Positions 1 through 29,490 of a stretch of 29,490 nucleotides of DNA are shown piece after piece. Under the pieces are notes generated by a model that did no database searches, was not told the DNA's origin, and saw only the letters and a list, made by a program, of their open reading frames with translations. Made by a program: the position numbers and the translations under genes. The DNA lies in the IMG/VR virus record IMGVR_UViG_3300025413_000094, positions 1 through 29,490 of that record; one strand, written 5' to 3'. The DNA is from a virus. How positions within the stretch are numbered: position 1 is the first letter of the stretch; each line of letters opens with the position of its first letter.

Positions 1-142
1 TGGGAATATTATGTGTGGCAACCCAAGCAGCTAGATCTTTCTGAGTTTTAGTAGATACATTAGCACACATGTAAGTGCCACCAGCATGATTCTTCACTTT
101 TAACTTCTCCAAGAAAAGCATACGTTCACGAAATGTCATCAT
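1..142 (-). CDS. Possible 2H phosphoesterase (Acb1/57B-like), N-terminal part only
   Basis: Two adjacent in-frame ATG codons (140-142 and 137-139) open a frame that runs off the left edge, so only about 47 residues are visible. The visible part contains a GGTY motif (AGGTYMCANVS), a stretch of the form T-x-x-x-L-A-x-W and then HNIP. From memory of the family, T4-like 57B/Acb1 proteins (2H phosphoesterases that degrade cyclic nucleotide signals of CBASS defence) start with GTY and an IPN motif before the first catalytic His. The catalytic His motifs would lie outside the window, so this is a resemblance and not a proof. The 31 bases upstream contain GTAAATA, a weak relative of the late-promoter box. 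It lies next to the small gene at 174-338. Confidence 0.4.
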   Translation of the reverse strand, partial: MMTFRERMLFLEKLKVKNHAGGTYMCANVSTKTQKDLAAWVATHNIP

Positions 143-173
143 ATAATGTGTTTTTATTCTTTATTTACACACA

Positions 174-338
174 TCACTCATAAAGTTCACTTAAAACTTC
201 TTTTGTTGCATCATAATCAATGATACCAATATCTGAAAGATAATCCCAAAGCTCTTCTAAAGTGCATAATGAAATATTCATGTTCTCTGCAATATTTACT
301 AATAGAGCTTGTTTTGCTTCATCATACCAATCACTCAT
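174..338 (-). CDS. Small conserved-type phage protein, 54 aa, unknown function
   Basis: A 54-residue acidic protein beginning MSDWYDEAKQ and ending ELYE. Its ATG (336-338) overlaps the stop of the upstream gene at 338-511 by one base (TAATG), the coupling typical of this genome. No signal peptide, membrane segment or metal motif is visible, and the composition suggests a small helical protein. I do not recognise the family. The junction geometry and the lack of any competing frame support it being real. Confidence 0.6.
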   Translation of the reverse strand: MSDWYDEAKQALLVNIAENMNISLCTLEELWDYLSDIGIIDYDATKEVLSELYE

Positions 339-511
339 TAGAATACATGCCTTTGCTGTCTGTTACATATAGTACATTTACGGAATTGTTGAGCTTTGGC
401 TTCCGTTAAAGCTTGTGGATTCAATTCAATCCACTGAGGAGTAGTTGTCTTTGGCTCACTCCATGGTGTCCAGGAATGCCACCCAAATCTGCACAAAAAT
501 TGTTTCCACAT
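338..511 (-). CDS. Small Trp-rich protein with a C-terminal CxxC, 57 aa, unknown
   Basis: A 57-residue protein starting MWKQFLCRFGWHSWTPW and ending with CTICNRQQRHVF. The early Trp cluster together with Cys/His residues and the late CxxC could bind one zinc ion, but only one CxxC pair is obvious. Its ATG (509-511) shares a base with the stop codon of the upstream gene (TGATG), and its own stop overlaps the next start (TAATG). Function unknown. Kept because both junctions are tightly coupled in the manner of its neighbours. Confidence 0.6.
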   Translation of the reverse strand: MWKQFLCRFGWHSWTPWSEPKTTTPQWIELNPQALTEAKAQQFRKCTICNRQQRHVF

Positions 512-753
512 CAGTGATTACCACAACCTAGAAGTTCATGAAAATATGGATCAAATCGTACACGACCATTTGTTTCAAATGTTGTAGTTGGACTAATAAC
601 CATGACATTTTCTTCAAAGTATCGTTTCCCACGAAGTTTAATGATTCGTTCTTCAACAAATGGAATCATATCGCCGTTATAGACTACCCAATTAATTACT
701 GTATGTGGATTATCTGGTAATGCTAAAATAGCTAAATCACGTTTATCACTCAT
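511..753 (-). CDS. Small phage protein, 80 aa, unknown function
   Basis: I start this at the ATG at 751-753, which overlaps the primase stop (ATGA). An upstream GTG in the same frame would lie inside the end of the primase gene and is less likely. The product begins MSDKRDLAILALPDN and ends HELLGCGNH. It looks like a compact mixed alpha/beta protein, with no membrane segment or recognised motif. Coupled translation with primase suggests expression with the replication genes, but nothing in the residues shows a replication role. Confidence 0.6.
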   Translation of the reverse strand: MSDKRDLAILALPDNPHTVINWVVYNGDMIPFVEERIIKLRGKRYFEENVMVISPTTTFETNGRVRFDPYFHELLGCGNH

Positions 754-1775
754 ATCTTTTTCCACATCGCTAATTGAAGTTTGGCTTTAAGCCCCTCATA
801 TATATTTGAATCAATCATATGTTTTATATAGGCCTGAGATAGACCACCTTTGATCATATCGTTCACGTCTTTATATGGAAGTTCTGGCCAGAAACAAACA
901 GAATACCCTTCATCAATAGCTGATTCCATTTTATCAATAGTATCTTTTGATCTAGGTTCGTTGTCGTATACTATGACTATATTACATTTGTCTAAATTTG
1001 TCAACTTAAGACTTGTATCAATTCGACCACCAGCAGATGCAATTGCATTTGGAATGAATAAAGAATCCAATGGTCCTTCAAACGCATATATAGTTGAGGA
1101 TGGATCTACTGTATCCAGGCCAAAGATCTTTGGCTTACTTTCATCAGTCAGAATAGTAATATACTTCAGATCATCATTCTTTTTAAATGATCTACCCTGA
1201 AATCCAAAGAACTTTTTATGTTCATCAAGAAATGGAATAATAAGCCTTGGCTCGTCATGAACGATACTATCAAACTTACCAGGAATAATACTATTCACCC
1301 ACTTCTTAAACTTTGGTGCATAGAATAGCTTATGATGTGTGTTTGATGGGATCAATCTATTCTGAACATACAATTTAGCAGGATGATCATGTGCTAATTG
1401 TGAAATCTTTTTCAAGTCAGACAAGCCAGTATCTCTGATAAACTCTGGCTTCTTCATTTTATTAGCAAATTCTTGGACAGGTGTGAGTTCTTGCACACCA
1501 CCAGCCTTATCCAACATAACGTCTTTAATATACTCAAAGTATAATGTTGGATCAATAGCTTTAATAAATTCAGATAGACTTAGACTTACATTACAGTTGT
1601 GACAATAGTACCTAGTTTTAGCACCATTAGTGAGAATCCAACCTCTGGTCTTTGTTTTATTCTTTTTGGAGTCACCACAGATGGGACACCTAAAGTTAAA
1701 CCTATCTTGTACTCGTTTAAACCGTTCCAATCGGATAGACAACAAGTTGACATACTTCAAATCAATCCAATTCAT
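750..1775 (-). CDS. 61: DNA primase (T4 gp61-like)
   Basis: A 341-residue primase, almost the length of T4 gp61. The N-terminal zinc site is complete: C30-x2-C33 (CPICGD) and C58-x2-C61 (YYCHNC). A TOPRIM-type core follows with FEGPLDS near residue 230 and VYDNEPRS near residue 270, the acidic residues that bind the metal. In T4, gp61 works with the gp41 helicase as the primosome, making short RNA primers for the lagging strand. The matching helicase is at 24274-25659. The gene has its own promoter, -35 TTTACA and -10 TATAAT, inside a long inverted repeat (see 1777-1838). Confidence 0.93.
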   Translation of the reverse strand: MNWIDLKYVNLLSIRLERFKRVQDRFNFRCPICGDSKKNKTKTRGWILTNGAKTRYYCHNCNVSLSLSEFIKAIDPTLYFEYIKDVMLDKAGGVQELTPVQEFANKMKKPEFIRDTGLSDLKKISQLAHDHPAKLYVQNRLIPSNTHHKLFYAPKFKKWVNSIIPGKFDSIVHDEPRLIIPFLDEHKKFFGFQGRSFKKNDDLKYITILTDESKPKIFGLDTVDPSSTIYAFEGPLDSLFIPNAIASAGGRIDTSLKLTNLDKCNIVIVYDNEPRSKDTIDKMESAIDEGYSVCFWPELPYKDVNDMIKGGLSQAYIKHMIDSNIYEGLKAKLQLAMWKKI

Positions 1776-1776
1776 T

Positions 1777-1838
1777 ACATATTTTCTAACATATATCTAT
1801 TGACCATAAAGTCATTATACACATGTTAGAAAATATGT
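1777..1838. repeat. Perfect 16-bp inverted repeat around the primase promoter
   Basis: Arms ACATATTTTCTAACAT (1777-1792) and its exact reverse complement (1823-1838) are separated by 30 bp. On the minus strand the upstream arm lies between the -35 and -10 elements, and the downstream arm ends one base before the primase ATG. A transcript entering from upstream could fold both arms over the start region. A transcript from the local promoter would lack the 5' arm. A protein operator is an equally possible reading. Confidence 0.75.
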
Positions 1839-1841
1839 AAA
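1814..1841 (-). promoter_or_regulatory. Sigma70-type promoter for primase
   Basis: On the minus strand: -35 TTTACA (1836-1841), 16-bp spacer, -10 TATAAT (1814-1819, a perfect consensus). It sits in the short gap between the coiled-coil protein gene and primase and points at primase. The match suggests early expression by unmodified host RNA polymerase. Confidence 0.6.
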
Positions 1842-1845
1842 CCAA

Positions 1846-2340
1846 TTAGTTGTGAAAAATTGAAGTATAATTTATTTTGTCAGACAGGAATCCAAGGACG
1901 GCACCAGCTCCAACTACGATCCACATCCACTTTTCAAGTTTTGACATACGATCGTTTAGCTGTTTGTGCTGAGTCGAACCATCAGTACGTAATTCTTCAA
2001 TCTTCTTTAAAATCACATTGTGCTGATCTTTTAATTCTTTTTCAAGGTCTAGCTCTACTGAATCAATGCGGTCGTAAATGTCTTTAAATGTTTTGTCAGT
2101 TTCCACTCTTCTTTGCTCTATTAATTCTTGGATTTTATCCGCAGTTTTTTCCTGAACTTCAAGTCTATTTGCTTGTACTGCAAGAAGTCTCGAAACTGTT
2201 GTTGATACTTCAGTTAATTTTTCAATTGTTATATCTAGTCTATCAACTAGTGTTCCAACTTGTGCCATATCTCTCTGTAGAGTAGAGACGTTTTCTTCAA
2301 TTTTTCTTAAATCGCCGCCTGAAATTGTCATCTTAGTCAT
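1846..2340 (-). CDS. Coiled-coil protein with C-terminal membrane anchor
   Basis: About 164 residues from the ATG at 2338-2340 (MTKMTISGGDL). A start at 2329-2331 (MTISGG) is possible, and a longer frame upstream would overlap the holin-like gene too far. Most of the protein is heptad-like charged sequence predicted to form a coiled coil. It ends with a hydrophobic segment (WMWIVVGAGAVLGFL) and a short polar tail, consistent with a C-terminally anchored membrane protein. It follows the holin-like gene in the lysis region, so a role in timing or localising lysis is plausible but not shown. I cannot name the family with confidence. Confidence 0.7.
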   Translation of the reverse strand: MTKMTISGGDLRKIEENVSTLQRDMAQVGTLVDRLDITIEKLTEVSTTVSRLLAVQANRLEVQEKTADKIQELIEQRRVETDKTFKDIYDRIDSVELDLEKELKDQHNVILKKIEELRTDGSTQHKQLNDRMSKLEKWMWIVVGAGAVLGFLSDKINYTSIFHN

Positions 2341-2569
2341 CACTCTTATTAAATGCTCTTGGTGCAAATTGTTCAGCACCAGTAAATCCTAAACCAGCCA
2401 CTACAATGTACATAACTGAGTTAAACATATTCTGGTCTACTGTTTTACCCCAAATGAGATTGCTCATATAGCCAATAATAATTAAAGTCATTGCAATAAA
2501 CATAATCACTCGTTTTGAAGAGAGATTACCGTTTATATCTGACATAATGTCTCGAATAACATTACCCAT
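2333..2569 (-). CDS. Small two-helix membrane protein, putative holin
   Basis: A 78-residue protein with two hydrophobic segments: roughly residues 20-40 (VIMFIAMTLIIIGYM) and 50-64 (FNSVMYIVVAGLGFTG). They are joined by a short loop and flanked by charged ends. This size and topology match class II holins. It lies just after the spanin pair and a CTS-leader membrane protein, which fits a lysis cassette. A Shine-Dalgarno AAGGA precedes the ATG. No endolysin is seen in this window, so the holin call rests on topology and context only. Confidence 0.6.
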   Translation of the reverse strand: MGNVIRDIMSDINGNLSSKRVIMFIAMTLIIIGYMSNLIWGKTVDQNMFNSVMYIVVAGLGFTGAEQFAPRAFNKSDD

Positions 2570-2578
2570 GCTAAATCC

Positions 2579-2836
2579 TTATTTTTTAGTTATAGTTGAA
2601 CTTCTAGATAAAGCAGCAGTTGCCAATCTACGTGCGACATTTAATGACTGTAAATCATCACTAGCACTTACCACACCTAAAGCTGCAATTAGCATAAGTA
2701 GTGGTCTCATATCACCATTATTGTTATTAGCAAATCTGAAAAAATTTGAAGAAATTAAAGCCATTAGTGCTTTTTTGGATTCTTTATGGTCAAGTTGATC
2801 CGTATCTTCACTAACGAACTCTTTAAACTGTTTCAT
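2579..2836 (-). CDS. Small protein with capsid-targeting-like leader and hydrophobic segment
   Basis: I start at the ATG at 2834-2836. The longer frame would need a TTG. The 85-residue product begins MKQFKEFVSEDTDQ, which resembles the T4 internal-protein capsid-targeting leader (MKTYQEFIAE), with the expected cleavage after SE. A hydrophobic stretch near residues 45-60 (PLLMLIAALGVVSA) may cross a membrane. The gene lies between the o-spanin and the holin-like gene. A prohead-packaged protein with a membrane segment could act early at the host envelope, but that is inference. Confidence 0.6.
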   Translation of the reverse strand: MKQFKEFVSEDTDQLDHKESKKALMALISSNFFRFANNNNGDMRPLLMLIAALGVVSASDDLQSLNVARRLATAALSRSSTITKK

Positions 2837-3132
2837 TTGCTGCAAACCTTTGAAGTCATCTTATTATTTATTGATGCTCTGACACAGTTATACAAATCGA
2901 TTAGTTTATTGAGCTGCCATGCAACTGAATTATAAACCTGATCTGTTGAAGCTCCAACAACTTCTCTACCACCCATTGTGTTATCAGTAATCGGTGGGAG
3001 TTGTTTAGCTTTTACTGCTAATTCAGGAGGTAAAGCCGGAACACTAACTGGTTTTACGCCGGGCATTACATGAATATCATCATGAGCACATGAACAAAGG
3101 AGAAGAAATGAAAATAAGACAAATCGTTTCAT
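2833..3132 (-). CDS. Outer-membrane spanin subunit (Rz1-like lipoprotein)
   Basis: A 99-residue protein beginning with a lipoprotein signal (MKRFVLFSFLLLCSCAHDD), in which L-C-S-C15 forms a plausible lipobox. A Pro-rich middle (VPALPPELAV) is typical of o-spanins, and the C-terminal half can form a helix (QLNKLIDLYNCVRASIN). The start overlaps the stop of the i-spanin gene (ATGA), the usual Rz/Rz1 arrangement. The mature protein should be anchored in the outer membrane and bridge to the i-spanin for the last step of lysis. This implies a Gram-negative host. Confidence 0.75.
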   Translation of the reverse strand: MKRFVLFSFLLLCSCAHDDIHVMPGVKPVSVPALPPELAVKAKQLPPITDNTMGGREVVGASTDQVYNSVAWQLNKLIDLYNCVRASINNKMTSKVCSK

Positions 3133-3545
3133 GGTGTAGGTCCTAAAGCTCTTATTGCATTTCTGACATCAGTAACTGATTGATCAACTTTACATTCAGT
3201 ATAGATTGGTTTGTCTTTAATGAGTGTTTGAATAGTATTTGTCTGTACAGTTTCTTTTTTAATTCTTGCTGAAGCTTCTTCAACTGCACGTTGACCGTAT
3301 GCTTGGACAATAGTTTGAAGCTTTTGTTCAAATGCTGCATTCTGTTTATTCTCGGCATCTGTTTTTGCCTGAACTTCAGCTACTACATCCTTACGACCTT
3401 TTTCGTACGCAGTATGAATTAAATGGTTGACATAGAAATAGGAACCAATTATAAGTAAAATTACAATTGCTATTTTCCAATGCTGCAAAATCAACTGTTT
3501 GAGCAACTTTGCAAAACCAAGCAATTGTAAACCTATTCCTAACAT
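3129..3545 (-). CDS. Inner-membrane spanin subunit (Rz-like)
   Basis: 138 residues with one N-terminal membrane segment at about residues 23-42 (WKIAIVILLIIGSYFYVN), then a long charged helix rich in K, E, Q and A. It ends with a Rz-type tail containing YTECKVDQSVTDVRNAIRAL. This is the layout of i-spanins: N-in, membrane anchor, periplasmic coiled coil. Its stop overlaps the o-spanin start. The two subunits are known to fuse inner and outer membranes after the peptidoglycan has been degraded. Confidence 0.78.
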   Translation of the reverse strand: MLGIGLQLLGFAKLLKQLILQHWKIAIVILLIIGSYFYVNHLIHTAYEKGRKDVVAEVQAKTDAENKQNAAFEQKLQTIVQAYGQRAVEEASARIKKETVQTNTIQTLIKDKPIYTECKVDQSVTDVRNAIRALGPTP

Positions 3546-3949
3546 TAGTTACCCTTGATAAAATCTGAAAGTGTCTTTCGACGTGCTGTAGACTGAAGAA
3601 GTGGGCTTGGTGCTCCAGCCTGATTCTTTTTCTTATATCTGCTCATAGCACTTGGAGACACACCTGGTTCACCCTTTGGACCAGTTCCAATACCTTGAAC
3701 ATTACCAGATCCAGCATTATTTGTTGGTGCTGATCCTGTATCTTCATATTGATACTTCTTTCTCAACCAAGACTCATCTTTATCATGAGAGATATTGTTT
3801 TTGTGCGCTTTATAAAGACCTGTACCACCGACAGTTTTTAGAACTACATGATTAGGGTGAATTGAATGTACAGTACCAGATGTTGGTGTATTCTGTATAT
3901 TTTTATTCTCTCTAGTAACGTAAACAGTCTGTCCTTTTTTTATTTCCAT
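3545..3949 (-). CDS. Basic Gly/Pro-containing protein with SH3/KOW-like N-terminus, unknown
   Basis: 134 residues. The first 60 (KKGQTVYVTRENKN...HPNHVVLKTVGGTGLY) alternate beta-like strands, as in small SH3/KOW barrels. A linker with a short collagen-like stretch (GTGPKGEPG) follows, then a very basic tail (RYKKKNQAG, ARRKTLSDF). It overlaps both neighbours by one base. Function not known. A nucleic-acid-binding or structural role is possible from charge alone. Confidence 0.6.
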   Translation of the reverse strand: MEIKKGQTVYVTRENKNIQNTPTSGTVHSIHPNHVVLKTVGGTGLYKAHKNNISHDKDESWLRKKYQYEDTGSAPTNNAGSGNVQGIGTGPKGEPGVSPSAMSRYKKKNQAGAPSPLLQSTARRKTLSDFIKGN

Positions 3950-4332
3950 TAGATCTTCCTAAGTGTGTTTACTATTCCTATGTCCATAGGTATGTCGCTA
4001 CTATATATTACTTTATTTCCATACTTGATTTTATCTGGCATTCGTGCTAATAAAACTAGAAATGGCTTTAAGTATGAATGATATCCTTCTAATTTAAAGA
4101 ATAACAATTCCGTAGTTTTTAGTCCAAAGACGTTATATAGAATAGTTATATGATTCAGAATCAATCGTTCACGTAACTCACCATATTCTTGATATTTAAT
4201 AAATAAACGCTTTATATATTTGAAACGCTTTAAATCATCATAAAACTCTGCTGTATCATGACATTGTGGATTATTATAATGCTTCGCTGCAAATAATAAA
4301 AAGTTCTGTTCATCAACTTGATTATCAATCAT
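3949..4332 (-). CDS. Conserved T4-like phage protein of unknown function
   Basis: 127 residues, mostly helical, with motifs I associate with a protein widespread in T4-type cyanophages: FAAKHYNNPQC, DLKRFKYIKRLF and ERLILNHITILYNVFG. No catalytic motif is obvious. It is the first gene after the terminator at 4343-4375, so it starts a new transcription or read-through segment leading into the spanin genes. Family membership is from memory, and the function is unknown. Confidence 0.75.
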   Translation of the reverse strand: MIDNQVDEQNFLLFAAKHYNNPQCHDTAEFYDDLKRFKYIKRLFIKYQEYGELRERLILNHITILYNVFGLKTTELLFFKLEGYHSYLKPFLVLLARMPDKIKYGNKVIYSSDIPMDIGIVNTLRKI

Positions 4333-4342
4333 ATTCTATTTC

Positions 4343-4375
4343 TATAAAATTGGGGTGAGCCTAAACCCACCCCAA
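4343..4375 (-). terminator. Rho-independent terminator after the structural gene
   Basis: On the minus strand an 8-bp stem TTGGGGTG / CACCCCAA (arms 4368-4375 and 4350-4357, loop 4358-4367) is followed by TTTTAT. It lies 10 bases after the stop of the 4385-5005 gene and is the clearest intrinsic terminator in the window. Confidence 0.85.
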
Positions 4376-4384
4376 ACATTAAAC

Positions 4385-5005
4385 TTAACCTGGTAGTAGA
4401 CCATCATCACCAGTTGTACCCAAATTACCAGAATTTGGACCACTGATAGTGACAAGGGTTTCATAATTCACACGGCCTGCACGACCACCTGCAGTTGCAG
4501 TAAATGTAGCAAGTGAACCAGTAGTAGTACCACCAGTTGAGTTTGCAACGGTAATTGCTGTTGGTGTTGCATTAGTAAAACCAGCACCAACTGAAGTAAT
4601 ACTTGTTGAAATAATGTTACCTAGACCGTTTGTTGCAATAACAGCAGTAGCATTAGCACTTATTGCACTTACACCTGGATTGACGGTGATAATGTCGCCA
4701 TTTGTGTATAGCTTACCTGCTGATGTAACAGTAAGTGATGCAAGTGGACCAGAACCTGCTACACGTAGATTCCAACCAGAGTGTGGAACTTTGTAACCTT
4801 CACCCTGTGTGTTTGAAGTTTCTGGTGCAGAAACACCAAATATACCAATAGTCTTCTTTTGAGCAACGTTGTTATTTAGAAAAGCACCGGGTGTGTTATT
4901 CTGATAAAGTGCAGCTCTGTTAGTAGTATTTGTAGAAAGATTCACCTGCAATGTTGCATAGATTGGTGAATTATTAGCTAAATCCAGTTTTCCCCATAGT
5001 GGCAT
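4385..5005 (-). CDS. Virion structural protein (beta-rich), function unassigned
   Basis: 206 residues, rich in T, S, N, G and A, with few charged residues, as in fibre, neck or decoration proteins. It begins MPLWGKLDLANNSPIYAT and contains IGIFGVSAPE, GWNLRVAGSGP and the pair YTNGDIITVNPG / VGAGFTNATP, which read as beta-hairpin repeats. It is preceded by a late-type box (GATAAATA, 5034-5041) and a good Shine-Dalgarno (AGGAG), and followed by a strong terminator. It is therefore likely to be expressed alone at high level late in infection. Confidence 0.7.
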   Translation of the reverse strand: MPLWGKLDLANNSPIYATLQVNLSTNTTNRAALYQNNTPGAFLNNNVAQKKTIGIFGVSAPETSNTQGEGYKVPHSGWNLRVAGSGPLASLTVTSAGKLYTNGDIITVNPGVSAISANATAVIATNGLGNIISTSITSVGAGFTNATPTAITVANSTGGTTTGSLATFTATAGGRAGRVNYETLVTISGPNSGNLGTTGDDGLLPG

Positions 5006-5033
5006 TTAAGTTCTCCTAAACCTTAGTTTTTCT

Positions 5034-5041
5034 ATTTATCT
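5034..5041 (-). promoter_or_regulatory. Late-type promoter box GATAAATA
   Basis: The minus-strand octamer differs from the T4 late consensus TATAAATA at the first base only. It lies 29 bases before the ATG of the structural gene at 4385-5005, which has an AGGAG ribosome site. Position and gene type fit a late promoter. Confidence 0.55.
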
Positions 5042-5043
5042 GA

Positions 5044-6228
5044 TTAGAGATGTTTCTTTAGACCTGCAGCTGAGGCGTGGATCTCTTTCTGCATTTCTTC
5101 CTTACCTGCAGGCTTTAGACCTTGGTACTTGGCAAGAAGAGTTGATGCATGAGCACCTGTTAGCTTTGTGACTTCACCATTCTTGTGCTTGAATTCATTA
5201 GCACCACGCATGTCGTGCTTGATTCGTTCTAGCTGCTGAATTGGATGTTGACGAGGCTCGTCTTGTTCTGCTGCACCCATTTCCTGTTTGCGCTTCCAAG
5301 CTTCTGAACCTTCCTTTGGAGGACGACCACGGCCTTCTTCAAGATCAGCCATTAGAGCTTCAATGCGGTCAAGTTCTTCCTGAGTAAGTTCTACTGATTC
5401 ATCAAGATGTTTACGGATACTGTCAGCATGCTTATTAGCATCACCACGACCTGTACCAATAGCATCAATTAGATTACCAATGTGTGCATGAACTGGGTGT
5501 GTTTTATCTGGGAACTTTTTACGAGCTTTATCAATAAGTTTACCTGCTTCATCTCCGAAGATTTCATCTAATTCTACTTCTTCCTTGGTGAGCTTATCAG
5601 TAGCTTTGCCAATACCAGTATAACGCTTTACTACATTTTTAAAGTGTGTCTTTTCACGCTTTGATGCATCATTATTAATGATATCTTTTACCTTTTGGCG
5701 AACATCAGCAGGAGTACCTGTAGTTGCATGATCAATAGCATGAGCAGCGTTACGATCCGCACGAGCCTTTTCAACTTCAGCGTGGCTCTGAGCCATTGAA
5801 TTAGATGCTTTCTTGATGTATGAACCTAGTGTCTTCTTTGATAGTTCATCAAGCTGTTCGAACTCTTCTGGAAGTTCCTTGAACTGACCCTTCTTAAGAG
5901 TGTACTTCATATTTTCGAATACAATATGAATATCACCGTTACGACGGTCACGATGTGTGACTTCAGCTAGACCACCATGAATGTCTGGTGTGTGTGGTGA
6001 ATGAATCACAACACGATCGATACCTTCAGCACGAAGACGACGGAAGTCATCTGAATCAAGCTTACCGTTATGATTCTTGTCGATCTTCTTCTGCTTTGCA
6101 GTTAAAGTCTTAGCTGCTTCACCCAAATCTTCGAGTGGAGTACCAACCGATGAATTACCAGCCATAAGCTGTTGAACATCTCTGATCAAGTTTTTGCTTA
6201 GGCTAGTTAAAAAGCTATTATTCTTCAT
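5044..6228 (-). CDS. EF-hand-containing internal/structural protein, unknown function
   Basis: 394 residues, strongly charged and helical. Residues 50-61 form a complete EF-hand calcium loop (DKNHNGKLDSDD, with D50, N52, N54, K56 and the final D61). Later it has KEEVELDEIFGD, a linker of the same type seen in the large protein at 6719-9307, and a Lys/Arg/Glu-rich C-terminus with GRGRPPKEGS. I read it as a head-associated or packaged protein that may be processed at L-x-E sites by the prohead protease. The function is unknown. The upstream gap has an AATAAATA box and AGGAG. Confidence 0.65.
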   Translation of the reverse strand: MKNNSFLTSLSKNLIRDVQQLMAGNSSVGTPLEDLGEAAKTLTAKQKKIDKNHNGKLDSDDFRRLRAEGIDRVVIHSPHTPDIHGGLAEVTHRDRRNGDIHIVFENMKYTLKKGQFKELPEEFEQLDELSKKTLGSYIKKASNSMAQSHAEVEKARADRNAAHAIDHATTGTPADVRQKVKDIINNDASKREKTHFKNVVKRYTGIGKATDKLTKEEVELDEIFGDEAGKLIDKARKKFPDKTHPVHAHIGNLIDAIGTGRGDANKHADSIRKHLDESVELTQEELDRIEALMADLEEGRGRPPKEGSEAWKRKQEMGAAEQDEPRQHPIQQLERIKHDMRGANEFKHKNGEVTKLTGAHASTLLAKYQGLKPAGKEEMQKEIHASAAGLKKHL

Positions 6229-6269
6229 TATTTCTTCTCCTAGAAATTCTATATGATATTTATTAAAAC

Positions 6270-6707
6270 TTATCTCTTTAATGTAGCCTTAAGCTTCCAT
6301 TGATCCTTTTCATTTGCTTCAAGCAAATCTTCAATAAACTTAACTGCTCCACGTTGGTTTTGTTCTTCTGCTAATGCATGACAAGACATAAGTCTTGAGT
6401 GTAACTTCTGATTATCTTGAGCAATACGGTTAATCATTTCCCAAGCATCAGGTACAGTTAGTTCATCTTCAATACTAGTAAGTTCCTTAAATCTTCTTAG
6501 TGAACCTGGAGCATAAGCACCAAGAGCACGGATATGTTCGGCAATATCATCGACATTTTCATCAGCAGATGTATAAAGATCTTGAAAGAGAGCATGATAT
6601 TGTGGGAAGTTGGGACCTTCCACATTCCAATGATAATACTGTGCTTTAATTCTAAATGCTGAAACATCAGCAAGTAACATTTTCATCGCTTCAATTAGTT
6701 TATCCAT
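6270..6707 (-). CDS. dps: Dps/ferritin-like protein
   Basis: Start set at the ATG at 6705-6707, with GAGGA upstream. The longer frame needs a TTG. The 145-residue product matches the Dps family: YYHWNVEGPNFPQYHALFQ and then a D/E helix (DENVDDIAEHIRALG). The ferroxidase residues H26, H38, D53 and E57 keep the exact spacing of Escherichia coli Dps (H51, H63, D78, E82). Dps dodecamers oxidise and store iron with peroxide and protect DNA. Here it sits between head-associated genes, so it may protect phage or host DNA from oxidative damage or accompany the virion. The N-terminal tail is short, so DNA binding is less certain. Confidence 0.92.
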   Translation of the reverse strand: MDKLIEAMKMLLADVSAFRIKAQYYHWNVEGPNFPQYHALFQDLYTSADENVDDIAEHIRALGAYAPGSLRRFKELTSIEDELTVPDAWEMINRIAQDNQKLHSRLMSCHALAEEQNQRGAVKFIEDLLEANEKDQWKLKATLKR

Positions 6708-6718
6708 ACTTAAAATCC

Positions 6719-9307
6719 TCAATAACTGTCTGTGTTGCCAAGAGTTTGATCGGTGTCACCATTATGGACATTACCACTCTTGATGATTTTACGGTTTAAC
6801 TTACGAAGAACTGATTTGGCAGGAATGACATTGCCATAAGCATCAAGATGTGCTGGAACAATGACTGGTGCTTTTTCTGCTGAAGTCACATCTTCTTCGA
6901 TTTCATCTAGTACTGATGGATGATGTGCAAAACCACCTTGCATCTTGATTCCAAGATCTGCTGCTGTAAATGTCTGACCAATACCAGCAGCATAAGCAAT
7001 GTTGAATGCTTCGTCAAGATTCTGACCTGGTGTAGCTTTCTTTAGAATTTTGACCAACGAATCTGTACCGATTAGACGATTCTCTGGCTTGTTTGGATCT
7101 ACACCATCTGATGCTTCAAGAACATTCTTTGAGATTTCTTGTTCTCTGTTAGCAGCCGAAGCAGGATCAGTAGGCTTTTTAGTACGTTCAACATTCTGAA
7201 TCTTGTTACGGGCAGTCTGACCGCGAGCAACACCCTGAACTTTAACACGTGAATCAGTATCTTCCTTCAGACCTTTCTTATGCATTACTACATATCGTTC
7301 ATCGTTTGAAAGCATATCCTTGAGTTCTTTGTTGTATTTACCTTGATCTCGCTTTGGGCTTTTTTCTTTATCTGCCTCAACTGAATTATAATCTTTATCT
7401 GAACTGTAATGTTCATCTTCAGTTGGCTTCATATGAAAAGCTTGTTTAGTCTTAGGATCGTATCCATGCACATGAATTCGTGGGTGTTTGGCTGCTTTAT
7501 CCCAAACTCTTCTAGCACCAGCTGACTGATTCTTTGATGAAAGAATCTTATCATGCTTTAGAACTAGATGTTGGTAAAGATGATGTGCACCAGGTGAATG
7601 TTCATTACCCACTAGTGTATCAACTTCTTCAGCATTATTTTTCTTAGGCCAAGTTGTTAAAACTGTATTCACTTCTTTTGTTTCTGGGTGAGTAACTCTA
7701 TAGATATGCTTATCGGCTTGTACTTTGAAATGAACTTCATGTCCGCCCGGTAGAGTACCGATCATCTTATGACCAGATCCTAGTTTTTTACCTAGAGTTC
7801 TACTCTTGAGTTTATCTGATTTAACAATATCGTTCTGAAAAACTTCATCTAGTTCTGTTTCTTCGTTCTGATGCTTGAAGTACTGAACTTGCTTTTCACG
7901 TTTTTCAGCACCTTCTCTGGTAGGATAAGTACCGAGATTCTTACCAGTTGACTTTGAAACTAGACGATAACCGCCCTTTACTTTAACAATGTGTTCATCT
8001 AGCTCAGTTTCTTCATTTACATAAGTTTCGTTGTTGTGATAGAAACTAGCACGGCTGCGCTTATTTTGACCCTTTCGAGTCCAACCCATTCTACTAAAGC
8101 CATTCTCATGCTTATATTTTCTATCTAGATGGTCTTCAAGATCTTTCTTTGAAATGTTATGATTTGACCAATCTTTAATATGCTGATGAATATCACCAAG
8201 TAAAGCACCCTTTACTTCTTTACCAGCAGATGTTTCATATCTGCCGACCATTGCATTTTTAATGTGATGATCTAGTGAATGATTAGCTTCCTTTGATTTT
8301 TTCTGAGCCTGGCGCATTGTATCAACTCTTGCACCAATATCATTACCAGGAAAATATGATTCATTTGTTACACCGAATGCATGTTTTTCAGCTGCCTTCT
8401 TGAATGGTAGACCGAAGTACTTAACTCGACCATGCTTGTTAGAAGCTTTCCATGCGGTTTGTTTAGTTTGACCTTTTTCAATTTGTGGCTTTACATAAGG
8501 TGTATTCTTTGATTCATCAACTGATTCTTGAGCCGCTTTTAGTGCTGCATCAGTTGGGGCGCCTTTTGACCCCGGTTTGCGCATGTGTTCACCTGAACCC
8601 GCTTTAATTCTTTCTTGCTTAGCGTGAATGTTATCCCACAGACCACGCTTTTCGTGCAAATCTGCATCTTCATTAAAATAAGTCTTACCTTGATTGATGT
8701 ATGAGTTTACACGAGCAAATGCATACTGTGTAGAAGATACATTAAGATCTTCGGTCCAGGCATCAAGACCACGATTATAGACTTCACCTAGGATTTCTAG
8801 ATCGATATCTGACTTATCTGCTTTCTTAACAAGACCTCTAAACTCTGAGCTATTGACATCAAGATCTTCACCGAACTTGCCATACTGAATAATAGGTGAA
8901 CCTTTAATATTAGTACCGCCTTTTGCATTACCTGCTGCTTCACCTTTAGAATTCTTAGTTGGTACTTTCTTACCACTTGAAACAATAGGATTATCTGAAC
9001 GTTCACCAGTTGACCCACTATTGCCAGGTGCTGAATCACCAAAATATTCAACGAACATAGAGTTTACAGAATTAGATTCAGTGACAAGTGTTTTACTGAT
9101 TCTATTCTTGTTGATAATTCTTTGAGCTACTTCGTTAATTAGATCTTCTTTCCTAAGTATAACTTTATCTACATCAACACTTTCATCTAGTTGTTCCTGA
9201 AGCTTTGAACGAACAATTTGTCTTGCTTGTGCATAAGCCGCATTCTTTAGGCGCTGTTGTTCATCTAATTTGTGTCTGTAGTTTTCAATAATTGTTCTTG
9301 TGCTCAT
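6719..9307 (-). CDS. Large modular head-associated protein, possible processed polyprotein
   Basis: I start at the ATG at 9305-9307 (MSTRTIIENYRHKL), which has AGAGGA upstream. The frame stays open to 9403 but without a good ribosome site. The 862-residue product is a string of modules: a helical N-terminus, a G/S/N-rich linker, a GLWDNIHAKQERIKAG...RKPGSKGAPT module common in T4-like phage proteins, and a short GGYRLVSKSTGKNLGTYP module. A domain near 7440-7860 bears QSAGARRVWDKAAKHPRIHVHGY, weakly like GNAT-type phage proteins. Modules are separated by EETELDE linkers. L-x-E is the T4 gp21 prohead-protease consensus, so cleavage into pieces is plausible. Function unknown. Confidence 0.7.
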   Translation of the reverse strand: MSTRTIIENYRHKLDEQQRLKNAAYAQARQIVRSKLQEQLDESVDVDKVILRKEDLINEVAQRIINKNRISKTLVTESNSVNSMFVEYFGDSAPGNSGSTGERSDNPIVSSGKKVPTKNSKGEAAGNAKGGTNIKGSPIIQYGKFGEDLDVNSSEFRGLVKKADKSDIDLEILGEVYNRGLDAWTEDLNVSSTQYAFARVNSYINQGKTYFNEDADLHEKRGLWDNIHAKQERIKAGSGEHMRKPGSKGAPTDAALKAAQESVDESKNTPYVKPQIEKGQTKQTAWKASNKHGRVKYFGLPFKKAAEKHAFGVTNESYFPGNDIGARVDTMRQAQKKSKEANHSLDHHIKNAMVGRYETSAGKEVKGALLGDIHQHIKDWSNHNISKKDLEDHLDRKYKHENGFSRMGWTRKGQNKRSRASFYHNNETYVNEETELDEHIVKVKGGYRLVSKSTGKNLGTYPTREGAEKREKQVQYFKHQNEETELDEVFQNDIVKSDKLKSRTLGKKLGSGHKMIGTLPGGHEVHFKVQADKHIYRVTHPETKEVNTVLTTWPKKNNAEEVDTLVGNEHSPGAHHLYQHLVLKHDKILSSKNQSAGARRVWDKAAKHPRIHVHGYDPKTKQAFHMKPTEDEHYSSDKDYNSVEADKEKSPKRDQGKYNKELKDMLSNDERYVVMHKKGLKEDTDSRVKVQGVARGQTARNKIQNVERTKKPTDPASAANREQEISKNVLEASDGVDPNKPENRLIGTDSLVKILKKATPGQNLDEAFNIAYAAGIGQTFTAADLGIKMQGGFAHHPSVLDEIEEDVTSAEKAPVIVPAHLDAYGNVIPAKSVLRKLNRKIIKSGNVHNGDTDQTLGNTDSY

Positions 9308-9344
9308 GGCGTCCTCTAATACTAAAATAGCCCCTCGATCGAAA

Positions 9345-9464
9345 TCAAGAGACTCGTGAATACTTTTGGTTAAGGCTAAGAAAACTTGTTTCTCCGACAA
9401 CATAGTCTAGCTTGGGAGAAGAAACGTGAGTGTCGCGGGTTGGTACTACTTTTATTCTTTCCAT
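9345..9464 (-). CDS. Small ORF, 39 aa, upstream of the large modular protein
   Basis: ATG at 9462-9464 with AAGGGA seven bases upstream, downstream of the late-promoter box at 9527-9534. The product begins MERIKVVPTRDTHVS and ends NQKYSRVS. It ends just before the start of the 6719-9307 gene. I do not recognise it. The good ribosome site and promoter placement are the only support. It could be a short leader peptide or part of an untranslated leader. Confidence 0.35.
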   Translation of the reverse strand: MERIKVVPTRDTHVSSPKLDYVVGETSFLSLNQKYSRVS

Positions 9465-9526
9465 CAGAGTTTCCCTTAGGCTTATCTGCTACTAAAACGG
9501 GTTTGCCTTAGCCTTAACCGTAATGT

Positions 9527-9534
9527 TATTTATA
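9527..9534 (-). promoter_or_regulatory. T4-type late promoter TATAAATA
   Basis: Perfect minus-strand late box in the 9308-9639 gap, directed at the 39-codon ORF (9345-9464) and the large modular protein gene. No -35 element is needed for T4 late promoters. Confidence 0.7.
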
Positions 9535-9545
9535 AGAATATAGTT

Positions 9546-9593
9546 TTATGCTTTTTGGTTGATAATAAGATTTACAGTAGTAGGCGCAGACAT
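9546..9593 (-). pseudogene. 15-codon remnant ORF, possibly the 5' end of a lost structural gene
   Basis: Placed between two late boxes, ATG (9591-9593) with AAAGGGA upstream opens MSAPTTVNLIINQKA and then stops. This start resembles the N-terminus of a T4-like structural family of the form M-A-x-P-x-T-V-N-L-x-I-N-Q, as I remember it. It could be what is left of a deleted gene that kept its promoter and ribosome site. It may also be a chance short ORF. Confidence 0.25.
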
Positions 9594-9611
9594 GGAAATC
9601 CCTTTTATCTT

Positions 9612-9619
9612 TATTTATA
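9612..9619 (-). promoter_or_regulatory. T4-type late promoter TATAAATA
   Basis: Perfect minus-strand late box just after the stop of the 9640-10728 fibre-like gene and 19 bases before the 15-codon ORF at 9546-9593. The box at 9527-9534 follows 85 bases later, making a tandem pair. Confidence 0.65.
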
Positions 9620-9639
9620 ATGACATTGCTATAGTTGGC

Positions 9640-10728
9640 TTAAACAATAGCAGTGACAAATGTGTTATATGTATTTCCATCTAAACAAAAGTACTTTACA
9701 TACATTAAATTGTGTGTACTTAAGTAAAATGACTGACCACCAGTTGCTTGTGTTCCTGATCTTAGACTATGATTGAACTGTTGAGTACCACCAATATTAT
9801 TAAAAATGAATAATTCAATTGATCTACCAGCACCTGAACTTAGATTCTGAATGTTAGCAGTCAATGTTCCAGCATTAGTATGCACATGAATAATATTATC
9901 AGAAGCAAAGTCAATTAACACAGTATTCGATATAGCGGCATCAATTCGTACATTTGGTGCTTTGTATGCAGTACTTTGTGTGGTGTTATCAGAGAACGTA
10001 ATTGTTTTGTTATTAGCCATAACCATGCTTCTGCCAATAACAAGGTTGGCAGAAGCCACAGGACTACCAAGTTTGAAATTGGCTGAATCATTTGATGAAT
10101 CAATAGTATCACCATAGATTTCTATATCACCAACTCTAATTCCATTGGCACTACCACTAACGACCAACACACTATTAGATACAGTAAGTGTAGCGGTATT
10201 AGATGTAACAGCATCTACAAGACCAAATGATTTACCAGAAGCAAGAATAGTATTACGATTCAGCACCAGATTGGCAGTCGAATCGGTTAAGCCGATCTGA
10301 ATATCAACTCCACCAGTGGCACTCTCAATAGTATTATTAACAAACTTTAATTGTCCAACCTGAAGTTGATTTGCACCATCAATTTGAAGAACACCATTAT
10401 TAACTGTCAAGGCAGCATTTAATGCAGCATTGCTTTGATCTTCAATGTATAGTGTGCCCGGACCAATATGGACAGATGACCATCTATTGGATGTATTACC
10501 CAATGAATAGATATTATCAGTTGCTGGAATAATATTAGTATTCACTGCTAAAAGATCAACTTGGTTATAGATATTAATATTAGCGCCCATAATATTCCCT
10601 AATGTGACTGGCAATGGATTTAAATTACTTACAGGATTGCCATCAACTGTTGCTATCATTCCTAGTTCATATAGTGTCTTACTATTCTGCTCGACCTTCT
10701 TTTGTTGGTCGATTCTCCACTGTGCCAT
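9640..10728 (-). CDS. Fibre-like virion protein
   Basis: 362 residues, rich in N, T, S, A, V, I and G, with a repeated beta-strand pattern. Near residue 75 it has DNIYSLGNTSNRWSSVHIG, a motif common in tail-fibre and long-fibre proteins. The rest reads as repeating units (TLTVSNSVLVV, NLVLNRNTILA, NLVIGRSMVMANN) ending in a more aromatic C-terminus. The repeats suggest a trimeric beta-helical shaft. The C-terminal tip (SFYLSTHNLMYVKYF) may be a receptor- or glycan-facing part. It starts one base into the upstream CTS protein's stop. Confidence 0.7.
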   Translation of the reverse strand: MAQWRIDQQKKVEQNSKTLYELGMIATVDGNPVSNLNPLPVTLGNIMGANINIYNQVDLLAVNTNIIPATDNIYSLGNTSNRWSSVHIGPGTLYIEDQSNAALNAALTVNNGVLQIDGANQLQVGQLKFVNNTIESATGGVDIQIGLTDSTANLVLNRNTILASGKSFGLVDAVTSNTATLTVSNSVLVVSGSANGIRVGDIEIYGDTIDSSNDSANFKLGSPVASANLVIGRSMVMANNKTITFSDNTTQSTAYKAPNVRIDAAISNTVLIDFASDNIIHVHTNAGTLTANIQNLSSGAGRSIELFIFNNIGGTQQFNHSLRSGTQATGGQSFYLSTHNLMYVKYFCLDGNTYNTFVTAIV

Positions 10729-11042
10729 TATTTAGTACCTTTACCTCTTGTCGCTCTACCTGCTCTACCTCGAGTTCCTAACTGATCTGATTTCGCATCG
10801 GCACTATCAAGTGTAGTCTGATCATCGTCTCCATCAATATCATCATGCATACCAGTATGATAATCTACCATACTTTGGACGGTAGAAGAAACTTTAGATT
10901 GGTCAGCGATATTATTGGTAGCATAGTTGCTATAATCACCACCAGGAATACCAGTGACATTACCAACACCTCTAATACCTTCACCGCCACCAAGTGAATT
11001 GGTAGGTGCATCTTCACTTAACCAAGCTTTAAAAGTTTTCAT
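10728..11042 (-). CDS. CTS-leader protein, Asp/Gly-rich, unknown
   Basis: Start at the ATG at 11040-11042, overlapping the previous stop (ATGA). The 104-residue product starts MKTFKAWLSEDAPTN, a T4-type capsid-targeting leader with a predicted cut after SE. The rest is low complexity: a Gly-rich segment (GGGEGIRGVGNVTGIPGG), an acidic patch (HDDIDGDDDQ) and a basic Arg/Gly tail (GRAGRATRGKGTK). Such a basic tail could bind DNA in the head. No enzyme motif is seen. Confidence 0.65.
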   Translation of the reverse strand: MKTFKAWLSEDAPTNSLGGGEGIRGVGNVTGIPGGDYSNYATNNIADQSKVSSTVQSMVDYHTGMHDDIDGDDDQTTLDSADAKSDQLGTRGRAGRATRGKGTK

Positions 11043-11317
11043 GATTCTACCTTTGCTCCAGCACGCCATTGCTTACAGGACCAGTAACGAGCTTTAGTCT
11101 TTGGTCCGGGATTGGTGTCACAGTGGTGTCTAGCTCTAAATGACTTACGGCGTGCAGGATCGTCACGCTTAATTTCCATATTTGGATCACCAAAGCGGAC
11201 AGTCTTGATATTACCTGTCTCGGGATTCTTCACATCAACAGCAAACTTTTTAGGGCCGCCTGGTGTACGATGAATCTTACCAAGACTTTCTTCTATAAAC
11301 TGATTTAAAGTTTTCAT
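11039..11317 (-). CDS. CTS-leader conserved phage protein (TPGGPKKFAV family)
   Basis: 92 residues. The leader MKTLNQFIEES is followed by a core I recognise as widespread in T4-type phages: RTPGGPKKFAVDVKN, RFGDPNMEIKRDDPARRKSFRARHHCD and GPKTKARYWSCKQWR. Conserved Cys/His residues (HHCD, SC) might bind a metal. The protein is very basic, consistent with DNA association. It lies in the packaged-protein operon, with its start overlapping the stop of the 11314-12882 gene. The biochemical function is not known to me. Confidence 0.75.
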   Translation of the reverse strand: MKTLNQFIEESLGKIHRTPGGPKKFAVDVKNPETGNIKTVRFGDPNMEIKRDDPARRKSFRARHHCDTNPGPKTKARYWSCKQWRAGAKVES

Positions 11318-12882
11318 CTTTTGACCTTAATTTTACCTGCCATTAGACCTACGCGAGTGCGATCCATTAGGCTTTTAGCTTCTTTATCAGAAAAATTTGG
11401 ACCTACGTGTTTCTTAAATGTATTTATGTCACCTTCAGCCGCGGCTTGACGCATTTTTGTTCCAGATAGACCATGTGAACGATTTTCATCTTTAGGTAGA
11501 TGCACATGGACTTCGTCGAATTTATGACCTTGAAGTTCTGGAATCTTTCCATTCTCTACTGAATGTTTGAGACCTTCTGCAAACTTCTGGCGATCATGAC
11601 CGAAGTGAAGATGAAGAATCTTTTTACCAGTAGCAGGCATACTTGCATAAGCCTTAGCAATAGTAATGCCTGGAGACTTTACAGTCTGGAAATCAACTTT
11701 ACCCCCAGACTGCTTATTGGCAATATCTTCACGTTCTTTATCTGAGAATGCATCTGACTTACCAGACAGTCCAATAAACTTCTTGCCATGTGGTGCTGCA
11801 TCCATTGAGCCACCAATATCCGTGTGGTGACCCATGTGTGGAAATGGTGAAGCGCCTAGATATGAGACATGGACGTGATGTTCTTCTTCTTCCTTGACTG
11901 GAACGCAGTTAGGAACTTCCTTACCATTCTTTTTCTTTTTACCAATCATCTCATATCCCTTCCAGCAGGGATCATTCTTCATGGCTTCATTCACTGTATC
12001 ATGCACACCAAGATGCTTACGCATGTGAGCTAGAGCAGGACCATTATCAAGTCCTTTTATCTTAGCTGTCGCACCTTTGAATTTATCGTAGATTGCCTGA
12101 TGCTGTTCTTTTGGAATGTGCTTCTTAATGAGTTGTGTGACACCCTGGAATGAATGGATCTTATCGTGATCGGCATTAGCACCGAATAGCTTCTTGGAAA
12201 TTTCATGTGGGTGCTGAACACCTGGATCATTCTCATCGGTACGTGAACGAAGTCCGTGTGTAATCGAGAACTTATGAGTATCACCACCGACAGCATTTAG
12301 AAGAATCTTGTGATGAGCACCTTTAATGCCTGCCTTGGTGTCTTCCCAGTTTGAGCCGTGAAGGAATCTTGAAGCTTCTGAACCTGGATGATGAACACCC
12401 TGGAAGTCGAACTGGTGATGTTCACCATTCTCATGCTTCATTACAGCAGAGATTTCATTACCGTGTTTCTTAGTTCCGACAACTGTATACTTACCAAACT
12501 TTTTACCTGCGGTAAGATGATCAGCAAGTTTTTCTTTATGCTCTGGTGTCACCTGAGTGTCAACGTCACCGATCATTGGCTTGTGCTTAGCAAACTCGGC
12601 GTGAGTTACATGATGTCCCATAAGGTCATGAGTTGACCCAGTATAAGCAGTAGCATCATGGAGACGTTGGTGGTCTTGCCCGAAGAGATGCTCACCATGT
12701 TCTTTATGGAAAGTATCCGCCATGGAAGTAAGTGCATGGTGAATATCTGAACGAACCTGGTGTCTAGTTCCAGCAGTTACGGGAAATGGTGCAGCAGAAG
12801 TCTTCTCACCCTTAGGTTCATTAGGATTTGTTGGTACCGATATGTTACCACCTTCAGTGATAAACGATTTGAATCTTAGCAT
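11314..12882 (-). CDS. Two-domain nucleotidyltransferase-like protein with capsid-targeting leader
   Basis: 522 residues. The leader MLRFKSFITEGG resembles T4 internal-protein leaders. Domain 1 (about residues 40-300) has YTGSTHDLMG and KPMIGDVDTQV, a G-S ... D-x-D pattern as in pol-beta-type nucleotidyltransferases. Domain 2 (about 325-520) has PFPHMGHH (an HxGH motif), LHFGHDRQKF and HGLSGTKMRQAA, matching the HxGH and S-x-T-K-x-R signatures of cytidylyltransferase/NMNAT-type enzymes. The substrate is unknown. If packaged, it would enter the cell with the DNA. It is coupled to the ligase-like gene at 12882-13841. Confidence 0.7.
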   Translation of the reverse strand: MLRFKSFITEGGNISVPTNPNEPKGEKTSAAPFPVTAGTRHQVRSDIHHALTSMADTFHKEHGEHLFGQDHQRLHDATAYTGSTHDLMGHHVTHAEFAKHKPMIGDVDTQVTPEHKEKLADHLTAGKKFGKYTVVGTKKHGNEISAVMKHENGEHHQFDFQGVHHPGSEASRFLHGSNWEDTKAGIKGAHHKILLNAVGGDTHKFSITHGLRSRTDENDPGVQHPHEISKKLFGANADHDKIHSFQGVTQLIKKHIPKEQHQAIYDKFKGATAKIKGLDNGPALAHMRKHLGVHDTVNEAMKNDPCWKGYEMIGKKKKNGKEVPNCVPVKEEEEHHVHVSYLGASPFPHMGHHTDIGGSMDAAPHGKKFIGLSGKSDAFSDKEREDIANKQSGGKVDFQTVKSPGITIAKAYASMPATGKKILHLHFGHDRQKFAEGLKHSVENGKIPELQGHKFDEVHVHLPKDENRSHGLSGTKMRQAAAEGDINTFKKHVGPNFSDKEAKSLMDRTRVGLMAGKIKVKR

Positions 12883-13841
12883 TACTTTTTACTCCCGAAG
12901 CGACCACCCGCGGCTTTAGCTTGTTTGAATTGTTCTGATGTGATTTTGAAACGAGGTGCTGCCGGATTAGCACTAGATGGATGAACCACTAGACCTTCTG
13001 ATCCGCTACCCCACTTATTCTGAATACCAAGTTTACCAATGTGTGCAGATACCTTAGCATGAACACGCTTCTTGATATCATTAAACTTGTCAACTTCTGC
13101 CAACTTGGCTTCTTTATTCTTTGGTGTAGTACGTGAGTTGATAAGCTCGTGATTCAGACCATGGAATTGTTTTACTTCATCAGCAACATCGACATGGCCT
13201 GGTTTGTGGGCAATCTTGTCATCATCAAACGTAATCTTAGAATCGGAAAGATGCTTCTTAAAGTGTTCTGTATCGTGGCCTTGATTTTCAGGTAGTTTGG
13301 AATGAATCACAAACTTACCGAGACCGCTTGGCTTCTTATAGGAAGTGTGAACGAACTTGACCTCGCCTTTATGTTCACTAGGACGAGCAAGAGCATTGTT
13401 GAATGCTTCGCCTTTGACAACAACTTCTTTACCAGTCTTCTTATGTTCGGAAGCTAGATGAGCCTGAAGTGGTTTGTTAGCATGAAGTGCTGCATGGAAC
13501 TTTGCAAATGCTTCAGGTGCAGTAGGTTCGTAAGGCTTTCCAGTCTCTTGAGCTCTACGCTTAGCACGTTCGATGTGTCCTTGTGCAGTACGAATCTTTT
13601 CGTCACCAGATCCAGAATGCTGTGTATAGAAGCCATGCTCGTCATGACCCATCTTAAAGGTCTGACCGTCGGTCTTCTCAGTCACATCATTAATATGAAC
13701 TTTACCACCTTTGGTAAGATGATGAAACTGTTCGGTGGACAGCGAAGGAGTATCGTTACCCGCAGCAGTCTTAGTTGAGTAAAGATGAGGAAGCCCTTGA
13801 CGGATCGAAGCTTCAGTAATGAATGATTTAAAGTTTAGCAT
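12882..13841 (-). CDS. Ligase-like covalent nucleotidyltransferase with capsid-targeting leader
   Basis: 319 residues starting MLNFKSFITEAS, a capsid-targeting-like leader with expected cleavage after TE. Next comes VHINDVTEKTDGQTFKMG, where K56-T-D-G is motif I (KxDG) of ATP-dependent DNA/RNA ligases and capping enzymes, K56 being the candidate AMP-accepting lysine. Near the end, SEGLVVHP resembles motif IV (EGxV) and RFKITSEQFK motif V. The order and spacing fit the adenylylation domain, with no clear C-terminal OB domain. It may seal or adenylylate a nucleic acid or protein. The start overlaps the upstream stop (TAATG). Confidence 0.7.
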   Translation of the reverse strand: MLNFKSFITEASIRQGLPHLYSTKTAAGNDTPSLSTEQFHHLTKGGKVHINDVTEKTDGQTFKMGHDEHGFYTQHSGSGDEKIRTAQGHIERAKRRAQETGKPYEPTAPEAFAKFHAALHANKPLQAHLASEHKKTGKEVVVKGEAFNNALARPSEHKGEVKFVHTSYKKPSGLGKFVIHSKLPENQGHDTEHFKKHLSDSKITFDDDKIAHKPGHVDVADEVKQFHGLNHELINSRTTPKNKEAKLAEVDKFNDIKKRVHAKVSAHIGKLGIQNKWGSGSEGLVVHPSSANPAAPRFKITSEQFKQAKAAGGRFGSKK

Positions 13842-13993
13842 TAGTCGCCACCTCCAGATGAACCAGATTTGCCAGGAGGCAATCTACGAATTGTGCCGTC
13901 AGCCATTCTGATTGACACATTTTTAATCTTTTCAGGTTTACCTGTAGCATCTCTTACGGTAAGACCTTCTTTAAATTCTGCAAACGTTTTCAT
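13841..13993 (-). CDS. Small CTS-like protein, 50 aa
   Basis: A 50-residue protein beginning MKTFAEFKEGLTVRD, a leader related to its neighbours', followed by KNVSIRMADGTIRRLPPG and a G/S tail (GSSGGGD). ATG (13991-13993) overlaps the HAD gene stop (ATGA), and its stop overlaps the next start (TAATG). The beta-hairpin-like core (ADGTIRRLPPG) is seen in small head proteins. Function unknown. Confidence 0.65.
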   Translation of the reverse strand: MKTFAEFKEGLTVRDATGKPEKIKNVSIRMADGTIRRLPPGKSGSSGGGD

Positions 13994-14595
13994 CGTTTAA
14001 TAACCTTGGTAGTCCCGTCAGGCTTGACAAAGTAAGCTTCAAATGTAACACCTGGATATTCATCTGTAAGATCCAGAAATGCCAAAAGATTACTCATTGC
14101 ATCATCATATAGTCGGGCTCGAGTGTAATTTTTAGTATTTATATATTTCCGAAATATGACTTTTTTAGCTTCAGCACTAGAATCAATACCTAGATTACCT
14201 GCACGTTCTACATGCATTTCATCGATAGGAATTCCATGATCTCGGAAAGTCTGAAGAAATAGTTCTTTATCATCAAAATCCGCTCGAGCAGTACAAATAA
14301 TGGCTCGTGAATGAGGATTATTCTTGGCTTTAACTACAGCTTTAGCCTTTTCGATCATTCGGACTACTGGGACAGAAGTTAAACGAAAAACTTCGGCGGA
14401 TCGAAATTCGCCGAAGTCGTAGGTTTCCCCATGTTCACGCTGATATGTGTTGAATTCTTGGTTGTTAAGTTTTCGTATCAACTTTCCCTCTTTCATCACA
14501 TTGACTTTTGCAGTCGTATGGAAGAGAGTCTCGTCAATGTCGAAAATCGTAAGTGTACCAGTGCCTTCAAATTCTTTAAATCGTTCATCTACCAT
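13990..14595 (-). CDS. HAD-superfamily phosphatase-like protein
   Basis: 201 residues with all HAD motifs: motif I FDIDETLF (D19, D21), motif II T102 in IICTARAD, motif III Lys near residue 144 (SAEAKKVIF), and motif IV RLYDDAMSN (D164, D165). The cap region is small, as in polynucleotide-phosphatase-type HADs such as the T4 Pnkp phosphatase half, but no kinase domain is attached. Substrate unknown; nucleic-acid end repair would fit the ligase-like neighbour. The near-consensus promoter upstream would place the transcript start at about the ATG, so the mRNA may be leaderless. Confidence 0.8.
   Translation of the reverse strand: MVDERFKEFEGTGTLTIFDIDETLFHTTAKVNVMKEGKLIRKLNNQEFNTYQREHGETYDFGEFRSAEVFRLTSVPVVRMIEKAKAVVKAKNNPHSRAIICTARADFDDKELFLQTFRDHGIPIDEMHVERAGNLGIDSSAEAKKVIFRKYINTKNYTRARLYDDAMSNLLAFLDLTDEYPGVTFEAYFVKPDGTTKVIKR
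14136..14143 (-). promoter_or_regulatory. Possible intragenic late promoter TATAAATA
   Basis: A perfect late box on the minus strand inside the HAD gene, about 145 bases before the run of capsid-targeting-leader genes (13993-10728). Those genes should be needed late. It could also be chance coding sequence, since it falls inside codons. Confidence 0.4.
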
Positions 14596-14601
14596 ATAAA
14601 A

Positions 14602-14630
14602 AGTATAATCATTACCAAGAAAAATGTCAA
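14602..14630 (-). promoter_or_regulatory. Strong early-type promoter for the HAD gene
   Basis: Minus strand: TTGACA (14625-14630), 17-bp spacer, TATACT (14602-14607). This is one mismatch from the full sigma70 consensus. The expected transcript start is about 14595, the first base of the HAD ATG. Confidence 0.7.
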
Positions 14631-14631
14631 T

Positions 14632-15705
14632 TCATTTTTGCAATTTAAATTTTATGTCGTTAGGATATTCACGTCCGACTGAATTTCTTATTTCAATTTT
14701 ATATTGTTTTTCTCTATTTGAGCATTTAATAGTAATCTGTTTTGTTGACTTTGATGGATATTCAATACTATCAATTTTAATGTTGTTAGTTAAGTCAGAT
14801 AGTTTTTTTCGGTCAATCCAAAATACTTCCCAAGTATTACCTACTTTTTTTCTAACATAGAAATAATTCATTCCCCATGCTCGTTCAAAAATTGATTTAA
14901 TCTTTGTGAGGTTTGGTTTACTAACAGGAAGTTTTGATCTTATTTTTTTAACATTATTTCTAAGATCAAATCCTGATTGCACAAGATTTAAATCTACACC
15001 AAAAGATCTTAAGAAATCAGCACCTTCTGAATTTGCTTGAAGGTCTCCAGTTGAATTGAATAATGAACCAGCACCTGGATATGCACTAAAAGTCAAGCCA
15101 TTAACATCTTTAAGTGATATGTACCAAGGTTTATTTGAAGCATCAGTAAGAACAATGTCACCGATAACTTCTCCTAGTTTCTCGATTGGAATACCAGTTT
15201 TTCTTGTTGAACCTTTTCTTTGTTTTACGTCTTTAATTTCAACTGAAGCAAAATCTTTATTTGCTTTATTCATTTGATTGATAAGATCAACATAAGTATC
15301 GCTTCTTTTATTTATTTTAAAAAATGAAGCTAAATTACTTACAGTATTGGTCTCAAAATTCTCACCTTTATTCGCACCTCTAGCAATAACCAAATCGTAT
15401 TTTTGATTATCGAATATAAATGAGTAACTTGGGAATTTAGAACTATTTACTGATATTTCATTATATTTGATATTAGAAGCATTCTCAATATTAACTTTGA
15501 TAATCTTATCCATATCTCGAATGAGTTTATCGGAAGTATCATCATTTTTATTGATAAGTTGCAATCTAAATTCACGCATACTTTTATCAGTTTTGCCAAC
15601 TTTACCGCCTGGAAAAATTGGAGCAACTTGGTAGTTGTAAGGTTTTAATAGAACGTTTAATTTACTTCCAAATTCTTTAAAGAATGCAATACTATTATTA
15701 GCCAC
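14632..15705 (-). CDS. Unrecognised protein, possible PD-(D/E)XK-like nuclease
   Basis: 357 residues from a GTG start (15703-15705). No family is recognised. Residues 107-118 (IARGANKGENFE) and 182-199 (GDIVLTDASNKPWYISLK) resemble the E ... D ... xK pattern of the PD-(D/E)XK nuclease fold, with D183 and K199 and with Ser in place of the usual Glu before Lys. The sequence is Lys/Asn-rich, like the two homing endonucleases here and unlike its direct neighbours. Its start carries the same late-promoter plus hairpin module as those endonucleases (15711-15733). I infer a mobile-type or defence-related nuclease, with low certainty. Confidence 0.6.
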   Translation of the reverse strand: MANNSIAFFKEFGSKLNVLLKPYNYQVAPIFPGGKVGKTDKSMREFRLQLINKNDDTSDKLIRDMDKIIKVNIENASNIKYNEISVNSSKFPSYSFIFDNQKYDLVIARGANKGENFETNTVSNLASFFKINKRSDTYVDLINQMNKANKDFASVEIKDVKQRKGSTRKTGIPIEKLGEVIGDIVLTDASNKPWYISLKDVNGLTFSAYPGAGSLFNSTGDLQANSEGADFLRSFGVDLNLVQSGFDLRNNVKKIRSKLPVSKPNLTKIKSIFERAWGMNYFYVRKKVGNTWEVFWIDRKKLSDLTNNIKIDSIEYPSKSTKQITIKCSNREKQYKIEIRNSVGREYPNDIKFKLQK

Positions 15706-15710
15706 AATTC

Positions 15711-15728
15711 ATACCTCTTTTGAGGTAT
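15711..15728 (-). promoter_or_regulatory. RBS-sequestering hairpin at the start of the 14632-15705 gene
   Basis: The minus-strand RNA would form AUACCUC-AAAA-GAGGUAU, a 7-bp stem with the Shine-Dalgarno GAGG in the 3' arm. The last three bases of the TATAAATA box are the first three bases of the 5' arm, so late transcripts should start inside the hairpin and leave the ribosome site free. Confidence 0.7.
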
Positions 15729-15733
15729 TTATA
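15726..15733 (-). promoter_or_regulatory. T4-type late promoter TATAAATA overlapping a hairpin
   Basis: Perfect late box immediately before the 14632-15705 gene, overlapping the 5' arm of its leader hairpin. Confidence 0.75.
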
Positions 15734-16840
15734 TTATTTCTCAAATCTCGACATAGCGGATCCAATGACTTGATGCATATCATAATAACGATATTCTGAT
15801 AGTCTACCACCAAAGATAAACTTGTCTAGTTCTTTTGTTTTAGTCCGATATTGATTATAGATCTTGGTGTTTCGCTCATCATTTATTGGATAATATGGAA
15901 CTTTATCTTTTGACCAAGTATCTGGAATTTCTCGTGTCACAATAGTCTTATCTGATTTATTGTTTGGGTTGAAATGCTTGTGCTCAATAGTTCGAGTCCA
16001 AGGGTTATTTGGTCCAGTATCATTTATGACGGCAACACCTTGATAGTTCTCGGTGTCATGACACTCATGTTCGAATCGGAGTGTTCGATACTCAAGCTCA
16101 CCAAACTCATAGCCAAAGAACTCATCAATTTTACCAGTAAAGACTACCTTAGTCGCTAATGAATTCCAGTATTCTCTGTCATCGAAATAGTTGATTCCAG
16201 TCCTTACTTCAATACCATCAAGCATATTCAGCATAAACTGATGATAGCCTTCAGAAGGGATGCCTTGATACTTATCGTTAAAGTAGTTATTATCGTATGT
16301 AAACCTAACCGGTAGTCTCTTGATAATAAATGCTGGTAGATCTTCTGGGTCTCTCTGCCATTGTTTTGCAGTATAATGGCGGATTAGTCTTTCATAAATC
16401 TCTTGACCAACAAGAGAAATTGCTTGTTCTTTAAGATTTGTAGGTTCATGCTTGAGCTTTGATCTAGAAAGATTAATCATGTCTTGAGCTTGTTTTGGAG
16501 TTTCAACTCCCCAGATCTCATAGAATGTATTCATATTGAAAGGGAGTGAATACATTCGAACCCCATCATATTTTGCTTTAGGCGAATATATGAAGTTATT
16601 AAACTCAGAAAATCGATTTACAAACTTCCAAATATCTTCATCATTTGTATGAAAGATGTGTGGACCATAAGTATGAACATCGATGCCTTCTTTTCGCTCA
16701 GAATAAACATTTCCGCCGATATGGTCACGTGCTTCAAGTACTAGACATTTCTTTCCAGCATCAGTAGCCAACCTCGCAAATGTAGCACCAAAAAGGCCTG
16801 AACCTACTATTAAATAATCATATGGCATGATTAATGCCAT
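15734..16840 (-). CDS. glf: UDP-galactopyranose mutase
   Basis: 368 residues (364 if the ATG at 16826-16828 is used). The FAD-binding Rossmann motif is GSGLFG at residues 13-18, with LEARDHIGGNVYS following. Family-typical blocks include YGPHIFHTNDEDIW, LPFNMNTFYEIWG, YTAKQWQRDPEDLP and FGGRLSEYRYYDMHQVIG. It interconverts UDP-galactopyranose and UDP-galactofuranose using reduced FAD. It is the last gene of the sugar cassette and could draw on UDP-galactose from the upstream epimerase. Phage-borne copies are uncommon, and the product implies a Galf-containing glycan on the virion, DNA or host surface. Confidence 0.95.
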   Translation of the reverse strand: MALIMPYDYLIVGSGLFGATFARLATDAGKKCLVLEARDHIGGNVYSERKEGIDVHTYGPHIFHTNDEDIWKFVNRFSEFNNFIYSPKAKYDGVRMYSLPFNMNTFYEIWGVETPKQAQDMINLSRSKLKHEPTNLKEQAISLVGQEIYERLIRHYTAKQWQRDPEDLPAFIIKRLPVRFTYDNNYFNDKYQGIPSEGYHQFMLNMLDGIEVRTGINYFDDREYWNSLATKVVFTGKIDEFFGYEFGELEYRTLRFEHECHDTENYQGVAVINDTGPNNPWTRTIEHKHFNPNNKSDKTIVTREIPDTWSKDKVPYYPINDERNTKIYNQYRTKTKELDKFIFGGRLSEYRYYDMHQVIGSAMSRFEK

Positions 16841-17421
16841 TCACCTTGTGTGATTTTATGTTCAGTAAGATATGTTCTAATTCTTTGTTCTCGTTCAAAA
16901 ATTTCATCTCTATTAGTAAAGAAACGAGAATGCCATTCAACTGAAATATAATTGATATAATCAATTGTTTTATCAACAATCATCTTTTCTAGTGTATCAT
17001 ATTCTGCCCCCTCAATATCCATCTTAATGACGATATTGTCATCTGGTTTAAAATTTGTTCTGATAAACTCTGACAGATCAATACAAGGTACTTCTGCTGA
17101 TGTTTTGAAATTTTGTCTTAAAGTTCCATCCCATGGATCCCATTTATCTAAGCCAATTATAGATGAACCCATACCAGTATCACCTTCATTAGGAGGTGAC
17201 TCAATATTAATAGTGATTGATCCATTAAAGTTTGTCACTGCCATATTGTATGATGTTACATAAGGAGTTAGTTCATGATAATCATCCATGAAGATTTTAT
17301 GTGTAACTGGATTTGCTTCAAATGTAAAGACATTCCAAGTTTCATCTACATTAAACATGGAAATGAACTGTCTCAGCCCTTGACCATAATGTGTTCCAAG
17401 ATCTAGTAAAACATTTCTCAT
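16831..17421 (-). CDS. FkbM-family methyltransferase
   Basis: 196 residues. SAM-binding motif I is VLLDLGTHYGQG (residues 4-15), the acidic motif II is FTFEANP (33-38), and KMDIEGAEYDTLEKM (133-147) is the hallmark of FkbM methyltransferases. FkbM enzymes O-methylate sugars and polyketides. The location between an epimerase and UDP-galactopyranose mutase supports a sugar substrate. The start overlaps the epimerase stop and the stop overlaps the mutase start, so the three are translated together. Confidence 0.9.
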   Translation of the reverse strand: MRNVLLDLGTHYGQGLRQFISMFNVDETWNVFTFEANPVTHKIFMDDYHELTPYVTSYNMAVTNFNGSITINIESPPNEGDTGMGSSIIGLDKWDPWDGTLRQNFKTSAEVPCIDLSEFIRTNFKPDDNIVIKMDIEGAEYDTLEKMIVDKTIDYINYISVEWHSRFFTNRDEIFEREQRIRTYLTEHKITQGEWH

Positions 17422-18317
17422 TTTAACTTCTCCTCAATGTAGTCTTCAATCTTCTTAGTTGGAGACCAACCAAAAACATGACCGATCTTGTAATTACTTG
17501 CCTTAGTAAGACGTGATTCACCGATACGTGGTGGAATGAAAGTCACATTATCAGAAATAAGTGCGGCGATTTCATTGATTGAATGGTTAATTCCAGTACC
17601 GACGTTAAAGACAGTACCTAGATAAGAGCTATCAACGGGTTTCATTGCATCAAGATTTGCCTGAACAATATCATCTACATGAGTGAAGTCGCGGCGTTGT
17701 TCACCATCACCAACGATGGTAAGTGGCTGACCTGCCTTTGCCTGACGTAGGAACAAACCAACAACTGGGGCATATTGTCCCTTGGTTGGCTCACGATCAC
17801 CATAGACATTGAAGTAACGGAAGATGACAGTCTCAAGACCAAAGAGGTCTGAATACATCTTACACATCTTTTCACCAGCAACCTTGGCGACTGAATATGG
17901 ATTTAGGCAATCTTCTGGCATAGTTTCAACAAGTGGTGGAATATTCTTACGACCGTATGCTGAAGAGGTAGATGAGTACATGACTCGCTTCACCTCAGCT
18001 TCACGAGCACACTGAAGGATCACTGAAGTACCAAGTGTATTAGTACGAACACAAAGCAGTGGATTCTCAATTGATGGCTGAATACGTGATTCAGCAGCCA
18101 AATGGAAAACATAATCTACATTCTTAAATAGAGGACGAATTAGATCATAGTCGGCAATATCATACTTGTAGTATGAAGCATCAACATTTTTATAAAACTG
18201 ATCATGGCATGTTGCAGATTCGTTATCAATTACAACTACTTCATGACCAAGTTCAACCAGTCGGTCTACTAGGTGTGAGCCGATGAAACCTGCACCACCC
18301 GTAACAATGCTCTTCAT
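17418..18317 (-). CDS. NAD-dependent nucleotide-sugar epimerase/dehydratase
   Basis: 299 residues of the extended SDR family. The NAD motif is TGGAGFIGSH (6-15), with D31 binding the ribose. The catalytic set is Ser in SSTSSAYG (about 115-122), Y141 and K145 in PYSVAK. NVYG and GDGEQRRDFTHVDDIVQA are typical of UDP-glucose/UDP-GlcNAc 4-epimerases and related enzymes. I cannot decide between GalE-like 4-epimerase and another nucleotide-sugar epimerase. A 4-epimerase would supply UDP-galactose to the mutase at 15734-16840. G+C-richer codons are used here than in the glycosyltransferase just upstream, suggesting a separate origin. Confidence 0.9.
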   Translation of the reverse strand: MKSIVTGGAGFIGSHLVDRLVELGHEVVVIDNESATCHDQFYKNVDASYYKYDIADYDLIRPLFKNVDYVFHLAAESRIQPSIENPLLCVRTNTLGTSVILQCAREAEVKRVMYSSTSSAYGRKNIPPLVETMPEDCLNPYSVAKVAGEKMCKMYSDLFGLETVIFRYFNVYGDREPTKGQYAPVVGLFLRQAKAGQPLTIVGDGEQRRDFTHVDDIVQANLDAMKPVDSSYLGTVFNVGTGINHSINEIAALISDNVTFIPPRIGESRLTKASNYKIGHVFGWSPTKKIEDYIEEKLK

Positions 18318-19123
18318 AATTTAATTCCTTGTTCTATAATAAAATTTCTATATAAACTAAGTATATCAGTTCTATCTAAATGATCTCTCTGAGTACCAAA
18401 TGAAAAATGGACACATGAAAGATCTGTATATATAGTATTTTTTAATTTATTTAATCTAATGTAGTCTTCACTCAACCATTGTTCCTCATCACTACCTACA
18501 TTACCACCAAATTCGTTAAATTTTGACCCAAGCCATGAAATACAATTGATACTATATCTAGCATCAGTTTCAAATATCTCATTTAGTATTTTTACCTCTT
18601 TATGTCCATTATTTAGAAACCAAAGATGTAGATTTTCAGCAAATCGAGGATCTTTCCAGCCTACATTATCCATACAAATAAATTGTACTTGTGGCAGATG
18701 TGTACATAATCCATTCTTTTGCATAATTGCTGTATGAACCGCATTATTAATTACTAGAGGTGATACTAGAAATGAAGTTTTATCATTCCATCTTTTTTCA
18801 GCTAGATTTTTAATTAGATCTGGCTGAATATAAATTACATCATCGTCAAATCTGATATAGATGGTTTCTGAATCAATACAATTCTTGAAGAATTGAAAAA
18901 TTCCACTAATTCCATAATTTAAAATTTCAGGTTCGATTACCTTTATTTTTTCATTTAAATTAGGTAATGAATCAATATACTCTGAATCTTCTTTGACTGA
19001 TGTGTTTTTCCAAATTTGAAGTTCATCCCATGAATCTTCTTGGATTAAAATTTGAGGGATTAATAATTCTAGATATCGTTTTCGTCCTGCAGGAATTACT
19101 ACACTAGTTTTATAGTTTTTCAT
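18314..19123 (-). CDS. GT-A-type glycosyltransferase-like protein
   Basis: 269 residues. It starts TSVVIPAGRKRYLELLI, a nucleotide-sugar-binding strand of family GT2 type, and has a metal-binding DDD at residues 93-95 (IYIRFDDDVIYI). It contains WLGSKFNEFGGNVGSDEEQWLSE in the acceptor half and has no membrane segment, so it should act in the cytoplasm. It is AT-rich compared with the epimerase and overlaps it by four bases. Donor and acceptor are unknown. Confidence 0.75.
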   Translation of the reverse strand: MKNYKTSVVIPAGRKRYLELLIPQILIQEDSWDELQIWKNTSVKEDSEYIDSLPNLNEKIKVIEPEILNYGISGIFQFFKNCIDSETIYIRFDDDVIYIQPDLIKNLAEKRWNDKTSFLVSPLVINNAVHTAIMQKNGLCTHLPQVQFICMDNVGWKDPRFAENLHLWFLNNGHKEVKILNEIFETDARYSINCISWLGSKFNEFGGNVGSDEEQWLSEDYIRLNKLKNTIYTDLSCVHFSFGTQRDHLDRTDILSLYRNFIIEQGIKL

Positions 19124-19855
19124 TTAAATTCTTACTTTTCGATTTAAAATTTGATGATTTCCTACAGGAGGTGCTACAACACCATATTCGTCCTGCATGA
19201 AGTTAGGATAGGCTTGTTGTATAGCAATTGCTTGCTCAACAAATGCATCGTGCTTATTATAAGCAGAAGTTTCTTTTTTAGGATGAATCATACAAACATC
19301 ATGGAAAACAGTTGCAGTCTCACCGACAAGATTACAAAGTACAGAATCAAATCCCCAACCACAATCAATATCGTAGAATTCCCAAAACTTCTGTACTGTA
19401 GGAAGTACGTCTGTATGAATAAATGGAGCCATTACTTCGATAAAGTTTGTAGTAGAATACTCTAGATTATCGTTTTGATATAATAACTTATAACTGCAAT
19501 CGGAATTTTTGTCAACCGAAAGTTGAAATAACTTCGTATTTAAATGATACGCTCTATTTAGACAAGAAGCAACATCGGATCTAGTCATTAGAAGATCGTC
19601 ATCAATAAAACCGATGTATTCATATTTTGAAATATCAATAGTTTTAAGAATTTGTTTAGCTAATGTCCATTTCATTCCTTTGCCGTAATGAATCCAATCA
19701 TACGAAAAGATTTCAGGATTATATTCATTATATGCAACTACAAGAACTTCATATGCAGGATGTCCATATCGCCAATGATTGCCATTATCAAAGTTTGGCA
19801 AAGTAGGTACTGGATTTCCTACTGGACAAAATAGCAATGAAGGTCGCTGAATCAT
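19124..19855 (-). CDS. Glycosyltransferase-like protein
   Basis: 243 residues. It has a GT-A-like core with WTLAKQIL and YIGFIDDDLLMTRSD (DDD at residues 85-87, metal and nucleotide-sugar binding), then CGWGFDSVLCNLVGE, a pattern seen in DUF707-type and bacterial surface-glycan transferases. An N-terminal LLFCPVGNPVP forms the first strand. Its start overlaps the stop of the 19852-20706 gene (ATGA). Cytoplasmic, with unknown donor and acceptor. Confidence 0.7.
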   Translation of the reverse strand: MIQRPSLLFCPVGNPVPTLPNFDNGNHWRYGHPAYEVLVVAYNEYNPEIFSYDWIHYGKGMKWTLAKQILKTIDISKYEYIGFIDDDLLMTRSDVASCLNRAYHLNTKLFQLSVDKNSDCSYKLLYQNDNLEYSTTNFIEVMAPFIHTDVLPTVQKFWEFYDIDCGWGFDSVLCNLVGETATVFHDVCMIHPKKETSAYNKHDAFVEQAIAIQQAYPNFMQDEYGVVAPPVGNHQILNRKVRI

Positions 19856-20706
19856 GAATATTTTTCCTCAATAAGTTTCTTCCATTCTGGAATTCGATCA
19901 TATTGATGCACGATAATAAATGGAATCCCTTCTGAGGTGCAGACGAGGTCACCAATTAGCTTTGGTTGTGGTTCCACCAATAGACCGTTTCGGCCATACT
20001 CAGAGCGGTCACCAGTCGTTCCTAGTTGTGCCGCCCAGCCACTCTCCGACGGTGCAACATTGGTAATATCAGCATACGTTTTCATTCCAAGAAGGATATT
20101 ATATGCTGCTTGATCTGGTCCGCCACCACCTGGAATGTGATGTGAACTAGCACCATTTGACATAATGTAGATATTCAAGAAAACATCCAGCATTGTATCG
20201 AAATCACCCGACATCACACCGGCATTTACAATCAGCTTCTCATTAAAAGCCGTATGAATTATAGGACCATAAGACTTTAGTAGATTATGAGTACCCCAAG
20301 TTTCATTCTTATAAAGAATCGATTCACTTGATGCATTAATCTTTTTATCAAGATTATGATTTAACCAGCGTGATGGATTGCTCTGAAACACAACATCTCG
20401 AACATCGGTGGTAATGATGTTTTTATATTCACCTCTAAACTGGCTGAATAGCATCCAAAGATGAAGAAATCGATCTACCACAATATTAAAGTTTGGATTG
20501 TGATATACTAGTTTTGAATCTTTGCGATCAAATGCAAAGATCTTATATCCACGCTTAATTAATTCGTCCGCTACTGCTACATCAATATTGTAGCAGATCA
20601 TATACTTATCACCATCAAACCCAGAACGATCGAGTGAATTAACCCAAGGTTTGATTTGATCGAAGTTATAGTTAGTGATGCAGCCGACTACTAGATCTTT
20701 TTTCAT
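19852..20706 (-). CDS. Glycosyltransferase-like protein, first gene of the sugar cassette
   Basis: 284 residues. After LVVGCITNYNFDQIKPWVNSL comes NIITTDVRDVVFQSNPS (DVRD at 101-104, taking the place of DXD), then NAGVMSGDF and GGGGPDQAAYNILLG. These correspond to the donor and acceptor sites of GT-A enzymes such as those in LPS and cyanophage clusters. It starts the coupled run of six genes. Upstream is a 35-bp gap with a modest TTGGAT/TATCAT promoter-like pair and GGAG. Confidence 0.72.
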   Translation of the reverse strand: MKKDLVVGCITNYNFDQIKPWVNSLDRSGFDGDKYMICYNIDVAVADELIKRGYKIFAFDRKDSKLVYHNPNFNIVVDRFLHLWMLFSQFRGEYKNIITTDVRDVVFQSNPSRWLNHNLDKKINASSESILYKNETWGTHNLLKSYGPIIHTAFNEKLIVNAGVMSGDFDTMLDVFLNIYIMSNGASSHHIPGGGGPDQAAYNILLGMKTYADITNVAPSESGWAAQLGTTGDRSEYGRNGLLVEPQPKLIGDLVCTSEGIPFIIVHQYDRIPEWKKLIEEKYS

Positions 20707-20741
20707 ATTAACTCCATAACAAAATGATACAGACTATATAT

Positions 20742-21275
20742 TCAGATCCAAGATGGCACATCTCGATTTTTCCACTTGTGTAGATCAAGCTTGGCTTTAC
20801 GATAATATTCTCGGTAGTTTTCTACCGGATCCTTAGAGATCTTATATTCGTCTGGCATACAGCAAGGCATGGGAGTCCAATCCCAGTTCTTGAGATTGAA
20901 TGGTGGTGACTGAATTGTATAACCCAGCTTTTCTATTGTCGAGTGCTTCTTGCCATAACGATAGGTATACTCATTGCCGAGAGCAAACAGATGATCAACA
21001 AGCCAGGAGTAATTTTCCACTGATTGACGAACCCAAACAGCAGAAGGATGATTAATATGAGATGCAGAATATAGAATAGTTTCACGAGCATCAGGTAGAT
21101 ACCAACGTTTTGCTTTTCGGCCAGACTTTGAGGTTCCATTGTACTGAACACCATCCAACAAGCGATGTGCAGTTGACAAAAGCTGTGCGCTTTCTACCAG
21201 CATTTTTACAACATGACGATCTACCATCCATTTAGCACATTGTCTAGGATCTTCAGATAAGTAGAAAATATTAAT
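20742..21275 (-). CDS. Conserved phage protein (HVVKM / KWKNRDVPSW family), likely ATT start
   Basis: The first ATG is at 21225-21227, but the frame stays open upstream and encodes INIFYLSEDPRQCAKW, which matches the MNIFYL-type N-terminus I recall for homologues. The only start giving that is an ATT at 21273-21275, five bases after AGGAGA. The product (about 177 aa) has DRHVVKMLVESAQLLSTAHR, NHPSAVWVRQSVENYSWL, NEYTYRYGKKH and KWKNRDVPSWI. This family is common in T4-like phages. Its function is not established to my knowledge, and any link to DNA repair is unproven. A homing endonuclease gene abuts its start. Confidence 0.75.
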   Translation of the reverse strand: MNIFYLSEDPRQCAKWMVDRHVVKMLVESAQLLSTAHRLLDGVQYNGTSKSGRKAKRWYLPDARETILYSASHINHPSAVWVRQSVENYSWLVDHLFALGNEYTYRYGKKHSTIEKLGYTIQSPPFNLKNWDWTPMPCCMPDEYKISKDPVENYREYYRKAKLDLHKWKNRDVPSWI

Positions 21276-21286
21276 TTTTATCTCCT
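21273..21286 (-). promoter_or_regulatory. AGGAGA ribosome site paired with an ATT start
   Basis: Minus strand AGGAGA (21281-21286), spacer TAAAA, then ATT (21273-21275). The spacing is ideal for ATT and far too long (over 50 bases) for the downstream ATG at 21227. The AGGAGA begins inside the endonuclease stop codon. Confidence 0.6.
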
Positions 21287-22181
21287 ATAAATTATCAAAA
21301 AATTTATCTAAATTACTTAGTTCTTCTTCTGTTATTAATGAAAATGCATAGTCCAAACTATTTAATTTTTCAATTACAATTTCATTAATCATAGATACAG
21401 GTTTTATTTCTATAATTGTATCATAATCTGAAAGATAAAAATCTGGATAATAAAAGCAATATTTGTTTTTATCTTGATTAAAATATTTTACTCGAAATTC
21501 TTTTGTTGAAGCTGACTCACATCTTATATTATGTTTATCACAATATTGTAAAAATGTCAATTCATAACTAGATCTATAAGCTATATCATTAAATCTTCCC
21601 GTTTTATATCCCTTTGGCGAACCAGAAGAAATAGTAATAGGAGGATTATCACTTTGATATAATATATTAATTGTATGTCTTATTTTATCTTTAGTTTCTT
21701 GAGTATGATTTAAAGTTTTATTTTTTCTTTTTGATTCTATAACATTTTGATGATGTAATTTAGTATGTTTTTTACCAATATGACTAGTTGATATTTTTTT
21801 ATTTCTTAATTCTGGGTCAGAAAAATGTGAAAGACTACCATATCTATCAACCATAGTGGTTGTTCTTGTTTTTTCTTTTTTAAGTTGATTTGTGTTTTTA
21901 ATTCTTTTCTCAATAGTTTCTTGGGATTGAATTTTACCAGTGGCTTTTTCACTCAATAATATTCTAGTTTTAGGATCATTAGTATGACATTTTTTACTAC
22001 AATATTTTAGATATTTGTTTCCACGAAAAGTCGTTTTGTTACCACAAATACAAAATCCTTCATTTTCTTTTCTTACAAATTTATCATAATATAATTTTTT
22101 AGTAAAATTATGGGTAGATATGTGTCTGCTAAGTGAACTACTATTTTTAAATTCTTGTGAACAAATTAAACATACATTCAT
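21285..22181 (-). CDS. Free-standing homing endonuclease (zinc fingers + PD-(D/E)XK nuclease)
   Basis: 298 residues. There is an N-terminal C2H2 finger (C4, C7, H20, H24) and a second zinc knuckle (C44, C46, C61, C65). The basic middle contains NUMOD3-like DNA-binding repeats (TGKIQSQETIEKR, GKKHTKLHHQNVIES, NHTQETKDKIR). A C-terminal nuclease domain has E207 (YRSSYELTF), D247 (YYPDFYL) and E258-x-K260 (IIEIK), the PD-(D/E)XK signature. It is very Lys/Asn-rich and AT-rich compared with its neighbours, a sign of transfer. The gene sits between the deaminase and the ATT-start gene, without splitting either. It has the late-promoter plus hairpin module. Confidence 0.85.
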   Translation of the reverse strand: MNVCLICSQEFKNSSSLSRHISTHNFTKKLYYDKFVRKENEGFCICGNKTTFRGNKYLKYCSKKCHTNDPKTRILLSEKATGKIQSQETIEKRIKNTNQLKKEKTRTTTMVDRYGSLSHFSDPELRNKKISTSHIGKKHTKLHHQNVIESKRKNKTLNHTQETKDKIRHTINILYQSDNPPITISSGSPKGYKTGRFNDIAYRSSYELTFLQYCDKHNIRCESASTKEFRVKYFNQDKNKYCFYYPDFYLSDYDTIIEIKPVSMINEIVIEKLNSLDYAFSLITEEELSNLDKFFDNL

Positions 22182-22207
22182 AAATATCTCCTATTTTAGA
22201 TATTTAT
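22180..22207 (-). promoter_or_regulatory. RBS-sequestering hairpin at the start of the homing endonuclease
   Basis: Minus-strand RNA arms AUAAAUAUCU (22198-22207) and AGAUAUUUAU (22180-22189) pair over 10 bp around the loop AAAAUAGG. The Shine-Dalgarno UAGGAGA and the first two bases of the AUG fall in the loop and 3' arm. The 5' arm overlaps the TATAAATA box, so late RNA would lack it. Confidence 0.75.
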
Positions 22208-22208
22208 A
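22201..22208 (-). promoter_or_regulatory. T4-type late promoter TATAAATA overlapping a hairpin
   Basis: Perfect late box 20 bases before the ATG of the homing endonuclease, overlapping the 5' arm of its leader hairpin. Confidence 0.75.
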
Positions 22209-22244
22209 AAATTTTTGGTCTCTAAAATTAATTTTAGTACTTGT

Positions 22245-22649
22245 TCACAGAACATCATATCCCTCATCAGTAGTAAAGTAAACCTTTTTGATTCCAAAGT
22301 TTTCGATTGCCATCTCGCATCCACAACAGGGCTTTGCGAGACCTCGAACGAAACATTTATGATCATCATCAGGCCGTTTCACTCGAAGAACATACATTGT
22401 ACACTTCGAAAGATAGTCAACATCAACGACACGCAAAGCATTCTTGATACAATCAATTTCTGCATGAAGATAGACAGCTTCTTCATGCTTCTGAAATCGT
22501 TTAGCCAAAGGATGTGACTTGGTTCGATTGTATCCGACGGCAATAATCTCATTCCGATGCACGAGAAGAGCCGCAATGCGAGTCCTGTAAGCAGGCTCAT
22601 TCGCAATAGCGACTCTCTCGAGAATGTTCCAAAATTTTTCGGGTTTCAT
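22245..22649 (-). CDS. dCMP/cytidine deaminase-family protein
   Basis: 134 residues with the zinc-dependent deaminase signature: HAE at 62-64 (LHAEIDCIKN) and P107-C108-x2-C111 (AKPCCGCEMA). H62 and the two Cys bind zinc, and E64 is the proton shuttle. T4 Cd is a dCMP deaminase feeding dTMP synthesis. This copy is shorter than T4 Cd, so the exact substrate (dCMP or another nucleotide) is open. It has its own early-type promoter (22672-22700). The homing endonuclease is inserted just downstream. Confidence 0.88.
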   Translation of the reverse strand: MKPEKFWNILERVAIANEPAYRTRIAALLVHRNEIIAVGYNRTKSHPLAKRFQKHEEAVYLHAEIDCIKNALRVVDVDYLSKCTMYVLRVKRPDDDHKCFVRGLAKPCCGCEMAIENFGIKKVYFTTDEGYDVL

Positions 22650-22671
22650 ATTTCACCTTGATTGATAATTT

Positions 22672-22700
22672 AATCTATACCAATCTGATAAAAATGTCAA
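22672..22700 (-). promoter_or_regulatory. Early-type promoter for the deaminase
   Basis: Minus strand TTGACA (22695-22700), 17 bp, TAGATT (22672-22677); a TATAGA at 15-bp spacing overlaps. It shares the block GGTATAGA-x-T-x-AATTATCAA with the promoter at 24052-24080, so the two are probably related copies. Confidence 0.6.
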
Positions 22701-22703
22701 CTG

Positions 22704-23072
22704 TTACTTCACAATCTTTACTCGATAACCCAGTAAAGCTTCAATTTCTGAAACCGTGAGTTCTTTTGTTGGATTGATAGCTTCTCGATGTTCTTCTTCG
22801 GTCATAGACACGCCATTAAGATACCAGATGAAATTTCCATCTGCCCATTCAACTGCAGGACCGTCTTCACGATGATACATACCATTGCGACACCAAAATC
22901 TAGCACCATTTGGAGCAAAAACAGCAGGTCCATCTTCACGGTGAAGTTTACCATGTTTCCACCATTGTTTAACTACACCATCAACTGCAGGTCCATCTTC
23001 ACGGTGAAGTTTACCATCTAGAAACCAAAATTTTGACCCATCATCACAAACATGTACTGTATATACAATCAT
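22704..23072 (-). CDS. HREDGPA-repeat protein
   Basis: Start at the ATG at 23070-23072, with GAGGA upstream. The frame extends only to a TTG before that. The 122-residue product carries three near-identical repeats of the form (K/M)LHREDGPAV or MYHREDGPAV, each followed by a W/F-containing strand (VVKQWWKHG, GARFWCRNG, GNFIWYLNG). This is the repeat seen in MORN-like proteins of phages and large DNA viruses. A C-terminal helix follows (LTVSEIEALLGYRVKIVK). Likely a repeat-built beta-sheet binding surface. Target unknown. Confidence 0.75.
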   Translation of the reverse strand: MIVYTVHVCDDGSKFWFLDGKLHREDGPAVDGVVKQWWKHGKLHREDGPAVFAPNGARFWCRNGMYHREDGPAVEWADGNFIWYLNGVSMTEEEHREAINPTKELTVSEIEALLGYRVKIVK

Positions 23073-23087
23073 TTTAAATATCCTCAA

Positions 23088-23345
23088 TTAAACTACTTTA
23101 TGCACATACTCGAATGCTTTTTCAGGGCCGCACTGTTCAAGATAAGGATGATCCTCAAAGAACAATGATTCAATTTCAGCATCAGAAATCTCACGACAGC
23201 TGACAATATTTTCAGCAATATGCTTCTGTCCGAATTCTGGTACTTCTTCCATTACAACTGAATCCTGTGCAAATTCAGCGCTATCGGTATCTACCACATA
23301 TCGAATGCGAAAGGTGGATACTGTCTCTACCAGAAACTTAGGCAT
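23088..23345 (-). CDS. Conserved T4-like phage protein, unknown
   Basis: 85 residues beginning MPKFLVETVSTFRIRYVVDTDSAEFA and containing EFGQKHIAENIVSCREIS. I recognise this as a small protein common in cyanophage-type T4 relatives, without known function. It has a beta-rich start and an acidic middle, and it shares one base with the stop of the upstream gene (TGATG). Confidence 0.75.
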   Translation of the reverse strand: MPKFLVETVSTFRIRYVVDTDSAEFAQDSVVMEEVPEFGQKHIAENIVSCREISDAEIESLFFEDHPYLEQCGPEKAFEYVHKVV

Positions 23346-23632
23346 CAGATAATCACACTCGAGGTTTGCTTCTGGTATTGCTTGGCGATGGTTTCGTCAG
23401 TCTTCAGCGATGTAAGAATAGACTTCCAAGGAAGCAAAATCTTGGCATCTTCAGGTGCCGAGAAGATAAAAGGTACTAGACCCAGGCCTTGCGGACCCAT
23501 CATAAAAGTCATGACCTTAGTTACAGTGATGCCTTCTTCATTTTGTGCTGAGAAACGAGCAATGAGTTCATCACCCGTCATGAGCTTAAAAGTAAGAATA
23601 TCACCAAATTTATATGAAGTTTCAATAATCAT
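23345..23632 (-). CDS. Small beta-rich conserved phage protein (LSm-like fold possible)
   Basis: 95 residues. FGDILTFKLMTGDELIARFSAQNEEGITVTKVMTF has the G-D-E-x-x-A-x-F pattern of small beta-barrel (LSm/Hfq-like) phage proteins, followed by PFIFSAPEDAKILLPWKSI. Known to me only as a conserved protein next to replication genes in T4-type cyanophages. RNA binding is a guess from fold resemblance. Its start overlaps the stop of the 48-codon gene upstream (TAATG). Confidence 0.7.
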   Translation of the reverse strand: MIIETSYKFGDILTFKLMTGDELIARFSAQNEEGITVTKVMTFMMGPQGLGLVPFIFSAPEDAKILLPWKSILTSLKTDETIAKQYQKQTSSVII

Positions 23633-23778
23633 TAAACATATTCCTCAAGAGCTTTAATTTGAATTGGTGTAGCAGTACGCAGAAACTTGCGGATTGTTTC
23701 AGCAGCTAGGATATAACCCATAGATTCAACACAATCCGCTTCTTCGAGAAGTTCTTCTACAATTTCAGTAACAGTCAT
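23632..23778 (-). CDS. Small helical protein, 48 aa
   Basis: MTVTEIVEELLEEADCVESM begins a 48-residue mostly helical protein ending KALEEYV. Its ATG (23776-23778) overlaps the stop of the upstream gene (ATGA) and its stop overlaps the next ATG (TAATG). That fills the gap between two coupled genes exactly and strongly supports a real gene. Function unknown. Confidence 0.7.
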   Translation of the reverse strand: MTVTEIVEELLEEADCVESMGYILAAETIRKFLRTATPIQIKALEEYV

Positions 23779-24026
23779 GCGACATCCTTAATTTGATCAC
23801 GAAAGATAACAACGAACTTCATCATGGGAAGTGCCGTTTCAGCGAGAACAGCAATTGAAGTCTTGGAAGGAGACTTGTGATTGTAGTATTGAATGTGAAT
23901 CCAATTGATCATATTGCCAGCAGCATTCTTGCCACGGACAATACGAATAACCTCACCACGGATAGTACCTGCAGCACATTCGTAGCGGACACGGTCACCA
24001 ACAAGAACGGTTTCGGGATAAGCCAT
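23775..24026 (-). CDS. Small protein with SH3/KOW-like barrel, unknown
   Basis: Start set at the ATG at 24024-24026 (MAYPETVLVGDRVRYEC), with GAGGAG nine bases upstream. The frame is open further upstream, but that part covers the promoter. The 83-residue product has alternating strands (GDRVRYECAAGTIRGEVIRIVRG, WIHIQYYN), as in KOW/SH3-like barrels that bind nucleic acid or protein. Function unknown. It is the first gene of the coupled group down to 22704 and has a promoter at 24052-24080. Confidence 0.65.
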   Translation of the reverse strand: MAYPETVLVGDRVRYECAAGTIRGEVIRIVRGKNAAGNMINWIHIQYYNHKSPSKTSIAVLAETALPMMKFVVIFRDQIKDVA

Positions 24027-24034
24027 GGAATATC

Positions 24035-24070
24035 TCCTCAGTTGATAATTAAGTCTATACCAACTGAGGA
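24035..24070. repeat. Perfect 10-bp inverted repeat over promoter and Shine-Dalgarno
   Basis: TCCTCAGTTG (24035-24044) and CAACTGAGGA (24061-24070), 16 bp apart, enclose the -10 region. The gene-side arm contains the Shine-Dalgarno GAGGA. A read-through RNA could hide that site, whereas RNA from the local promoter lacks the 5' arm. Confidence 0.65.
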
Positions 24071-24080
24071 AATTTGTCAA
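24052..24080 (-). promoter_or_regulatory. Early-type promoter for the 23775-24026 gene group
   Basis: Minus strand TTGACA (24075-24080), 17 bp, TAGACT (24052-24057), with an overlapping TATAGA at 15-bp spacing. It shares a 3' block with the deaminase promoter at 22672-22700. Confidence 0.6.
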
Positions 24081-24085
24081 CTGTT

Positions 24086-24274
24086 TTATGAGTAAGTTTC
24101 AATATTTGTAAGAAAAAAGCTAGGTGTCCAGCCGTCGAAGCCGCTTCCAAAATTTAGCTTCCGACAAAGTTCTTTAGCTTCACTTGTGATAAGACTCATT
24201 GCAACATACTGCTCGGTCTTTGTTTCGAAGATTGAGGAGACGATATCGTTCTGTGGAATGATCTTGTAGTTCAT
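24086..24274 (-). CDS. Small conserved phage protein (GFDGWTPSFF), 62 aa
   Basis: 62 residues with LNFGSGFDGWTPSFFL near the C-terminus, a motif I associate with small conserved proteins of cyanophage-type T4 relatives. ATG overlaps the gp41 helicase stop (TAATG), so it is translated with the helicase. No known function. Confidence 0.7.
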   Translation of the reverse strand: MNYKIIPQNDIVSSIFETKTEQYVAMSLITSEAKELCRKLNFGSGFDGWTPSFFLTNIETYS

Positions 24275-25659
24275 TACTTAAAGTCCTTGAATTTGTTACG
24301 GTCAAACTTGGAAGAAGGCTTATCACCAGATGGAGTCTTGTCCATTACTGGACCATCATCCATTAGATCTTGGGCAGATTTTTCTACATCGTACAGTTTC
24401 ATCCTTGCTCTATCAACACCAACAACAAATCGTTTAAAGTAACTTGGATCATTGTATCGGTTTTTCAACTGTTTGATCATGATCTGACCTAGTTGATCAA
24501 GTTCTTCCGAAACAATCAATGCAGCCATAAAGTCGCAAGTAGCAGGTAGACCGAATGATTCCGATGTGTCAGTAATTTCAACATCAGAATTTCCATAACC
24601 AGATCTTGTAGTCTGAGTAGCACTAATAAGCGGAATGTTAAACTCAACTGCAAGACCTCTTAGTTCTTCAGCGATTGATTTAATCATTGTGTATGAATTG
24701 ACATTCGCGCCACCACGAATTCGACTTGAAGTACAAAGATTTAGATAGTCAACATAGACAACATCAGGGACAAAATTCTTCTTGAGCTTTAATTCATTTA
24801 GAAGATGTCTGAAGTTTGCTGCACCAGCTGAAGCAGTAGGATATTCTTTGACAATGAACTTACCTTGAGTTTTACCTCTAAGACGATCCATCATCTTGAC
24901 ATAGGATTCCTTAGGTAGTTCTTCAAGTTCTGCCATAGTGACATTGAGCAGATTTGCATCGACACGCTTGGCAATTTCCTGTTCTGCCATTTCCAAGGTG
25001 ATGTAAAGGACATTCAGTCCACTCATAAGATTGTTTGCAGCACAGTGACACATGAAGAGTGACTTGCCAACACCAGTACCAGCGAGGAATACGTTGAGTG
25101 TCTTACGAGGTAAGCCGCCCTTTGTGATCTTGTTCATGTATTCAAGATCAAATGGGATCTTATGTTGTTTTGTGTGATAGTAGTCATATCGTGCATCAAC
25201 ATTCTCGAGGAAGTCATGTCCGATATTGGTATCAAATGATACTGACAGTGCATCTGTCAATAGCCCAGGGATACTACCCTTGGATAGATTTGAATTGTCA
25301 CCATCCAGGATTTTAATTGAGTTCACAATTGCATTGTAGATTGCTTTATCTTGACAAAACTTTTCCGTTTGGTCAACAAGCCAATCAAGATTTTCTTTTT
25401 CAGGTTCCTTGATATTTTCTACATAAGTTCTTGCTTTAGCAAATTGGTCATCATTTAAACTTTTTGAATTGGATAATTCAATGATGATTGCTTCTCTGGA
25501 GGGAATCTTATTGTAATCATTGACATATGTCTCAATAGTAGAATAAATCTTATTCTCTAGATAATCTGAGAAGTATTCAGTCCTGAGATGAGGTAGTGCT
25601 TTCCGAGCAAAATCTTCATTGTACAATAAATTATTGAAAATTACTTCTTCTATCTTCAT
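24274..25659 (-). CDS. 41: Replicative DNA helicase (T4 gp41, DnaB family)
   Basis: 461 residues, close to T4 gp41. The N-terminal helical domain is followed by a RecA-type core with Walker A FLAGTGVGKSLF (GTGVGKS 194-200), Walker B PDVVYVDYLNLC (298-309) and the DnaB-type LISATQTTR sensor. Six subunits encircle the lagging-strand template and unwind DNA at the fork with the gp61 primase. It has a consensus-like promoter (25690-25718) within an 18-bp inverted repeat and a strong AGGAGG ribosome site. No intein is present, although gp41 genes of some phages carry split inteins. Confidence 0.95.
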   Translation of the reverse strand: MKIEEVIFNNLLYNEDFARKALPHLRTEYFSDYLENKIYSTIETYVNDYNKIPSREAIIIELSNSKSLNDDQFAKARTYVENIKEPEKENLDWLVDQTEKFCQDKAIYNAIVNSIKILDGDNSNLSKGSIPGLLTDALSVSFDTNIGHDFLENVDARYDYYHTKQHKIPFDLEYMNKITKGGLPRKTLNVFLAGTGVGKSLFMCHCAANNLMSGLNVLYITLEMAEQEIAKRVDANLLNVTMAELEELPKESYVKMMDRLRGKTQGKFIVKEYPTASAGAANFRHLLNELKLKKNFVPDVVYVDYLNLCTSSRIRGGANVNSYTMIKSIAEELRGLAVEFNIPLISATQTTRSGYGNSDVEITDTSESFGLPATCDFMAALIVSEELDQLGQIMIKQLKNRYNDPSYFKRFVVGVDRARMKLYDVEKSAQDLMDDGPVMDKTPSGDKPSSKFDRNKFKDFK

Positions 25660-25674
25660 CTAACCTCCTGTGTC

Positions 25675-25719
25675 GTTGACATTATATCCACTATATAAAA
25701 CAGTGGATATAATGTCAAC
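25675..25719. repeat. Perfect 18-bp inverted repeat around the helicase promoter
   Basis: GTTGACATTATATCCACT (25675-25692) and its exact reverse complement (25702-25719) flank a 9-bp centre. TTGACA occurs at both ends in opposite directions. No T-run follows either arm, so it is not a typical terminator. It looks like an operator or a promoter-associated palindrome. Confidence 0.8.
25690..25718 (-). promoter_or_regulatory. Strong early-type promoter for gp41 helicase
   Basis: Minus strand TTGACA (25713-25718), 17 bp, TATAGT (25690-25695). The helicase ribosome site AGGAGG lies at 25664-25669. Confidence 0.75.
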
Positions 25720-25727
25720 CAATCTTA

Positions 25728-26288
25728 TCAATCTTCGTCGAGTTCTTCGTAAATTGATTCTGAATCATCTTCATCTGAAACCAAAGTACTATTACTTACT
25801 AGGAACTTGTTTTCAACAAATCGATTGAATGAAGGGGATTCTAGTATTGGATTCCAAAACTCAGATGTATTAGTATCTTTTTCACGGAAGCTCTTGTCAG
25901 AAATCTCACCTGTTTCCATATCAACTTTCTGATACCAACCATTCTTAGGCTTGATTACGTGACCAGATTCAAGAGCTAGATCAAGTAGACCTGACCACTT
26001 GTTAATACCACCTGCGAACTTAACAACAAATGGGAACTTAGACTTTTCCTTCACGAAACGAGACTTCTCGATGTTAATTGTAAAGTTATAACCAGCAAGT
26101 TGATCCTTACCGTCAATCTTTTCCTTTTCCTGAGCCTTACCGATAATGAAGACCTGCATAGCAGAATACATACCACCAGTATTGTGAGTTACTACTCCAT
26201 TTTCTAAGATATAATGCTCAGCTTCCATTACCGAAATATCATATACAGGTCTTTTACCTACATGTGTAATACTTTTAACAGTTTTCAT
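25728..26288 (-). CDS. uvsX: UvsX C-terminal cistron: C-intein fused to the C-extein
   Basis: 186 residues. The first 36 are a C-intein (MKTVKSITHVGKRPVYDISV ... VVTHN), with the terminal His-Asn of intein block G. The C-extein starts with T37 (TGGMYSAMQVFIIGK) and continues through UvsX sequence (NFTINIEKSRFVKEKSKFP, GLLDLALESGHVIKPKNGWY) to an acidic tail. It joins residue 210 of the N-terminal cistron to restore a GG-TGG-MYSA segment, equivalent to the T4 UvsX region GGGTGVMYSA. AAAGGA within the end of the endonuclease gene serves as ribosome site, and the ATG overlaps that gene by 14 bases. Confidence 0.92.
   Translation of the reverse strand: MKTVKSITHVGKRPVYDISVMEAEHYILENGVVTHNTGGMYSAMQVFIIGKAQEKEKIDGKDQLAGYNFTINIEKSRFVKEKSKFPFVVKFAGGINKWSGLLDLALESGHVIKPKNGWYQKVDMETGEISDKSFREKDTNTSEFWNPILESPSFNRFVENKFLVSNSTLVSDEDDSESIYEELDED
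26181..26288 (-). other. Split intein, C-terminal fragment (36 aa)
   Basis: Intein blocks F (VYDISVMEAEHYILENG) and G (VVTHN, followed by T as +1 nucleophile). Together with the N-fragment (27331-27612) this makes a 130-residue endonuclease-free intein. Confidence 0.9.
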
Positions 26289-27294
26289 TTTTAATTTCCT
26301 TTACTAAATTAGTGATAGTGTCTATTTTATTCTTATTGTATTCAGATTCCCAGATAACAAAATATCTGAATCCTAATGATTCAATGAAATTTTTCTTTAT
26401 CTTATCATTTTCATTATTTTCGGTGTGCCAATAGTTGCCATGAAATTCAACACAAATCATATATGTTAAATCAATATAATCATATTTTCTATATCCAACA
26501 GCTGGGATATACTTTCCAAATTCAGAAGACCCAAGATATAGTTTCGATTCTGGAAAGAATAAAGATAAAGAATGGCAAAATTCATCCGCAATCTTCGATC
26601 TGAAAATAGTATTTGAATATCTATTTGATAGATATTCTTCAAATAATTCAACATAGTTTTGATCTTCGTAATTTTTAGACCAATATTCAATATTTAAAGG
26701 ATTGAACGTCTTGAGTTCATCTTTCGTGTATTTTAATGTAGATTTTCTACTATTTGATTTCTGTTTTTCACTGACCAATTCAACTGCTTCATTTAAAGTA
26801 AATCCTTTATTAATCCAAAAATTTACATTCCAACAAGAAACAGTACCATTACCAAGTTTTAACTTTCTATGGAATTCTTTACCACTTTCGGATTGAAATT
26901 TTGAAACTTTTTTAATAGCTTCTTCTTTACTCAATCCTCTAGATTCCCAATATAGATTAGATCTTGGTGAATTTGTTTTTTGGATTTCAGATACTTTATT
27001 ATTGGCGTATTCTTCCGACCACCCTCTAGAAATCCAATATTTAGTAGTTCGTATTGATCCACCTGGTTTATTATCTGGATTTAGAAGTAATGCCATTTGC
27101 TCTTTGTACTTAATTGAAGCTTTTATTTCTGAACCTAAAGATTCAATCATCGTTATTATCTTAGGGTTATCATAGTTAATATCTTTTAAATAATAAGAAA
27201 TTATTAAAATCTTATCTTCAAAGCTAAGATAACCCTTTGATAAATCAATATTAGGAAAAAGCTTATTGTAATTTTTTATTAGCAGTTTATTCAT
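26275..27294 (-). CDS. Vsr-like homing endonuclease inserted inside the split intein
   Basis: 339 residues from the ATG at 27292-27294. A start 18 bases upstream would put the Shine-Dalgarno inside the gene. Residues 86-178 hold three repeats of the pattern YW-x-S-RG-x-S-x-E-x-A-x-x-x-VS (KYWISRGWSEEYA, LYWESRGLSKEEA, NFWINKGFTLNEA), which look like DNA-recognition modules. The C-terminus is Vsr-like: KYDYIDL, VEFHGNYWH (282-290) and FVIWESEYN (312-320). Vsr-like homing endonucleases are known from fractured phage genes. It presumably cuts intein-free uvsX alleles to spread the element. It has the late-promoter plus hairpin module. Confidence 0.88.
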   Translation of the reverse strand: MNKLLIKNYNKLFPNIDLSKGYLSFEDKILIISYYLKDINYDNPKIITMIESLGSEIKASIKYKEQMALLLNPDNKPGGSIRTTKYWISRGWSEEYANNKVSEIQKTNSPRSNLYWESRGLSKEEAIKKVSKFQSESGKEFHRKLKLGNGTVSCWNVNFWINKGFTLNEAVELVSEKQKSNSRKSTLKYTKDELKTFNPLNIEYWSKNYEDQNYVELFEEYLSNRYSNTIFRSKIADEFCHSLSLFFPESKLYLGSSEFGKYIPAVGYRKYDYIDLTYMICVEFHGNYWHTENNENDKIKKNFIESLGFRYFVIWESEYNKNKIDTITNLVKEIKNENC

Positions 27295-27318
27295 AGTTAT
27301 GCCTCCTGACATAACTAT
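27293..27318 (-). promoter_or_regulatory. RBS-sequestering hairpin at the start of the intein endonuclease
   Basis: Minus-strand RNA AUAGUUAUG / CAUAACUAU (9 bp; arms 27310-27318 and 27293-27301) has the loop UCAGGAGG, which is the Shine-Dalgarno. The start codon begins in the 3' arm. The first three bases of the 5' arm are the end of the TATAAATA box. Confidence 0.78.
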
Positions 27319-27323
27319 TTATA
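27316..27323 (-). promoter_or_regulatory. T4-type late promoter TATAAATA overlapping a hairpin
   Basis: Perfect late box between the stop of the UvsX N-terminal cistron and the endonuclease gene. The predicted late transcript would begin near 27309, inside the hairpin. It would give late RNA encoding the endonuclease and the UvsX C-half. Confidence 0.78.
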
Positions 27324-27327
27324 TGGA

Positions 27328-28242
27328 TTATGAATTTGAAATCAATTTAGTTTCGGGTAGAAGATCTTTCGCTTCAATCCAATTCATATCTTCTGATAGA
27401 AATCTGTGTTTATCAGAACACACTACTTTATAACCATCATCAAACTCTATTTCATAACATTCTGGTTCACCAATTTCAAGTGTTTCAGGGTCCCATGTCG
27501 CAGATACAGATTTGTTACCTAGTAGCGTTTTTACAGAATCACCATCAAGAATATCTTCAATTGATTTTACAGTACCGTCTGACATTTGAATCATTGTTCC
27601 TGCTTCAAGACAACCGCCAGACATGATTGCCTTACTGAACATTTCCATAGTCTGGTAAGTGTGGTTGACTGCGATGCAAGGAATATCCTTGGTAGTCAAG
27701 TGAGGAGTGACGATACGCCAGAGTGACTTCATCACCTTAGCACGAGTCATATCTGCTGCGGCATTACCATTTAGAGCGTCCTCAGCTTCTTTCTTGGAAG
27801 CCAAATTACCGACAGAGTCGATAAAGAAGATCACCTTATCACCACGCTTAATTTCGTCTAGGCGCTTAGCGATGTCAAACTTAAGATGTTCTAGATGTTC
27901 GATTGGTACGTGAACAATACGACTTGGGTCAAGACCATTTGACTTGATGTAGTCGGGAGTAATACCAAACTCTGAATCGTAGAAGATGCAGATTGAATCT
28001 TTGTACTTCTTCATGTAAGCCTTGACCAAAACAAGACCCAGAAGTGATTTAAAGTGTTTGGAAGGACCAGCAAGGAATGTGAGTCCTGAAATAAGACCGC
28101 TTTTTAGCTTACCACCCAAAGCAAGATTGATAATAGGAATCTCTGTTGGGGATTGGTCTTTGTCATTAAAGAGTGCTGATTCATCAAGAGTTACTGACTT
28201 GATTGAACCTGCTTTAAGCATACGTTGTAATAGATCACTCAT
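27328..28242 (-). CDS. uvsX: UvsX N-terminal cistron: N-extein fused to the N-intein
   Basis: 304 residues. 1-210 are UvsX recombinase: Walker A FLAGPSKHFKS (57-66), the Walker B strand VIFFIDS and PCIAVNHTYQTMEMFSKAIMSGG. At residue 211 an N-intein starts (CLEAGTMIQMSDGTVKSIED), with block B VVCSDKHRFLS, and the frame stops at ISNS. UvsX is the T4 RecA-like strand-exchange protein needed for recombination-dependent replication. Because this cistron stops before loop 2 and the C-domain, active UvsX needs trans-splicing with the 25728-26288 product. Its leader holds AAAGGA and a hairpin (28268-28288). Confidence 0.93.
   Translation of the reverse strand: MSDLLQRMLKAGSIKSVTLDESALFNDKDQSPTEIPIINLALGGKLKSGLISGLTFLAGPSKHFKSLLGLVLVKAYMKKYKDSICIFYDSEFGITPDYIKSNGLDPSRIVHVPIEHLEHLKFDIAKRLDEIKRGDKVIFFIDSVGNLASKKEAEDALNGNAAADMTRAKVMKSLWRIVTPHLTTKDIPCIAVNHTYQTMEMFSKAIMSGGCLEAGTMIQMSDGTVKSIEDILDGDSVKTLLGNKSVSATWDPETLEIGEPECYEIEFDDGYKVVCSDKHRFLSEDMNWIEAKDLLPETKLISNS
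27331..27612 (-). other. Split intein, N-terminal fragment (94 aa)
   Basis: Starts with Cys (block A CLEAGTMIQMSDG) directly after UvsX SGG and contains block B (CSDKHRF, like the ICSEEH of the gp41-1 intein). It ends at the stop after ETKLISNS. There is no endonuclease domain inside the intein itself. Confidence 0.9.
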
Positions 28243-28267
28243 ATTTTATCCTTTGTTGATTGGTTTA

Positions 28268-28288
28268 TAGAGGGTAACTACCCCTCTA
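28268..28288 (-). promoter_or_regulatory. Hairpin in the uvsX leader
   Basis: Minus strand TAGAGGGGTA-GT-TACCCTCTA (one bulged G) lies between the stop of the small 28292-28510 gene and the uvsX ribosome site. No T-run follows, so it is more likely an RNA-stability, processing or control hairpin than a terminator. It does not cover the ribosome site. Confidence 0.45.
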
Positions 28289-28291
28289 CCA

Positions 28292-28510
28292 TTATTTATC
28301 CAGCAAATCTTTCAATTGCGAAAGAAATTGCTCAAGTTTTTCTTTACGGTTTGGCCAACGAATAATGTCCTTATCCGAATCTCTAAGAAGATTACTAATA
28401 AGAGGTTCGATCATACCATACATTTTATAGAGTCGCTCTCTATAATCACTTTCATTTACTAGATCATATTTGTCTACTGCCGTAAATCCAAAATCATCAT
28501 CAAAATTCAT
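28292..28510 (-). CDS. Small conserved phage protein (NFDDDFGFTAVD), 72 aa
   Basis: Start at the ATG at 28508-28510, with AAGGA upstream. The frame is open further upstream over the end of the polymerase gene. The product begins MNFDDDFGFTAVDKYDLVN, a motif shared by a small protein next to DNA polymerase in cyanophage-type T4 relatives, as I remember. It continues as a charged helical protein (RLYKMYGMIEPLISNLL) and ends LLDK. Its role is unknown; the position between gp43 and uvsX suggests replication timing. Confidence 0.75.
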   Translation of the reverse strand: MNFDDDFGFTAVDKYDLVNESDYRERLYKMYGMIEPLISNLLRDSDKDIIRWPNRKEKLEQFLSQLKDLLDK

Positions 28511-28520
28511 AAAGTATTCC

Positions 28521-29490
28521 TTAGTCAAAGAAGCTATCAAGTGTGGATTTCTTTTCAGCACTCCACCCAATTGAGTTTAGAACAATTGATAGTGGATCAA
28601 GATATGCCTTTTCAAATTGTAGATCATAGTCGATATAGTTATTCAGACCAAATTCAGTAGGAAGTTCAGCAGGACTTGAGATCACATTTGTTCCGTATGG
28701 ATTCGGACTCTTTAGATAACAGAATTTAATCTTGTCACCATTTGCAATAGTATCAACTTGATTTCCCAATTTCAGATCGGATACAAGCTTATTATAAAGA
28801 ATACTACCTTTGACATGAATTGGTGTGCCCTTGATATACATTTCAGCACCACGACTGACATATTGAGTCAAATTGGAAACACCACGAGGTGAAGCAATAT
28901 CCTGAAATGGAAGTGACTTGAACTTTTCACGGAATTGAGCTACATAGTTCTGAAGATCCGTTTCGGTTTTATTCATGATAAGCCCAAACACACTCTTCAG
29001 TGCATCACGACAAGCCTGAGGAGTTGATGATTTCACGGCTTCGATGCCAGTCATCTTCAGTTTGGCTGTTTCATACGCAACGCCTTCCTGATTCCACACA
29101 TTTAGGATATAGCGCTTTTTGGCAGTCCAAATTGCCTTGTCAGCGATACATTCACGCTTCATGTGCATTTTCTGGTCAAAAGCACCTACACGGTCAGCCA
29201 GATCCTTATAGCACTTATCAATGAAAGGTTCGAACTTTTCTTTACATGCTTTGTCGAGCCATGCAACAATCTTTTTAGTGTCAGATTGATCCTGGAAGAC
29301 CATATCAACCAGATTGGAAACTGTTACATAAATCGAGTCGGTATCTGAAGCAACGATATAATCAAAGCCTTCGGTCTTGCAAAGCTTATTGAGATATTCA
29401 TTCATACGGTCGGCGATCCAACGAATGGACAACTGACCTGACATGGTAATTGCCTCAGCATGGTTGATGTCGAACCAACGGAAGTACTTA
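28521..29490 (-). CDS. 43: DNA polymerase, family B (T4 gp43), C-terminal part
   Basis: The frame continues through the right edge, so the ATG at 29442-29444 is internal and residues before it (KYFRWFDINHAEAIT) match polymerase sequence. Visible motifs are AITMSGQLSIRWIADRMNEYLN, motif C ASDTDSIYV (catalytic Asp pair) and the thumb-region AKKRYILNV and KMTGIEAVKSSTP. The C-terminus LDSFFD resembles the sliding-clamp-binding tail of T4 gp43. The exonuclease domain and the N-terminus lie outside. It acts at the fork with the gp41/gp61 primosome. No intein lies in the visible part. Confidence 0.95.
   Translation of the reverse strand, partial: KYFRWFDINHAEAITMSGQLSIRWIADRMNEYLNKLCKTEGFDYIVASDTDSIYVTVSNLVDMVFQDQSDTKKIVAWLDKACKEKFEPFIDKCYKDLADRVGAFDQKMHMKRECIADKAIWTAKKRYILNVWNQEGVAYETAKLKMTGIEAVKSSTPQACRDALKSVFGLIMNKTETDLQNYVAQFREKFKSLPFQDIASPRGVSNLTQYVSRGAEMYIKGTPIHVKGSILYNKLVSDLKLGNQVDTIANGDKIKFCYLKSPNPYGTNVISSPAELPTEFGLNNYIDYDLQFEKAYLDPLSIVLNSIGWSAEKKSTLDSFFD

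Follow-up and report, generated by a model that had tools for sequence, protein, structure and literature searches.

Why do neighbouring genes of one virus begin with nearly the same ten residues, and what are the proteins that carry them? In the window, that is, the whole stretch of 29,490 nucleotides that we analysed (IMG/VR record IMGVR_UViG_3300025413_000094), the initial annotation had described an operon of five genes at 10728-13993 and a sixth gene elsewhere, all with N-termini like those that bring the internal proteins of phage T4 into the prohead. The operon stands as described: its five genes follow one another on the minus strand, each overlapping the next by 1-4 bases, and since the HAD phosphatase gene upstream (13990-14595) overlaps the operon likewise, all of these genes look co-translated. 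All six N-termini are also present, each with an ATG and a Shine-Dalgarno-like stretch. In T4, leader mutations showed that residues 4 and 7 work in targeting and residues 8 and 10 in processing, the site of the gp21 protease being L/I-x-E (PMC9026906). The targeting sequence of T4 IPI-IPIII is, like the window leaders, N-terminal and about ten residues long, and it shares with them the aromatic residues at positions 4 and 7, Ile/Leu at position 8 and the Glu at position 10 where it is cut; unlike it, the leaders described here range from 10 to 25 residues in length and precede a cargo that includes large enzymes. We consider it very probable that they are T4-type capsid-targeting propeptides, which would be both targeted and cleaved.

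The window was scanned with a T4-type pattern, ^M..[FYLIVM]..[FWLY][ILVM].E, on 44 genes called greedily as longest ORFs, and the leader form M..[F/L]..[F/W][I/L/V].E was found at the start of five of them, the genes at 2579, 10728, 11039, 11314 and 12882, which bears out the claim of T4-like leaders on five genes. At the frequency with which the pattern occurs internally in these same proteins, only 0.10 matches would be expected (p=6e-8, an optimistic value given that the pattern was picked after the window was seen, so that the independent evidence comes from relatives), and across 300 residue shuffles of the N-termini there was never more than 1 match, the mean being 0.04. Position 4 is F or L and position 7 is F or W in all five leaders, while position 8 is Ile/Leu in four and Val in the 85-aa protein. 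The pattern is imperfect in both sensitivity and specificity: in T4 itself it gave four matches, including ipII, ipIII and gp24, and missed Alt and ipI, the latter having a longer propeptide.

Three of the five leaders belong to small proteins, all encoded on the minus strand. The 85-aa protein (2579..2836, MKQFKEFVSE) lies within a holin/spanin-like cluster, and its homologues begin with MKQFKDFISE in the 141.8-kb relative contig G001 and MENFDDFIIE in G004. The 92-aa DUF5754-like protein (11039..11317; leader MKTLNQFIEE, 11288-11317) matches phrog_7595 (E 1.6e-12) and, below the cut-off, Pfam PF19058 (E 2.2e-4). The 104-aa Gly-rich protein (10728..11042) has the leader MKTFKAWLSE (11013-11042) followed by DAPTNS, and its homologues read MKTFCQWIKE/SLPTNS in G001 and MKNFKSWLAE/TS in G002, with the stroke at the predicted cut; the mechanical gene listing starts it 9 codons upstream (11069), and AAGGT precedes the ATG at 11042. 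The sixth proposed member, a 50-aa protein starting MKTFAEFKEG (13841..13993, minus strand), keeps the targeting positions and not the cleavage positions, having Lys at 8 and Glu at 9, and was therefore rejected as a strict member of the set; its homologues begin with MKTFAEFKEE in G001 and with a full leader, MKTLKQFMSE, in G002.

Just upstream, also on the minus strand, the 201-aa PNK-like HAD phosphatase (13990..14595; DIDETLF motif; phrog_415, E 1.6e-7) starts MVDERFKEFEG, with the F..F spacing retained and no Ile/Leu-x-Glu. It was rejected as an operon member with a cleavable leader, given that no in-frame upstream start yields one; homologues with a full leader were found in G002, G007, G011 and L200-L202. 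By analogy with T4 Asp-10 mutants, which are targeted yet uncut (PMC9026906), this protein may be targeted without being cut. These two genes without cleavage residues, in which the aromatic part may act alone, together with the location of one leader gene (2579-2836) in a lysis cluster, are what could be expected if the N-terminal segments were shared, uncut docking helices that serve some other process of the phage, for example tail assembly or the replisome. We regard this as quite improbable, because Ile/Leu followed by x-Glu persists among relatives even though the length of the leader shifts from 10 to 25, because protein starts in Vibrio phage Va1 and in P-SSM2 coincide with the cleavage point, and because the site resembles those of gp23.

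The relatives give this evidence in more than one form. Among 26 distinct leaders of the 319-aa and 522-aa protein families described below, Glu is found at P1 in 26/26 and Ile/Leu at P3 in 25/26, with an aromatic residue at P4 in 22/26 and Phe at P7 in 20/26, and in the 319-aa family the leader, 10-25 residues long, ends in x-Glu beside the same mature start in 16/16 homologues. The Va1 homologue begins M-GGN, which is the predicted mature N-terminus, all six Vibrio matches begin at query residue 11, and a start in P-SSM2 coincides with the predicted cleavage point as well. In the structure models of both the 319-aa and the 522-aa protein, the leader is of low confidence and detached from the fold. 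The targeting positions 4 and 7 are weaker in L207, L002 and CP220. Outside the conserved residues the positions vary, and the conserved residues themselves are encoded by differing synonymous codons; judged by these alignments, the leader is under selection at the protein level. Leaders are enriched in the relatives G001, G002 and G004, are few in G011 and several named T4-like phages, and match once in 254 genes of non-T4 phages. That the resemblance came from composition near start codons (A-rich, giving Lys, Thr and Phe) or from shared ancestry of neighbouring genes is hardly credible, even with the adjacent leaders MLNFKSFITE and MLRFKSFITE almost identical, in view of the synonymous codon changes, the near absence from non-T4 phages and the occurrence of leaders on unrelated folds that lie far apart.

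Targeting and cleavage of the T4 type would involve the gp21 protease, and both gp21 and gp23 are encoded by G002, a close relative in which the homologue of the 319-aa ligase-like protein has 75% identity to that of the window. The protease gene is present in G002, G007, G011 and 15/15 named T4-type phages tested, against 0/4 non-T4 phages; neither gp21 nor gp23 was found in the 29.5-kb window or on G001. The gp23 of G002 and of others has a site similar to those of the leaders, for example LLSE/ALPTNNT and FLSE/AAPTNST, to be compared with WLSE/DAPTNS in the 104-aa protein.

The identity of the cargo was absent from the initial annotation, and the two large proteins turn out to be enzymes rather than small internal proteins. 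The first, of 319 aa (12882..13841, minus strand; leader MLNFKSFITE, codons 13812-13841), has an RNA-ligase fold with motifs I (EKTDG), IV (EGLVV) and V (RFK), and the KxDG residues K56, D58 and G59 are invariant in 16 aligned rows of the family. Its model has a pLDDT of 83.6, with residues 1-13 under 50; the best Foldseek match is TbREL1 (E 1.5e-4), and in the VIA comparison it matches the Naegleria RNA ligase at Z 9.6, with 186 residues aligned at an rmsd of 3.7, ranks 1-23 being RNA ligases and entries named as DNA ligases beginning at Z 7.0. By this argument from fold, it is predicted to be an RNA ligase rather than a DNA ligase. It shares its fold and KxDG motif with Rnl2/Rnl5-type and Rnl1 RNA ligases but differs from them in that sequence searches of PDB and Pfam gave no match, and the RNA ligase family phrog_968 was matched by only 1/16 members, at E 0.044. 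A candidate homology of the family to DUF6267, a leader family with a KWDG motif, was rejected, the profile comparison not being significant (probability 3.3%).

The second, of 522 aa (11314..12882, minus strand; leader MLRFKSFITE, 12853-12882), matches the cytidyltransferase families phrog_3041/395 and, by Foldseek, both PPAT and Pol lambda. Its N-terminal part (residues about 11-292) is a pol-beta-type nucleotidyltransferase domain, in which D106, D108 and D159 are retained in 9/9 rows (alignment A2). Residues about 334-515 (11338-11883) form a HIGH-type adenylyl/cytidylyltransferase domain of Rossmann-like fold, which in VIA matches PPAT/NMNAT at Z 11.7 over 142-155 residues and in which the HxGH motif (HMGHH) and the second, S/T-rich motif with its final Arg (SGTKMR) are mostly retained; PPAT and NMNAT structures are equal in Z, and from the model either a PPAT-like or an NMNAT-like substrate is a candidate. 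In L203, the homologue is split into two genes, each with its own leader. The six query proteins had no match in NCBIfam, the query proteins had no sequence match in PDB, and PADLOC gave no defence-family match.

Published virion mass spectrometry, in the parts of these reports available, suggests a connection of the leader sequence to packaging in related phages. The leader is found on 4/4 checked cyanophage cytidylyltransferases detected by this means, from S-SM1, S-SCSM1, S-SZBM1 and S-CREM2. In S-CREM2, strict-leader genes encode virion proteins in 5/5 cases, compared with 45/214 for genes without it (p=5e-4, with p=0.008 and 0.049 for looser patterns, the three patterns having been tried after an earlier scan result was seen, on a gene list that misses 2 of the 52 detected proteins). 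S-SCSM1_30 has a good leader, yet carries no virion-protein annotation, and the authors of two cyanophage proteome papers say, in the available portions, that detected enzymes may be carry-over. The cytidylyltransferase/NMNAT-like virion proteins T4-GC190, S-SCSM1 ORF91, S-SZBM1_140 and S-CREM2 ORF154 resemble the 522-aa protein in their HIGH-type nucleotidyltransferase and in the type of leader that they bear but, judged by their lengths and matches, lack the fused pol-beta-type domain; the leader goes unmentioned in the passages on them that were covered. Together with the conservation of the residues mapped in T4 (4, 7, 8 and 10), the presence of gp21 and gp23 genes in the close relative G002 and a homologue starting at the predicted cleavage point, these leader-bearing enzymes in related virions support the capsid-targeting reading for five of the six genes.

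Most probably, then, the cargo proteins would be made late and would attach to the core of the prohead by the aromatic residues that they have at positions 4 and 7, after which gp21 would cut behind Glu-10 and free the mature protein inside the head, all of these steps being predicted for this phage. The cargo would comprise the RNA-ligase-fold enzyme, the pol-beta-type/HIGH-type nucleotidyltransferase and small proteins, with the PNK-like HAD phosphatase just upstream and leader-tagged in relatives. By analogy with T4, it would then travel with the DNA and be delivered at infection. The same targeting and cutting could instead serve head assembly or DNA organisation, with the proteins staying in the head: T4 core proteins are targeted, cut and mostly exit the head (PMC9026906), and several leader proteins of the window are small, with no assigned function. 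We hold this to be improbable, given that the two large cargo proteins retain enzyme motifs and folds not obviously needed there, and that both Alt and the internal proteins of T4 enter the cell by injection, according to the available parts of two reports (PMC9391042, PMC9503650). Alt, a packaged and injected ADP-ribosyltransferase in what is accessible of PMC5512222, is likewise an enzyme delivered from the head, although of another class and with an N-terminus outside the leader pattern.

If delivered, the cargo might act at once in the cell, healing RNA or nucleotide pools hurt by host defence, for instance by tRNA cutting or NAD loss, a suggestion that we make tentatively. With similar reserve, in T4-like phages of the window and marine lineages, the portable leader could be a general cargo tag, whose cargo acts before phage expression and undoes tRNA cutting, NAD loss or restriction; the tagged cargo elsewhere would in that case be SAM hydrolase, kinase and Cas9. 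Should the tag work as in T4, the proteins injected by T4-like phages would become addressable from their genes; it would also explain why enzymes keep turning up in cyanophage virion preparations, where the authors were unable to distinguish them from contamination, and would suggest that a ready-made set of repair enzymes for RNA and nucleotides serves as an early form of counter-defence.

As to late expression, the late-promoter motif TATAAATA has 6 matches in the window against 3.06 expected, a count reached in 9/100 shuffles, and the match nearest the operon falls within the HAD gene. Separately, EE[VT]ELDE motifs, as candidate internal gp21 sites, occur in the large proteins encoded at 5044-6228 and 6719-9403, with 3 found against 0.03 by shuffling.

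The window, 29,490 bases of a virus record, is part of the genome of a T4-like phage and encodes a helicase of the gp41 kind (PF03796) and the C-terminal domain of UvsX (PF21134), together with a divergent match to family B polymerases and a match to a primase. Its UvsX gene is fractured (25728-28242) and has a split intein, with the N-part ending in the intein N-half (27328-28242), the intein C-half followed by the UvsX C-part (25728-26288), and a separate, homing-endonuclease-like ORF of restriction-endonuclease fold in between (26275-27312). On the minus strand, from 14595 to 10728, an operon runs in the order HAD protein (13990-14595, 201 aa), a 50-aa gene, a 319-aa protein (12882-13841), a 522-aa protein (11314-12882), a 92-aa gene and a 104-aa gene, neighbours overlapping by 1-4 bases, and the same run continues with a gene that has a tail-spike-domain match. 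The initial annotation had assigned capsid-targeting leaders, predicted to be cut after their Glu by the prohead protease gp21, to six genes; the T4-type pattern fits five of these (four operon genes and the 85-aa gene at 2579-2836, minus strand), against 0.10 expected, while the sixth has no match.

For the 319-aa and the 522-aa protein, relatives were drawn from among the matches listed, using 16 loci and leaving out same-contig repeats, and the leader is present in 28 of the 29 sequences compared from among these matches (16 + 13, two families), the sole exception being Vibrio phage Va1. After two rows with identical leaders were dropped, all 26 distinct leaders have Glu at P1, 25 have Ile or Leu at P3 (Phe in the other), 22 have an aromatic residue at P4, and 20 have Phe at P7. 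In T4, residues 4 and 7 serve targeting and residues 8 and 10 processing, with gp21 cutting after L/I-x-E, as reported in PMC9026906. Leaders are mostly 10 residues long, others being 11, 13, 21 (from an upstream start) or 25, and the cleavage triad adjoins the conserved mature start whatever the length. The conserved leader residues show synonymous codon variation, and the leader is, judging from these alignments, under selection.

Of the 11 relative contigs, three encode the protease itself (PF03420); one of them is G002, where the gene is partial at the contig end, and gp23 scores above the cut-off on the same three. Among named phages, gp21 occurs in 11/11 T4-type phages vs 0/4 podo/siphophages, and then in 4/4 further cyanophages. 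The predicted gp23 sites, positioned by analogy with T4, resemble the leaders (a slash marks the cut): LLSE/ALPTNNT in G002, FLSE/AAPTNST in Melnitz and FLTE/TGPTNS in C48C1, comparable to WLSE/DAPTNS on the window's 104-aa gene. A leader scan of the 11 T4-type genomes gave 27 matches vs 7.2 expected when summed, and that of four gp21-less phages gave 1 in 254 genes vs 0.39 expected; T4-type phages without enrichment were HTVC008M, Syn9 and Aeh1 (1 each) and Va1 (0). T4 gp61.1 (NC_000866 18966-19130), listed as hypothetical, starts with a full leader-like MKTFKEFIKE. Two large window proteins (5044-6228 and 6719-9403) together carry the motif EE[VT]ELDE three times, against 0.03 expected by shuffling, and these are possible internal gp21 sites.

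Nature has also supplied experiments at the predicted cut. The Va1 homologue of the 522-aa protein starts at M-GGN, after an in-frame stop and a ribosome-binding stretch, exactly at the cleavage point predicted in other homologues, and gp21 was found in Va1. Matches to the 522-aa protein start at query residue 11 in 6/6 Vibrio and at residue 7 in 15/15 Campylobacter cases; since these are near relatives, all such starts count as one event. At locus L203 the 522-aa protein is split between two genes, one for each half, and both gene products start with a leader (MKSFKQFITE and MISFKHFINE). A DUF6267 protein has the leader in C48C1, Melnitz-3 and the relative contig G011, and its P-SSM2 counterpart starts at M-KNTHIEHPED, one residue beyond the cut predicted in C48C1 (FITE/QKNTHMTHIED). 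DUF6267 (L108, L116, L041 and L211) is a Pfam family without known function, with a KWDG-type motif in most members and the leader in several phages, its gene often adjoining a cytidylyltransferase gene.

Cytidylyltransferase/NMNAT-like proteins are reported from purified virions of S-SM1 (PMC3037559), S-SCSM1 (PMC9602691), S-SZBM1 (PMC9146016) and S-CREM2 (PMC10665884), the last paper naming S-CBWM1 as a fifth such phage. The leader is present on 4/4 of these enzymes from the first four phages, with N-termini read from the genomes: MKKFSAFLNE/A, MKSFLQFLKE/A, MRFRQFIIE/A (shorter by one residue) and MKNFSSFLTE/A, respectively. For S-CREM2, 50 of the 52 MS-detected proteins in the published table were found in the gene list of 219, and the strict leader pattern picked five genes, all virion proteins (5/50 vs 0/169, p=5e-4): a SAM hydrolase, an APH/ChoK-like kinase, the cytidylyltransferase and two hypothetical proteins. 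Also allowing Tyr at position 7 added two undetected genes (p=0.008), and a broad pattern gave 4/50 vs 3/169 (p=0.049). The MS-detected gp156 matches a nucleotidyltransferase domain (PF01909, E 3.4e-4, barely above the cut-off), so the two kinds of enzyme joined in the window's 522-aa protein may both be present in the S-CREM2 virion. The Cas9 reported in this virion (OR473000 7704-10313) has a leader-like RFASFMAE at residues 18-25. On the other side, S-SCSM1_30 has a leader yet lacks a virion-protein annotation, and the authors of cyanophage proteomes allow carry-over as a source of detected enzymes (PMC10665884, PMC9602691). Of the steps in the mechanism that we propose, packaging by means of the leader and gp21 has the strongest support.

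As to the cargo, the 319-aa model (pLDDT 83.6) has RNA ligases as its closest structures: TbREL1 by Foldseek (E 1.5e-4, TM-score 0.31) and, by VIA, the Naegleria ligase (Z 9.6, 186 residues, rmsd 3.7), T4 Rnl2 (8.3) and Rnl1 (7.7), with T4 DNA ligase at 6.3. Because TM-scores are low, the modelled match is a fold-level one. In the family alignment, the motifs KxDG, EG and RFK are invariant in the first case and retained in full-length rows in the other two. The 522-aa model (pLDDT 83.9, pTM 0.54) combines an N-terminal part resembling Pol lambda (Foldseek, E about 1e-3) with a HIGH-type C-terminal domain, for which PPAT and NMNAT tie at Z 11.7. The leader has pLDDT <50 in both models, and the 522-aa linker (297-304) is also of low confidence; Glu299 within it is invariant in the alignments, and a second cut there is possible. 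The HAD protein matches a polynucleotide-kinase family (phrog_415).

A ligase, a nucleotidyltransferase and a phosphatase would be components of an RNA-repair route, and, if carried in the head, could begin repair ahead of phage gene expression; this function is our inference. Repair of host-defence-cut tRNAs by phage ligases and nucleotidyltransferases, and packaged NAD/ADP-ribose enzymes in myovirus heads, are reported in PMC9503650. Such tagged cargo belongs to the already-known kind of the T4 internal proteins and Alt; what is new is that a protein with an RNA-ligase fold has the leader, as do HIGH enzymes previously found in virions. The literature that we surveyed, on capsid-targeting sequences with cyanophages or with internal proteins or propeptides and mostly from outside subscription journals, yielded in the parts available no link between leader and enzyme.

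Two relatives vary the domain arrangement. The copy of the 522-aa family on contig G001 (10960-12786, identified by alignment) has its two enzyme domains separated by an insert and is the one of 13 aligned members with a sigma-70 region 4 match (E 6.1e-10). At locus L207 (6342-8198), leader and HIGH domain are followed by a P-loop kinase-like part, a domain order like that of NadR.

Follow-up and report, generated by a model that had tools for sequence, protein, structure and literature searches.

The window analysed here, an IMG/VR record of 29,490 bases (IMGVR_UViG_3300025413_000094), is a genome fragment in which uvsX is broken at codon 210/211, on the minus strand, into an arrangement of three cistrons, as seen from the list of open reading frames and their translations (Table 1). 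The first cistron encodes the N-terminal part of UvsX fused to an N-intein, the second a free-standing endonuclease and the third a C-intein fused to the remainder of UvsX. A sequence-only reading of the window had described uvsX as fractured into two cistrons with an endonuclease gene between them, and the three ORFs were found at the positions it gave. The gene is flanked by those for DNA polymerase and for the gp41 helicase, the latter unbroken. Matches to phrog_97 and PF21134 (T4_UVSX_C), together with these neighbours, identify the product as a T4-type UvsX, and its N-extein has 57-99% identity with other UvsX sequences. The stop of the endonuclease gene and the start of the C cistron overlap by 14 nt. 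Exteins of 210 and 150 amino acids give a joined protein of 360 amino acids and meet exactly as in the empty alleles described below, the junction ...SGG/TGGMYSA... being the uninterrupted UvsX sequence of those alleles; the extein ends are thus complete, as had been claimed. Since cultured phages with complete genomes and many IMG/VR contigs have the arrangement at the identical codon, it is not a product of chance. A split primase gene, suspected at 750-2379 of the window, was not supported, the upstream ORF being coiled-coil-like with a chance match.

Table 1. Features of the interrupted uvsX locus and its neighbours (positions in the window)
Feature	Position	Strand	Evidence
gp41 helicase gene, unbroken	24274-25659		
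C cistron (C-intein + UvsX-C)	25728-26288	-	
UvsX C-extein, 150 aa + stop, first residue Thr+1 (TGGMYSA)	25728-26180	-	PF21134 6.7e-20, phrog_97
C-intein, 36 aa, MKTVKSITHVGKRPVYDISV...ENGVVTHN	26181-26288	-	TIGR01443 2.4e-6, PF14890
Complete mobile element, 1,432 nt	26181-27612	-	Empty site precise in L008, L009
Free-standing endonuclease, 339 aa, likely Vsr-like (EDxHD-type)	26275-27294	-	PF18741/PF04480 weak; 3r3p; L153
Shine-Dalgarno AAAGGA of the C cistron, within the end of the endonuclease gene	26297-26302	-	Sequence
Predicted 11-bp RNA hairpin including Shine-Dalgarno (27302-27307) and start codon of the endonuclease	27293-27318	-	Fold -13 kcal/mol, z -2.9
T4-late-promoter-like box TATAAATA	27316-27323	-	Exact-box count among endonuclease genes of the same break
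N cistron (UvsX-N + N-intein)	27328-28242	-	
N-intein, 94 aa, Cys1, block B S-D-K-H, TAA stop at 27328-27330	27328-27612	-	PF14890, TIGR01445
UvsX N-extein, residues 1-210, end IMSGG	27613-28242	-	phrog_97, PF00154
Divergent tract, 88/90 differences from L008, element excluded, co-conversion-like	25809-28367	-	
DNA polymerase gene	28521-29489		

Intein splicing regions were recognised in both halves with Pfam and NCBIfam profiles (PF14890; TIGR01445, TIGR01443), the TIGR01443 match lying above its cutoff and the TIGR01445 and PF14890 matches slightly under theirs. The splicing residues are present (Cys1, S-D-K-H, THN and Thr+1). In an alignment of N-inteins of this uvsX site, Cys1, the block-B His and nearby motifs were invariant in 14 of 14 sequences, the window N-intein being 48-64% identical with the 13 others. 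Net charge is about -13 for the N-intein and +3.6 for residues 1-16 of the C-intein; where an intein is split at the endonuclease position, such an acidic/basic pattern has been tied to the association of its halves (PMC11923092). A model of L088, the nearest continuous relative, was built on four sequences and had a mean pLDDT of 81, and the top PDB match of the model was gp41-1 (PDB 6qaz; E 1.8e-8, TM 0.73). The predicted intein fold is that of L088, the continuous relative, and not of the window's own halves. The canonical split of gp41-1 is at the endonuclease position, as here, but gp41-1 is only about 24% identical and its host gene is the gp41 helicase, which is unbroken in the window. 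The profile matches on both halves, the intact splicing residues and the intein-like model of L088 with gp41-1 as its best match all agree with the split intein that had been proposed.

The two UvsX cistrons would accordingly be expected to be joined by protein trans-splicing. From an early read-through mRNA, UvsX-N/N-intein and C-intein/UvsX-C would be made, the acidic N half and the basic start of the C half of the intein would associate, and trans-splicing via Cys1, Asn and Thr+1 would give an intact UvsX of 360 amino acids. UvsX-N and UvsX-C might instead work as two subunits without splicing, with the intein halves as relics, and split phage enzymes without an intein do exist, for example Aeh1 nrdA and gene 43 (PMC2988022). 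This is very unlikely for uvsX, given that even highly diverged loci have kept all the splicing residues and both halves of the intein and that the cut falls in the GG/TGG-MYSA loop, where the ragged ends would bear 94 and 36 extra residues; moreover, the in-frame re-fused intein found in one lineage (see below) makes sense only if splicing was retained. The sequence-only reading had itself named the joining of the two frames at the RNA level as one of the results that would count against trans-splicing. That the parts are joined by a self-splicing intron is extremely improbable: Vsr-like endonucleases occur in group I introns too (I-Bth0305I), but Rfam gave no match to a group I or group II intron in the region, either at the gathering score or at E<=1, and intein motifs are encoded on both sides of the break as far as the extein junction itself, which makes RNA splicing unnecessary.

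The endonuclease ORF was listed from an ATG at 27312, the start which had also been adopted in the sequence-only reading. The ATG at 27294 (MNKLL...) is preferred, and is the likely start, because it is preceded by the Shine-Dalgarno sequence AGGAGG. The protein is laid out as tandem helical repeats followed by a C-terminal nuclease domain, VEFHGNYWH ... FIESLGFRYFVIWE, which gave weak matches to REase_MTES_1575 and DUF559 (PF18741/PF04480), the PF18741 score being 29.3 bits against a cutoff of 38.2. Its best PDB match by sequence was 3r3p, the catalytic domain of I-Bth0305I (E 0.14). By fold, 3r3p ranked second for the nuclease domain (E 0.13, prob 0.96) with a low-confidence model, built on two sequences only with a pLDDT of 52 and taken as a hint. 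Since these two weak, independent signals both point to 3r3p, the endonuclease is likely to be Vsr-like, in line with the earlier assignment. I-Bth0305I is called a mobile intron protein in PDB entry 3r3p, whereas the window gene is free-standing inside a split intein. A relative of the window endonuclease with 37% identity occupies the corresponding break in the uvsX of L153 and likewise overlaps the C cistron by 14 nt, and L153 alone was returned by a wider search of viral contigs for close relatives. L240, L241 and Lak-B4 came up via the intein and not via the endonuclease search.

The 5' arm of the hairpin that precedes the endonuclease gene overlaps both the TATAAATA late promoter and the expected transcript start. 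The ribosome site of the endonuclease was unpaired to 28% in the read-through RNA compared with 61-64% in the late RNA, which was modelled as starting 4-7 nt past TATAAATA, the transcript starts being assumed. Exact TATAAATA was found upstream of 28 of the 45 intact endonuclease genes at the break, whereas 1.6% of random segments taken from these loci had it. At 20 of 27 loci the ribosome site was freer in the late RNA as modelled, a count in which several loci are mutually related and the window was entered with the wrong endonuclease start. These results point to control of the endonuclease by a late promoter and hairpin, in which only the late RNA would be without a hairpin over the ribosome site. 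On early mRNA the hairpin would keep the endonuclease silent; late in infection the TATAAATA promoter would start the RNA inside the 5' arm, and the ribosome site would be freed. The same logic is found in I-TevI, segB and Aeh1 mobE, where a hairpin covers the ribosome site in the early RNA but not in the late RNA (PMC2988022), but unlike these the window endonuclease gene lies in a split intein. Operator mimicry as in I-TevI, in which the sequence upstream of the endonuclease would resemble the homing site in uvsX, was also considered, and 11 of 15 bases matched; it was rejected because 91 of 300 shuffles and 141 of about 300 random window segments scored as well.

Intein-free alleles, which the sequence-only reading had proposed to compare at the insertion site, were found in the IMG/VR contigs L008 and L009. 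L008 has a precise empty site and is 98.6% identical with the joined flanks of the window over 6,269 nt. The differences are concentrated around the element, 88 of 90 being within -754..+372 of the insertion and two in the next 5 kb. L009, also precisely empty, has the same divergent tract as L008, and L127 has the window haplotype as far as its contig end at -150. The simplest reading of the tract would be a recent exchange of the uvsX region along with the element, and it fits co-conversion during homing. The endonuclease would cut the element-free uvsX of a co-infecting phage, and repair would copy the intein and the endonuclease along with flanking uvsX DNA. The distances of the L008 and window alleles to outgroups differ by only ~1% and give no direction of exchange, and the tract could reflect either acquisition or loss of the element through recombination. 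The elements of L178 and L180 share 97-98% identity (97.5% in the N-intein, 98.4% in the endonuclease region), and the uvsX alleles that carry them have identities of 78% and 67%. On a uvsX tree of 96 rows the presence or absence of the element requires at least 8 changes. The spread between uvsX alleles that had been suggested is thus supported by an empty, near-isogenic allele, a divergent tract centred on the element, near-identical elements in alleles 22-33% diverged and a scattered occurrence on the tree. The window very probably contains a mobile fractured-gene element in the uvsX of a T4-like phage, with trans-splicing, a late endonuclease and homing.

It might be argued that the fracture inactivates uvsX and that the phage depends on the RecA of its host or on a different recombinase. 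Mutants of T4 in uvsX are viable, and the window is a fragment, such that a second, intact uvsX may be present elsewhere in the phage genome. Loss of function is nevertheless most unlikely, as the allele differences are nearly all synonymous (5/2/71 by codon position between L008 and the window, i.e. 71 of 78 in third positions), the exteins and intein halves are without decay, and about 19 plaque-forming isolates have this arrangement as their only detected uvsX.

These isolates are cultured T4-like phages whose uvsX carries this split intein at the insertion site seen in the window, and many metagenomic contigs have it there as well; the complete genomes of the isolates show one place per uvsX half. 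Nine of the approximately 19 were inspected individually (HY03, Pm5461, TG1, Thanatos-1, PspYZU05, UFV01, SEA1, VmeM-32 and EniLVp02). Their insertion codon is as in the window, their split inteins belong to the same family (N halves 47-64% identical) and an endonuclease lies between the halves, but unlike in the window these are mostly GIY-YIG endonucleases (decayed in VmeM-32) and none is Vsr-like. The uvsX of Morganella phage MP1 is unbroken.

A search with the N-intein gave 148 loci with this intein in the analysed set, of which 138 were joined to uvsX. Distinct elements with both halves numbered 78: 5 continuous, 15 split by <200 nt, 5 by 200-350 nt and 53 by more. The break contains an HNH, GIY-YIG, Vsr-like or Hef-like nuclease, remnants of a nuclease, or nothing, so that nucleases of different families have been exchanged at one position. 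HNH nucleases were found about 20 times and GIY-YIG nucleases about 20 times, including ones missed by motif search; Vsr-like nucleases are those of the window, L153 and L240, and a Hef-like nuclease is present in L241. Short gaps are often nuclease tails, that of L231 being the tail of a Vsr-like nuclease.

Phage 'fractured genes' of eight enzyme types, with a split intein and a free-standing, often Vsr-like endonuclease, were reportedly described by Dassa and colleagues in 2009 (NAR 37:2560, as cited in PMC6892783 and PMC7090010). The window uvsX shares this design, a conserved phage DNA enzyme with a split intein and a free-standing endonuclease in the break, and is a fresh example of an already known arrangement; beside those genes, the uvsX-site family has empty, continuous, remnant and multi-nuclease states at one site. 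The PolB gene of Pseudomonas phage MIJ3 is likewise a replication gene divided by a split intein, and an endonuclease gene lies between its two parts, but the endonuclease is given as HNH and the intein is akin to the PolB intein of Salicola phage SCTP-2 (PMC6892783).

In one lineage, nuclease-bearing, remnant and re-fused states were found with N-inteins which are 97-100% identical. L187 (split, with an HNH nuclease of 231 amino acids) and L177 (continuous) differ by a clean 726 nt; the 963 nt that precede it are 99.9% identical and the 2,260 nt that follow it 98.2%. Apart from the 46-nt remnant in L183 (split), this contig and L176 (continuous) share 98.4% identity over 4,506 nt. L176 and L177 both read ...GAATAC/GAGGAAATTATGAAAATT, and the re-fused forms of the L175-L177 lineage carry GAGGAAATTATG. 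The sequence GAGGAAATT in L175-L177 corresponds to the 3' end of the nuclease gene with the ribosome site of the C cistron, and the ATG after it to the C-cistron start codon, so that the re-fused intein retains the last bases of the nuclease and this start codon in frame. Because the continuous intein contains nuclease-derived bases, it is far more likely to have arisen in L175-L177 by deletion from a split ancestor than to represent a continuous intein into which a nuclease was inserted. The re-fused form was present in three contigs from three samples and on two uvsX backgrounds (N-exteins 78.5% identical), and is therefore unlikely to be a single assembly error.

The opposite order, an ancestral continuous intein with the endonuclease inserted later and not deleted, is unlikely for the re-fused forms. 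The continuous inteins of L216, L237/L239 and L324 are without the internal ATG and may never have been split, and support is weak at the lower forks of the intein tree, which would leave room for such an order in some lineages. In the lineage of L175-L177, however, the retained nuclease end and ribosome site are followed by the C-cistron start codon, endonuclease remnants are found in L182-L185, and L183 and L176 differ over 4.5 kb by little more than such a remnant. Deletion from a split ancestor would place re-fusion last in a series in which the endonuclease decays or is swapped for another nuclease family, after which the split intein either persists alone or becomes re-fused. The uvsX split intein probably passes through a full reversible cycle in phage populations, consisting of invasion of empty uvsX, exchange of nucleases (HNH, GIY-YIG, Vsr-like and Hef-like) in one break, decay, and in-frame healing in which nuclease bases and the start codon are kept. 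If so, the split intein would be a reversible state and not an end point.

UvsX is the recombinase which does homing repair in T4-like phages, and the homing element therefore sits within the enzyme on which its own spread is expected to depend. One site with the same intein offers empty, continuous, split, split with nuclease, split with remnant and re-fused states, some as near-isogenic pairs, and this comparative series of healing is more interesting than the window as a single example. With the uvsX series the origin of split inteins and their possible re-fusion become directly testable, and dozens of natural split inteins are on offer, the uninterrupted relatives of which are closest in fold to gp41-1. 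That inteins go through a homing cycle in which the endonuclease decays and is lost is already established (PMC8966425). A word search of open papers, which is weak evidence of absence, gave no description of a split intein in uvsX or of a split intein re-fused after loss of its nuclease.

The cultured split uvsX genes were annotated by their submitters as two genes plus a homing endonuclease or hypothetical proteins, and the annotation of VmeM-32 mentions a HintC domain. The two halves already sit apart in PHROG 8337 and 18112, and the annotation of uvsX is corrected here in many isolates and in these two PHROG families.

The second endonuclease-like gene of the window, assigned to phrog_15137, has its own T4-late-promoter-like box (TATAAATA), and its ribosome site is covered by a 13-bp hairpin. 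At the start of a further window gene (14632-15705, minus strand) a hairpin also overlaps TATAAATA, and control by box and hairpin therefore extends beyond endonucleases.

Coordinates of window features and compared loci (L-numbers)
Feature	Position	Strand	Record or note
Second endonuclease-like gene	window 21285-22181	-	phrog_15137
TATAAATA of the phrog_15137 gene	window 22201-22208		
Further gene with TATAAATA at its start	window 14632-15705	-	box at 15726-15733
Lak-B4 fractured recombinase	L155:1957-5091		MK250023.1, Prevotella phage
Va1 'putative terminase' ORF	L156:2700-4985		MK387337.2, Vibrio phage
PA5oct loci	L154:2889-4322 and 5590-7425		Pseudomonas phage
Nuclease-bearing vs re-fused, example pair	L187:964-1689 vs L177:3441/3442		near-isogenic IMG/VR contigs
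Second example pair, same lineage	L183 vs L176		near-isogenic IMG/VR contigs

One uvsX intein is found in three states among the near-isogenic IMG/VR contigs L175-L187: some copies are split and carry an HNH nuclease, others are split around a remnant, and others are re-fused into one continuous reading frame. The re-fused intein retains inside it, in frame, the old start codon and the final bases of the nuclease gene.

The RecA/UvsX-like recombinase of Lak-B4, a megaphage with a recoded stop codon (translated with TAG as Q), is broken at the loop corresponding to that of the window, and the accompanying 463-amino-acid endonuclease has repeats in common with the window endonuclease; the record is without annotation. 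Gene 204 of Salicola phage SCTP-2 (MF360958.1, L324) codes for a UvsX-like protein that lacks annotation; its intein is continuous, occupies the insertion site seen in the window, and has Ser as the +1 residue.

Outside uvsX, the Vsr-like endonuclease of the window has a match within the 'putative terminase' ORF of Va1. An N-intein-like match lies nearby, and the ORF is possibly a terminase interrupted by an intein carrying a Vsr-like nuclease. PA5oct encodes a relative of the window endonuclease, a hypothetical protein, with structural genes on either side, and a gene for a Hef-like endonuclease lies close by.

The fractured uvsX halves are kept as two families, PHROG 8337 and PHROG 18112 ('DNA repair protein' and 'recombinase'). 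Isolates with a fractured uvsX include MW883059.1, and one isolate has its C half labelled portal protein.
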